Source: Candidatus Thorarchaeota archaeon
GTDB taxonomy: Archaea > Asgardarchaeota > Thorarchaeia > Thorarchaeales > Thorarchaeaceae
Direction: 5' to 3'
Assembly (NCBI GenBank): GCA_030612365.1
Contig: JAUWOA010000007.1
Location: 1-49,409 of the forward strand
Length of the DNA: 49,409 nucleotides
Under the pieces are notes generated by a model, which saw nothing but the letters and a program-made list of their open reading frames with translations, did no database searches and was not told the origin of the DNA. The position numbers and the translations under genes are program-made. Positions 1-49,409 of this stretch are shown piece by piece. Within the stretch, counting starts at the first letter, position 1. Each line of letters begins with the position of its first letter.

Positions 1-9
1 TGCGGTAAC

Positions 10-3000
10 ATGGCGGACAATAAGGGTAAGGACAAGTACTGGCCAGTGATCGAGGCCTTCTTTGACCATTTCGGACTGGTAGGCCAGCATCTGGATTCGT
101 TCAATCGATTCGTCAGAGAGGAGCTACAGGAAGTAGTCAATAGTATTGCTCAGCTCAATCCGAAGGTCGAGGGATATACAGTTCAACTCGGCAGGATAAC
201 CATAGAGTCTCCCACTGTTCGGGAGGCTGATGGCAGTGAGCATGCACTCTATCCCAATGAGGCTCGCATTCGAAACTTAACTTATGCAAGCAAGCTCTCC
301 CTTGAGTGCACCCCTGTCCGCAAGGAGGGCTCAGTCACTACGCGGCTTGAAACTCTGCCGATTTACATTGGCAACTTGCCAATTATGCTTCGAAGTGAGA
401 AATGCCTTCTTCATGGCATGTCAGAAGAAGAGTTGATACAGCATTGTGAGGATCCAAAGGACCCCGGCGGGTACTTCATCATTAATGGTTCAGAGCGTGT
501 GCTAGTCACGCAAGAAGATTTGGCGCCAAACCGAATACTAATCGATGAAGCCAGCAAGAGCTCAAGCTATACACATGTTGCCAAGGTATTCTCAACCTCC
601 AGAGGATTTCGTGCTCCAGTGACCATTGAGAGAAAGAAAAGTGGGGAGCTTCGCGTATCGTTTCCGTCAGTTCCAGGCAAAATTCCATTGGCGATTCTTC
701 TGAAAGCCCTTGGCTTAGAGTCTGATAGAGAGATTGTCGACGTAATCTCAGATGACGAAGAGATACGCAACGAGCTAATTGTAACTATAGAACAGTCTTC
801 GCCAATCAATGCTCTCATGGATGATGAGGATGGCTCTACTCGAAGCAACGCACTGGATTTCATAGGAAAGCGTGTTGCTGTAGGTCAGACCAAGGAGTAT
901 CGATTAGCTCGAGCAGAGAAAGTGCTTGATAGATACCTGCTACCACATATCGGAACCGAAGATAAGCATCGCCTTCAGAAGGCTTACTACTTGGGTCAGA
1001 TGGTAGAACGACTGCTCGAACTGGTGTTGAGCAAGCGCCAGCCAGATGACAAGGATCATTATTCCAACAAGCGGCTAAAACTCTCAGGAGATCTTCTTAT
1101 GTCCCTGTTCAGAGTAGCTCTCTACTCTTTGACTCGCGACATCAAGTATCAACTCGAGCGCACGGCTGTTCGTGGCCGCAAGCCTAACATTCGTACTGCA
1201 GTCCGAGCTGATGTCATTACTCAGCGAATGAAACATGCTCTCGCCACAGGCAACTGGGTCGGCGGAAAGGCCGGTGTATCCCAGCTACTTGACCGTACCA
1301 ACTACATCTCGTCGCTTTCTCATCTTAGAAGAGTAGTTTCGCCTCTCTCGCGGTCACAACCGCACTTTGAGGCGCGAGATCTGCATTCAACTCACTGGGG
1401 AAAGATATGCCCCAATGAAACGCCAGAAGGTCCAAACTGTGGTCTTGTGAAGAATATCGCCATGATGGCGTACATCTCCGTTGGTACTGAGGAGGAACCA
1501 GTGGAACGCGCTTTACTCAAGAGTGAAGTGGAATCGATTGAAACTCTAAAGGGCAAGCGCGGCTCAAAGTGGGCTGATGTGTTTCTGAATGGCCGTCTTG
1601 TAGGAATCCACCCAACTCCTCTGGTTCTTGTTAAGACTATGCGCCAGAAGCGTCGTGCTGGTGAGATAGATCAAGAAACTAACATTGCCTACTATGACGG
1701 TATTAATGAAGTTCAAGTAAATTGCGATGCAGGTCGTGTCAGACGTCCGCTAATAGTCGTTGAGAATGGCAAGAGCCGTCTCACCAACGAACATCTTAAG
1801 ATGGTTGTAGAAGACGAATGGGGTTTTCCAGATCTGATGCGGAACGGAGCAGTCGAATTCATAGATGCTGAGGAAGAGGAGAACACCCTAATCGCAATGT
1901 ATCCAAGTGAGATTGGTCCTAAGACGACACATATGGAGATTGTTCCGTCAACAATTCTTGGTATCTCTGCAGCACTGATTCCATTCCCTGAGCGGAACCA
2001 ATCGCCTCGTAACGTGTACATGGCAGGCATGGCAAAGCAGTCTGTAGGTGTGCCAGCGGCCAACTTCAATTTTAGAACTGACACTCGTGCACACTTCTTC
2101 CACTACCCCCAAGTGCCTCTTGTTAAGACTCGTGCCATGAATTCAATCGGGTTCGAAGAACGTCCAGCTGGGCAAAACTTCGTGGTTGCAATTCTGTCAT
2201 TTGAGGGCTATAACATCGAAGATGCCTTGATTCTGAACAAGGCTTCTGTTGAGAGAGGGCTGGGCAGAAGTACCTTCTGCAGAGTTTATGAGAGCGAAGA
2301 ACGCAAGTATCCTGGCGGACAGGAAGACAAGTTTGAGATTCCAGATCGAAGTGTTCGAGGCTACAGAGCATCCGAATCATACCGTAACCTAGGCGAAGAT
2401 GGAATAATTGAAACCGAGGTTGAAGTACTGGGCGGCGATGTACTGATAGGGCGAACCTCTCCGCCACGTTTCCTTGAGGAATATTCAGAGTTCGAAATTG
2501 CTTCTCCCAACCGACGAGAAACTTCTGTTGCTGTACGCCACGGAGAGTCTGGAGTCGTTGACAGTGTCATTCTCACTGAAACCATTGATGGTAATCGACT
2601 GGTGAAGGTAAAGGTCCGAGACCTTCGAATTCCAGAACTAGGCGACAAGTATGCATCGCGTCACGGACAGAAGGGCATCATTGGCCATATAGTTCCTCAG
2701 GCTGACGTTCCATTCACTGAAGACGGTGTTGTGCCTGACCTGATTCTGAATCCCCATGCCATTCCAAGCCGAATGACAATCGGTCAGATTCTAGAGATGA
2801 TTGCTGGAAAAGCAGCATCAATGCATGGTAAACAACAAGACGCTACACCATTCTGCGGTGTTTCCGAGGAGGAGCTGTTCAAGATACTAAAGAATCACGG
2901 TCTGCAGCATAACGGCCGAGAAACTATGTACTCCGGTATCACCGGTGAGAAACTCAGAGTTGACATATTCATCGGTGTAATCTACTATCAGAAGCTCCAC

Positions 3001-3378
3001 CATATGGTGGCAGACAAGATACATGCCCGCGCCAGAGGCCCCGTACAGATTCTCACACGCCAGCCCACGGAGGGAAGAGCGAGAGAAGGTGGTCTCAGGT
3101 TCGGTGAGATGGAGCGCGATGTTCTAATCGGTCACGGTGCAGCCATCCTGTTGAAAGGCAGGCTACTCGATGAATCGGACAAGAGCAACATGCTGGTCTG
3201 TGAGGACTGCGGTCTAATTGGTGTCTACGACCGCAACAAGGATATATACTACTGTCCGATTTGCGGCACCAACGCCAAAATCAGTAGCGTGGTTGTATCG
3301 TACGCTTTCAAACTGCTAATACAAGAAATGATGTCGCTAGGACTTGCCTGTAGGCTGCGACTCAAGGAGATGATCTAA
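10..3378 (+). CDS. rpoB: DNA-directed RNA polymerase subunit B (fused B''/B')
   Basis: This is the second-largest catalytic subunit of archaeal RNA polymerase, in a single 1122-residue chain. Some archaea split it into B'' and B'; here it is unbroken and has no intein. The N-terminus (KYWPVIEAFFDHFGLVGQHL), the central segment NETPEGPNCGLVKNIA near residue 475, and the RHGQKG motif near residue 885 are typical of the family. The C-terminal zinc ribbon (CEDCG...CPICG) lies at about residues 1064-1085. The stop codon is directly followed by the rpoA1 ATG, so the two are cotranscribed. The upstream neighbour, normally rpoH, lies outside the window. Identification is very secure. Confidence 0.98.
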   Translation: MADNKGKDKYWPVIEAFFDHFGLVGQHLDSFNRFVREELQEVVNSIAQLNPKVEGYTVQLGRITIESPTVREADGSEHALYPNEARIRNLTYASKLSLECTPVRKEGSVTTRLETLPIYIGNLPIMLRSEKCLLHGMSEEELIQHCEDPKDPGGYFIINGSERVLVTQEDLAPNRILIDEASKSSSYTHVAKVFSTSRGFRAPVTIERKKSGELRVSFPSVPGKIPLAILLKALGLESDREIVDVISDDEEIRNELIVTIEQSSPINALMDDEDGSTRSNALDFIGKRVAVGQTKEYRLARAEKVLDRYLLPHIGTEDKHRLQKAYYLGQMVERLLELVLSKRQPDDKDHYSNKRLKLSGDLLMSLFRVALYSLTRDIKYQLERTAVRGRKPNIRTAVRADVITQRMKHALATGNWVGGKAGVSQLLDRTNYISSLSHLRRVVSPLSRSQPHFEARDLHSTHWGKICPNETPEGPNCGLVKNIAMMAYISVGTEEEPVERALLKSEVESIETLKGKRGSKWADVFLNGRLVGIHPTPLVLVKTMRQKRRAGEIDQETNIAYYDGINEVQVNCDAGRVRRPLIVVENGKSRLTNEHLKMVVEDEWGFPDLMRNGAVEFIDAEEEENTLIAMYPSEIGPKTTHMEIVPSTILGISAALIPFPERNQSPRNVYMAGMAKQSVGVPAANFNFRTDTRAHFFHYPQVPLVKTRAMNSIGFEERPAGQNFVVAILSFEGYNIEDALILNKASVERGLGRSTFCRVYESEERKYPGGQEDKFEIPDRSVRGYRASESYRNLGEDGIIETEVEVLGGDVLIGRTSPPRFLEEYSEFEIASPNRRETSVAVRHGESGVVDSVILTETIDGNRLVKVKVRDLRIPELGDKYASRHGQKGIIGHIVPQADVPFTEDGVVPDLILNPHAIPSRMTIGQILEMIAGKAASMHGKQQDATPFCGVSEEELFKILKNHGLQHNGRETMYSGITGEKLRVDIFIGVIYYQKLHHMVADKIHARARGPVQILTRQPTEGRAREGGLRFGEMERDVLIGHGAAILLKGRLLDESDKSNMLVCEDCGLIGVYDRNKDIYYCPICGTNAKISSVVVSYAFKLLIQEMMSLGLACRLRLKEMI

Positions 3379-7237
<3,859 letters not shown>

Positions 7238-7364
7238 GCTCTGAAGCAATTCAAGTGCATTGATCAATGTTACAATACGGAAACATTAAAACAGAAGTCA
7301 GTTTGACGAGATTGTTTCTGGGCTTATCAAGAAGTCACAGCAATACAAAACGAGGTTATGACCA

Positions 7365-7658
7365 TTGAGCCTGAATCAACCGATTGCAAGTGCAGTAAGC
7401 ACAGGTGAGTGTCGCATAGGAGCGAAATCCTCCATCGATGCAATAAAGGGCGGTGCTGCAAAACTAGTTGTAGTTGCTGCAAATTGTCCGAAGAATGAGT
7501 ACGAGGACATTGAAACCTACGCACAGCTTGCTGAGGTCAAGGTGCTAAGGTTTGAAGGCACATCATGGGATTTGGGGGAGGTCATAGGCAAACCCTTCAT
7601 GGTGTCAGCGATTGCTGTGATAAAGCCAGGCGATTCCAAGATTTTGAAGGCTGTTTGA
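7365..7658 (+). CDS. rpl30e: Ribosomal protein eL30 (L30e)
   Basis: This is a 97-residue large-subunit ribosomal protein of the L7Ae/L30e RNA-binding fold. The run GGAAKLVVVAANCPKNE is the family signature. The position after rpoA2 and before nusA is the standard archaeal arrangement. The start is a TTG at 7365: an in-frame stop sits two codons upstream (7359-7361), so no other upstream start is possible, and GAGGT at 7352-7356 is well spaced. The 127-bp gap after rpoA2 holds no clear gene. The call is secure from sequence and context. Confidence 0.95.
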   Translation: MSLNQPIASAVSTGECRIGAKSSIDAIKGGAAKLVVVAANCPKNEYEDIETYAQLAEVKVLRFEGTSWDLGEVIGKPFMVSAIAVIKPGDSKILKAV

Positions 7659-7669
7659 GGCGATTTATC

Positions 7670-8104
7670 TTGCCCCGAGTCAGACTCTCGATGGATGACA
7701 TGGCCCTCATTGCCACTTTCGAACGCATCACTGGAGCCTCTGCGATGGATGTGGTTCGGGATGACGAGGGCGATCGACTGATTTTCATCGTGCGTCCAAA
7801 ACAGCTCGGCAAAGCCATTGGGCGTGGTGGTGCAAACGTCAAGGCGGCAGCTGATGTCTTCGGCAGGCCCATCGACATTGTTGAGATAGCTGAAACTGCA
7901 GAGGAATTTGTGAAGAAGGCGCTTGCCCCCGCCCGAGTTGAACAAGTGAAACTCGTTCGCCACAAGAATGGAAACACGATTGCCACAGTTACAGTCAAAC
8001 AGGCAGACAGAGGCATTGCCATTGGACGAGAGGGTCGGAATATCGCCCGCGCTCGAATACTAGCCAAGCGTCACTTTGACGTGACCAATGTGACAATTGC
8101 ATAA
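7670..8104 (+). CDS. nusA: NusA-like transcription factor (KH domains)
   Basis: This is the short archaeal NusA homologue, 144 residues with two KH-type RNA-binding domains and no N-terminal or S1 part. The GxxG-type motifs are AIGRGGANVK in the first half and AIGREGRNIARAR in the second. The first ATG (7691) would remove the RVRLS segment that aligns with the family N-terminus. TTG at 7670 keeps it and has GAGGCG at 7657-7662 in place, so I chose TTG. A longer open frame extends upstream but overlaps L30e and is not needed. It is presumed to act in transcription or RNA binding on the polymerase. Confidence 0.92.
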   Translation: MPRVRLSMDDMALIATFERITGASAMDVVRDDEGDRLIFIVRPKQLGKAIGRGGANVKAAADVFGRPIDIVEIAETAEEFVKKALAPARVEQVKLVRHKNGNTIATVTVKQADRGIAIGREGRNIARARILAKRHFDVTNVTIA

Positions 8105-8106
8105 GG

Positions 8107-8127
8107 GGCCTGATGCACTCAGAGGCC
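8107..8127 (+). terminator. Possible hairpin after nusA
   Basis: GGCCT at 8107-8111 can pair with AGGCC at 8123-8127, just after the nusA stop and before a new TATA box for rps12. A short T run follows. It may mark the end of the polymerase transcript, but the stem is only five base pairs, so this is weak. Confidence 0.3.
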
Positions 8128-8173
8128 GTTTCGCAGCAAGATTCAATGAGATTGTCGTGGCTGTGTCATAACG

Positions 8174-8181
8174 CTTTTAAG
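8174..8181 (+). promoter_or_regulatory. TATA box upstream of rps12
   Basis: CTTTTAAG lies in the nusA-rps12 gap. Start of transcription about 27 nt downstream would fall near 8202, leaving a leader of about 60 nt before the TTG start of rps12. This suggests that rps12-rps7 can be transcribed apart from the polymerase genes. Confidence 0.6.
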
Positions 8182-8261
8182 CATACAACAGGCGGGTGCC
8201 GTGACCACACGTAGAGAGCACTATGGATGGTGGTCCCATTATCACCACAGAGGCGAATTAT

Positions 8262-8705
8262 TTGACTGGTTCAAAGAGCCCGATGGGCGAATTTGCAGCA
8301 AGACCCCTCCGGTCCAAGCGGAAGAAGTACCGCTGGAAGAAACCCAGCTTGAAGAGACGAATGCTCAAGCTGAAGCGAAAGACCGACCCGCTAGAGGGTG
8401 CTCCGCAGGCACGCGGAATCGTATTGGAGAAGGTCGGTATTGAGTCAAAACAACCCAACTCAGCTATCAGAAAGGCCGTTAGGATTCAGCTCTCTAAGAA
8501 CGGCAAACAGATTACCGCATTCATACCGGGCGATGGTGGGCTCAAGTATATCGATGAACACGACGAAGTCATTGTCGAGGGCATTGGTGGCGCAATGGGA
8601 GGAGCCATGGGCGATATTCCCGGCGTGCGCTGGAAAGTCTGTGCAGTTAACGGAGTTTCCCTCGAGTCTCTTATCTACGGTAAGGCAGAGAAACCAATTC
8701 GTTAG
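8262..8705 (+). CDS. rps12: Ribosomal protein uS12
   Basis: This is the small-subunit decoding-centre protein. Conserved blocks include [19 protein letters not shown] and [14 protein letters not shown]. An open frame begins at ATG 8223, but it would add 13 unmatched residues. TTG at 8262 has GAGGCG at 8250-8255 and gives 147 residues, the usual archaeal length, with an N-terminus ([16 protein letters not shown]) of the expected type. The stop at 8703-8705 runs into the ribosome binding site of rps7, so the two are coupled. Confidence 0.95.
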
Positions 8706-8714
8706 GTGACAAAG

Positions 8715-9377
8715 ATGGCTGAAGAAAAAACTGATGCACCAGTCCAAGAAGAGCCGAAGGCACCAAGCCTACCTGTAGCCACGCCTGATTTTCTATTGTT
8801 TGGCAAATGGGATTCTACAGTGGTCCAAGTGAAGGATGTTGGTCTTACCCGCTACATCTCTCTGAAGTCTGTCCTGATTCCGCATACAGCAGGAAGGCAT
8901 AGCCACAAGCGTTTTCACAAGAGCAATGTACCTATTGTGGAGCGGTTCGTGAATAAACTACTCAATGCAGGACGGCGCAAGGACAAGAAGACACGCACTG
9001 GCAGGACCGCAGGCAAGAAAACACGAACGATTAGCGTGGTCAAACGAGTCTTCGAGATTATCAACTTCAGAACTGGCCTCAATCCGATCCAGGTTCTCGT
9101 GACTGCTATCGAAAATACTGCTCCTTCCGAGGAAACAACACGAATTTCCTATGGTGGGATGGCATATCCTCGCTCAGTAGACGTTGCTCCCCAGCGCAGG
9201 ATTGATCTCGCTTTGAAGTACCTCGCTGTAGGCGCAGTTCGTTCATCGCACAAGAATGCCAAATCGTTCGAGGAATGTATCGTCGACGAGCTTCTTCTTG
9301 CTTACAAAGGCGATTCTGGAAGTTATGGAGTTTCCAGAAAGGAAGAGCGCGAGAGAGTGGCCCGTTCAGCAAGGTAG
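8715..9377 (+). CDS. rps7: Ribosomal protein uS7
   Basis: This small-subunit head protein has 220 residues. The segments FVNKLLNAGRRKDKKTRTGR and NPIQVLVTAIENTAP, and the C-terminal RKEERERVARSAR, are typical of archaeal/eukaryotic uS7. A GTG at 8706 is in frame, but AGGTGA overlapping the rps12 stop is better placed for the ATG at 8715. In most archaea elongation factor genes follow directly; here a transporter intervenes. The acidic, proline-rich N-terminal tail (about 25 residues) is an extension of low complexity. Confidence 0.95.
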   Translation: MAEEKTDAPVQEEPKAPSLPVATPDFLLFGKWDSTVVQVKDVGLTRYISLKSVLIPHTAGRHSHKRFHKSNVPIVERFVNKLLNAGRRKDKKTRTGRTAGKKTRTISVVKRVFEIINFRTGLNPIQVLVTAIENTAPSEETTRISYGGMAYPRSVDVAPQRRIDLALKYLAVGAVRSSHKNAKSFEECIVDELLLAYKGDSGSYGVSRKEERERVARSAR

Positions 9378-9517
9378 TATTTTCACCGACCTTGTATCAT
9401 CCTGTATCAGCAGAATTAATGCTGCACTTCTCAGTGTTTTTAGAGAGCCTTATCAGAGAGATAGGTTCCAGTTGATGCACTCAATGTGCAAGTGCAGAAC
9501 CTGACGAGGAACGAGAG

Positions 9518-10504
9518 ATGATCAAGTCTACTGCGGCATGGCTTACAATATGCCTTATCACAGTGGCTTGGGCATCATCTCTCATCCTCGCAAAGATTGC
9601 TTTCATGGAAGGGTTGACTCCCATCATCTTCGTTGCGCTACGCTACACTATCGCTTGCCCCTTTCTCATTGTAGCTGTTTACATGTCCAGACGCCGGTCG
9701 AGGCTGCGTGGAGATATCAGGAGTAACTGGCGAATCATCCTGCTCGCTGGATTCACGGGTCCATTTCTTTCCCAAGTGCTGCAATACATTGGATTAAACA
9801 TGACAACAGCAGGCGAAACCATACTACTTCTGAACATGAGCCCTGTATTCGCAGTCTTGATGGCCGCTCCAGTTCTGAAGGAGAAGATAACTAGTGAGAA
9901 GATAGGAGGACTCTTTCTAGCGGCCATTGGTGTCGGTCTGATCGTCTTAGGTGGCACGCCACTTGATGATGCTCTTGGTCCTCTGCGCCTGCTGGGCAAT
10001 GCAATTGTGATAGTGTCTACATTTCTGTTCGCGGTTAACGGAATGGTCGGAAAAATGGCGGTTAAATCAGTTGACGCTGTTTCACTCACTCTATTCAGCA
10101 CCCTGTTTGCGGTGCCTTTCATCTGGCTGTCCGCAGCGTTCACGGAGGACATAACCGTAATACTGCGGCTGAGCACGAGTGTCTGGGCAATCATCCTATG
10201 GGTGGGGGTTGTGAATACAGCACTAGCATTTGTCCTGTATTACAATGCGATGAATCACATTGAAGCTTCCAGAGTACAGATTGCGCTGAATCTGATAACA
10301 GTGTGGGGTGTGTTAATGGCGTTCCTATTCCTTGGTGAACCATTATTTGCTCTTCAACTCGTAGGCGGTGCCTTGACTGTGTTTGGCGTCATAATCGCTC
10401 AGAGAGTTCGCAAGCCGCCCCTCAAGCTTGAGGTCGACGAGTCCACTGTTGGGAAATCAGTGCGCCATCTCCGATTAATCAGGGGGTCTTGTCGAAAGCG
10501 TTAA
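9518..10504 (+). CDS. EamA/DMT-family membrane transporter
   Basis: This 328-residue protein has about ten hydrophobic segments and an internal duplication, with the second half starting near residue 155, as in the drug/metabolite transporter superfamily (EamA domains). The segment LLNMSPVFAVLMAAPVLKEK, and its counterpart LNLITVWGVLMAFLFLGEP, are the characteristic repeats. The substrate cannot be read from sequence. The ATG has GAGGA at 9506-9510. It sits between rps7 and EF-1A, where archaea normally have translation genes, so it is probably a later insertion. Its stop codon overlaps the TATA box of EF-1A. Confidence 0.88.
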   Translation: MIKSTAAWLTICLITVAWASSLILAKIAFMEGLTPIIFVALRYTIACPFLIVAVYMSRRRSRLRGDIRSNWRIILLAGFTGPFLSQVLQYIGLNMTTAGETILLLNMSPVFAVLMAAPVLKEKITSEKIGGLFLAAIGVGLIVLGGTPLDDALGPLRLLGNAIVIVSTFLFAVNGMVGKMAVKSVDAVSLTLFSTLFAVPFIWLSAAFTEDITVILRLSTSVWAIILWVGVVNTALAFVLYYNAMNHIEASRVQIALNLITVWGVLMAFLFLGEPLFALQLVGGALTVFGVIIAQRVRKPPLKLEVDESTVGKSVRHLRLIRGSCRKR

Positions 10505-10525
10505 AAGCACGGCCCAAGGTGGCAC
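10501..10525 (+). promoter_or_regulatory. EF-1A promoter: TATA plus GCAC element
   Basis: TTAAAA begins at 10501, inside the stop region of the transporter gene, and GTGGCAC lies at 10519-10525. The GCAC starts 21 nt after the first T of the TATA box, a spacing also seen at other promoters in this window. Transcription would begin near 10528. Confidence 0.65.
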
Positions 10526-10581
10526 TCACGGTCTGTACCCCTTAGAGGACTGACTGAAAGCGAATAAGGAGAAATAATGCC

Positions 10582-11886
10582 TTGTCCAAGAAACAGAAGG
10601 ATCACCTGAACCTAGTGGTTGTTGGTCACGTCGACCATGGCAAGTCCACTATGACTGGTAGACTCCTATACGAAACTGGCGCTGTTGACGAACGTACCTT
10701 CCAACAGCATAAAGCCGAAGCAGAAAAACTTGGGCGACCCAGCTGGGCATGGGCTTTTGCGCTGGACCGCCTGAAAGAGGAACGTGAGCGAGGTCTAACC
10801 ATTGACATCGCTTTCTTCAAGTTCCTCACTGACAAATACTATTACACGATCATCGATGCACCTGGTCATAAGGACTTCATCAAGAACATGATCACTGGAG
10901 CATCTCAGGCCGACGTGGCTCTTCTTGTGGTATCCGCAAAGAAGGGTGAGTTCGAAGCCGGTATCGGACCTGGTGGCCAGACAAAGGAGCACGCATACCT
11001 AGTGATGACACTCGGCGTGCCAAGCATAATCGTCTGTGTCAACAAGATGGATGACCCCAGCGTAAAGTACAGCGAGGATCGCTATAATGAGGTCAAGGAC
11101 GAAGTATCAGGCTTCCTGAAGAGCATTGGTTACAAGACGGACGAGATACCGTTCATTCCAACTTCAGCCCTCGATGCAGCAAACCTGAAAGAACAGACCA
11201 AGGACTTCACTCCTTGGTATGACGGTCCCAGCTTGCTTCAGGCACTCGACCTCGTCGACCTTCCACCAAAGCCACTCAAGAAGCCTCTGAGGCTTCCGAT
11301 TAACGACGTCTACTCAATCAAGGGTGTTGGAACTGTGCCAGTCGGTCGTGTTGAAACCGGTGTGATGAAGCCTGGGATGAAGATTACCTTCATGCCACCC
11401 AACAAGACTGGAGAGGTCAAGTCAATCGAGATGCATCATGAGATTCTGTCGCAGGCAATACCTGGTGATAACATTGGCTTCAATATAAGAGGCATCGATA
11501 GGAAAGACCTTGGCCGTGGTGACGTTGCAGGTCCTACTGACAAACCCCCAACAGTCGCTGTTGACTACACTGGCCAGATCATGGTCATCCAGCATCCAAC
11601 AGCCATCACAGTGGGTTACACCCCAGTCGTTCACGCACACACCACACAGGTAGCATGCAGGTTCGATCAGATCCTGCAGAAGCTAGACCAAGCAACTGGT
11701 CAGGTCATTGAAGAGAATCCTGACTTCGTGAAGAAAGGCGAGAGCATGATAGCGAAACTCGTACCTCTCAAGCCGATGTGCATTGAGACCTACAAGGAGT
11801 TTCCACAGCTCGGCCGCTTCGCGGTACGTGACATGGGTATGACAGTCGCTGTAGGCGTTGTCACAAAACTCACTAAGAGGAAATAG
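10582..11886 (+). CDS. tuf: Translation elongation factor 1-alpha (aEF1A)
   Basis: This GTPase delivers aminoacyl-tRNA to the ribosomal A site. The 434 residues show G1 GHVDHGKST near residue 15, the effector-region sequence RGLTIDIAFFKF, G3 DAPGHKDF, G4 NKMD, and the two beta-barrel domains after about residue 225. The start is TTG at 10582 with AGGAG at 10567-10571; the nearby ATG at 10577 is out of frame. Length and motifs match archaeal/eukaryotic EF-1A rather than the related aIF2-gamma or SelB. It has its own promoter and a terminator-like hairpin downstream. Confidence 0.98.
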   Translation: MSKKQKDHLNLVVVGHVDHGKSTMTGRLLYETGAVDERTFQQHKAEAEKLGRPSWAWAFALDRLKEERERGLTIDIAFFKFLTDKYYYTIIDAPGHKDFIKNMITGASQADVALLVVSAKKGEFEAGIGPGGQTKEHAYLVMTLGVPSIIVCVNKMDDPSVKYSEDRYNEVKDEVSGFLKSIGYKTDEIPFIPTSALDAANLKEQTKDFTPWYDGPSLLQALDLVDLPPKPLKKPLRLPINDVYSIKGVGTVPVGRVETGVMKPGMKITFMPPNKTGEVKSIEMHHEILSQAIPGDNIGFNIRGIDRKDLGRGDVAGPTDKPPTVAVDYTGQIMVIQHPTAITVGYTPVVHAHTTQVACRFDQILQKLDQATGQVIEENPDFVKKGESMIAKLVPLKPMCIETYKEFPQLGRFAVRDMGMTVAVGVVTKLTKRK

Positions 11887-11896
11887 TTCACAGAAT

Positions 11897-11930
11897 CGGG
11901 TCGCAAGGCCCGAATTCTCTCTTGCTTTTC
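11897..11930 (+). terminator. Terminator-like hairpin after EF-1A
   Basis: CGGGTC and GGCCCG (11897-11912) pair as a six-base-pair stem around a GCAA tetraloop, 10 nt after the EF-1A stop. A pyrimidine-rich tract with T runs follows to about 11930. The arrangement fits a transcription stop, although archaea often need only the T tract. Confidence 0.5.
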
Positions 11931-12019
11931 ATTCAGCCTTACTTGTTACTGTCTAATCCGTATGCGATTCATCATTACCTGCTCTTGTGATAATGGAACT
12001 ATGTCAGAATAGAGAGTGG

Positions 12020-12131
12020 CGCTGGGGGCGAGATTCGAACTCGCGCGTGCAAGCACACCAACTGTCAGCCCGCCCGCGTCACGCGTAGGCGATTAGCAGG
12101 CTGGCTCCGTACCAGGCTCGGAAACCCCAGC
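12020..12131 (-). tRNA. tRNA-Ser (anticodon GCU) with 30-nt intron
   Basis: On the minus strand the acceptor halves GCTGGGG and CCCCAGC pair fully, the D arm (TCCG/CGGA) contains GG at 18-19, and the T arm is GCGAG-TTCGAAT-CTCGC. The anticodon loop CTGCTAA gives GCU, and a short variable arm (stem TGTG/CACG, loop CTTG) fits class II serine tRNA. The anticodon stem CCAGC pairs with GTTGG only after removal of 30 nt at 12064-12093, between positions 37 and 38. The junctions form bulges TA^A and AC^A, as in archaeal bulge-helix-bulge introns. CCA is encoded at 12019-12017. A TATA box (TTTAAG, first T at 12164) stands upstream. Confidence 0.93.
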
Positions 12132-12309
12132 ATCAAGGTGTGCGAACTTTGCTCTTCTCTTAAAGATTATCGTACTTCTCTTTTATTTCGGCATTTGTCA
12201 TCAACGATCTTATCATTACTGCAATAACAAACGCTATTTCGTCAAGAGCCATCCTTAGGTTTGTGAGGTTGCGACAATTTCAGCATTTTCAGGATTTGTT
12301 CTTCTGTTC

Positions 12310-12597
12310 ATGGGAATTTGCTCCGTGTTAAGAATAGCACTTGACGATAAATTAAAACAAACTGAACGCTCGGTAGTCCTCTTCCGCAAGCTGGCAATAC
12401 TCTTATCGTTAGCACTCATTCCTGCATGGACCATTTACTATGTCCACTCAGTCATGACGTTCGTAGTAATATATTCTGACCCACCGGATTTTGCGGGATT
12501 TCCACCATTGCCAGTCCATGTCTACATTGCTGGCTTGGCGTTGCTTGTGATTGATGTGTTGTGGCAGTTCAGGAAGCTTCAGCACGAGATAGTTTGA
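12310..12597 (+). CDS. Hypothetical two-helix membrane protein (paralogue 1)
   Basis: This 95-residue protein is not assigned to a family. It has two hydrophobic segments at about residues 27-53 and 69-86, with a short polar loop rich in proline between them. It closely resembles the next gene: both share LRK/HKL-ILLSL before helix 1 and YIAGLAL in helix 2, followed by a charged tail. The two therefore look like a tandem duplication. The ATG has no clear ribosome binding site, and no good TATA box is visible, so the start is uncertain. It lies in an interval between tRNA-Ser and SRP RNA that otherwise holds RNA genes. Confidence 0.55.
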   Translation: MGICSVLRIALDDKLKQTERSVVLFRKLAILLSLALIPAWTIYYVHSVMTFVVIYSDPPDFAGFPPLPVHVYIAGLALLVIDVLWQFRKLQHEIV

Positions 12598-12746
12598 GGT
12601 CCTATTATAGACGGCACCGCCGATTCATTTCAGAATCGTTGGTAGCACCTGTCAGAAGTTCTTTTCCGGGAACCCAGAACAAAACCAATACTATTTCACT
12701 GAGAATATGCTATGCACCTGCGGGGGTCGTGAAAATTCAAATCGTT

Positions 12747-13046
12747 ATGAATAGCGTCGCAGCAGGAATATATCTCCTGTTGAGGTTATTACTCCAAGCT
12801 GAACCAGAGCAAACTAGACGGGCGATAATTCGCGCTCATAAGCTGAGGATTCTCTTATCGTTGTTGGCCATTTCCACGTGGACTGTTCTTTATACTAATG
12901 ATGTTATGACATACGCGTGGGCGCTTCCTGTTTCGTTCTACATAGCTGGCCTAGCGTTGTTTGTATTTGACGTGTTGCGGGAGTACAATGCGCTTGTCGA
13001 AGTCAAAAGGAGAACTAACGAAGAAGATCCCGTTGAATCATCGTAG
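12747..13046 (+). CDS. Hypothetical two-helix membrane protein (paralogue 2)
   Basis: This 99-residue protein is the second copy of the pair beginning at 12310. It shares the pattern ILLSLLAISTWT...VMT followed by SFYIAGLALFVFDVL and a charged C-terminus. The open frame reaches back to 12561, overlapping the first copy, but similarity to copy 1 begins near ATG 12747, which I chose; GTG 12729 is the alternative. Copy 2 lacks about ten residues of the inter-helix loop found in copy 1. The function is unknown. The C-terminal tail is rich in Lys, Arg and Glu, so it probably lies in the cytoplasm. Confidence 0.55.
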   Translation: MNSVAAGIYLLLRLLLQAEPEQTRRAIIRAHKLRILLSLLAISTWTVLYTNDVMTYAWALPVSFYIAGLALFVFDVLREYNALVEVKRRTNEEDPVESS

Positions 13047-13103
13047 GATTGATGGAGCCTAACAACTACTCCTTTCCAATGAATCGGAATAACAACAAAT
13101 AGA

Positions 13104-13419
13104 GGTGCAGCGGCTCCACCACTTCGGGTGTCCTTCCCCTGCGAAGAATGCTCGTTGTGTTTCTCAAAGCAGCGCTCTCTGAGGCTCCACCACTTAGTCT
13201 AAGGGCTGTTCCCGCCAGGGCCTGACCCGGTTCGACAATCTAAGTCAATCACAACAGTCCTACGACTGTTGGTATGACCGTGACAGACTTCAAAGACTGC
13301 TCGTCATCGTCCCACAGCGAATCTCAACAGGATCGGGGTTCATCCTCCGCATGGTTACTGGTGCCACTATTGCCATGTGGTTTCAGCCGCGGCAAACGGC
13401 CCACCCTGCCCGCTGCAGT
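13104..13419 (-). ncRNA. Signal recognition particle RNA (7S/SRP RNA)
   Basis: No convincing protein gene lies between 13047 and 13471; the stretch reads as archaeal SRP RNA on the minus strand. The 5' TGCAGCGG and 3' CCGCTGCA ends pair as helix 1. Helix 8 (13203-13228) has GGTCAGG on the 5' side, a short apical loop, and GGGAACAGCC on the 3' side, the SRP54-binding pattern. Helix 6 (13252-13271) is a perfect eight-base-pair stem closed by GUAG, a GNAR loop as bound by SRP19. The length, about 316 nt, is normal for archaea. The 13-nt block GGCTCCACCACTT (plus strand) occurs twice, near 13112 and 13181. A TATA-like box sits 27 nt before the 5' end. Confidence 0.92.
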
Positions 13420-13439
13420 TTGAGGAATCTATTAGTATA

Positions 13440-13447
13440 CCTAAAAG
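13440..13447 (-). promoter_or_regulatory. TATA box of the SRP RNA gene
   Basis: CTTTTAGG on the minus strand has its first T at 13446, which is 27 nt before the predicted RNA 5' end at 13419. The spacing supports both the promoter and the RNA boundary. Confidence 0.6.
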
Positions 13448-13471
13448 AGTTACCAATTGGGCTCAAACAAA

Positions 13472-15253
13472 CTAGATGAAGGCTCCAGCCGCCCTCTTTA
13501 TTGTAACGATCTCTTCCAACACATCCAGCTCTGGCTGCGTCAAATCCTCAGAAAACTTCTTCCTAATTGCGAGAATATGTTTGTCAGGCACGTCTATGTA
13601 GAGCACCTCATCATCCTTTACCTGCCTACCAATGCTGGGACCTCGGATAGACACTGCAACTTCCATTCCATCAGTTGCTTCATCTATCGTTACACTTCTA
13701 TCCTGAATCTGCAAAATGGTTCCCACGCGCTTTCCTTGCCCGTTGATGAGGACTGCTCTTGGTTTTATAACGCCGCTTACTTTGACACCTACAACTGCTG
13801 GTTTCTTCTGCCTGAATACATAGTTAGGTATGAGCGTAATCTTTCCAGGCCTGACAATTGAGCCAAGCGACTCAGCTTTTGCCTGCTCGCGTTTCACTAT
13901 GAGCCATGCGTTGAAATCATCAAAGAGGCGATAAATCACCTCATTTAGGAATACCTCGACTCCGTATTCTGCAGCCAGATCCTCGATATCGGGCGCAAAC
14001 TTAACGTTGAATCCCAATACGACTGCGTTGAGCGGGTCTGTATCCCCTGCAGCTTGAGCCTCAACTATGTCCCTTTTAACAATCTGACCAACATCAGCAA
14101 TCCGTACTGGGATCTTGCGGTCCTGCAAAAACTGACTAACTGCCTCTAAAGAACCAAGAGTATCGGTCTTCAGAACAACACCGGATGAATCCTTCTGAAT
14201 GCGTATCGAGCTGACCTCATCACGTACTTTGGACTTGATAGCTTCAAGTTCATCTAAGTCACTGACAGCATAGACTGGTGCACCAGCCAGCGCTCCCTTG
14301 ATGTCGGGAGACACAATCTTAACACCTGCCGCGGCATGCACCTCGTCAACATGCGTAAACTTCTCTTTTGGATCTCTAATCTCATCAAGCGCCTTTGGAA
14401 GCAGTAATGCTCTGATTTTGGCAACTATGACATCATCGAGACCGCCGACCACCACAGTATCAGATTTCTTCAAAACCCCCTCATAGATTATTGTATCCAG
14501 CGTTGTGCCTAGGCCGGTTTCCTCTCTGACCTCCAGTATCGCTCCCTTAGCCGGACCCGTGGAGATACTGAGCCTATCCTTAAGGTACTGCTGAGTCAGT
14601 CCTGAGAGGACCATCAACAGCTCAGGAATGCCATCCCCGGTCTTTGCACTAGTGGGTACAATGGCCACAGTTTGCGTGAAGTTCTCTACACGGTCATACC
14701 TTTCCGAAGCGATTCCGTTTGCAGATAGCGCTCCAACAATCTCGTATAGACGTCGGTCCAGCTCGTTCTGTATTGTCTTGTTCTGCGACTTTATGGCATG
14801 GAACAGGTCGACATCTGGAACGCTCCTCCATCCAGGGACCTTATCGAGCTTGTTAGCGGCTATGAGGAACGGTGTTTTCCCTGATTTCAATATCTTCAAT
14901 GATTCATAGGACTGAGTCAGCGGTCCCTCATTGATGTCCACTACTAGTATCGCTATGTCAGCTATCGCTCCGCCGCGTCTTCTGAGGTTCAAGTACGCTT
15001 CATGGCCCGGCGTGTCAATGAACAACAGACCATCGATTGTCAATTGGGTGTTGACGCTTTCCAAGAGGTTTCCACAAATGGAGAGAATCGTTTCAGTCGG
15101 GAAAAAAGAAGCACCAATATGTTGGGTGATGCCTGCCGCCTCTCGATCCTGCACTGCGGTACCTCGCATCTTATCGAGTAGTGAGGTCTTGCCGTGGTCT
15201 ATGTGTCCGAGTACCGTGACAATGGGGGAACGCAGTTTGGCTTCCTGAGTCAT
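13472..15253 (-). CDS. infB: Translation initiation factor aIF5B (IF2 family)
   Basis: This 593-residue GTPase promotes ribosomal subunit joining and initiator-tRNA handling. Motifs are G1 GHIDHGKTS near residue 15, G3 DTPGHEAY, and G4 NKLD, followed by the beta-barrel, the alpha/beta/alpha domain and a C-terminal domain. The frame extends further upstream, but ATG 15253 begins the family N-terminus (TQEAKLRSPIVTVLGH) and has GAGGTG eight bases before it. There is no N-terminal extension of the eukaryotic kind and no intein. The gene belongs to the L7Ae-S28e-L24e-Ndk-aIF5B set, but ndk next to it faces the other way. Confidence 0.96.
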   Translation of the reverse strand: MTQEAKLRSPIVTVLGHIDHGKTSLLDKMRGTAVQDREAAGITQHIGASFFPTETILSICGNLLESVNTQLTIDGLLFIDTPGHEAYLNLRRRGGAIADIAILVVDINEGPLTQSYESLKILKSGKTPFLIAANKLDKVPGWRSVPDVDLFHAIKSQNKTIQNELDRRLYEIVGALSANGIASERYDRVENFTQTVAIVPTSAKTGDGIPELLMVLSGLTQQYLKDRLSISTGPAKGAILEVREETGLGTTLDTIIYEGVLKKSDTVVVGGLDDVIVAKIRALLLPKALDEIRDPKEKFTHVDEVHAAAGVKIVSPDIKGALAGAPVYAVSDLDELEAIKSKVRDEVSSIRIQKDSSGVVLKTDTLGSLEAVSQFLQDRKIPVRIADVGQIVKRDIVEAQAAGDTDPLNAVVLGFNVKFAPDIEDLAAEYGVEVFLNEVIYRLFDDFNAWLIVKREQAKAESLGSIVRPGKITLIPNYVFRQKKPAVVGVKVSGVIKPRAVLINGQGKRVGTILQIQDRSVTIDEATDGMEVAVSIRGPSIGRQVKDDEVLYIDVPDKHILAIRKKFSEDLTQPELDVLEEIVTIKRAAGAFI

Positions 15254-15387
15254 CAATGGCCACCTCACAAGAAGATTGATGCAAAACAATTTTCCCCAGC
15301 TTATGAAACTGTCGTTTGCGATAGTCGAGCCACAACCCTGAAATAACAAAGAACTGTGTTCGGCATCAGCAAGATAGACATAGTTCG

Positions 15388-16059
15388 GTGAAGCAGTTGG
15401 AACGCTCTTTTGTAATAATCAAACCTGATGGAACCGCTAGAAGAAGAGTGAGTGCCTTGGTAATCAAGGCTCTGCTGGATAGAGAATACAGTGTCCGTGC
15501 CTTCAAGGAAATGAAGGTGTCCAAGTCGCTGGCTGAAATGCACTACGCGGTCCATAAGGAAAGACCATTCTTCCCCTGGCTTGTAAATTTCATAACTTCC
15601 GCCAATGTCCTGACAATGATTCTTGAAGCTGATAACGTAATCGAAGGCGTTCGCGAAGCGCTTGGTGCAACATTTGTTCAGAAGGCTTCGCCCGATTCAC
15701 TAAGAGGACGGTATGGGATATGGGCTGGCATTAATATTGCTCACGCATCTGATGGACCAGATACTGCAATAACTGAGATATCTCTCTGGAAGACTGAAGG
15801 TGGCGTAGAAGAGTCTGATGATGCAGAGGCCTTTGCTTGGGCCTATATCAACAAGCACAGTTCTGGAAGCGCCGACTATACCATGGATATTCGCAATATT
15901 GTCAAAGAATCCATTGCTAATAGAAACACATCGACTGCTGTTCTGAGCTCGTTGGAAGATCTGCTAGGTAGAGATGCAGAAGGAATCGAGAAGAAATCAA
16001 TCAGCGCTCTGGCAAATGCGATTTTTGATTACATTAAGGAAGAAGCCGAGAAAAAGTGA
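15388..16059 (+). CDS. ndk: Nucleoside diphosphate kinase with C-terminal extension
   Basis: The enzyme transfers the gamma phosphate between nucleoside triphosphates and diphosphates through a phosphohistidine. The first 150 residues match Ndk: FVIIKPDG at residues 8-15, HYAVHKERPFF, and NIAHASDG with the catalytic histidine near residue 123, where the common form is HGSDS. About 70 further residues, mostly charged and helical, follow and are not part of the usual Ndk of about 150 residues. The start is GTG at 15388. It is convergent with the ribosomal genes and divergent from aIF5B, unlike the usual co-directional archaeal order. Confidence 0.93.
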   Translation: MKQLERSFVIIKPDGTARRRVSALVIKALLDREYSVRAFKEMKVSKSLAEMHYAVHKERPFFPWLVNFITSANVLTMILEADNVIEGVREALGATFVQKASPDSLRGRYGIWAGINIAHASDGPDTAITEISLWKTEGGVEESDDAEAFAWAYINKHSSGSADYTMDIRNIVKESIANRNTSTAVLSSLEDLLGRDAEGIEKKSISALANAIFDYIKEEAEKK

Positions 16060-16063
16060 CATC

Positions 16064-16084
16064 AGGTGGTAAAAGGTACCACCT
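16064..16084. terminator. Bidirectional terminator between ndk and rpl24e
   Basis: AGGTGGTA (16064-16071) and TACCACCT (16077-16084) form a perfect eight-base-pair stem around a five-base loop, placed between two convergent genes. A-rich sequence precedes it and T-rich sequence follows it, so it could stop transcription from both sides. Confidence 0.6.
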
Positions 16085-16116
16085 ATGCCTTTTGCGTGCA
16101 AACTCGAACAGGTGCT

Positions 16117-16317
16117 TCAGCGCTTTGCTTTGCCACCTTTTTCATAGCCCGCAGTCCACTTGGTATCTCTGGGCTTCATCTTCCGTTTTATCCTGTTGAC
16201 CTTGCACTTATTCGAACAGAACCACAGCACAGCCCCATCCTTTGTCTGTACGTAGGCCATGCCCGTGCCAGGCTCGATGTCCTTGCCACAGAAGATGCAT
16301 TTCTGTGTTCCAACCAC
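16117..16317 (-). CDS. rpl24e: Ribosomal protein eL24 (L24e)
   Basis: This 66-residue large-subunit protein has the archaeal L24e zinc finger, CIFCGKDIEPGTG followed by WFCSNKCK, with four cysteines. The basic C-terminal tail (KRKMKPRDTKWTAGYEKGGK) is typical. The start is GTG at 16317, three bases after the rps28e stop, so translation is coupled. It is the last gene of the L7Ae operon and ends before a bidirectional hairpin. Confidence 0.95.
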   Translation of the reverse strand: MVGTQKCIFCGKDIEPGTGMAYVQTKDGAVLWFCSNKCKVNRIKRKMKPRDTKWTAGYEKGGKAKR

Positions 16318-16319
16318 AC

Positions 16320-16553
16320 CTAACGCCTCCTCATCTTCCGAGCTTCACGTTCAGTTTCTCGGAGAGAGAGAATGTCGCCCTCTCTGACAGGGCCTTTCAC
16401 GTTGCGAGTGAGCACCCGACCTCTGTCACGTCCGTCCAATATCTTGACTCGGACTTGGGTGATTTCACCGGTCACTCCAGTTCTTCCCAGAAGCTGAATA
16501 ACCTCCGCTGGGATTGTGGCGCTCCTCTCTGAGTCATCACTTGTTTTACTCAT
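16320..16553 (-). CDS. rps28e: Ribosomal protein eS28
   Basis: This 77-residue small-subunit protein matches eS28. The blocks [20 protein letters not shown] and [12 protein letters not shown] and the C-terminal [10 protein letters not shown] are the family pattern. It lies between rpl7ae and rpl24e, as usual in archaea. The short N-terminal serine-rich tail ([11 protein letters not shown]) is variable in the family. The ATG at 16553 lies 24 bases after the L7Ae stop. Confidence 0.95.
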
Positions 16554-16577
16554 CTAAAGCCATCACCTAGAAGAGCA

Positions 16578-16949
16578 CTACTTGCGCAGTCCAGCTATCT
16601 TCTCAACCAAGTCATCAACAAGGTCCTTTGCCTTGCCATCAATGACGATGGCGACCGCCGCTGTAGGGCGTTCGATGCCGCAAGCATTACCAAGATCCTT
16701 CTTGCTATCCACGAAGATATATGGTGCTTTCTTATCATCACAGAGACCTGGCAAGTACATGATGATCTCTGGAGGTTCTACGTCCCCTGCAACCAATACA
16801 AGACGTGCGATTCCACGCTCTATGGACTTGGTTGCCTCGTTTATTCCTTTCTTGATTCGCCCTGTATCTTTGGCAATCTCAAGAGCCTCGAGAGCCTTCT
16901 TCTGGAGCTCTTCAGGGAATTCAACATCAACAAAACTCGGTTTCGGCAT
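16578..16949 (-). CDS. rpl7ae: Ribosomal protein eL8 / L7Ae (kink-turn binding)
   Basis: L7Ae is part of the 50S subunit and, in archaea, also of box C/D and H/ACA RNPs and RNase P; it binds kink-turns. The 123 residues contain the RNA-contact motif GINEATKSIERG near residues 38-49 and LVLVAGDVEPPEI in the core. The ATG at 16949 has GAGGT at 16962-16958. That ribosome binding site forms the closing strand of a kink-turn in the leader, described separately, which suggests autoregulation. It heads the operon with rps28e and rpl24e. Confidence 0.97.
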   Translation of the reverse strand: MPKPSFVDVEFPEELQKKALEALEIAKDTGRIKKGINEATKSIERGIARLVLVAGDVEPPEIIMYLPGLCDDKKAPYIFVDSKKDLGNACGIERPTAAVAIVIDGKAKDLVDDLVEKIAGLRK

Positions 16950-16956
16950 TATTATC

Positions 16957-16981
16957 TACCTCTGTTTTCACATCATTGGTA
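16957..16981 (-). promoter_or_regulatory. Kink-turn in the L7Ae leader overlapping the Shine-Dalgarno
   Basis: Read on the minus strand, UACC (16981-16978) pairs with GGUA (16960-16957) as the canonical stem. A three-base bulge AAU follows, then GA facing GA (tandem sheared pairs), then a UGU/ACA stem closed by a GAAA tetraloop. Every element of the kink-turn consensus is present, including U at the last bulge position as in box C. The closing strand contains the GAGGU ribosome binding site of rpl7ae, so L7Ae binding should block initiation. Binding itself is inferred. Confidence 0.75.
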
Positions 16982-16995
16982 TGAGTGTCTATTAG

Positions 16996-17050
16996 CGCAT
17001 CCTTTGCAAAGGGTGCGTTCTCGTCGCTGTCATGCCTACTTCTTTTAAAA
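16996..17050 (-). promoter_or_regulatory. L7Ae operon promoter and 5' leader hairpin
   Basis: TTTTAAAA at 17043-17050 is a TATA box; transcription would start near 17023, giving a leader of about 73 nt. An 11-base-pair inverted repeat (16996-17006 with 17007-17017) lies at the very start of that leader, separate from the kink-turn. It may be a stabilising 5' hairpin. Confidence 0.5.
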
Positions 17051-17090
17051 CTGTCGAACTAGTCCGACTCAACAACCATGGTAGACATGT

Positions 17091-18083
17091 CTAATAGCCT
17101 AGTCCGTTGATTGCCCTTACTAGGTCATCATCACTTGCTTTGCAATGAGTAAGAACCGAGTATCTTCCTCGTTTCTTCATAATCTTCTGTGCGTGGTGTA
17201 TATCATCAAGAAATGTAGCTTCAGTCAAATCCAGTTCCTTGAGTTCTACTGGCATATTCCGCTCCAGCAGAAAGTCCCTGATATCTGATGGCCGATGCTT
17301 GGCATAGCCGGCCTCGTCAAGAAAATGGAGGCTTAGGGGAGTAGCGAATGCCACTTGAAGGCCATGTAGACTCTGCATCCTTCGATCCATCGCGTGGGAT
17401 ATCGCATGTTCTGTTCCGGAGCAGGGTCTAGAACTCCCAAAATCAGTCATGGCATTGCCTGTGTCTATCACAGATTTGACGAGGGTTTCAAGGTTATCGT
17501 CCTTTAGTACAGTTTCGAGTGCAAACTCTACTGTTCCGTAGACGTCTTCATCCAGTGGCTCACCTGCAAGCTCATTGGCGAGTCGCCACTCCGCTAAGCT
17601 TGATGCCTTGCTGACCATATCTCCTATCCCAGATAGAGTCAGTATTCGAGGAGCGGTAGACATCACACTCAAATCCGCAAGTATGAAACTTGGCTTCTTG
17701 CATTTCTCTGAATAGCGATAGCCGTCGTGCATTACAGAGGCAACGTCGCTCGCAATGCCATCATGTGATGCCGCGGTGGGGATAGAAATCCAATCGAGTC
17801 CTGCTTCGAGTGCGAAGAGCTTAGCCATATCGATGCTCCTCCCACCGCCAAAGCCTATGATCACATCGATGCCACGATACCGCGAAACCAGACCCTTCCG
17901 ATAATCAGGTGATATGGACCACATCACATCAGCATCAACAATACTCTCCATCATTTGCCGATACTTATCGTAGATGACCACATCCGATACGATTAGAGGT
18001 CTCTTGTATCCTTCAAGGATGTCATTGAGCCTCTTTAGAGCGCCCTCTGCAATAATCACATTGCTTGAGGTCATATCGTCCAC
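17091..18083 (-). CDS. egsA: sn-Glycerol-1-phosphate dehydrogenase
   Basis: The enzyme reduces dihydroxyacetone phosphate to sn-glycerol 1-phosphate, the backbone of archaeal ether lipids. The 330 residues carry the NAD(P)-binding GFGGGRSIDMAK near residue 77, the PTAASHDGIAS block near residue 102, and the metal-site region SGTEHAISHAMD near residue 222. These distinguish it from glycerol and butanol dehydrogenases of the same fold. The start is GTG at 18083; an ATG at 18074 is the alternative. It shares a TTAA-core TATA site (18111-18116) with the divergent GTPase gene. Confidence 0.93.
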   Translation of the reverse strand: MDDMTSSNVIIAEGALKRLNDILEGYKRPLIVSDVVIYDKYRQMMESIVDADVMWSISPDYRKGLVSRYRGIDVIIGFGGGRSIDMAKLFALEAGLDWISIPTAASHDGIASDVASVMHDGYRYSEKCKKPSFILADLSVMSTAPRILTLSGIGDMVSKASSLAEWRLANELAGEPLDEDVYGTVEFALETVLKDDNLETLVKSVIDTGNAMTDFGSSRPCSGTEHAISHAMDRRMQSLHGLQVAFATPLSLHFLDEAGYAKHRPSDIRDFLLERNMPVELKELDLTEATFLDDIHHAQKIMKKRGRYSVLTHCKASDDDLVRAINGLGY

Positions 18084-18150
18084 TTCTCATAAGCGGGTCA
18101 AAATGCCACAGTTAAGGGCTTCTATCGCGCGCCGACTGGGCTAGCTTCTA

Positions 18151-18768
18151 GTGGCTCTTACATTAGTCCCAAGTAGCGTGAATTGCGGGCCGGGAACTTG
18201 CGAGTGTAATACTACAGCTGATATGTTGAAGGTACAGGATTCATTCAGTGAGCACCTGGAGTCCCATCTTATGACCCGCTATGTCAAGGTTGCACTAATG
18301 GGGTCAGGGTATGCCGGCAAGTCCACCCTGATCAAACTTCTCACAGACAACACGTCCGATCTAGATGGCAACTATAAGCCGACCTGTGGGATGGATTGCG
18401 GGACAATCACACTCGACAAGTTTACCAAGATATCGTTGGTTGAGATGGGTGGTCAGACACACTTCGAGTTTATGTGGGCTGACTTGCTAAGGGGGAGCAA
18501 GATGGTGGTCGTTGTCACTGAGAGCACCCCCAAAGCAGTACTGAAAACGCGTCAGATATTGCAAAAATACAGGAAGGAGCTAGAAGGCGTTCAGATCATC
18601 GCAATTGCAAATAAGCAGGACCTTCCTGGCTCTATGAAACCCCGCTCAGTTGAAGATTTGCTTGGAGTTCCCACCTATGGCATGGTAGCTATTGATCCGA
18701 AGCAACAGCTACACGGCTACAAGCTGATAGTCAATGGACTACGGGACATGGCCCAAGTAGCAGCATAG
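18151..18768 (+). CDS. Arf-like small GTPase
   Basis: This small GTPase resembles the Arf/Arl family. The P-loop GSGYAGKST is near residue 51, a switch I threonine lies in YKPTCGMDCG, G3 reads VEMGGQ, and G4 is NKQD. The usual G3 is DxxGQ; here the aspartate is glutamate, while the GGQ glutamine is kept. The frame opens at GTG 18151, but the first 24-40 residues, with several cysteines, are not part of the fold. ATG 18223, or ATG 18271 behind GGAG, may be the true start. No N-terminal myristoylation glycine is evident. Many such GTPases are known from Asgard archaea; the partner is unknown. Confidence 0.85.
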   Translation: MALTLVPSSVNCGPGTCECNTTADMLKVQDSFSEHLESHLMTRYVKVALMGSGYAGKSTLIKLLTDNTSDLDGNYKPTCGMDCGTITLDKFTKISLVEMGGQTHFEFMWADLLRGSKMVVVVTESTPKAVLKTRQILQKYRKELEGVQIIAIANKQDLPGSMKPRSVEDLLGVPTYGMVAIDPKQQLHGYKLIVNGLRDMAQVAA

Positions 18769-18831
18769 CCGCAGTTTCTTTGCTTTTTGGGCGAATTTTC
18801 AAGGCTTAACGACAACGTTCTAGGACAATGC

Positions 18832-18856
18832 TTTTATACATACAAAAATGTGGCAC
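18832..18856 (+). promoter_or_regulatory. rpoD operon promoter: TATA plus GCAC element
   Basis: TTTTATA starts at 18832 and GTGGCAC lies at 18850-18856, the GCAC beginning 20-21 nt after the TATA start. Transcription would begin near 18859, giving a leader of about 105 nt before rpoD. Confidence 0.6.
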
Positions 18857-18964
18857 CCGTACCCAGAGCATGGGCGAGTGAGCTGGCAGCCCTTTGGCAG
18901 GGTATCTCAGCGAGTCTGTCCGGGATCAGTGTCTTTTGGGTGCACTCCAAGGTCAGGTGATATA

Positions 18965-19768
18965 ATGGAAATCACAATCATTAGCAAACAGGATGATTCA
19001 ATCCATTTCCTAGTTGAGGATATAGATGTCGCATTTGCTAATGCAATCCGCAGGATAATGCTAACTAAGCTCCCTGCTATGGCGATAGATGAAGTACTCA
19101 TACTGGAAAATACCAGTGTTATGTACGACGAAATGATTGCTCAGCGTCTTGGCCTTATTCCTATAGTAACGGATCTAGATTCCTACAATCTTCCCCAAGA
19201 CTGCGAATGTGAAGGAAAAGGATGCAGCCTCTGCCAATGTACGCTCACACTAGAGGTGGAACCAGAAGATGAAGAGGTTGTTGTATACTCACGTAGCCTG
19301 ACATCACAAGATCCAAAAATAGTTCCTACCTCTGGAAACATCCCAATTACCAAGTTAGCACCCCATCAAAGACTGATTATAGAAGCCTATGCTCGACTTG
19401 GAACAGGCGCCGAGAATGCTAAGTTCCAACCCGTCGCAACGGTCGCATACAAGTATGTTCCAGTCATTAGCGTAGATAAATCGAAATGCAATCTTTGTGA
19501 AGAATGCGTAAAGATCTGTCCAAAGAATATCATGAAAGTTGACGGAAGCACTTTGTCGACCCAGAACACATTGGATTGCAGCTTGTGTGAGGCCTGTGTT
19601 GATGTCTGTGAGCCTGGAGCCATAACAATCGATTCCAAGAAGAACGCCTTTCTCTTCAAAGTAGAATCTACCGGCGCTCTAAGCCCCGAAACCATTGTTT
19701 CGAAGACAGCAGAAATTCTGAAGACTAGAATCCAAGCAGCTCTTGATTATGCGAACTCTCTGAGGTGA
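18965..19768 (+). CDS. rpoD: DNA-directed RNA polymerase subunit D with two 4Cys Fe-S motifs
   Basis: This is the alpha-like/Rpb3 polymerase subunit of 267 residues. The N-terminal dimerization part contains AFANAIRRIMLTKLPAMAID. A cysteine cluster (CECEGKGCSLCQC) near residue 75 precedes the insert domain. A ferredoxin-like domain near residues 175-220 carries two complete motifs, CNLCEECVKICP and CSLCEACVDVCE, which predict two [4Fe-4S] clusters. The frame opens at 18848, but ATG 18965 with an AGGTGA site gives the family start. It leads a string of ribosomal genes, with rpl18e next after 7 nt. Confidence 0.96.
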   Translation: MEITIISKQDDSIHFLVEDIDVAFANAIRRIMLTKLPAMAIDEVLILENTSVMYDEMIAQRLGLIPIVTDLDSYNLPQDCECEGKGCSLCQCTLTLEVEPEDEEVVVYSRSLTSQDPKIVPTSGNIPITKLAPHQRLIIEAYARLGTGAENAKFQPVATVAYKYVPVISVDKSKCNLCEECVKICPKNIMKVDGSTLSTQNTLDCSLCEACVDVCEPGAITIDSKKNAFLFKVESTGALSPETIVSKTAEILKTRIQAALDYANSLR

Positions 19769-19775
19769 GCCCGAG

Positions 19776-20135
19776 ATGGTAAAAGGACCAACCGACCCCA
19801 ACACACGCGCTCTAATCAATTCGTTAAAGAAGACATCTACGAAATATGATGTTAGAATATGGAAAAGGGTGGCCGAGCTCATAGCGCGCCCAGCTAGAAA
19901 GCGTGCTACTGTGAATGTCGGCAAAATTGGCCGACATACACGAGCTGGCGACATAGTCGTTGTGCCAGGCAAGATTCTAGGATCAGGTCTCATTCCACAC
20001 AAAGTCACAGTCGCAGCAATGAATGCATCAACAACTGCTAGGTCGGCTATAGTGAATGCAGGTGGATCACTAATCACTATCCCTGAGCTGCTCAACCAAT
20101 CCCCGAAGGGAACAGGAATTACGATTATCATATGA
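19776..20135 (+). CDS. rpl18e: Ribosomal protein eL18 (L18e)
   Basis: This 119-residue large-subunit protein shows VNVGKIGRHTRAGDIVVVPG, with KILGSGLIPHKVTVAA after it, the eL18/uL15-like core. It lies between rpoD and rpl13, the standard archaeal position. The ATG follows the rpoD stop by 7 nt, so it is in the same transcript. Confidence 0.95.
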   Translation: MVKGPTDPNTRALINSLKKTSTKYDVRIWKRVAELIARPARKRATVNVGKIGRHTRAGDIVVVPGKILGSGLIPHKVTVAAMNASTTARSAIVNAGGSLITIPELLNQSPKGTGITIII

Positions 20136-20145
20136 GGTGGTTTCA

Positions 20146-20598
20146 ATGACTGAACAGGCAGTGAAAGTTTACGATGCAGATAACATGGTGGTCGGCAGAA
20201 TGGCATCAAAGGTTGCGAAGGCTGCTTTGCTAGGTGACCGAGTGGTCATACTGAACGCCGAGAAGGCCATCATAACGGGTGCCCGACGAACAGTTATTGA
20301 AGCTTACAAGGAGAAATTCAATATCAGGACCTCCTACAGCCCGAGAAGGGGTCCATTCCATCATCGACGTCCTGATAAGATGATACGACGGATTATACGT
20401 GGCATGCTTCCTTGGCCCACTCCCCGTGGAAAGGCAGCTTACAAACGAGTCCACGTTTACATAGGTGTGCCCGAACAGTACGCCGAAACTGAGAAGATAA
20501 TCCTCGAAGGATCACGCTACAACAGCTTGGTCCGGAGATATATCACGGTCGGGGACCTTAGTCATGAACTTGGTTGGAGAAATCCAGAGGTGCGATGA
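20146..20598 (+). CDS. rpl13: Ribosomal protein uL13
   Basis: This 150-residue large-subunit protein matches archaeal uL13: VVGRMASKVAKAALLGDRVV, the HHRRPDKMIRRIIRGMLPW block, and YKRVHVYIGVPE. A GTG at 20137 is in frame, but GAGGTGG at 20134-20140 is the ribosome binding site for ATG 20146, so I start there. The stop is one base before the rps9 ATG. Confidence 0.95.
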   Translation: MTEQAVKVYDADNMVVGRMASKVAKAALLGDRVVILNAEKAIITGARRTVIEAYKEKFNIRTSYSPRRGPFHHRRPDKMIRRIIRGMLPWPTPRGKAAYKRVHVYIGVPEQYAETEKIILEGSRYNSLVRRYITVGDLSHELGWRNPEVR

Positions 20599-20599
20599 G

Positions 20600-20998
20600 A
20601 TGCGCGTAGTTGTTACCACCGGCAAAAGAAAGACAAGCCTAGCAAAGGCCACAATCAAGGATGGGCGTGGTAGAATCAGAATCAATGGGCGGCCGCTAGA
20701 GATTCACCAGCCAGAGGTTGCCCGGATGCGAATCACAGAACCGTTGATACTCTTCGGCGATGGATGGAAGAGATACGACATCAAGGTACGGGTTCGAGGC
20801 GGTGGTTTCATGAGTCAGGCTGATGCTATCAGAATGTCCGTCGCCAATGGACTAATTCGCATGAGCCAGAATTTCGAGGCACGCTCAAAGATGCAAGAAC
20901 ATGATAGGACAATGCTGGTCGGTGATCCTCGACGTACTGAACCGAAAAAGTTTGGTGGCCCATCAGCACGATCTAGATATCAAAAATCCTACAGGTAG
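20600..20998 (+). CDS. rps9: Ribosomal protein uS9
   Basis: This 132-residue small-subunit protein has TTGKRKTSLAKATIKDGRGR at the N-terminus and ends in ARSRYQKSYR, the tail that reaches the P-site tRNA. A longer frame begins at 20564 inside rpl13, but the family starts at ATG 20600, behind GAGGTG at 20586-20591. The motif RGGGFMSQADAIRMSVANGL is conserved. Confidence 0.95.
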   Translation: MRVVVTTGKRKTSLAKATIKDGRGRIRINGRPLEIHQPEVARMRITEPLILFGDGWKRYDIKVRVRGGGFMSQADAIRMSVANGLIRMSQNFEARSKMQEHDRTMLVGDPRRTEPKKFGGPSARSRYQKSYR

Positions 20999-21010
20999 GG
21001 AGATGTAACG

Positions 21011-21226
21011 ATGATAATTCCTGTGCGATGTTTCACATGCGGCAAAGTAGTTGCCGATAAGTACGAGCAATTCAAGAGTGAGGTCCAACAGGGTGAGGAT
21101 CCTGCAGCTGTGCTAGACCGCCTTGGGCTCCAGAGATACTGCTGTCGAAGAATGCTTCTAGCACACATTGACATAATTGATAACTTTATGGCTTTCGCCA
21201 CATCTGATGTTGTGGAGGGTGTCTGA
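21011..21226 (+). CDS. rpoN: DNA-directed RNA polymerase subunit N
   Basis: RpoN (Rpb10) is a small zinc-binding polymerase subunit. The 71 residues contain the atypical zinc motif [12 protein letters not shown] at the N-terminus and [10 protein letters not shown] near residue 43, whose paired cysteines complete the site. It follows rps9 by 12 nt, with TAGGGAG as ribosome binding site. RpoK, which often follows in archaea, is absent here; rps2 comes directly after. Confidence 0.96.
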
Positions 21227-21228
21227 TT

Positions 21229-21864
21229 ATGAGTGAAACAGAACTCTCAGAAATCGACCTACTGACTCCCATGGATCAGTACCTAGCAGCAGGATGTCAT
21301 ATTGGAACGCAAGTAAAGACTCACGACATGGAGCCGTTTGTCTACCGGCAGAGGCCCATCGGTCTTTACGTGTTGGATGTTCGTAAGACCGACGAACGAA
21401 TCAGGGTTGCTGGCAAATACATTGCCAGAGTCAATGCCGAAAGGATTGCAGTAGTTTCTGGTCGAGTCTACGGAAAGCGACCAGTAGAAGCATTTGCCCA
21501 CTACATTACTGCCAATGCTTTTACAGAACGGTTCATCCCCGGTACTTTCACAAATCCGAACATTTCCGGTCCTCGAGCATATGTTGAGCCAGAGCTGGTG
21601 ATTTTAACCGACCCCCGAACGGATCAACAAGCCTTGTCAGAGGCAGCTAGAATCGGCGTGCCCGTTATCGCACTCTGCGATACTGACAATGTGACGACTA
21701 ACGTGGATTTGGTGGTGCCTACAAATAATCGAGGTCGCAAATCACTGGCGCTTATCTACTACCTACTGACTCGTCAGGTGCTGCGCGAGAAGGGTGACAT
21801 ACCTGAAGATGGCGAAACCGCCTTTACACCCGCAGATTTTGAGCCTCAGATTCAGCGGTATTAG
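21229..21864 (+). CDS. rps2: Ribosomal protein uS2
   Basis: This small-subunit protein has 211 residues. The N-terminus (YLAAGCHIGTQVKTHDMEPF) and the segment GTFTNPNISGPRAYVEPELVIL match archaeal/eukaryotic uS2, which ends without the bacterial extension. DTDNVTTNVDLVVPTNNRGR is the conserved C-terminal block. The ATG is 2 nt after the rpoN stop. It closes the operon and is convergent with the mevalonate genes. Confidence 0.95.
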   Translation: MSETELSEIDLLTPMDQYLAAGCHIGTQVKTHDMEPFVYRQRPIGLYVLDVRKTDERIRVAGKYIARVNAERIAVVSGRVYGKRPVEAFAHYITANAFTERFIPGTFTNPNISGPRAYVEPELVILTDPRTDQQALSEAARIGVPVIALCDTDNVTTNVDLVVPTNNRGRKSLALIYYLLTRQVLREKGDIPEDGETAFTPADFEPQIQRY

Positions 21865-21872
21865 TGTTTCGT

Positions 21873-22268
21873 CTATTCCACAATAGAAACGACGCCAAGA
21901 CCGGCGTCTACCACTAGTTTTTGTCCAGTCTTGATTTTACTGACATCAATGTGGTCAATCGTCGGTATTTCAGAGATGATGCTTCCAACAGCAACCACCG
22001 GATCAGTTTCCTTGTTGACTATCGCTAGGGGTGCCAAGCCTGCCTTCTTCAGGGCGAAGAGCACATAGGAACCAACAGTCGAACCCTTGCCAGACGGAAA
22101 CACAAGTATTTTTCCTGCAACGGATTTGCCCTCAAGTTCATGTCCTTTCTCGACGATGACCCCAGTATCAGGCTCGCATCCACCGTAGAAACTGATGTCC
22201 TCTGACGTTACTAGGGCTTCGCCCTCAGCTCTGCCCTTGTAGATTTTTCTACCTTCGAACTTACTCAT
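21873..22268 (-). CDS. Phosphomevalonate dehydratase, small subunit (aconitase X swivel, DUF126)
   Basis: This 131-residue protein is the swivelling domain of aconitase X. In archaea it pairs with the large subunit to dehydrate mevalonate 5-phosphate to trans-anhydromevalonate phosphate. The conserved FPSGKGSTVGSYVLF loop near residue 65 carries the family serine. The open frame starts seven codons earlier, but ATG 22268 behind GGAGGCG overlaps the large-subunit stop by 4 nt (ATGA). That coupling and its order, after kinase, decarboxylase and large subunit, support this assignment over a generic DUF126 protein. Confidence 0.9.
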   Translation of the reverse strand: MSKFEGRKIYKGRAEGEALVTSEDISFYGGCEPDTGVIVEKGHELEGKSVAGKILVFPSGKGSTVGSYVLFALKKAGLAPLAIVNKETDPVVAVGSIISEIPTIDHIDVSKIKTGQKLVVDAGLGVVSIVE

Positions 22269-23452
22269 GCAATCGCCTCCTTGATGCATTCCTCGATTGT
22301 TCTTATTCTTGTCTTGAAGCTATTCTTTCCGCGCGCATAGAAACAAGCCTTAGCAGAGTCCGTCAGTAAACCCTTGAACCGCCCTTTTAACGGTGCTACT
22401 GCGCAACAAGCATCACTGACTAGGAACGCACCTGCCTTCTCTATAGTGTCATAGTATCCCATCTTGACTGCAAGATCTTTGGTGGGTTTTGCAGTCGTAA
22501 TCCAGACGGTTTTCTCCTTCGCCACCTTCTTGCTCTCTAGCATTTCCGCAATCTCTGCTATCTCCTTTATGCTGGCATGCGGACAGCCCACACTGATGAA
22601 GTCAATCTCAATATCTGTATCGTCTAGCTCACTTCGAGCTGCATCCAACTCATCCTGAATGATGACTTCAGTCTTGTCAGGTACCTGTGTCCTGTTTGGC
22701 GTCAAACCCTCCATGTGGAAGAGCGCAACCCCTCCGTAGGTTGCAACCGATGCGCAAAATGACTTCAGATGCTCAGTTGTAGCATTTGCCACCCCTGTGA
22801 TGTAGGGTATCGCTTTCTTTGTGCGTGCCCCAATTACTTGCCCGAGAAGGCCAAAATCATCAGTGTTCTCAATTCTTGCCTCGACGTTGTATCTAACCTG
22901 TGCGACACGGTTCTCTTGCAGATGGAACCCATACTCTGCAGTTCTCCCGGTGAGTGCAGAAGCGAGCGCACTTGGGCCACCTTCTCTATTGGTCATTGCA
23001 CCAATCACCGAGTTAGCAAAGCATACCGCTGAAGACTCTGCCCACGCGATATGTTCTCCGTAGTGCGGCAGATTACCGATCAGGTACGGTGTGCATGTGC
23101 ACGTGGCAATCACACCCATTTTCAGGAAGGCTTCCACTACCCTCTCCTGATTCTTCGCGAAGCTCTCACTGATGCCGTGCTTCTTCCATTCAGTCAAGTC
23201 CATTCCGGCAGGATTCAAAGTGGTGAGGACTCTGACTTGCCCATCTTCTGCCATATCGGAGAGATACTCAAGACCTGCTTCTCCAAGATTATGGTACGAA
23301 ACCCCTGCGATTTGGACACTTGAAACTGGAATGAGCCTCTTAGCCCCGTATATTTCTCCAAGTGCTGTTATGATCTCCATGGCTTTTCTGGCAGCTTTTC
23401 CGTGCTTGCCATCCAGCATATCTCTGTCATCCTTAGTGAGTTCCAGTCCCAA
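22265..23452 (-). CDS. Phosphomevalonate dehydratase, large subunit (aconitase X)
   Basis: This is the catalytic aconitase-X subunit of 395 residues. Cluster and active-site cysteines appear in CTCTPYLIGN near residue 119, GCPHASIKEI near residue 290, and SDACCAVAPLKG near residue 350. It dehydrates phosphomevalonate together with the small subunit, using an iron-sulfur cluster. The segment NREGGPSALASALTGRTAEYG is typical of the family. The start is TTG at 23452, two bases after the UbiD stop. The same fold also includes hydroxyproline dehydratases in bacteria; the mevalonate context argues against that here. Confidence 0.9.
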   Translation of the reverse strand: MGLELTKDDRDMLDGKHGKAARKAMEIITALGEIYGAKRLIPVSSVQIAGVSYHNLGEAGLEYLSDMAEDGQVRVLTTLNPAGMDLTEWKKHGISESFAKNQERVVEAFLKMGVIATCTCTPYLIGNLPHYGEHIAWAESSAVCFANSVIGAMTNREGGPSALASALTGRTAEYGFHLQENRVAQVRYNVEARIENTDDFGLLGQVIGARTKKAIPYITGVANATTEHLKSFCASVATYGGVALFHMEGLTPNRTQVPDKTEVIIQDELDAARSELDDTDIEIDFISVGCPHASIKEIAEIAEMLESKKVAKEKTVWITTAKPTKDLAVKMGYYDTIEKAGAFLVSDACCAVAPLKGRFKGLLTDSAKACFYARGKNSFKTRIRTIEECIKEAIA

Positions 23453-23454
23453 TC

Positions 23455-24762
23455 TTAATCGCTCCTGAACTTACTTGGATCCATCTTTGGAAATTCCGCC
23501 CGGTTAAAGCTCTTTCCTTTCGCAACCAATGGCTTTGTGACGTCGAAGCCAATCTTTGTAGTCAACTTGGTGCCTGGTTCAGCACTTGGGTCGAGAGAGC
23601 TACCAGGCTCTCGGTCCTTGATGAGCATGTCTTCATCACCCTGGAATCGTGTTGCCAATGCCCACTCTCTGTCTTGTTCATTGTAGATGTCTATGTCATC
23701 ATCATAAACCCAGACATGCTTTGCACTCCGGTGTCCTCCAAATGCCCCCTCTAGAGCTTTGAGACCATCATCCTCATTCCTTTTCCTGATTTTTATGGCT
23801 ATGTGAAGCCAACTTGCCCCTCCAGGCGTGATGTTAACATCAAGTACATCAACTCCCTTCTCAGCCACCTTGCGAAAGACAGTAGGTTCCCTAGGCATTC
23901 CCATCAAGACTTTGTGCTCGGATCGTCCTGGTAGAAGTCCCTGCCAGATTGCAGTCTTTCTGTGAGTAATCATCTTGACTTCAAAGATGGGTTCCTGACG
24001 AATCACGTCTACTGTTTCTGTCAGGTCAATGAATGGACCTTCATCAGCTTTCTCTTCCAAGAACACTCTCCCTTCCAGTACAAACTCTGAGTCTGCCGGT
24101 ATCATCAGATCAACGGTCTTTGCTTTGGTCACCCTGATTGGACTGAGTCCGTTGGCTATCTCAAGTTCGTTCACACCCGTTTCCACTGAGGTCGCAGCAG
24201 CTATCAAGATCTCCGGTGTATTGCCTATACAGTATACAACGTCTACTTCCCCATTTCGTTCCAAGAACTTGTGAAAGTCACGTCCCCTGACAACCCTGGT
24301 AACCATTCGGTCCTTGCCAATCTGCATGGCTCGATGGAAGTCAAGATTCTGTCCAAATTCAGGGTCGCTAGCAACAACAACCCCCGATGATATGTAGGGT
24401 CCTCCATCCACTTCATTATGAACTAGTATCGGGATGTCATCTAAGTTCACACTATCCCTAATGACCTCTTGGCAAGGTGCGTCCTTTGTTGCTTCAGGAG
24501 GGCTTCTGTTCTCAATAGCCTTGGTCAGAGTTGGAATGATTTTTTCCGTCTTGATTCCAAAATAGTCCGCAATCTGCTCCTTTGTGCAGAAGAGGTTCCC
24601 CGCTACTCGAAATTCAGACTCCTTCACCTTTTCGAATATTGCAGGTGTTGGTTCCAATGCTTTGAGTACGCCCGCAATTTCAAGATTCTTTGAGATCTTC
24701 TTATCAAATCTCTCTATCTTATTCTCATTGCTCAGTTTCTTGATGTAATTCTCAAGTATCAT
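23455..24762 (-). CDS. UbiD-family decarboxylase, probable anhydromevalonate phosphate decarboxylase
   Basis: UbiD enzymes use prenylated FMN to remove a carboxyl group from alpha,beta-unsaturated acids. In the archaeal modified mevalonate pathway this family converts trans-anhydromevalonate phosphate to isopentenyl phosphate. The 435 residues contain DGGPYISSGVV near residue 116, HRAMQIGKDRMVTR near residue 140, and DEGPFIDLTE near residue 240, as expected for UbiD. The frame begins 13 codons earlier, but ATG 24762 has AGAGGCG in place and leaves 14 nt to the kinase stop. The ubiX gene that makes the cofactor is not in the window. The substrate is inferred from the operon. Confidence 0.9.
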   Translation of the reverse strand: MILENYIKKLSNENKIERFDKKISKNLEIAGVLKALEPTPAIFEKVKESEFRVAGNLFCTKEQIADYFGIKTEKIIPTLTKAIENRSPPEATKDAPCQEVIRDSVNLDDIPILVHNEVDGGPYISSGVVVASDPEFGQNLDFHRAMQIGKDRMVTRVVRGRDFHKFLERNGEVDVVYCIGNTPEILIAAATSVETGVNELEIANGLSPIRVTKAKTVDLMIPADSEFVLEGRVFLEEKADEGPFIDLTETVDVIRQEPIFEVKMITHRKTAIWQGLLPGRSEHKVLMGMPREPTVFRKVAEKGVDVLDVNITPGGASWLHIAIKIRKRNEDDGLKALEGAFGGHRSAKHVWVYDDDIDIYNEQDREWALATRFQGDEDMLIKDREPGSSLDPSAEPGTKLTTKIGFDVTKPLVAKGKSFNRAEFPKMDPSKFRSD

Positions 24763-24776
24763 TACGTACGCCTCTC

Positions 24777-25718
24777 TTACAGTCCAAAGGATGTTGTCCA
24801 TACCCCAGCCGCGCCTGCTTGTTCCAAGGCTTTTGCAATACTATCTCTGGTAGCCTCATCCGGGGCTAGCGATATCATGTTGCCTCCTCGTCCCGTTCCA
24901 GTCATCTTGGAGCCTAATGCGCCATTTTCTCTAGCAACTTTCGTCAGGGCATCCAGTTCCTTGCACGATACAGTGAGTTCCTGCAACAGTTCGTGGTTCC
25001 TGTTCATGAGCTTGCCCACTTTCGAAAAATCCAATTGAAGCAACGCATCACGACCAGAATGGACTAGGTTCTCATACTCTCGGGCAATTTCGTCAAACCA
25101 TTCAGGATTCTCATCTTTCTTGGCTCTCACATCCCCTACTACCTCTATCGTACTCGCAGTGATACCGGTGGATGCAATCACTAAATGCGCCAGTTTTTTC
25201 AGTTTGAGTTTCTCAAATGTAGGCGGGCCGCCCTCGAGATTTCTAATATACCACACAAGTCCTCCAAAGGTCGACGCAGTATTATCAATCCCAGAAGGTG
25301 TCCCGTGGTAGCCTTTCTCCCCCTCAAATGCAGCTGCATTGATCTGACTATTGTTCAGTCCAAGTGAGAATTCATCACTCAAAGCTCGAGCCAGAGCGAC
25401 ACAGCTCGCCGCACTTGCTCCTATGCCAGACGCGCAGACTAAGTCGCCTCCCAACTCAATGTGAATCCCCGTTTTTGACAAGTTCACGTTGCAATATCGA
25501 AGAACATTGTCAATCGAAACCTTCTGCTCATCGAGTTTCTTGGCTTTATATCCAGGCATGGCTGGCCTATGATCATCAAGTGTCCATCCCACTTGATCTA
25601 TCTTGCCAACCTTCGCCATAGTTTCGGCAGCTATACCCGCAGCAAGCGCGGGTAATCCATATACCACGAAATGCTCACCAAAAAGGATAGTCTTGCCTTT
25701 TCCACTTCCTTGACCCAT
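24777..25718 (-). CDS. mvk: Mevalonate kinase (GHMP family)
   Basis: The enzyme phosphorylates mevalonate to mevalonate 5-phosphate. The 313 residues have FGEHFVVYGLPALAAGI near the N-terminus, the GHMP phosphate loop ASGIGASAASCVALARAL near residue 93, and the C-terminal GHMP block KMTGTGRGGNMISL. These match mevalonate kinase rather than galactokinase or homoserine kinase. GTG 25724 is an alternative start, two codons upstream. It heads the four-gene mevalonate operon. A palindromic TATA box lies about 125 nt upstream, shared with the methyltransferase gene. Confidence 0.93.
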   Translation of the reverse strand: MGQGSGKGKTILFGEHFVVYGLPALAAGIAAETMAKVGKIDQVGWTLDDHRPAMPGYKAKKLDEQKVSIDNVLRYCNVNLSKTGIHIELGGDLVCASGIGASAASCVALARALSDEFSLGLNNSQINAAAFEGEKGYHGTPSGIDNTASTFGGLVWYIRNLEGGPPTFEKLKLKKLAHLVIASTGITASTIEVVGDVRAKKDENPEWFDEIAREYENLVHSGRDALLQLDFSKVGKLMNRNHELLQELTVSCKELDALTKVARENGALGSKMTGTGRGGNMISLAPDEATRDSIAKALEQAGAAGVWTTSFGL

Positions 25719-25841
25719 TATCACTCAAGTTTAGGTTTGTAAAGCAGCTGTAGTTAATCGTTGCGCTTGAGCTTTCCCTTCGACTTTGGATTAGGTTATG
25801 AAAACTTCGCCCTTTGCGTAAGACTCTTGTCCATTTCGCAC

Positions 25842-25849
25842 GATATATC
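25842..25849. promoter_or_regulatory. Palindromic TATA box between mvk and the methyltransferase
   Basis: GATATATC is a perfect palindrome and can serve both strands. On the plus strand the methyltransferase ATG lies 29 nt after the first T, so that mRNA would be leaderless or nearly so. On the minus strand the mvk leader would be about 100 nt. Confidence 0.5.
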
Positions 25850-25872
25850 AACGTGTTAACTGCGGGATAATA

Positions 25873-26838
25873 ATGAGAATTCTCGATCTCTTTGCTGGTG
25901 CAGGTGGATTTTCTACCGGATTCGGTCCGCCATCCACTCACTCGCACCTAGCAGTAGACAATGATCCTTTTCCTCTTGGCACATATGCGCTCAATAATCC
26001 CCACGCCAAAACCTTACAGTGCGACATTAGCAAACTTCACTCATTGCAGATAGAGAGGGCTCTTGGAGGCGCCCCAGATATAATCCTTGCATCACCACCC
26101 TGTGAAGAATTCAGTCTAGCAAATCCAAAAAGCATTGAACTCGCAGCTGAGCGAATCTATGGTACCGGAACTGCACGGTTGCTGTTGGATACAATCCGAC
26201 TAATTGGAGACCTCGCGCCAGATGCTTTCGTGATAGAGAACGTAGCTGCGCTCCTTAGGGCAGGAGGCAGAGAAATAGCGATTCGGGAGTTCGAGCGCAT
26301 CGGAATCTATGACATCCACTTCAATCTAATCCGAGCACATCAACACGGAAACCCCTCGAAACGTCTCAGACTCTTCATGAGCAATGTGAAATTGAAACTT
26401 CCAAGAAGTTATTCTCCCACTGTCATGGATGCGATTGGCAATCTCCCTCCACTTGGACTCGATGCTCTTCTAAGCCCCTCCAATGAGGTCCCTAACCACG
26501 TTCATCGTCCCGCCACCGAACGCAATCAGAAACTAATCAATAAAGCACGGTGGGGTTTCGGTGCTAAGCAGTTCAGGGGTCCAAAAGGCAGAACCATGCC
26601 CAACTGGGTAAGACTACACCCGAATCAATCTGCCTCATCCATAATTGGCCTATCTCGTTATATTCACCCATACGAAGATCGACTACTCACTGTGCGCGAG
26701 CACGCGCGATTAATGTCATATCCAGATAGCTTTGTCTTCACGGGCCCGGTTGAGAGCCAATACAATCAAGTGGGGGAGAGTGTTCCACCCCTCATATCTA
26801 AACTGATAGCCAAGGAGGTTCAAACACATCTTGAATGA
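25873..26838 (+). CDS. DNA (cytosine-5)-methyltransferase, solitary
   Basis: This 321-residue enzyme would transfer a methyl group from S-adenosylmethionine to cytosine C5. Motif I is DLFAGAGGFSTGF at residues 5-17, motif IV is SPPCEEFS with catalytic Cys77, motif VI is ENV at 122-124, motif VIII is NPSKRLRLF near 160, and motif X is YNQVGESVPPLI near the end. The common PCQ is PCE here. The target-recognition region is short. No restriction endonuclease lies nearby, so it is an orphan methylase or one of an unlinked system. The ATG is close to the predicted transcription start. Confidence 0.92.
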   Translation: MRILDLFAGAGGFSTGFGPPSTHSHLAVDNDPFPLGTYALNNPHAKTLQCDISKLHSLQIERALGGAPDIILASPPCEEFSLANPKSIELAAERIYGTGTARLLLDTIRLIGDLAPDAFVIENVAALLRAGGREIAIREFERIGIYDIHFNLIRAHQHGNPSKRLRLFMSNVKLKLPRSYSPTVMDAIGNLPPLGLDALLSPSNEVPNHVHRPATERNQKLINKARWGFGAKQFRGPKGRTMPNWVRLHPNQSASSIIGLSRYIHPYEDRLLTVREHARLMSYPDSFVFTGPVESQYNQVGESVPPLISKLIAKEVQTHLE

Positions 26839-27301
26839 TACTACAAAGAACTTGTATGTAGTACTACATAACGTACATTCAGTTAGCAAGGTTGTCGAAA
26901 CCGCTCAGGTCGTCTATGGTCTCGGTTTTTCCAACTTCATTGTTTCAAAGGCTGAGGGCTCAGCCGCTCAGACAGGGGTTCCGGATGCAAATCGATTCGC
27001 AGTCAAGATGAAGAGCAGCTTCATGGTGATGCCAGATTTACGGGATGTGCTCGAAGTCCTTGGAGTTGAAACCCCCCTGATAATTGCATCCCCCGTTCTT
27101 ACAAAAGAGAGAGTAAACTTTGACACGCTTGCTAAAAGAATGAAGTCAGGAGAGAGGATAGTGATAGCCCTATCCGGCAGCAACAGTTCATTCTCGCGAA
27201 AAGAAATGGACTTAGGTCAGTGCGTAAGCCTTGAAGCACGTGTCGACATCGGGCCTGCAGGAACTGCCGCGGTAATCCTTCATAGAATCCTTAGCTCATG
27301 A
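26831..27301 (+). CDS. SPOUT-fold RNA methylase-like protein (COG4080 type)
   Basis: This 156-residue protein resembles the archaeal family often labelled SpoU-like RNA methylase or RecB-related. The blocks VVLHNVHSVSKVVETAQVVY and GSAAQTGVPDANRFAVK are family-like, and the late segment GPAGTAAVILHRIL could form the cofactor knot. The substrate is unknown, and no nuclease motif is evident. The TTG start at 26831 overlaps the methyltransferase stop by 8 nt and has AGGAGG at 26813-26818; TTG 26852 is an alternative. Overlap with a DNA methylase gene suggests cotranscription, not shared function. Confidence 0.75.
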   Translation: MNDTTKNLYVVLHNVHSVSKVVETAQVVYGLGFSNFIVSKAEGSAAQTGVPDANRFAVKMKSSFMVMPDLRDVLEVLGVETPLIIASPVLTKERVNFDTLAKRMKSGERIVIALSGSNSSFSRKEMDLGQCVSLEARVDIGPAGTAAVILHRILSS

Positions 27302-27333
27302 AAACGATGAGGTACTAAGAGGATTGGCCCGGT

Positions 27334-28623
27334 CTAGAAGAGATCAGGAATCAATGCCTTAGAGCCATGCAGTTTCGCTAGAAACAACGCTTTGATGGCC
27401 GTTGTCTTTGAAGGAGTGATATCAAGAACACCTACTCCCATAAGCTTACAGAGTGCAGACAATGTTGCCGCTAGCCTGTTACAGGTAGGACTGGTGAACA
27501 CATTTTTCTTCCCCAATCGAGCTTCGAGTGCGTTTCTGGTTTCTTCGATTGCACAATCACCTGCAATGAATACCCTGCCAGTTATGGAGTCGACATCCTC
27601 TCTATCGAAGCCCTTTCCCATGAGGATTGTGAATCCCCCCTTTCCTCCGTAGTCATAATGAAGCGTCTGTAGAACCATCAGCACATTTAGTTCGCACCCC
27701 TCCGGACAGAGCATCTCCTTGCCACGGATTATTCTAACATCCTCTGGCAATGCGTCGAGAATGTCACATGGATACTTCTTCTGGAATCGAGATAAATCCC
27801 CCTTCACGTTTATTTTACTCAGGTCGCCGATGCCGTTGCCATCATCACGGACAAGTGTGAGGTGTTTGACTTCGTTAATATCATAGCCAAGAATCCTGGC
27901 TCCCACTGTGTCTGTGGCCAGCGTATCTGCGCCTCCGATCAGGATGTCCAATCGGTCCAACGATTTGCTCTGGAATGGTTCAGTGCTCAGTGGATAGTGT
28001 CCATTAAAGACGGCATTGGTCCCATCAACGAGCGTATAATCCGGTCGAACTAGCGCGAAGAAATCGGCTAGTCTGCGGTGGAGATTGTAATTGTGATGGT
28101 ACCCTCTATCTTTCTGACTAGGAAATGCCATCTGATTCTTGACACCCAGAGTGACTGTACTCATAGAGTGAATCTTCAGCTTGGGCAGCGATACGTAGGT
28201 GTGCGCGTCCTGTTCATTCATGAATTTTTCAACAATGAGTTTTGGAAACTCTATTGGCTGATCGAAATGCGGTAGTTTGACACTTTCAGTGGGCTTCTCA
28301 TCCAAATAGATGGGCTTCCCACCAGTTCTCTTACACACTTCCCGATACCCTGTGAACTCGAACACAATTCGCGTCATGTTTCCCTGTGTCGAGTTTTCCA
28401 TAACAAAGACCTTGGACGCATTCAACTCGTAGAAGTAGTTAATCACCGCCTCTAAGACACTGGGATCTGTGTAGGCATAAGGCTTGAAGTCAATCGCATT
28501 CGGTTTGAGATACACCTCACCGGATGATTTGATTAGGCTTCCTTCTGGCACAGTGAGTCTGAAGACTTCTCTCACCGCGCTCAATACATCGTTCTCAATG
28601 TCTACCACAGCAACGTCAGTCAT
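27334..28623 (-). CDS. DUF362 domain protein
   Basis: This 429-residue protein has the DUF362 pattern in its first 290 residues, including the block LPKLKIHSMSTVTLGVKNQM near residue 147 and DYTLVDGTNAVFNG near residue 193. Members of this group are uncharacterised, and some carry ferredoxin domains. Here the C-terminal 140 residues have CPEGCELNVLMVLQ near residue 308 and further single cysteines, but no complete ferredoxin motif. It ends in a segment, LFLAKLHGSKALIPDLF, that is not recognised. Function is unknown. The ATG is at 28623, with the tRNA-Pro gene beyond it on the same strand. Confidence 0.75.
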   Translation of the reverse strand: MTDVAVVDIENDVLSAVREVFRLTVPEGSLIKSSGEVYLKPNAIDFKPYAYTDPSVLEAVINYFYELNASKVFVMENSTQGNMTRIVFEFTGYREVCKRTGGKPIYLDEKPTESVKLPHFDQPIEFPKLIVEKFMNEQDAHTYVSLPKLKIHSMSTVTLGVKNQMAFPSQKDRGYHHNYNLHRRLADFFALVRPDYTLVDGTNAVFNGHYPLSTEPFQSKSLDRLDILIGGADTLATDTVGARILGYDINEVKHLTLVRDDGNGIGDLSKINVKGDLSRFQKKYPCDILDALPEDVRIIRGKEMLCPEGCELNVLMVLQTLHYDYGGKGGFTILMGKGFDREDVDSITGRVFIAGDCAIEETRNALEARLGKKNVFTSPTCNRLAATLSALCKLMGVGVLDITPSKTTAIKALFLAKLHGSKALIPDLF

Positions 28624-28666
28624 ATTAGGTCAGTCATAGAATAGTAGTGGCAAGAGAAAAGGATGG

Positions 28667-28771
28667 TGGGCCGGAGGCGATTTGAACGCCCGATCCCTTG
28701 GATCCGAACCAAGAATCAATTTGGCAGGTCGCTATTAGCGGCACCTTGTTACCAAGCTAGACCACCGACCC
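28667..28771 (-). tRNA. tRNA-Pro (anticodon CGG) with apparent D-arm intron
   Basis: On the minus strand GGGTCGG pairs with CCGGCCC (one G-U pair), and the T arm is GGGCG-TTCAAAT-CGCCT. The anticodon arm CTTGG-TTCGGAT-CCAAG gives CGG, and the discriminator is A with CCA encoded at 28666-28664. The D arm does not close unless 31 nt (28719-28749) are removed, leaving GCTTGGTA joined to TGATT. The junctions fit a bulge-helix-bulge: TTGG pairs with CCAA, with bulges TA^A and AT^T. Intron placement in the D arm is non-canonical. The mature sequence resembles eukaryotic tRNA-Pro. Confidence 0.9.
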
Positions 28772-28864
28772 ATGTGCGAACTCAATCCTAGGCAGATGTC
28801 ATTTAATCATTTCGTCGTTCATCAACTGGAATGCAGTCAACCGTACAACATAAAAAAGCGCCAT

Positions 28865-29272
28865 ATGAAAACATGGCTGAGAAACATGTCACTACCTCTT
28901 AATGAAGTAAGAATGCTTTCTCGCAAAGATTTGACACAGAAGGATATAGAGTACTTCCGGGTCAAGTACGGCAAGAGGTTCGTGAGAGCATTACGTGCTG
29001 TTGAGGAAGGGAGAGTAAAAAGATACCACTTCCGCCCAAGCGACACCACTAAATGGGTTGTGCATGGTGATACTCGGGCGTACTTGCTAAGCCCTGAAGT
29101 CTTCTGTACATGTCGTTCATTCTATCAGTCAGCTGTCATTGCACGCGAAATCGACATGTGTTATCACATGCTAGCCCAGAGAATTGCAGCAATTCGCAAT
29201 CAGTACGAGGCCATTGAGTCTAGCGACCCAGAGCGTAGACGGTTATATGCACAGTGGCGAAAAGTAGGCTGA
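28865..29272 (+). CDS. SWIM-type zinc finger protein
   Basis: This protein of about 135 residues carries FCTCRSFY followed, 19 residues later, by MCYH, which together make the CxCx(n)CxH SWIM zinc motif. A basic stretch (VKRYHFRPSDTTKWVV) precedes it. Similar small archaeal SWIM proteins are found near DNA metabolism genes, but their function is unknown. The frame begins at 28772, inside the promoter of the divergent tRNA-Pro. A plus-strand TATA box (ATTTAATC, 28801) would start transcription near 28829, so ATG 28865 is the first usable start; ATG 28889 is another candidate. Confidence 0.75.
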   Translation: MKTWLRNMSLPLNEVRMLSRKDLTQKDIEYFRVKYGKRFVRALRAVEEGRVKRYHFRPSDTTKWVVHGDTRAYLLSPEVFCTCRSFYQSAVIAREIDMCYHMLAQRIAAIRNQYEAIESSDPERRRLYAQWRKVG

Positions 29273-29308
29273 TTCATCAGTCGTGCATTCTTTGATTTGA
29301 GGATAACT

Positions 29309-29333
29309 TTAAAACTCAGACCAAGTGTGGCAC
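29309..29333 (+). promoter_or_regulatory. Promoter with TATA and GCAC element
   Basis: TTAAAA starts at 29309 and GTGGCAC lies at 29327-29333, with GCAC exactly 21 nt from the first T. This is the same arrangement as at EF-1A. Transcription would begin near 29336, giving a leader of about 28 nt. Confidence 0.6.
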
Positions 29334-29363
29334 GCTAACTGAGCTAGAAGGTCGGAAGTGCGA

Positions 29364-30467
29364 ATGCCACGCTTCAATAACACCTCACGGATTATCGTGA
29401 CTGTAGTAGCCCTGATGATACTTCTGTCATCTTTTCAGCTCAACGTAAGAGCTCAAGCGCAGCTTGACCCAATTGTTGTTCTTTATGATGCAAGTCATCT
29501 TCAGCAGATTGACCCATTCGATGAGGAAGGGCTGAAGTTGATGTTTGACATGGTGAATGAGTCATCTCGATACATCGTAAGAATCAACGAGGACAATTCT
29601 CTGAATGCATCGGTTCTGAATGATGTGGACATACTGATAATATCTGATCCCGATACATCCTCTGAGTTCATGCAAGAGGAATCTTCTGCTATCGCAAAGA
29701 TGCTGGCTAATGGCAGCTCCCTTCTGGCACTGGGGAATCCCACAATCTCTCAGAATTCGACCTATTGGAGGTCCCAACCGTTTCAGGATTTAGGTGAGAA
29801 CATCGCCCTGAATACGCTCTTTGATCAAATCAACATGAGCGGAGTAAGGTTCAGTGTGAACTACACCACAGACGACCGGATTTGGGGCGATACGTTGTTC
29901 GACTGTGAACATTCCCTACACCCCAACAGCACCTGGGTACTACAGCTCGATTCCAGTACTTGGGATACAACACATCCTATCTTCAAGGACATCAACGAGC
30001 TATTCACAATGACTGCCACGCTCAAACCCATCGATGCTGCAAGCGCTGTTGCCAGGGGATATGATTCCTCTTTTGCCCAATTTAGACGAGGTCCTTACAG
30101 CTGGGGCAATGCATCGTTTCCGAACATAAGTCTGACAGAGTTTGAGGAGGCCCCGCTTTCGTATTCGGCCATCAATGGTACTCTCCCCCCATGGCTTGCA
30201 GCCTTCGAGTATAACGGGAGCAGGGTAATCGTTGCTGGGTCAACGATGATGTTCACCGGTTACAACCTTGACCTACCAGAGGCGCATTCCAATTCGGAAT
30301 CGCAGTGGTTCTACCAGGGTGATAACGCAAGGCTCTTCATGAATATGCTCGATTGGCTCTCAGCGGATTCTGCTGAGCCTCCCAGTGCAATAGTGCCCAT
30401 GTTGACGATTTCTACTGTGATACTGCTTGTTGGTATCGCTTACTACCTTATCAAGAAGATGCGGTGA
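29364..30467 (+). CDS. Secreted/membrane-anchored protein, DUF4350-like
   Basis: This 367-residue protein has a signal-like N-terminus (residues 9-28 hydrophobic, ending in AQAQ) and a C-terminal transmembrane segment at about residues 344-363 followed by KKMR. The outer part has many N-x-S/T sequons, so it is probably glycosylated and exposed. The fold resembles a class I glutamine-amidotransferase-like domain (VVLYDASHLQQIDPFDEEG, VDILIISDPDTSSEF, MLANGSSLLALGNP), as in DUF4350-type proteins, but without a recognisable catalytic cysteine. A role in the cell envelope is plausible but unproven. ATG 29364 is preferred to GTG 29358. Confidence 0.65.
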   Translation: MPRFNNTSRIIVTVVALMILLSSFQLNVRAQAQLDPIVVLYDASHLQQIDPFDEEGLKLMFDMVNESSRYIVRINEDNSLNASVLNDVDILIISDPDTSSEFMQEESSAIAKMLANGSSLLALGNPTISQNSTYWRSQPFQDLGENIALNTLFDQINMSGVRFSVNYTTDDRIWGDTLFDCEHSLHPNSTWVLQLDSSTWDTTHPIFKDINELFTMTATLKPIDAASAVARGYDSSFAQFRRGPYSWGNASFPNISLTEFEEAPLSYSAINGTLPPWLAAFEYNGSRVIVAGSTMMFTGYNLDLPEAHSNSESQWFYQGDNARLFMNMLDWLSADSAEPPSAIVPMLTISTVILLVGIAYYLIKKMR

Positions 30468-30471
30468 AAAA

Positions 30472-31092
30472 TCACCATTCAGGCTTCTCTACGCCCCGCC
30501 TGTCCAAATTCGCTTCGATGGTTTCCTTAAGCTGTGAGATATTAACACGCTTGGATGCAGATATCGGCACAATCTGAGGCTCTGCGTCTGGCACAACCTC
30601 TCTAAGCTTCATCTCTAAATAGTCGAGCTCGTGGGATATCCTGCTTTTCTTGACTTTGTCAATTTTGTTTGCAGCCACAACTATGCCTGAGGAAATCTCG
30701 GATAAGAAACCGTAGAATTCGATATCAACAGGAATCTCACCACGTTTATCCCATCTCTCGACAAGCACTCTAAACAGGGATACATCTACAATCAGGATTG
30801 CCACAGCTATTTTCTTCCCCCATTCCTCAAGCCTGTGAATGACCGTAGTCTTCGTTTCTTCTATTGTCGTCTTGCTTTGACCTGCCATGTGACCAAAGCC
30901 TGCCATGTCAGCTAGAATGACTGGACCAAGGTCTATGAGAAACTCCCAGCGCGTGCTTCCGGGGCGCTTGCCAACCCGAACTCGCTTGCCAGTCAGTGCC
31001 CGTATGGTGCTGCTTTTTCCTACATTGCTTCTGCCAGCGAATACTATCAGCGGTTTTCCACCCTTAATCTTGGCACGGCTTCGTTCTTGCAT
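30472..31092 (-). CDS. engB: EngB/YihA-type GTP-binding protein
   Basis: This 206-residue GTPase has G1 GRSNVGKSS near residue 20, G3 DMAGFG near residue 62, G4 NKID near residue 142, and a G5-type SAS near residue 178. The pattern matches EngB, which in bacteria helps large-subunit assembly; archaeal members are less studied. The usual DxPG of G3 is DMAG here. The start is ATG 31092. The frame upstream is closed by a stop, and neighbouring short frames look unrelated. The gene is convergent with the envelope protein at 29364, leaving only 4 nt between. Confidence 0.85.
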   Translation of the reverse strand: MQERSRAKIKGGKPLIVFAGRSNVGKSSTIRALTGKRVRVGKRPGSTRWEFLIDLGPVILADMAGFGHMAGQSKTTIEETKTTVIHRLEEWGKKIAVAILIVDVSLFRVLVERWDKRGEIPVDIEFYGFLSEISSGIVVAANKIDKVKKSRISHELDYLEMKLREVVPDAEPQIVPISASKRVNISQLKETIEANLDRRGVEKPEW

Positions 31093-31285
31093 TCTCTCTC
31101 TTCGCCTTTGCTATTTCTCTCAGGAGTGCGGGTCGTTTATGTCGTAGAATAATCGATGCAGTCGACGACCCTACTCCTGCGTCCCAGAACTCCGGGCACA
31201 GTTATCTCCGGAATCTCAGTAAAAGGTGTAATTCGCTGGGGTGAAATACAATTGTGTATCTCTTCATTGAGGGACGCAAACATGC

Positions 31286-31537
31286 TCATCTAGAGGACTT
31301 CCTCTCCTTCAGATGCTGAATCTCGTTTATCAAGATACGCATGTCAGTTCTAAGTGTAATCTCCACTTCATCCATTCTGGACTCAAGATCACGCACAACG
31401 CCGTCGATTGAACCGCATTCAGTTGCGAACTCATCAACTGTCATCTGTAATGCTGCCATGTTGGAAATATGCGCTGCAACATTATCAAAGGCAGAACGAA
31501 TTATTTCGTGACAGTCACTGGGAGGAGATTCTCCCAT
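31286..31537 (-). CDS. Hypothetical coiled-coil protein
   Basis: This 83-residue protein is mainly helical with heptad-like spacing, most clearly in DGVVRDLESRMDEVEITLRT and the following residues up to the C-terminus KERKSSR. No family is recognised. It follows the 37-residue membrane protein by three bases and has GAGGAG before its ATG. The pair therefore looks like a two-gene operon, in which the coiled coil could bind the membrane partner. This is inference from position only. Confidence 0.6.
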   Translation of the reverse strand: MGESPPSDCHEIIRSAFDNVAAHISNMAALQMTVDEFATECGSIDGVVRDLESRMDEVEITLRTDMRILINEIQHLKERKSSR

Positions 31538-31540
31538 CGC

Positions 31541-31654
31541 CTACTCCTCTTCTTGAGTTTCACCATAGACTGTGTAGCCGAGAATCATAATTAGCACTAC
31601 AATGCCGAGTATCTTTAGGGCGACATCAACTATTGGAATTAAATCGGCTTGCAT
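31541..31654 (-). CDS. 37-residue single-pass membrane microprotein
   Basis: A short open frame from ATG 31654 to TAG 31541 encodes 37 residues: a start MQADLIPIVD, a hydrophobic helix (VALKILGIVVLIMILGYTVY) and the acidic tail GETQEEE. The composition is what a small single-pass membrane protein would show. The tail codons contain the ribosome binding site of the downstream coiled-coil gene, three bases further on. It was too short for ordinary ORF calling. The function is unknown. Confidence 0.6.
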   Translation of the reverse strand: MQADLIPIVDVALKILGIVVLIMILGYTVYGETQEEE

Positions 31655-31734
31655 GGTAATCCTGTGCCCTCGGAATAGGTCGGCTTATAATAATTACTGA
31701 TAGACAATATCCGAACTACAGGATAATGCTTTGT

Positions 31735-31989
31735 CTATGCGGCTTCTGCTTTGCGCTTTTCATAGAATTTGTCTATGAAAGACCCATAGACATCTACAGG
31801 TTCAGTTAGTTCGTTGACTTCATCTATTGCCATCTCAAGCCCACAGAATCCGCATTTGACTGTAGCTATAATTTTGGCACGATATAGCTCTATCTTGATG
31901 GAGGTGTTACCACACTCCGGACACGGGTAGACGTCCGGAATACGCTTTTGAGGTCGTCGACGCACCTTCTGCCTTCGTCTTCTACCCAT
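31735..31989 (-). CDS. elf1: Elf1-type transcription elongation factor (zinc ribbon)
   Basis: This 84-residue protein has a basic N-terminus (MGRRRRQKVRRRPQKR), a four-cysteine zinc ribbon (CPECG...CGFCG) and the tail DEVNELTEPVDVYGSFID, which is the Elf1/ELOF1 pattern. Elf1 binds elongating RNA polymerase II in eukaryotes and is found in some archaeal lineages, including Asgard. The ATG at 31989 follows a gap with no visible gene. The length is close to that of eukaryotic Elf1. Confidence 0.92.
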   Translation of the reverse strand: MGRRRRQKVRRRPQKRIPDVYPCPECGNTSIKIELYRAKIIATVKCGFCGLEMAIDEVNELTEPVDVYGSFIDKFYEKRKAEAA

Positions 31990-32082
31990 ATTGAATCACC
32001 ATTTGCCTATTTCACACAGACCGCGGATGGGCCCTGAAAGAAACTGAGCGGGTTCTGCGACGCCAGTTTTCATTTAAGCATT

Positions 32083-32433
32083 ATGTTAGGTCAACCATCA
32101 CTAGATGAAATCAATGACCTAAATGTTGAACGTTCAAAACCAAGCAAGTCTTACACACAGAAGCTTTCTTATCTCAGCATACTTCGCCATGAAACTATGT
32201 CAGGTCTCTCAAGAAACGCTCAGTGCGTATTGCGCATCCTGGAGTTGTCAGAGTCAATGTTAACTTCTGAGATTCTGGAAGCTGCAAGACAGCCCGAGTA
32301 TGTGGATCTCTGTGCAGACTGTGCTGGAGGCGACGCATTCATTGCAGCTGCGAGCCAGTTAGCGAATCAAGGCCTGATAACCAAGAAGTTCGGCAAGGGC
32401 GGCTACCGCTGGCATCTTGTGGGGGCGAAGTAG
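32083..32433 (+). CDS. Small winged-helix-like protein, hypothetical
   Basis: This 116-residue protein has no confident family. The part after about residue 39 (MSGLSRNAQCVLRILELSES, then SEILEAARQ, and QGLITKKFGKGGYRWHLV at the end) looks like a winged helix with a C-terminal wing. Three cysteines (LCADCAGG) lie in the middle. ATG 32197 is a second possible start, because a TATA-like box at 32074 overlaps the upstream ATG region. The cysteine desulfurase begins immediately after the stop, so the two are probably cotranscribed. Confidence 0.55.
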   Translation: MLGQPSLDEINDLNVERSKPSKSYTQKLSYLSILRHETMSGLSRNAQCVLRILELSESMLTSEILEAARQPEYVDLCADCAGGDAFIAAASQLANQGLITKKFGKGGYRWHLVGAK

Positions 32434-33672
32434 TTGGACGTAGCAAGAATACGCGAGGATTTTCCTGTCTTAAAGCGCATAATCAATGGCCATCCACTCG
32501 TTTACCTTGATAGCGCATGCATGTCACTGAAGCCTTTGCAGGTAATTGCTGCTATGCGTGAGTACTATGAACAGTATCCAGCTTGTGCTGGTCGAAGTAT
32601 CCACAAGCTTGGCGAGGAAGCATCGAATGCATACTCTGCAGCACGATCCAAAATTGCCGATTTCATCAATACTGCTGAGCCCGAGGAGTGTATCTGGACG
32701 AGAAATGCAACCGAATCGTTGAATATGGTGGCCAGTTCAGTGAAGCTTCCGAAGGGCTCGAAAATAGTCACTACTACCCTAGAGCATCACAGTGGATCGT
32801 TGCCATTTGTGGAGCGCGCACGAAGAGATAATCTAAAGATTGAGATAATTGAAGCCAAAGATGATGGCACGTTCGACATTGAGGACTGGAAAAGCGTCAT
32901 AGACACTAATACCAGTTTGATTTCAGTAGTCCATTCATCCAATGTGACCGGCACTGTTGCCCCAATGAAGGAGATTGTCGAGATAGCTCATGACCGGGGC
33001 GCGTTAGTCATGTCCGATGACGCCCAGTACGCCCCACACCATCCTCTGGATGTGCAGGATTTGGATGTCGATTTTTCAGCTATCTCAGTTCACAAGATGT
33101 GTGGACCCACCGGTGTAGGAGTTCTCTATGGAAAGATGGGTCTTCTGAAGTCAATGGACATGTTTCTGGTTGGAGGCGATACCGTGGCTGACGTCAGGTA
33201 CGTTGATGGCAAGATTGTTCCCGAATACTTGCCTCCGCCAGAGAAATTTGAAGCCGGGCTGCAGAATTATGCGGGGGCTATTGGTGCAGGAGCAGCTGCT
33301 GATTACCTCCAATCGATTGGGATGCACAACATAGAGCTTCATGAAAGGAATCTTCTGAGTTTCATGTTGAAATCCCTGAAGGAGCTGGATAATGTCACAA
33401 TCTTCGGAACGGATGACATCCACATCAAGACTGGACTTGTTGCTTTCATGGTCAGCACAGTGAACACTGCGCATGATGTGGCCGGCTACCTCAGTGATTC
33501 ATACGGCATAATGCTGAGGTCTGGTGCGCACTGCACTCATCCTTACCACTACCAGATGGGAATACCTCCTTCGAAAGGGACCAACAGGGCTTCGGTCTAC
33601 CTCTACAATAACAGAAAGGACGTGGAAGCATTCATAGAGGGATTGCATGCGCTGATTGAAGCAAGTTCCTAA
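32434..33672 (+). CDS. Class V aminotransferase, SufS-like cysteine desulfurase
   Basis: This pyridoxal-phosphate enzyme of 412 residues resembles SufS/Csd. The lysine that binds PLP is in SAISVHKMCGPTGVG near residue 215, the VVHSSNVTGT segment near residue 168 is typical, and the catalytic cysteine is in RSGAHCTHPYHYQMG near residue 360. It would release sulfur from cysteine for iron-sulfur cluster or other sulfur transfer. SufBCD genes are not adjacent. The start is TTG, directly at the stop of the preceding gene. Convergent overlap with the RPA gene is four bases. Confidence 0.85.
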   Translation: MDVARIREDFPVLKRIINGHPLVYLDSACMSLKPLQVIAAMREYYEQYPACAGRSIHKLGEEASNAYSAARSKIADFINTAEPEECIWTRNATESLNMVASSVKLPKGSKIVTTTLEHHSGSLPFVERARRDNLKIEIIEAKDDGTFDIEDWKSVIDTNTSLISVVHSSNVTGTVAPMKEIVEIAHDRGALVMSDDAQYAPHHPLDVQDLDVDFSAISVHKMCGPTGVGVLYGKMGLLKSMDMFLVGGDTVADVRYVDGKIVPEYLPPPEKFEAGLQNYAGAIGAGAAADYLQSIGMHNIELHERNLLSFMLKSLKELDNVTIFGTDDIHIKTGLVAFMVSTVNTAHDVAGYLSDSYGIMLRSGAHCTHPYHYQMGIPPSKGTNRASVYLYNNRKDVEAFIEGLHALIEASS

Positions 33673-35450
33673 TCCAGCATATCTGCGACATTCTGCTTCA
33701 TTCGTTTGATCTCTTCAACGGGATCTGCAAAATCAAGACCATTCGCGGCTATGTCCACAGAGTCTTTGTACTTAGTCACACGTCCTTGAATCGCAATGTA
33801 TCGTCCAAGCATTTTGTCAGTGTTTTGCTCTATTGGTGCTTGGTTGTTTCCCGATTTTGAAATGAGATCGAATGCCTCTTGGGCTGTCATCTGCAGGAGT
33901 TTTTCACCTGTTTCACCAAAGAGAGTAACTCGAATAGAACCGGAACCATCGTCTAAAGTGACCTTGTACAGCATTCTGGGCTCTGGTTTCTTAACCTCGC
34001 CGCAGACGCTGCAGATGTACTTGCCATCTCTATCTTCGACCTTCTTCCTACAACTCGGGCAAGCTTGGTACACAGGACTTACCTGACCAACCCCTACAAC
34101 TATGCCACAGACCTCTACAGTTTGTCCTTCGCTCTCCGCATCTATGTCGCCAATCATGACTCTTCCTGCGCTAGTTATCGTTTCCAAAGACACTCCCGAG
34201 AGGTCAAGCTTTGCCAGTTTCGAACCCTTGGGATTAATTTCAATCTCAGCACGGCGTCCCACATGAAATTCTATGCCCCCCCTGAAACCATCCTTCACGT
34301 AGCCATGTTTGATTCTGATGACATTGTCCTCCTGCAAATCCTCTATCTTGTCAACATCATCATTCCAAAATGTGACCCGTGTGGTCCCCGACTCATCGGC
34401 AACAACAAGATTCTGAACTTTGCCCTCTTTTCCATCCCTTTCAAAGGTCTTGGCCGGGAAGATCCTGGCCACTTTGCCCTCAATGTCGACATCACGCATA
34501 TCTACTGTCAGTTTCGAGATGTTCTTCCTGCCAAGTGGCTCTGAGGTAGGCGCTCCTACACTCACTTCCACTGCATCGATTTTTTCCTTTAGATTTCTTT
34601 CAACTCTCGAGGCTCTGGTGGTATGGAACTCGACATCTCCGTAGCGACCAGCCTTGGTGCGGCCGCCCGTGACTCTGATGACCTCACCTTCCTTAGCATC
34701 TTGCATATCTTCCGCATACTGGTCCCAAAATACAAGTCTGGCACTGCCCGTTTCATCAGCGCCAATGATGCTCAACACCTTGCCCTCACTGCCATCGCTT
34801 TTACGGGTGAATGTGGATAGATTGAAAATTCTACCAATTTTCACCAACAGATTCACATCAAACACCCCATCCTGAAGGTCATTCATTTTGGCAGTCTGCG
34901 ATTCAGGCACATCAAACTCTAGACCTTCCACCTCGTGATCATCAATGATTCTAATATTCCCCATGCGACCAAGGTTGAGTTCAAGCGCGTCGCGCATTCC
35001 CTTTTTCACATAGGCACCTCTTATCTGAACCACATCGCCAACATTGATTGCCCCCTCAGACACTGGTACTGTTTGGTCGTCCCACATAGCGATTCTGATT
35101 CTTCCAGTTTCATCTGCGACCACTATGCTGGCGACCTTTCCTTCTCCGCCGCCGGATCGAGAAAATGTTCTGACTGTACCAACATTGACAACCTTTGCAG
35201 TTAGGGCTACATTTCTAGTATCCTCGGATATGTCTTTGATTGTCAGGCGTGCTTTGGGAGATACTTGATGAAGATCAATACCAAGTTCACGTGCGACAAT
35301 CATTGCTGCAGATTCGTCGTTAACAACCTCAGGACCCAACTCTTGGCGTTTTTCTTCGATGAACTTCAAGATGTCCTTGCGTTCATACTCGGACTTGTGT
35401 TTCAAAATGAGTTGAATTGTTTCTTCAAGCGTGAGCACTTCTATTACCAT
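33669..35450 (-). CDS. Replication protein A, multi-OB-fold single-strand DNA-binding protein
   Basis: RPA coats single-stranded DNA in replication and repair. The protein has about four OB folds, recognised from repeated blocks such as GEGKVASIVVADETGRIRIAMW, GKVLSIIGADETGSARLVFW and GKVQNLVVADESGTTRVTFW. A zinc finger (CPSCRKK...ICSVCGE) lies in the last domain, as in archaeal and eukaryotic RPA. The N-terminus (VIEVLTLEETIQLILKHK) is helical. The frame runs to ATG 35471; I start at ATG 35450, but 35471 is also possible. It is divergent from PolD, with a TATA box at 35501-35508. Confidence 0.92.
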   Translation of the reverse strand: MVIEVLTLEETIQLILKHKSEYERKDILKFIEEKRQELGPEVVNDESAAMIVARELGIDLHQVSPKARLTIKDISEDTRNVALTAKVVNVGTVRTFSRSGGGEGKVASIVVADETGRIRIAMWDDQTVPVSEGAINVGDVVQIRGAYVKKGMRDALELNLGRMGNIRIIDDHEVEGLEFDVPESQTAKMNDLQDGVFDVNLLVKIGRIFNLSTFTRKSDGSEGKVLSIIGADETGSARLVFWDQYAEDMQDAKEGEVIRVTGGRTKAGRYGDVEFHTTRASRVERNLKEKIDAVEVSVGAPTSEPLGRKNISKLTVDMRDVDIEGKVARIFPAKTFERDGKEGKVQNLVVADESGTTRVTFWNDDVDKIEDLQEDNVIRIKHGYVKDGFRGGIEFHVGRRAEIEINPKGSKLAKLDLSGVSLETITSAGRVMIGDIDAESEGQTVEVCGIVVGVGQVSPVYQACPSCRKKVEDRDGKYICSVCGEVKKPEPRMLYKVTLDDGSGSIRVTLFGETGEKLLQMTAQEAFDLISKSGNNQAPIEQNTDKMLGRYIAIQGRVTKYKDSVDIAANGLDFADPVEEIKRMKQNVADMLD

Positions 35451-35603
35451 CCAGTTGCTGGGTTGTTGCATCCACTCGATACAACGTTTCAGCTTGCATC
35501 CTATAAAGTAGTATGCTCAATCCTACCGAGCTGGATCGATTAATCGGCTGTTGACAGGCCGAAACATAAATGACCACTGCCGACAACAGAGAGATGACAA
35601 CTT

Positions 35604-38600
35604 GTGACTGAGTCTGAGCCTAGCCTACCAAAGCATAGTATCCACTATGCCCGCTACTTCGCTGCACTGAATAAAGAGGTTAAAAGAATCTATGCAGTCG
35701 CAGAGAGTGCTAGGGCGAAGGGCGTTGACCCCACAACAGTTGTTGAGATTCCGCCAGCGTATGATGTAGCAGCTCGTGTTGAGGCTACACTTGACGGCCC
35801 TGTTGGCGTGGCAAAGCGGATTCGAGAGCTGCAGAAAGACAAAAAGCGCTCAAGAGAAGAGGTAGCCTTTGCTGTCGCTAAAGAGATTGCCACAGGGAAT
35901 CTAGGTGGCATCACAGACCATGAAAAGGCTGCAGACAAAGCCGTACGAGTGGCTCTTGCGATACTTACCGAGAGCATTACTGCTGCTCCAATTGAAGGAA
36001 TCTCAAAAGTTCGAATTAGGGGCGCGGGTTCAGATCAATACCTTGCCATCTATCTCGCAGGGCCTATACGGGCTGCTGGCGGTACAGAGGCCGCCATGAC
36101 GGTTCTAGTTGCAGACTATGTAAGGCAGGTGCTAGATCTTCCAGCATTCAAGGCTACTGAGGAGGAAGTCGAGAGATCTTTGGAAGAGGTTGAGCTCTAT
36201 GCAAGAGCAGTGCATCTTCAGTATCCAGTGCAGCTTGACCTATTACGGCTAGCAGCCTCGAAACTACCAATAATGCTGACGGGGGAGCCAACGGAGGAGT
36301 TCGAGGTATCGGGCAGTCGCGATTTGGATCGAATAGAAACCAACCGTGTTAGAGGTGGAGCAGTTCTAGTACTCAATGACGGCGTCGTTGGGAGGGCTGC
36401 CAAACTCGCCAAAATTGTGAACGGATTGGAGATGCCTGGGTGGGAGTGGCTCAATGAACTGGCTGAGAAGACTAGCAAAGCTGAGTCATCAGAGGATGAA
36501 TCAGAGGAGAAAAAACTGGCTCCAAAATCCGAGTATCTAGCGGATGTGATTGGCGGCCGCCCAGTGTTTTCACATCCTTCACGAATTGGTGGTTTCAGAT
36601 TGAGATATGGCCGGTCTCGCAACACAGGATTGGCCGGGGTGGGCGTTCATCCTGCTACGATGCTCTTAGTTGACGAGTTCTTGGCTCCCGGGACTCACAT
36701 CCGAACGGAGCGTCCTGGCAAAGGCTCCATAGTATCCCCCGTAGACACCATCGAAGGCCCTACGGTCCTTCTTCGAGATGGAACAGTTAAACAGGTATTT
36801 ACGACTGAAGAGGCTCGTAGGCTTCAAGAACAGACTGAACGAATAATCTTTCTGGGCGATATATTGGTTGCACTTGGCGAGTTCCTCGAGAACAACCACC
36901 CACTCGTTCCATCGGGGTATTGCGAAGAATGGTGGTCACATGATCTCGACAAGGCACGCATGAAACTCAAAGAGTCTGAGGTTGAACAACGCCTTTCAGG
37001 CTCGGACATCACCGCCAGTGATCTATACGAATTTACTAACAATCCTCTCTCGAATATCCCCTCACCAGAACAAGCACTTCATCTGGCAATGTCATTTGGA
37101 GTGCCACTTCACCCTAGGTATCTCTATCGTTGGCTTGCATTGAGTGCTGAGGAAACATCGGATCTTAGGACATGGCTGCTAAAGAATAAGAGGATAGAGA
37201 AAACCACTCAAAACAGCCGCATGATAATTCCAAATGATGCACGATATAAAGAGCTACTCACAAGAGTAGGTATCCCTCATTCTCTGAATGAAGACTGCAG
37301 TCTGATTTGGATTACAGATAGCCCCGCGACAGTTCTAGCGCAATTGGGTGATAAGCGCAAATCCTCCAAGGGGAATAACGCTCTTGAGGTTCTCAATTCT
37401 TGCACGAAAATTGTGCTTAGAGACAAGATGGGATTCTCGATAGGGGCAAGAATGGGTCGGCCTGAGAAGGCTGAAGAACGCAAAATGAAGCCTCCTGTTC
37501 ATGTGCTGTTTCCGGTAGGACGAGCTCTATCAAGCGAACGACGGGTGGAACGCATTGCCAGAAGCAACGCACACACATCAACACAATGCACCTTCGACAC
37601 TGATGGCACGGTAATGGAACCTGCTCTGGGGGGTTCAGGTGTACGGCTTGAAATGGTATCTAGAATCTGCACAGGATGTGGGCTCGAAACCTTTGAGTCC
37701 AGATGTCGCGAATGTGGGTCACATACTGAAGTCCAATCGTGGTGTTCGCATGAAGAGTGTGGCAGAGCAGTAGATACTACCACTGGAGTGTGTCCCAACA
37801 AACATGACATGAATCTTATCCGCACCACGAAGACTATCTCTGTAGACTTCCAAGCGCTTTTGGAAGACATAAAGAAAGATCTTGGCGAGTCACAGACTTA
37901 CAATCTTCGAGGAGTCCTAGGACTGACCAGCAATCATAAGGTGCCAGAGTATCTTGGAAAGGGAGTCTTGCGCGCCAAACATGATGTGTACACCTACCGC
38001 GACGGCACAGCACGATTCGACGCCACTGATGCACCGCTGACTCACTTCAAACCCAGAGAGATTGGGGTTTCTGTAAGTCGTTTACATGAACTAGGATACA
38101 GAGCTGATTATCAAGGCGAGCCTCTGGTTTCAGATGAGCAGGTCATCGAGCTCATGGTTCAAGATTTGGTAGTCCCCGAAAATTGTGCGGACTACTTGGT
38201 TAATGTAGGCAATTTTGTAGATGATTGCCTTCAGCAAATCTATGGCTTGGACAGATACTACGAGTTCCGTAGTCGTGAGGCCGTAATCGGGCAGTTGGTG
38301 ATTGGACTTGCGCCTCACACATCTGCGGGGATAATTGGCAGAGTAATCGGGTTTACAAATGCAAGCGTGTGCTATGCGCATCCCTACTGGCATGCAGCAA
38401 AACGGAGAAACTGTGACGGCGACGAAGACGCTCTGATTCTAGTCCTTGATGCACTCATCAACTTCTCTAAAGAATATCTTCCAAGGGGCAGAGGTGGGTT
38501 CATGGATGCTCCCCTTGTTCTGTCTGTAGTTCTAGACCCAACCGAGATTGATGATGAAGCTCACAACATGGAAGTCTGCAATCGATATCCTGCTCAGTTC

Positions 38601-39167
38601 TACAGTATGGCTGCTGAGGCGCAGCACCCTCGAGTGGTCGAGAGTCTCGTAGATATCGTGGCGTCGCGACTAGACACAGAGGCACAGTACGAGGGACTCG
38701 GCTTTACACATGGCACTTCATCAATTGACGATGGTCCACGCAACTCGAGATACAAGACACTAGGCAGCATGGTTGAGAAGCTTGATGCACAGCTCAACCT
38801 TGCGAAACTTATTGATGCAGTGGACTCGCAAGATGTTGCAGAACGTGTGCTTTCACATCATTTCATTCGCGATATCAGAGGAAATCTTCGTGCATACTCA
38901 ACGCAGAAAATACAATGCTTGAAGTGTCACAGAGTATACAGAAGAGTCCCACTCTCCGGCTCTTGTATCTGCGGCGCGAAACTCTCACTTACTGTGAGGC
39001 AGAAGAACATCTCAAAGTACCTAACTATAGCTGAGCGGTTGATTCGTGAATATGGACTCGGACAGTACCTACAACAACGCCTCAATCTGATTAACTCATC
39101 TTTGGACTCGATGTTCGTATCCGAACAGACATCTCTGTCTGAACAAACTTCTCAAGCCAACCTGTAA
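35604..39167 (+). CDS. polC: DNA polymerase D large subunit (DP2)
   Basis: This is the catalytic subunit of the archaeal D-family polymerase, in 1187 residues without an intein. The active-site motif NCDGDEDALIL near residue 935 carries the metal-binding aspartates, embedded in the RNA-polymerase-like double-psi barrel. Zinc-binding clusters CTGCGLETFESRCRECG and CSHEECG...CPNKHD lie near residues 690-735, and a C-terminal one (CLKCHR...CICGAK) near residue 1110. The start is GTG at 35604; a five-codon out-of-frame ORF at 35594 overlaps it. The small subunit DP1 is not in the window. Confidence 0.96.
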   Translation: MTESEPSLPKHSIHYARYFAALNKEVKRIYAVAESARAKGVDPTTVVEIPPAYDVAARVEATLDGPVGVAKRIRELQKDKKRSREEVAFAVAKEIATGNLGGITDHEKAADKAVRVALAILTESITAAPIEGISKVRIRGAGSDQYLAIYLAGPIRAAGGTEAAMTVLVADYVRQVLDLPAFKATEEEVERSLEEVELYARAVHLQYPVQLDLLRLAASKLPIMLTGEPTEEFEVSGSRDLDRIETNRVRGGAVLVLNDGVVGRAAKLAKIVNGLEMPGWEWLNELAEKTSKAESSEDESEEKKLAPKSEYLADVIGGRPVFSHPSRIGGFRLRYGRSRNTGLAGVGVHPATMLLVDEFLAPGTHIRTERPGKGSIVSPVDTIEGPTVLLRDGTVKQVFTTEEARRLQEQTERIIFLGDILVALGEFLENNHPLVPSGYCEEWWSHDLDKARMKLKESEVEQRLSGSDITASDLYEFTNNPLSNIPSPEQALHLAMSFGVPLHPRYLYRWLALSAEETSDLRTWLLKNKRIEKTTQNSRMIIPNDARYKELLTRVGIPHSLNEDCSLIWITDSPATVLAQLGDKRKSSKGNNALEVLNSCTKIVLRDKMGFSIGARMGRPEKAEERKMKPPVHVLFPVGRALSSERRVERIARSNAHTSTQCTFDTDGTVMEPALGGSGVRLEMVSRICTGCGLETFESRCRECGSHTEVQSWCSHEECGRAVDTTTGVCPNKHDMNLIRTTKTISVDFQALLEDIKKDLGESQTYNLRGVLGLTSNHKVPEYLGKGVLRAKHDVYTYRDGTARFDATDAPLTHFKPREIGVSVSRLHELGYRADYQGEPLVSDEQVIELMVQDLVVPENCADYLVNVGNFVDDCLQQIYGLDRYYEFRSREAVIGQLVIGLAPHTSAGIIGRVIGFTNASVCYAHPYWHAAKRRNCDGDEDALILVLDALINFSKEYLPRGRGGFMDAPLVLSVVLDPTEIDDEAHNMEVCNRYPAQFYSMAAEAQHPRVVESLVDIVASRLDTEAQYEGLGFTHGTSSIDDGPRNSRYKTLGSMVEKLDAQLNLAKLIDAVDSQDVAERVLSHHFIRDIRGNLRAYSTQKIQCLKCHRVYRRVPLSGSCICGAKLSLTVRQKNISKYLTIAERLIREYGLGQYLQQRLNLINSSLDSMFVSEQTSLSEQTSQANL

Positions 39168-39172
39168 TGTCC

Positions 39173-40024
39173 CTATTCGATCTCGACTGCTAATCCCAAT
39201 AAATCGCGGTCGTCTATTACACCAATAAGATTGCCTGCGGCTGAAAGCACCGGTGCTTGGTCAATGTCATTTTTCCTTAGTATTCGTACACATTCTGGAA
39301 TGGTTGTGACTTCGGTTACACTGATTATGTTCTTGGTCATAACCTGTTCCACAGGAACATTGGGTAATTTCAAGAGCTTCTTGGTGACAATCAGAAAGTC
39401 CTTGGATGTCCAGCCCCATTCCACAGCTTGTTCAGTCCCGCTGTAGGTCTTGGATATATTGTCCTCGACTGTGATCTCAGACAGTCGTATGTAGTCACTG
39501 ACTGATATCACACCTGCGACTCCTCCTGCTTCGTTGACAACCACAAGCGCATGCTTCCCGGACATTTCCATAATCATGTATGATAGAGGAAGAGGAGTCT
39601 GATCCCACACTGCAATGACTTGATGGTTAACAAAGTCTTCGATGCTCTTGTCGTCATATTCTCCGCTCTCTTCTAGTATTGCACCCAGAATGTCAGGTAT
39701 GGACACAAGTCCTACGAGCTTGTCCTTATCCACTACAGGTAATCTCCTGTACTTCTTGTTTCGCATAATCTTAGCTGCCGTTTTCACATTAGTTCTAGGT
39801 GTAACAGTGTCTGGGTCTCTTACCATGAGCATAGCAAGCTGATTCTCATCTGCTTTCCGCAAGAGGTCTGTTCTTGTGACAATTCCCACAAGGGTCTTGG
39901 TCCCTTTCTTCACGATAGGGAGTCCGTTAATTTGTTTCTCTGCCATGAGTAGCAGGACATCTTCTCTGGTGCCTGGTACTGATACGAAGACCACGTCTTT
40001 CTGCATGCAGTCTGCGACTTTCAT
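39173..40024 (-). CDS. Four-CBS-domain protein
   Basis: This 283-residue protein consists almost only of CBS motifs, two pairs in tandem. Repeats start with ADCMQKDVVFVSVPGT, MVRDPDTVTPRTNVKTAA, a degenerate third one (VNHQVIAVWDQTPL), and VEQVMTKNIISVTEVTTI. Recurrent GLVSIPDIL and GVIDDRDLLG mark the domain ends. CBS modules usually bind adenine nucleotides and regulate a partner; which one is unknown here. No catalytic domain is fused. The ATG is at 40024, and the 157-bp gap upstream holds no other gene. Confidence 0.85.
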   Translation of the reverse strand: MKVADCMQKDVVFVSVPGTREDVLLLMAEKQINGLPIVKKGTKTLVGIVTRTDLLRKADENQLAMLMVRDPDTVTPRTNVKTAAKIMRNKKYRRLPVVDKDKLVGLVSIPDILGAILEESGEYDDKSIEDFVNHQVIAVWDQTPLPLSYMIMEMSGKHALVVVNEAGGVAGVISVSDYIRLSEITVEDNISKTYSGTEQAVEWGWTSKDFLIVTKKLLKLPNVPVEQVMTKNIISVTEVTTIPECVRILRKNDIDQAPVLSAAGNLIGVIDDRDLLGLAVEIE

Positions 40025-40181
40025 TGTTGATATTACTCCGGTACAAGATATAGAGTGTCGTTGAACCTGCTAATTCCTGTTGGACAATCGAGATGTCTAG
40101 CCTCAACGACGGAACAAGAATAGGCTCTTTGCTGACCTTTTATGTCTATCTTTCATTTTAAAATGTTCATCTTTGGACACG

Positions 40182-40742
40182 CTACCAAGGGTTCTTCTTT
40201 AGCCCCAGTAGGTAGCTGCCTGCATTGCTCACCCAGTGAATGACGAGAGTTATGAGAATAAGAATTGCGGGATACACTGGATTTGGCTGCAGGAATGGTG
40301 CAGCAAGAATCAACGCCATCAGTACAAACCCGAGCTGATCAAGCATTGGCGATGGCGCGCCACTACGGAGACTAATTCGCCTTTTTAGAAACGAACCAAC
40401 CAAATCGCCAAGCAGAGCGCCAATCGATAATATCAGGGCGATTGAAATGCCTGAGAAGAGAATGGTTTCCATGCCTTGTGACACCACAAGATACTGTACC
40501 ATATGCAATCTAACATAGGGGGCAGCGATTGATTGTGCGACTCCGGTAAAAACACCGAAAATGATCCCTGACATGAATCCTCTGATAGTCTTGCCATCAC
40601 CGAGAATCCTGTTGCCATCCCTGAACAGTAGCCCACCGTCCATTGGCCTTCCTCCGCCAAAGATAACTGGAGTGGCATTGGCAACCCACGCTGGCAAGCC
40701 GAGCCATAGGGCGAGTCCAACTAGGGCAAGTTCTTCATACAT
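40182..40742 (-). CDS. carS: CDP-archaeol synthase
   Basis: CarS activates digeranylgeranylglyceryl phosphate with CTP to form CDP-archaeol for polar lipid synthesis. The 186 residues contain the family block NATPVIFGGGRPMDGGLLF, and DGNRILGDGKTIRGF after it, followed by several membrane segments. DLVGSFLKRRISLRSGAPSP near residue 115 matches the CDP-binding region of the cytidylyltransferase superfamily. The start ATG overlaps the radB stop by 4 nt. Together with G1P dehydrogenase and the mevalonate genes, it shows archaeal-type ether lipid synthesis. Confidence 0.93.
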   Translation of the reverse strand: MYEELALVGLALWLGLPAWVANATPVIFGGGRPMDGGLLFRDGNRILGDGKTIRGFMSGIIFGVFTGVAQSIAAPYVRLHMVQYLVVSQGMETILFSGISIALILSIGALLGDLVGSFLKRRISLRSGAPSPMLDQLGFVLMALILAAPFLQPNPVYPAILILITLVIHWVSNAGSYLLGLKKNPW

Positions 40743-41488
40743 CAGCGTTGCTCCTGTGTCAAACTCTCTTCTGACTCCATTTCACTGTTTTCTTCTGTGC
40801 TGCGTTTTGCCGTGAATCCTTTCATAGCAAGATACATCACACTCTTCGAGGGCTCACCATCAGGTACCAGTCTTTCCACGATTCTTTCTGCGATGCCACG
40901 CCCGACTTTCAATCGTACGGAATAGTCTTCGTAAAATTCCATGATGTTTCGGGCGACGGGTTCGAATCCTTGTGATTCATCCATTCGTCCCCTTACTTGG
41001 TTCAATACCATCACAGCCATGTTTCGTTCCTTGGCAAGTCCCTTCAGAATGCCCATCTGTGTATTCAGTTCTCGATGTGCTGCGTAGTTGGTCTTCTTGT
41101 CTTCAAGGGCGGCTCTGTACAATCTTGTGAGAGTATCAACAACAACTAGTCTTGTTCCCTCTCGCGAATATAGATCGAGATCATCTATGAGTGTCCCCTG
41201 CTCGCTGAAGCTCTTAGGGGAAAGAATAGTCACCAAGTTTTCAATCGCATCAAGTTTCTTATTCGTAATCTGTTCAAGCCTTTCGATTGGTGATTCTCCC
41301 TCAGAATTCACGTAGACTGTTCCAACATCCAGACGACAAGCCGCGTTGACAAAATGAAGTGCCAAGGTTGTCTTACCAGCTGCCGCCTCACCAAAGGCAT
41401 GAGTCAGATATCCAGTGTGCAAGCCTCCACTAAGGATGAGGTCCAATGAAGACACCCCTGTTGGAATAATCAAGGCGGATTTCACCAT
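40742..41488 (-). CDS. radB: RadB-like RecA-family ATPase
   Basis: RadB is the archaeal RecA/RadA paralogue thought to modulate recombination. The 248 residues contain Walker A GEAAAGKTT near residue 35, Walker B TRLVVVDTLTRLYR near residue 110, and the RecA-family segment MAVMVLNQVRG near residue 150. It lacks the N-terminal DNA-binding domain of RadA, as expected. The frame reaches back to 41569, but ATG 41488 matches the family and lies 27 nt from the start of a TATA box, so the mRNA may be leaderless. An acidic C-terminal tail is added. Confidence 0.85.
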   Translation of the reverse strand: MVKSALIIPTGVSSLDLILSGGLHTGYLTHAFGEAAAGKTTLALHFVNAACRLDVGTVYVNSEGESPIERLEQITNKKLDAIENLVTILSPKSFSEQGTLIDDLDLYSREGTRLVVVDTLTRLYRAALEDKKTNYAAHRELNTQMGILKGLAKERNMAVMVLNQVRGRMDESQGFEPVARNIMEFYEDYSVRLKVGRGIAERIVERLVPDGEPSKSVMYLAMKGFTAKRSTEENSEMESEESLTQEQR

Positions 41489-41510
41489 CTGTAGAGTCCA
41501 TCTAAGGAGT

Positions 41511-41516
41511 CTTAAG
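41511..41516. promoter_or_regulatory. Shared palindromic TATA core between radB and 41539 gene
   Basis: CTTAAG reads the same on both strands. From its first T on each strand, the two start codons (41488 on minus, 41539 on plus) are both 27 nt away. A single palindromic box could therefore drive two leaderless transcripts in opposite directions. Confidence 0.5.
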
Positions 41517-41538
41517 GATACCCCAGTACGCGCATATG

Positions 41539-42300
41539 ATGCCTCGCAGTGAAGTCGCAGTAGCAACAAGAAACCCCAAAACGCTCTATCTCGTTATGGA
41601 GGTTCTCAAGGGCCTAGAATTGGATTTCGTGGTATGTGAGCCTGGTGGCGTAGAGTGTCAGATTGCCAAGGTCATCATAACCACAAGTGACGAGGCAAGA
41701 GGTCTTGACCCTGAACGAGTGGTCATTATAGACGATGAACTTAATGAAGACTCCATGGTGATTGCTCTGATGCTTCATCTTCTGGACATAAGAAAACCCA
41801 CAAACATTGTTGTTGGGGTTGATCCTGGAATGCGATTCGGGTTAGCACTGGTCATAGATGGCAACGTGATTCGTACTAGGATATCATCCTCACCGGCTAA
41901 GGCTGCCCGTTTCACCTTACGCTGGCTGGCAGCAGTCAACGAAATCTTCTCTCAGGAGCCCGTAATACGAGTTGGTACTGGATCTAGCATGTTTGCAGCG
42001 TTCTTTCTTCGAGAAATCACTCCACATGTAGACAACACTTCACTGGAGCTGGTTAACGAAGAGAATACCACAAAGGTCAGCGAATCGGACATGTCATCTG
42101 CTATTCTGATTGCCATGCGTCAAGGTCAGTCGTTGAAAGAATCGGATGATATCTTTGAAATCCGGGAAAGCCATGTGCAGTCGTTGAAACATTTGGTTCT
42201 TGATATAACCAATGGCACCAAACGCATTTCCACAGCTGATGCACAAGCGGTGCTGCTGGGCGACAAATCATATGAATGGCTATTGGACACCACTGGCTAA
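41539..42300 (+). CDS. RNase H-fold (RuvC/YqgF-like) hypothetical protein
   Basis: This 253-residue protein has a central VVGVDPGMRFGLALVIDGNVI near residue 94, which resembles the first strand and DPG motif of RuvC/YqgF nucleases of the RNase H fold. The surrounding sequence is not recognised, and further catalytic acidic residues cannot be placed with certainty. The N-terminal 90 residues look like a separate alpha/beta domain. ATG 41536 is an alternative start. It overlaps the stop of the convergent xpd gene by 4 nt. The neighbours (RadB, XPD, TopA) hint at DNA metabolism. Confidence 0.6.
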   Translation: MPRSEVAVATRNPKTLYLVMEVLKGLELDFVVCEPGGVECQIAKVIITTSDEARGLDPERVVIIDDELNEDSMVIALMLHLLDIRKPTNIVVGVDPGMRFGLALVIDGNVIRTRISSSPAKAARFTLRWLAAVNEIFSQEPVIRVGTGSSMFAAFFLREITPHVDNTSLELVNEENTTKVSESDMSSAILIAMRQGQSLKESDDIFEIRESHVQSLKHLVLDITNGTKRISTADAQAVLLGDKSYEWLLDTTG

Positions 42301-44225
42301 TCGCTGAAGAAGGCTTCCACCTGTTGAGCCACCATGTCTGGGCTGTCAGGCATCACTTGTATGACCTCATCTAACCATTTGGGCATAAATCGTCGGAGGT
42401 AACTTGTTGCAAATCGTTGATCCAAGAGAATAATGGCTCCACGGTCTTCGAGTCGCCGAACTGGCCGGCCAGCCGCTTGAACCGCTCGAGTCATTGATGG
42501 TAAGACATAGGCATAGTCCCTTCCTCTGCGATTGAAGCGCTTATCGAAGTATTGAATCAGCGCATCCGTTCGAAGGGTTGGTCTTGCATAAGGCACACCC
42601 ACAACGATGACACTCTCCATTGTGGAACCCGGGAAGTCACCTCCCTCTGAGTTGCGCCCTCCCTGCACTCCCAATAGGACTGCACCTCCCATATCACCTC
42701 TTGCTTTGAATTCCTCTATCAGGGTGTCGTTGTCACTGGTCTTCATCCCCTGCTTCTCTGAATAGAGTTTCTTCCGCAGCCTTTTCTCTAAGCCTGCTTT
42801 GAGCAGGGCACCCCCTACAGCATAGCTTGTGGTGAAAATACCAGTATTGCCTGGAGTCGCGTGAGCAACAGCAACACAGTGGTCAACCATGCGACTGAAT
42901 AGCGCATCAGACCGTGTCTTGTAGGAAGTACCCACACCCTCGACAATCATCGCTAACCTGTTTCGCTTAGCGAACGGGTTATGGAATGTTAGCTTAGCAG
43001 TTTCAGGACCAAGTCCTATCATCTCAGAAAAGGCATCGAGGGGGGAGAGAGTCCCGGAGATTGCAACTGAACTACGCACCATTCTGAGTATTGGATTCGT
43101 GATTACAGTTGGATCAAGTGCTACAAGATCAAGCGAAACTCTTCTACTCTCTCTGCTAGTCCGAGCTGACGCAATCATAAACGTGTAGTCCTCTCGTTTA
43201 GAATATTCAACCCACTTCAGCATGAAGTCAGCAACTCTGTGAATTGTGGACCTAGGAAATTTCCCAGCTTTCAGAAGACCTCGTCGTATACTTGCTCCTA
43301 CGCTTTTCATATGCGATATAACTTCGTCTTCCGGTTTCATTCCCGCCTCCATAATCGCAATCTCAAAGATGACCTCCGGGTCCACCATCTTCTCATCATC
43401 TTCTTTCATCTCTGTTGAATTCTCTAAGATGACTTTTGCAAGCTCTCTACAGAAGTCCTTGGAAATAGTATCATGGTAAGTCGTCGCCTCACGAATGGCT
43501 TGTCTTACTGTTCCCACGGGCAGCGAGTCACTAGCTGAATCTAGGGCTGTCGACGGTATATTGTGCGCTTCATCTTGAATCAAGACGATCTTTCCAAGAG
43601 GTATTTCAAGTTCGGGCATGAACACTTCCATAACAAAAGGATCAAACACGTAGAGGTAGGAGAAGGCTACAACATCAACGACTTTGGCGAGTTTCTTGGC
43701 CAATTCGTATGGACAGAAAGCACGCTTCTTGGCGATTCCGACAATGTCTGGGGCCGTGAGGACTCCTGAGGGCATGATGTCAAGAACATTCGCGGAATCG
43801 ACTGCTTTCTTTGTTCTCTCGTAGTATGCGCATTTTCCTGTTGCTTTCAACTGTCCACATACTTCGCTGATGGACGCGAAGAAGCCAGCATTCTCAAGAA
43901 CGAAAGGATTGAGACACATATGGCGCCTTCCTCTGAAAGAAACTCCGGTTACGCATTGCCTCTTCGATATCGCGTCAAGCTCTTCCATGACACGATCTAG
44001 TTGTCTATGCGTCCGCGCGCAATAGAGCACTTTCCCACTATTTTCCAAAACCCATGGTAGAACTCCACATAGTGTCGCACAAGTCTTTCCGAATCCATTT
44101 GGCGCCTCACAGACAATATTGTGTCCGCTTCTGACCTTGTCGCTAATATGGTTCATCATTTCTTCTTGGCCTTTACGAGGTTCATCATATGGAAAGAAGT
44201 CCATTGGAGCGGATTGTTCAGTCAT
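42297..44225 (-). CDS. xpd: XPD/Rad3-family DNA helicase
   Basis: XPD is a 5'-3' superfamily 2 helicase with an iron-sulfur cluster. The 642 residues have Walker A EAPNGFGKTCATL near residue 40, four cluster cysteines (RRHMC near 105, VCGQ, GKCAYY, FCPY near 170), the DEAH box near residue 220, and SGTLSPLDAFSEMIG near residue 395. Late blocks such as QAAGRPVRRLEDRG complete the helicase domains. The length is close to other archaeal XPD proteins. It may act in nucleotide excision repair or fork maintenance. Confidence 0.93.
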   Translation of the reverse strand: MTEQSAPMDFFPYDEPRKGQEEMMNHISDKVRSGHNIVCEAPNGFGKTCATLCGVLPWVLENSGKVLYCARTHRQLDRVMEELDAISKRQCVTGVSFRGRRHMCLNPFVLENAGFFASISEVCGQLKATGKCAYYERTKKAVDSANVLDIMPSGVLTAPDIVGIAKKRAFCPYELAKKLAKVVDVVAFSYLYVFDPFVMEVFMPELEIPLGKIVLIQDEAHNIPSTALDSASDSLPVGTVRQAIREATTYHDTISKDFCRELAKVILENSTEMKEDDEKMVDPEVIFEIAIMEAGMKPEDEVISHMKSVGASIRRGLLKAGKFPRSTIHRVADFMLKWVEYSKREDYTFMIASARTSRESRRVSLDLVALDPTVITNPILRMVRSSVAISGTLSPLDAFSEMIGLGPETAKLTFHNPFAKRNRLAMIVEGVGTSYKTRSDALFSRMVDHCVAVAHATPGNTGIFTTSYAVGGALLKAGLEKRLRKKLYSEKQGMKTSDNDTLIEEFKARGDMGGAVLLGVQGGRNSEGGDFPGSTMESVIVVGVPYARPTLRTDALIQYFDKRFNRRGRDYAYVLPSMTRAVQAAGRPVRRLEDRGAIILLDQRFATSYLRRFMPKWLDEVIQVMPDSPDMVAQQVEAFFSD

Positions 44226-44340
44226 GAAGATTCCAACGAATTCAGCAGGGCTACTATTGATAACGATGTTGCTTGGCTTGCATGAATTGGCCGCCTATCG
44301 TATCTGTTTATTACCTCATTGAGCATTACGACATCCGGCG

Positions 44341-44691
44341 ATGGAAATGAGTCTGGAGGACATCAGGGAATTCGAATCCGAGTTTTCACAGGGCAAGCTC
44401 AGGGGTAGAGTAATTGACCTTGAGAATGGCATACTGCTTCTCTTGTCTGATTCGGAACGGTTCCGGATATCTCTCTCAGCTGTGGCAATTCCACCGGCTC
44501 ATGGACGCAGAGAGCCCGTGTCCACTGGCTTTCTCTCGACGGGTCTAGATGCAACGCTTGTACGAACTATAGCTGAGAGAGTTGCAGCGTGGACCAATCA
44601 GACCTGCATGCTAGTCATAGCGGTGAATAGTCTAAACAGGGAACTGATGATGGAAATCATTACCATCCTGAAGAACTACCTTGTGACATAA
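44341..44691 (+). CDS. Hypothetical protein
   Basis: This 116-residue protein has no recognised family. It begins with an acidic helix (SLEDIREFESEFSQ), continues with a beta-rich stretch (RGRVIDLENGILLLLSDSERF) and ends in a hydrophobic helix, so it may be a small alpha/beta domain. A TATA-like box (TTTATTAC) at 44307 stands before it. The 3' end overlaps the convergent zinc-ribbon gene by 32 nt. Either ATG 44341 or ATG 44347 could be the start. Confidence 0.55.
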   Translation: MEMSLEDIREFESEFSQGKLRGRVIDLENGILLLLSDSERFRISLSAVAIPPAHGRREPVSTGFLSTGLDATLVRTIAERVAAWTNQTCMLVIAVNSLNRELMMEIITILKNYLVT

Positions 44692-44890
44692 GATGTTCAG
44701 CTATTTCGCGCACCCACATACCCGTTTCGTCTAGTTCTTGCACGCGATTCAGGTACTCTTTCCAGTCTATCTCAAGTGCGCGTTCCCAATCACCAAAAGT
44801 GGCTCGCAGATTATCAAGCGCGTGTTTGTGGTACAAACAGAGCTTTGAATCCTCTGCGACTTCACGACCGCATACCGGACACACATTCAC
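44660..44890 (-). CDS. Small zinc-ribbon protein after topA
   Basis: This 76-residue protein has an N-terminal CPVCGREV followed by CLYHKH, a one-knuckle zinc site of CxxC...CxxxH type. The rest (RATFGDWERALEIDWKEYLN and onwards) is helical. The ATG overlaps the topA stop by 4 nt, so it is translationally coupled to topoisomerase I and may act with it. No named family was recognised. Confidence 0.65.
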   Translation of the reverse strand: MNVCPVCGREVAEDSKLCLYHKHALDNLRATFGDWERALEIDWKEYLNRVQELDETGMWVREIAEHLMSQGSSSGW

Positions 44891-47097
44891 TTGCTATTTC
44901 CTCCCATTTTGCGCTTAGCATAGCTCTTTCTACGTTTCTCAAGCTCCTCAAGGTCTTCCCGGCGGCCAGGACATTCAGCCCAGTTGATGCAGGTTTCCCA
45001 TGCCCTTCTTCTAGAGATGATCTTAATCATCTGATGTCCACAATGAGGACACATTTTGTCCAATGGAGATATCTCGCCGCTTTGAGGCAGTGGGTATGTC
45101 TGTTCACATCTCCCTTCCTTATAGTTCGAGCAGCCTAGAAACCGCTTTCCCGTCTTTGATGAAGATATTATGCTCAGTGTTCCTACATTACAAGTTGGAC
45201 ATGGTCCAATCTCTTGTTTTTCCTTCCAGTATCTTTGAAGACCACTAACCAAGGTGTTTCCTATTGCTGTTTCCATCGCCCTGAATCGTTCAAGAATTTT
45301 GAGAAGTTCTCTCTTGGCGTCCACCAGTACTTGCTCTCTATCAGTATCCCCATCTTGGATACCATCCATCTGTTTCTCAAGCTGTCGAGTCAACTCAACA
45401 GATAGCATCTCAGGTACATACTGTTCCAAGGTTTCGAAGAGTGCATAGCCCAAAGTCGATAGTTCGAATCTGTCATTCAAGACATACCCTCTTGACCTGA
45501 TAGAATCGGCGATTCTTGAACGAGTTGCCTTTGTACCCAAATTCTCTCTCTCAAGAGCTTTAAGCAGGCTGGAGGGATTGTAGCGTGGAACCGGAGAGGT
45601 TTGTTTGTCAGCTACATGTATTGAAGTAAGTTGTATCGAATCTCCTTTCTCTATCGGTGGAAATTCCTTCTCATTTGCGGTTGCATATGGCTGGTAGAAA
45701 TCCATCCAACCCTGCTTCAGCACTCTGAGCCCCCGAACATGGAATAGATGGTTGTTGCACCTGAGGTCAGCCCTGCGGCTCTCCTTGACAGATGGCTCGC
45801 CAAAGAGCGCAAGGAATCGCCGAATGATTAGGTCGAAGACTTTCTTCTCACTGGGAGTAAGTCGACGAGGAGGCTTAACTCCTGTAGGATGAATCGCTGG
45901 ATGCGCTGGGTCATCCTTCTTACCTTGAACAGGCGTGAGCATTCCGGCATCAAGCACACGTTTAGCTAGAAGCCCATATTGCTTGAATCCGCTAAGTCCG
46001 TGGAGTATTTCCTTCACATCAACACTCGCTGGTATCATCTGACTACTGGTTCGTGGGTACGAGATTAAAGCATCCAAGTAGAGCTTCTGTGCAAGAACAA
46101 GCGTTCTGCTAGGCTTGAATCCGAAGTGCCTGTATGACTCTGCTTGGAGGCCGCTTAGATTAAATGGAACAGGCGGTTTCTGCGTGCTCTTCTTCTTCTC
46201 GATTGAATCAACATGCGCTTGTTTTTCTTGAAGTTCATAACCAATTGCATCTGCTTCTTTCTTGATGTCGATTCGTTTCCTAGAGTACTCCAGTTCAATT
46301 TCGACTCCGTCGTGGTCGCCCAAGGCCTTTATGGCCCAGAATGGTATCGGCACGAAGAGGTTGATATCCTGCTCTCTTTTCGCCACAAATGCAAGTGCAG
46401 GACCCTGAACTCGGCCAGTTGATACTATCTTAAACCAGCCTGCAGTACTCTTGATTGCCAGAGTCAAGGCACGTGTGAGGTTTATTCCATAGAGCCAATC
46501 GACTTCATGCCGCACGTGACCCGCTTCTATTATGGGGAACTCCAACGTTAGTGACATGTTCTCATAGGCATTTTCAAGGTCATTAGCGGTCAACGACGAG
46601 AAGATCATTCTCTTTGCATTTGCAGGGTCTGTCCCGCAAGCATACTTCACAGTTAGAAAGCCAATCAAGCTCCCCTCAATGTCGTAATCAGTAGCTACCA
46701 CAAATTCATCTGCTTCTTTCGCAAGCCTCTTGATCAGTCGGATAATTGGCTTGATTGCTGTCGCTTTCTTGACGACTTCATATTTCGGAACCCACTCTGT
46801 TTCGAATCTAGGGTATGTCCACCCCTTCTCTGTTTGGCGGAGATCATACAGATGCCCTAGCGCGTAGGCTACAATGAGGGTGTCCTTACCTCTCTTGAAC
46901 TCGTAATATGAAACTCGCCCCTTCTTGACTTCATTCAAAGACTCCTGTTGACTCAACGCTTCAGCGATTCGTTTCGCGGCGGTGGGTTTTTCAGAGATAA
47001 TCAGGATTCTCGACAGTTTGGCTCGCCTCTCTCGAATCTGGCGGAATAAATCAGTCCAATCTAGTGACGCCCGGGCTAGTACAAATGTGCATTCCAC
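44887..47097 (-). CDS. topA: DNA topoisomerase I (type IA)
   Basis: This type IA topoisomerase relaxes supercoiled DNA through a 5'-phosphotyrosine. The TOPRIM domain starts with ILIISEKPTAAKRIAEAL and includes DYDIEGSLIG, the metal site. The active-site tyrosine is in LISYPRTSS. Two C-terminal zinc ribbons (CPTCNVG, and CPHCGHQ with later CINWAECPG) follow. The 5' end is unsettled: GTG 47097 gives 736 residues, but the TATA box suggests transcription starts near 47083. No ATG, GTG or TTG lies between that point and the TOPRIM strand. A CTG at 47016 behind GAGAGGCGAG fits the family start. Confidence 0.93.
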   Translation of the reverse strand: MECTFVLARASLDWTDLFRQIRERRAKLSRILIISEKPTAAKRIAEALSQQESLNEVKKGRVSYYEFKRGKDTLIVAYALGHLYDLRQTEKGWTYPRFETEWVPKYEVVKKATAIKPIIRLIKRLAKEADEFVVATDYDIEGSLIGFLTVKYACGTDPANAKRMIFSSLTANDLENAYENMSLTLEFPIIEAGHVRHEVDWLYGINLTRALTLAIKSTAGWFKIVSTGRVQGPALAFVAKREQDINLFVPIPFWAIKALGDHDGVEIELEYSRKRIDIKKEADAIGYELQEKQAHVDSIEKKKSTQKPPVPFNLSGLQAESYRHFGFKPSRTLVLAQKLYLDALISYPRTSSQMIPASVDVKEILHGLSGFKQYGLLAKRVLDAGMLTPVQGKKDDPAHPAIHPTGVKPPRRLTPSEKKVFDLIIRRFLALFGEPSVKESRRADLRCNNHLFHVRGLRVLKQGWMDFYQPYATANEKEFPPIEKGDSIQLTSIHVADKQTSPVPRYNPSSLLKALERENLGTKATRSRIADSIRSRGYVLNDRFELSTLGYALFETLEQYVPEMLSVELTRQLEKQMDGIQDGDTDREQVLVDAKRELLKILERFRAMETAIGNTLVSGLQRYWKEKQEIGPCPTCNVGTLSIISSSKTGKRFLGCSNYKEGRCEQTYPLPQSGEISPLDKMCPHCGHQMIKIISRRRAWETCINWAECPGRREDLEELEKRRKSYAKRKMGGNSK

Positions 47098-47103
47098 GAT
47101 AGT

Positions 47104-47111
47104 CTTAAAAG
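47104..47111. promoter_or_regulatory. Bidirectional TATA box for topA and the OSTC-like gene
   Basis: CTTAAAAG (plus) reads CTTTTAAG on the minus strand and can serve as TATA in either direction. GCAC lies 21 nt downstream on the plus strand (47126) and about 20 nt downstream on the minus strand (near 47090), so both transcripts carry the same element. Confidence 0.6.
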
Positions 47112-47146
47112 CAGACCGCTAAACGGCACAGTTCGAGGTCGAACAG

Positions 47147-47611
47147 ATGAAACCATGGTGGCCGCGATTCATTGTCAAACCCCGCGTGCGACTAGTTAGG
47201 CCGCGTTTCGGAATGCCCGCACGGCCTCCAGATATCCTTGTATTTGGTGTGTTTTTCTTTGCTATACTGTTCGTTCTCGGCGGAAACATCTACACTCTGG
47301 TGAAGTCCCCCCCTGCCATAGCAACTGGGCCAAACGGTGAACCCATCATAGTATACCCCGCCCTTGATGTCCAGCTGGGGCTGGAGGGCATGGTAGCTTC
47401 GGTCGTCATAATGATTGGTGTCATTGGTCTGGGGCTAATTTATTACAGTTCTAGATATGTTTTCCAACCGGGTTACGCACTGCGTCTCATGGCTCTTGGA
47501 ATGATTCTGGCTGGAGGAGCTTTCCTCATGGTCACCTATCTTATGTTCCTGAAATCTCCAACTAGACAGAGTATCATTCCGATGCTTGATATGGTCCAAG
47601 CTTTAGCTTAG
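47147..47611 (+). CDS. OSTC/DC2 or Ost3/Ost6-like membrane protein
   Basis: This 154-residue protein has three or four transmembrane segments. The middle reads VLGGNIYTLVKSPPAIATG and then LGLEGMVASVVIMIGVIGLG. Eukaryotic OSTC (DC2) has the matching order: GG-IYD-V-EPPS, a luminal loop, then the EGLASS helix before the third membrane segment. This subunit and the related Ost3/Ost6 C-terminal part belong to the oligosaccharyltransferase complex. I infer the family from this alignment by eye. The basic, aromatic N-terminus (KPWWPRFIVKPRVRLVRP) precedes helix 1. It overlaps the convergent mptE gene by 9 nt. Confidence 0.72.
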   Translation: MKPWWPRFIVKPRVRLVRPRFGMPARPPDILVFGVFFFAILFVLGGNIYTLVKSPPAIATGPNGEPIIVYPALDVQLGLEGMVASVVIMIGVIGLGLIYYSSRYVFQPGYALRLMALGMILAGGAFLMVTYLMFLKSPTRQSIIPMLDMVQALA

Positions 47612-48316
47612 CACGTGATATTCTATCCTGCTGCTCGACATTAGATGGGTCAAGAGTTCTTCTGCAATCTGAAGCTTGATCCTCTTCCGTTTGCTGGCAT
47701 GGAACTTCCTCTCGTGATTGGGTTTTGACCACTTGCCTACAGTTGTCCCGAAATCCATCCCCGCAAGCACTATGCGCCTTGGTGCGTTCTGGGCAATGAT
47801 ATAGCAGGCTCTATCTCCATCAGTGAAGCCACCCCAGAGGAATACATTGTCTGTGGGTTCGACCTGGGTGCTTCCCAAGATTTTCCCTAAACTGGAAACG
47901 GATGCTCTCACTGTTTCCATGTTATCACCATGAGCATGAACAATAGCTAGGGTGCCTTGCTCTATTGCTTCCCTAATGTGCTCCATTCGTCCATCAAGGT
48001 CAGTTACAATAATGTCACAGTGTAATCCTAGATTCACAAACGCTGATATCGCTCCATCTGCAGCAACGTACACAGCATTGTTAAATTCCTTTGACTCGGT
48101 TATAATCTCAAGATGCCGCTCCAAAGATGGGCCCGCTCCGCATACTATTACTGTACGTCCAGCAACAAGCTCCTTCAGGTTGCGAAGTAGTGGTTCAGAA
48201 TCTATATTCTCAAGCAAGTTTGTGAGCAGGGTTGTAGCCATGCGGTCTGCTTGAATATCGAGCCCAAGTCTATCAACGATATCCAGATAGAACGGTTTCC
48301 ACTCCTCCCATCGCAT
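47603..48316 (-). CDS. mptE: 6-Hydroxymethyl-7,8-dihydropterin pyrophosphokinase MptE
   Basis: MptE is the archaeal enzyme that activates 6-hydroxymethyl-7,8-dihydropterin with pyrophosphate in pterin cofactor synthesis. The 237 residues contain VIVCGAGPSLERH near residue 57, CDIIVTDLDGRMEHI near residue 100, IVHAHGDNM near residue 124, and the late LAGMDFGTTVGKWSKP. These match DUF115/MptE proteins and differ from bacterial FolK. It is followed upstream in the transcript by a dihydropteroate synthase-like gene, with 6 nt between. Confidence 0.9.
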   Translation of the reverse strand: MRWEEWKPFYLDIVDRLGLDIQADRMATTLLTNLLENIDSEPLLRNLKELVAGRTVIVCGAGPSLERHLEIITESKEFNNAVYVAADGAISAFVNLGLHCDIIVTDLDGRMEHIREAIEQGTLAIVHAHGDNMETVRASVSSLGKILGSTQVEPTDNVFLWGGFTDGDRACYIIAQNAPRRIVLAGMDFGTTVGKWSKPNHERKFHASKRKRIKLQIAEELLTHLMSSSRIEYHVLS

Positions 48317-48322
48317 GTGGAA

Positions 48323-49186
48323 CTACTCCGCTATCTCCTGGCTCTCGCTTATTGCAGATACTCTCCTCAGTGCCTTTCCTACTTTCGCAGCAATCTTGCC
48401 CTCTTCCACATCGTGTGTACGAACTAAATTTGCGCCATTCGCCACAGCTACAGATGTGGCTGCGATGGTTCCCGTGAGTCTTACACTAGGATCTGGCTGA
48501 TTGAGTAGATCTCCGATGAAAGCCTTCCTTGAAATACCAACAAGCACAGGGTGCCCCAGACTGCAGAATTTACCCAGCTCTCTGATTATTTCCAGGTCCA
48601 CCTCTGATGGCTTGCCAAATCCAATACCCGGGTCAATAATGATTTTTTCTTGCGGTATGCCAACAGATAGAGCAGTCTTAACACTCTTCTCAATTGAACG
48701 AAAGGACGCCTTCAAAGTCTGACATGAGCCTCCGCAGTCAGCCATCAGCACAATGGGCACGCCATGATCGGCAACAAGCTTTGCCATTCTCTTGTCTTTT
48801 GTAAGTCCTGAAACATCATTCACCAATGAAACCCCAATGTCGATAGCAGCTTCAGCAACTTCTGAGTGGACCGTGTCTATCGAAATCGGAACTCTCGTGT
48901 TCCGAATAATGTACTCCAAATTACTGGTCACTCTTTCAAGCTCAACTTCAACAGTTACGTCGGGAGTACCATAAACTCCTCTTGGTGCGGTTGATGCGCC
49001 CCCGACATCAATGATGTCAGCACCATCTTGTTCCATGCCGTTGACGACCTTGGCCAGTTGTTCACTGTTGTCCACGATTGAGTCGCGGTAGAATGACTCT
49101 GGGGAGAGGTTGATGACACTCATGATGCGCGGAAGAAAATCAGCTCCAACCTTGAGTCCGCCTATGTCCACCGTGTGATGCTTCAC
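48323..49186 (-). CDS. folP: Dihydropteroate synthase-like protein
   Basis: Dihydropteroate synthase joins p-aminobenzoate to the activated pterin. The protein of about 287 residues has the TIM-barrel signature SVINLSPESFY near residue 22, DIIDVGGASTAP near residue 57, and SIDTVHSEVAEAA, NDVSGL, DPGIGFGK and VGISRKAFIG further on. The first barrel strand is like FolP, but the C-terminal half shows small variants. The frame runs to GTG 49216, but the TATA box starts at 49230, so that GTG would lie upstream of transcription. GTG 49186 (or TTG 49192) behind GAGG fits. MptE follows in the same transcript. Confidence 0.85.
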   Translation of the reverse strand: MKHHTVDIGGLKVGADFLPRIMSVINLSPESFYRDSIVDNSEQLAKVVNGMEQDGADIIDVGGASTAPRGVYGTPDVTVEVELERVTSNLEYIIRNTRVPISIDTVHSEVAEAAIDIGVSLVNDVSGLTKDKRMAKLVADHGVPIVLMADCGGSCQTLKASFRSIEKSVKTALSVGIPQEKIIIDPGIGFGKPSEVDLEIIRELGKFCSLGHPVLVGISRKAFIGDLLNQPDPSVRLTGTIAATSVAVANGANLVRTHDVEEGKIAAKVGKALRRVSAISESQEIAE

Positions 49187-49269
49187 GACCAAGAAACCTC
49201 GCGTGCTGAGCGACACAGAAGAAGATAAAACCTAGCTCATTTCGAATGAGCTTGAATGACTTGGAGTCA

Positions 49270-49409
49270 ATGACCTTGAATGACAAGCTCCGCCGACCTC
49301 AGCTATTCGAATGGCACAAAGCTCATGGAGATGTAGTTCCGTTTGCGGGCTGGGAGATGCCAATTAGATATACAGACATCCGAGAGGAACACTTAGCCGT
49401 CAGGAACGC
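49270..49409 (+). CDS. gcvT: Aminomethyltransferase GcvT (partial, runs off the window)
   Basis: Only the first 46 residues are present. KLRRPQLFEWHKAHGDVVPF, then AGWEMPIRYTDIREEHLAVR, match the N-terminus of the glycine-cleavage T protein, which moves a one-carbon unit to tetrahydropterin. ATG 49270 has GGAG at 49263; an in-frame ATG at 49246 within a 24-base imperfect repeat is an alternative. The gene is truncated by the window, not by mutation. It is divergent from the dihydropteroate synthase-like gene. Confidence 0.85.
   Translation, partial: MTLNDKLRRPQLFEWHKAHGDVVPFAGWEMPIRYTDIREEHLAVRN

Follow-up and report, generated by a model that had tools for sequence, protein, structure and literature searches.

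The window analysed here (a stretch of 49,409 nt from contig JAUWOA010000007.1 of the Candidatus Thorarchaeota assembly GCA_030612365.1) carries a cluster in which rpl7ae, encoding the ribosomal protein eL8/L7Ae, is followed by rps28e and rpl24e (table 1), and the leader of rpl7ae contains a complete standard kink-turn (k-turn) hairpin, as a first-pass annotation of the same DNA had drawn it. Read from 16981 to 16957, the minus strand gives in turn UACC, AAU, GA, UGU, GAAA, ACA, GA and GGUA, which form a C-stem (UACC/GGUA), a bulge (AAU), tandem G-A pairs, an NC-stem (UGU/ACA) and a GAAA loop; each annotated part lies where it had been placed, and the strand is minus. Directly 3' of the hairpin, GAUAAUA precedes the rpl7ae AUG (16949), leaving a spacer of 7 nt. 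The Shine–Dalgarno (SD) sequence GAGGU is correctly spaced for rpl7ae and, again as annotated, falls within the closing strand of the k-turn (16962-16958), where it supplies bases 2n, 1n, -1n, -2n and -3n, that is, the 3' side of the G/A core together with the C-stem strand.

The gene families of the cluster were confirmed by NCBIfam with the exception of ndk (15388-16059; below the curated cut-off), which separates rpl24e from infB and runs in the opposite direction, as it does in the Thorarchaeal loci examined; for Odinarchaeota the cluster is listed as L7ae-S28e-L24e-ndk-infB. Elsewhere in the window, a gene for a small Ras/Arf-like GTPase (18151-18768) adjoins one for an rpoD-like protein (18848-19768) in which two clusters of cysteines, CNLCEECVKICP and CSLCEACVDVCE, resemble those of ferredoxins; both genes were named by reading their sequences.

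Table 1. Coordinates of the rpl7ae leader elements and of the genes that follow them in the window
Feature	Position	Strand	Basis or remark
Promoter TTCGACAGTTTTAAAAG (TATA-like)	17042..17058	minus	nearly invariant in 46 leaders
Second hairpin, upstream in leader	16996..17017	minus	segment fold; stem covaries in relatives
L7Ae-type k-turn hairpin (predicted)	16957..16981	minus	sequence; one genome copy; 46/46 distinct Thorarchaeal l7ae leaders
k-turn 5' strand	UACC 16981-16978; AAU bulge 16977-16975; GA 16974-16973; UGU 16972-16970	minus	
k-turn loop and 3' strand	GAAA 16969-16966; ACA 16965-16963; GA 16962-16961; GGUA 16960-16957	minus	
Shine–Dalgarno GAGGU	16958..16962	minus	sequence; k-turn end to AUG 7 nt
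rpl7ae (eL8/L7Ae), 123 aa, presumed repressor	16578..16949	minus	TIGR03677, 164.6 bits (cut-off 134.6)
rps28e	16320..16553	minus	NF003080; own SD AGGUGAU in the 24-nt gap after rpl7ae
rpl24e	16117..16317	minus	NF034186; 2 nt after rps28e

The l7ae k-turn is not due to chance. Under a criterion of a C-stem of at least four pairs, a 3-nt bulge, GA opposite GA and an NC-stem of at least three pairs, dinucleotide shuffling of the 60-nt leader produced a k-turn 5 times in 5000, and 44 of 20000 60-mers drawn at random from the window held one; the whole window holds six matches, among which the l7ae element is apparently the sole leader case when judged against the list of open reading frames. The 2.3-Mb genome has a single copy of the pattern TACCNNTGA-N4..25-GAGGTA, and when 47 genomes of the family are compared, almost all of the recurrent matches to a tighter motif are the l7ae leader.

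Conservation of the leader k-turn in Thorarchaeota and other Asgard archaea

Leaders were drawn from 34 loci of a genome collection, a search across 228 genomes of the Asgard phylum and 80 fetched regions. Every one of the 46 distinct l7ae leaders of Thorarchaeota (12-13 genera) has the k-turn element; in each, a 3-nt bulge is followed by tandem G-A/A-G pairs between the C and NC helices, the arrangement of a standard (simple) k-turn, and the element lies in the 5' UTR beside or over the SD, ending 5-8 nt before the start codon. The 46 leaders share the pattern NNCC-[A/G]AU-GA-...-GA-GGU, and the GA/GA core, which the first-pass annotation had expected to stay fixed in relatives, is invariant in all of them. 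The 5' strand of the C-stem is UACC in 22 of 25 distinct elements and TGCC, AGCC or CGCC, which put G-U at -3, in the others; the three bulge bases are AAU or GAU. C:G occupies -1b:-1n as well as -2b:-2n, and 24 of the 25 have G:C at 4b:4n. Among 24 aligned elements the invariant columns are UGA, GAGGU, the CC of the 5' strand and the G:C at 4b:4n, and the loop (often GNRA) and the upstream sequence are variable. The NC-stem is minimal: over 25 elements, 3b:3n is A-A in 11, A-U in nine, U-A in one and mismatched in the rest (no standard pair in 15 of 24), with C at 3b in two of 25 and G never at 3n.

The predicted pairing is supported by conservation and not by covariation. Across the 24 elements 97.9% of the C-stem cells and 70.8% of the NC-helix cells are paired (86.3% overall), compared with 17-39% of all cells in controls with slid partners. 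The covariation of the UACC/GGUA and UGU/ACA pairs that the annotation had proposed as a check is essentially absent: changes in the C-stem are one-sided only (three of A-U to G-U and one of U-A to U-G), the sole two-sided swap in the NC-stem is A-U/U-A at 3b:3n, and a formal count over the 24 elements found no excess of two-sided changes in the k-turn stems. For the C-stem this is explained by its 3' strand being the SD, so that only G-U and U-G changes are tolerated; the 5' strand UACC, which neither codes nor serves as an SD, is nevertheless kept complementary to the SD.

Individual leaders depart from this picture in other respects. In one genome (the bin27 chromosome; leaders L008 and L041), an extra hairpin, GACAUGCUUCAGCAUGUC, lies within the apical loop of the k-turn as a long insertion, and the l7ae gene of L008 starts with GUG. 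The k-turn element was not seen in the Woesearchaeal leader L035.

Much of the Asgard phylum also appears, from sequence comparison, to carry an l7ae leader k-turn. Outside the Thorarchaeal family, 29 of 63 distinct leaders score as k-turns that extend into the SD zone, where shuffling of the same leaders yields a mean of 6.5 and at most 14; a match with a 3-nt bulge occurs in 14 of 25 sampled families; and AUGA is found in 61 of 64 other Asgard leaders, against 37 by shuffling. Several families have the NC-stem as their long helix, with a C-stem that is just the CU/GG of the SD.

Proposed feedback by L7Ae and competing readings

We consider it very likely that the l7ae leader element is a protein-responsive translational off-switch through which L7Ae would act on its own mRNA. 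Free L7Ae, once in excess over rRNA and guide RNAs, would bind and fold the leader k-turn; the bound GAGGU would be unable to pair with 16S rRNA and l7ae translation would stop, whereas consumption of L7Ae would let the weak hairpin open and translation resume. L7Ae and the ribosome would compete for the same five bases, GAGGU. The assembly's 16S rRNA is itself cut off at model position 828, short of the anti-SD. The window protein matches NCBIfam TIGR03677 with an E of 7.6e-49, as well as solved archaeal L7Ae chains including 6HCT (E 4e-36), which is the Archaeoglobus fulgidus protein bound to its own UTR k-turn (Huang, Ashraf, Lilley 2019, PMC6298567). Residues N33, E34, K37 and R41 of A. 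fulgidus L7Ae contact the k-turn (PMC6298567), and their equivalents are all present in the NEATKSIER segment of the window protein; the intact contact residues are consistent with the annotated view of this L7Ae as a k-turn binder.

By nearest-neighbour folding, the isolated k-turn hairpin of the window has a free energy of -2.9 kcal/mol, and the forced k-turn fold averages -0.3 kcal/mol, and so weak a hairpin should leave translation open unless L7Ae binds. With respect to folding in Mg2+, the Thorarchaeal elements have mostly Watson–Crick or A-A at 3b:3n, G:C at 4b:4n and C:G at -1b:-1n; by published k-turn rules the first two states disfavour such folding and the third favours it. Given the C:G at -1b:-1n, part of the k-turns could fold without protein.

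This possible folding without protein counts against the off-switch, as do the near-absence of compensatory changes and the predicted preference of the window leader for another hairpin, CACUCAU/AUGAUGUG, which L7Ae would have to refold. The last point leads to an elaboration of the off-switch (not an exclusive rival), in which an "anti-k-turn" hairpin of the UUCAU-ACCA-AUGAA type would leave the SD accessible as long as L7Ae has not refolded the leader. CACUCAU/AUGAUGUG belongs to the predicted minimum of a 56-nt leader piece at -8.1 kcal/mol, against the -2.9 kcal/mol of the isolated k-turn, and several further genera have like hairpins of 5-7 bp; however, their excess over shuffles is small (368 vs 328, sd 17, summed over 46 leaders), just three leaders fall individually below 0.05, and they are absent from much of the largest genus, which makes this elaboration improbable.

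The conserved block might alternatively be an extended ribosome-binding or unstructured enhancer sequence only, with the k-turn incidental. The SD half, GAGGUA, would be conserved in any case and the C-stem has no two-sided covariation, as this explanation would have it; yet CC[A/G]AUGA is invariant at a near-constant distance before the GA of the SD, so that the bulge always has 3 nt and the two GA dinucleotides face each other, pairing is preserved by the substitutions to G-U and U-G, and the ligand of such a k-turn, L7Ae, is the product of the very same gene. We therefore judge it very unlikely that sequence without structure accounts for the block.

Still less credible is a minimal upstream open reading frame (uORF) that would control l7ae through ribosome occupancy, starting at the AUG in the bulge and stopping one or two codons on (AUG AUG UGA in the window). 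Although a stop follows the k-turn AUG (window 16976-16968, minus strand) within at most four codons in 40 of 46 leaders, the apparent excess (at first 20 of 24 elements, against an expected 7.0) mostly vanishes once the U-A pair at 5b:5n is held fixed, when stops match those of shuffled apical loops (14 of 18, expected 13.9). What excess there is resides in six related elements only, other Asgard leaders have none (11 of 61 against an expected 10.0), and an SD-like sequence stands upstream of the k-turn AUG in only three of 46, and this candidate was rejected. The structure of the loop explains most of the AUG and quick stop, with the six related elements remaining in excess. Equally far-fetched is an overlap of the leader with all or part of a box C/D guide RNA: UGAUGU and ACAGA look like boxes C and D, and Rfam scans of the window, which gave no gathering-level match, returned at weak thresholds sub-threshold C/D snoRNA matches only (16.1 bits vs a cut-off of 41), but the GA strands are usually 10-11 nt apart, so that a guide has no room, and the candidate was rejected on the guide stretch between boxes C and D.

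The off-switch would concern l7ae itself. A coupled shut-off of S28e and L24e, which the first-pass annotation had added, is speculation, since a conserved SD, AGGUGAU, belongs to S28e itself; in relatives, the S28e start lies ~7-25 nt past the l7ae stop and nearly always behind an AGGUGAU-like SD of its own. An effect of L7Ae on these two genes is possible, but it is neither required by the off-switch nor indicated.

The leader holds a second hairpin between the promoter and the k-turn. In 16 relatives, eight of its nine pairs show two-sided changes, 88.9% of cells are paired, and the covariation score exceeds those of all 500 shuffles and all slid versions; one group has a conserved CGnnGnAGAG-like stretch before the hairpin. 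A weak-threshold Rfam scan matched it to no known family, and the idea of a second k-turn was rejected by eye for want of a conserved GA/GA core. The promoter sequence is unique in the genome at up to two mismatches, which suggests a transcription factor site particular to this locus, next to the TATA box. A two-part regulatory RNA, transcribed from this genome-unique promoter and joining the k-turn over the SD to a second covarying hairpin that binds or senses something else, is a tentative reading that we hold to be rather unlikely.

Relation to known L7Ae circuits

The mechanism itself is already published. The Sulfolobus precedent invoked in the first-pass annotation is documented: in S. 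acidocaldarius, feedback by L7Ae through a leader k-turn was demonstrated in vivo, GA mutations relieve the repression, and the circuit was also shown for six other archaeal leaders in a reporter (Daume 2017, PMC5539422). As proposed here for Thorarchaeota, L7Ae there masks the SD by binding a standard k-turn in the 5' UTR of its mRNA. The two differ in that the SD of S. acidocaldarius flanks the 5' side of the bulge, where there is a single G-C pair, whereas the Thorarchaeal SD is the non-bulged strand of a 4-bp C-stem. Placement directly over the SD, which the annotation had stressed, is not new either, as the l7ae UTR k-turn of A. fulgidus, for which a structure (6HCT) and SD occlusion are described, holds its SD in the C-helix on protein binding (PMC6298567), with the same proposed off-switch. 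Like many Thorarchaeal elements it has A:U at 3b:3n; at -1b:-1n it has C:A, and the C:G that all Thorarchaeal elements show there is absent from the six leaders examined in that work. In yeast, L30e (RPL30; cited in PMC6298567) is likewise a protein of the L7Ae family that binds a k-turn in its own transcript, although there splicing is also affected and the protein is L30e instead of L7Ae. A k-turn scan found none in the L30e leader of the window, and among 16 nop5 leaders scanned (starts placed roughly) one had a k-turn-like element, so that nop5 regulation of the Sulfolobus type is not evident.

What is new is the Asgard case, which appears to cover all of the Thorarchaeotes examined and much of the phylum. 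Earlier published tests of L7Ae feedback concern Crenarchaeota and Euryarchaeota, and in the literature searched we found no l7ae leader k-turn from Asgard archaea or Thorarchaeota. In GAGGU, one pentamer would serve ribosome and repressor at once, a dual duty that leaves the stem unable to covary. The universal presence of the element in Thorarchaeota and its enrichment among Asgard archaea would extend the feedback to the archaea most closely related to eukaryotes, in which the related L30e works through a k-turn of its own mRNA, and the Asgard distribution supports a great age for the L7Ae circuit.
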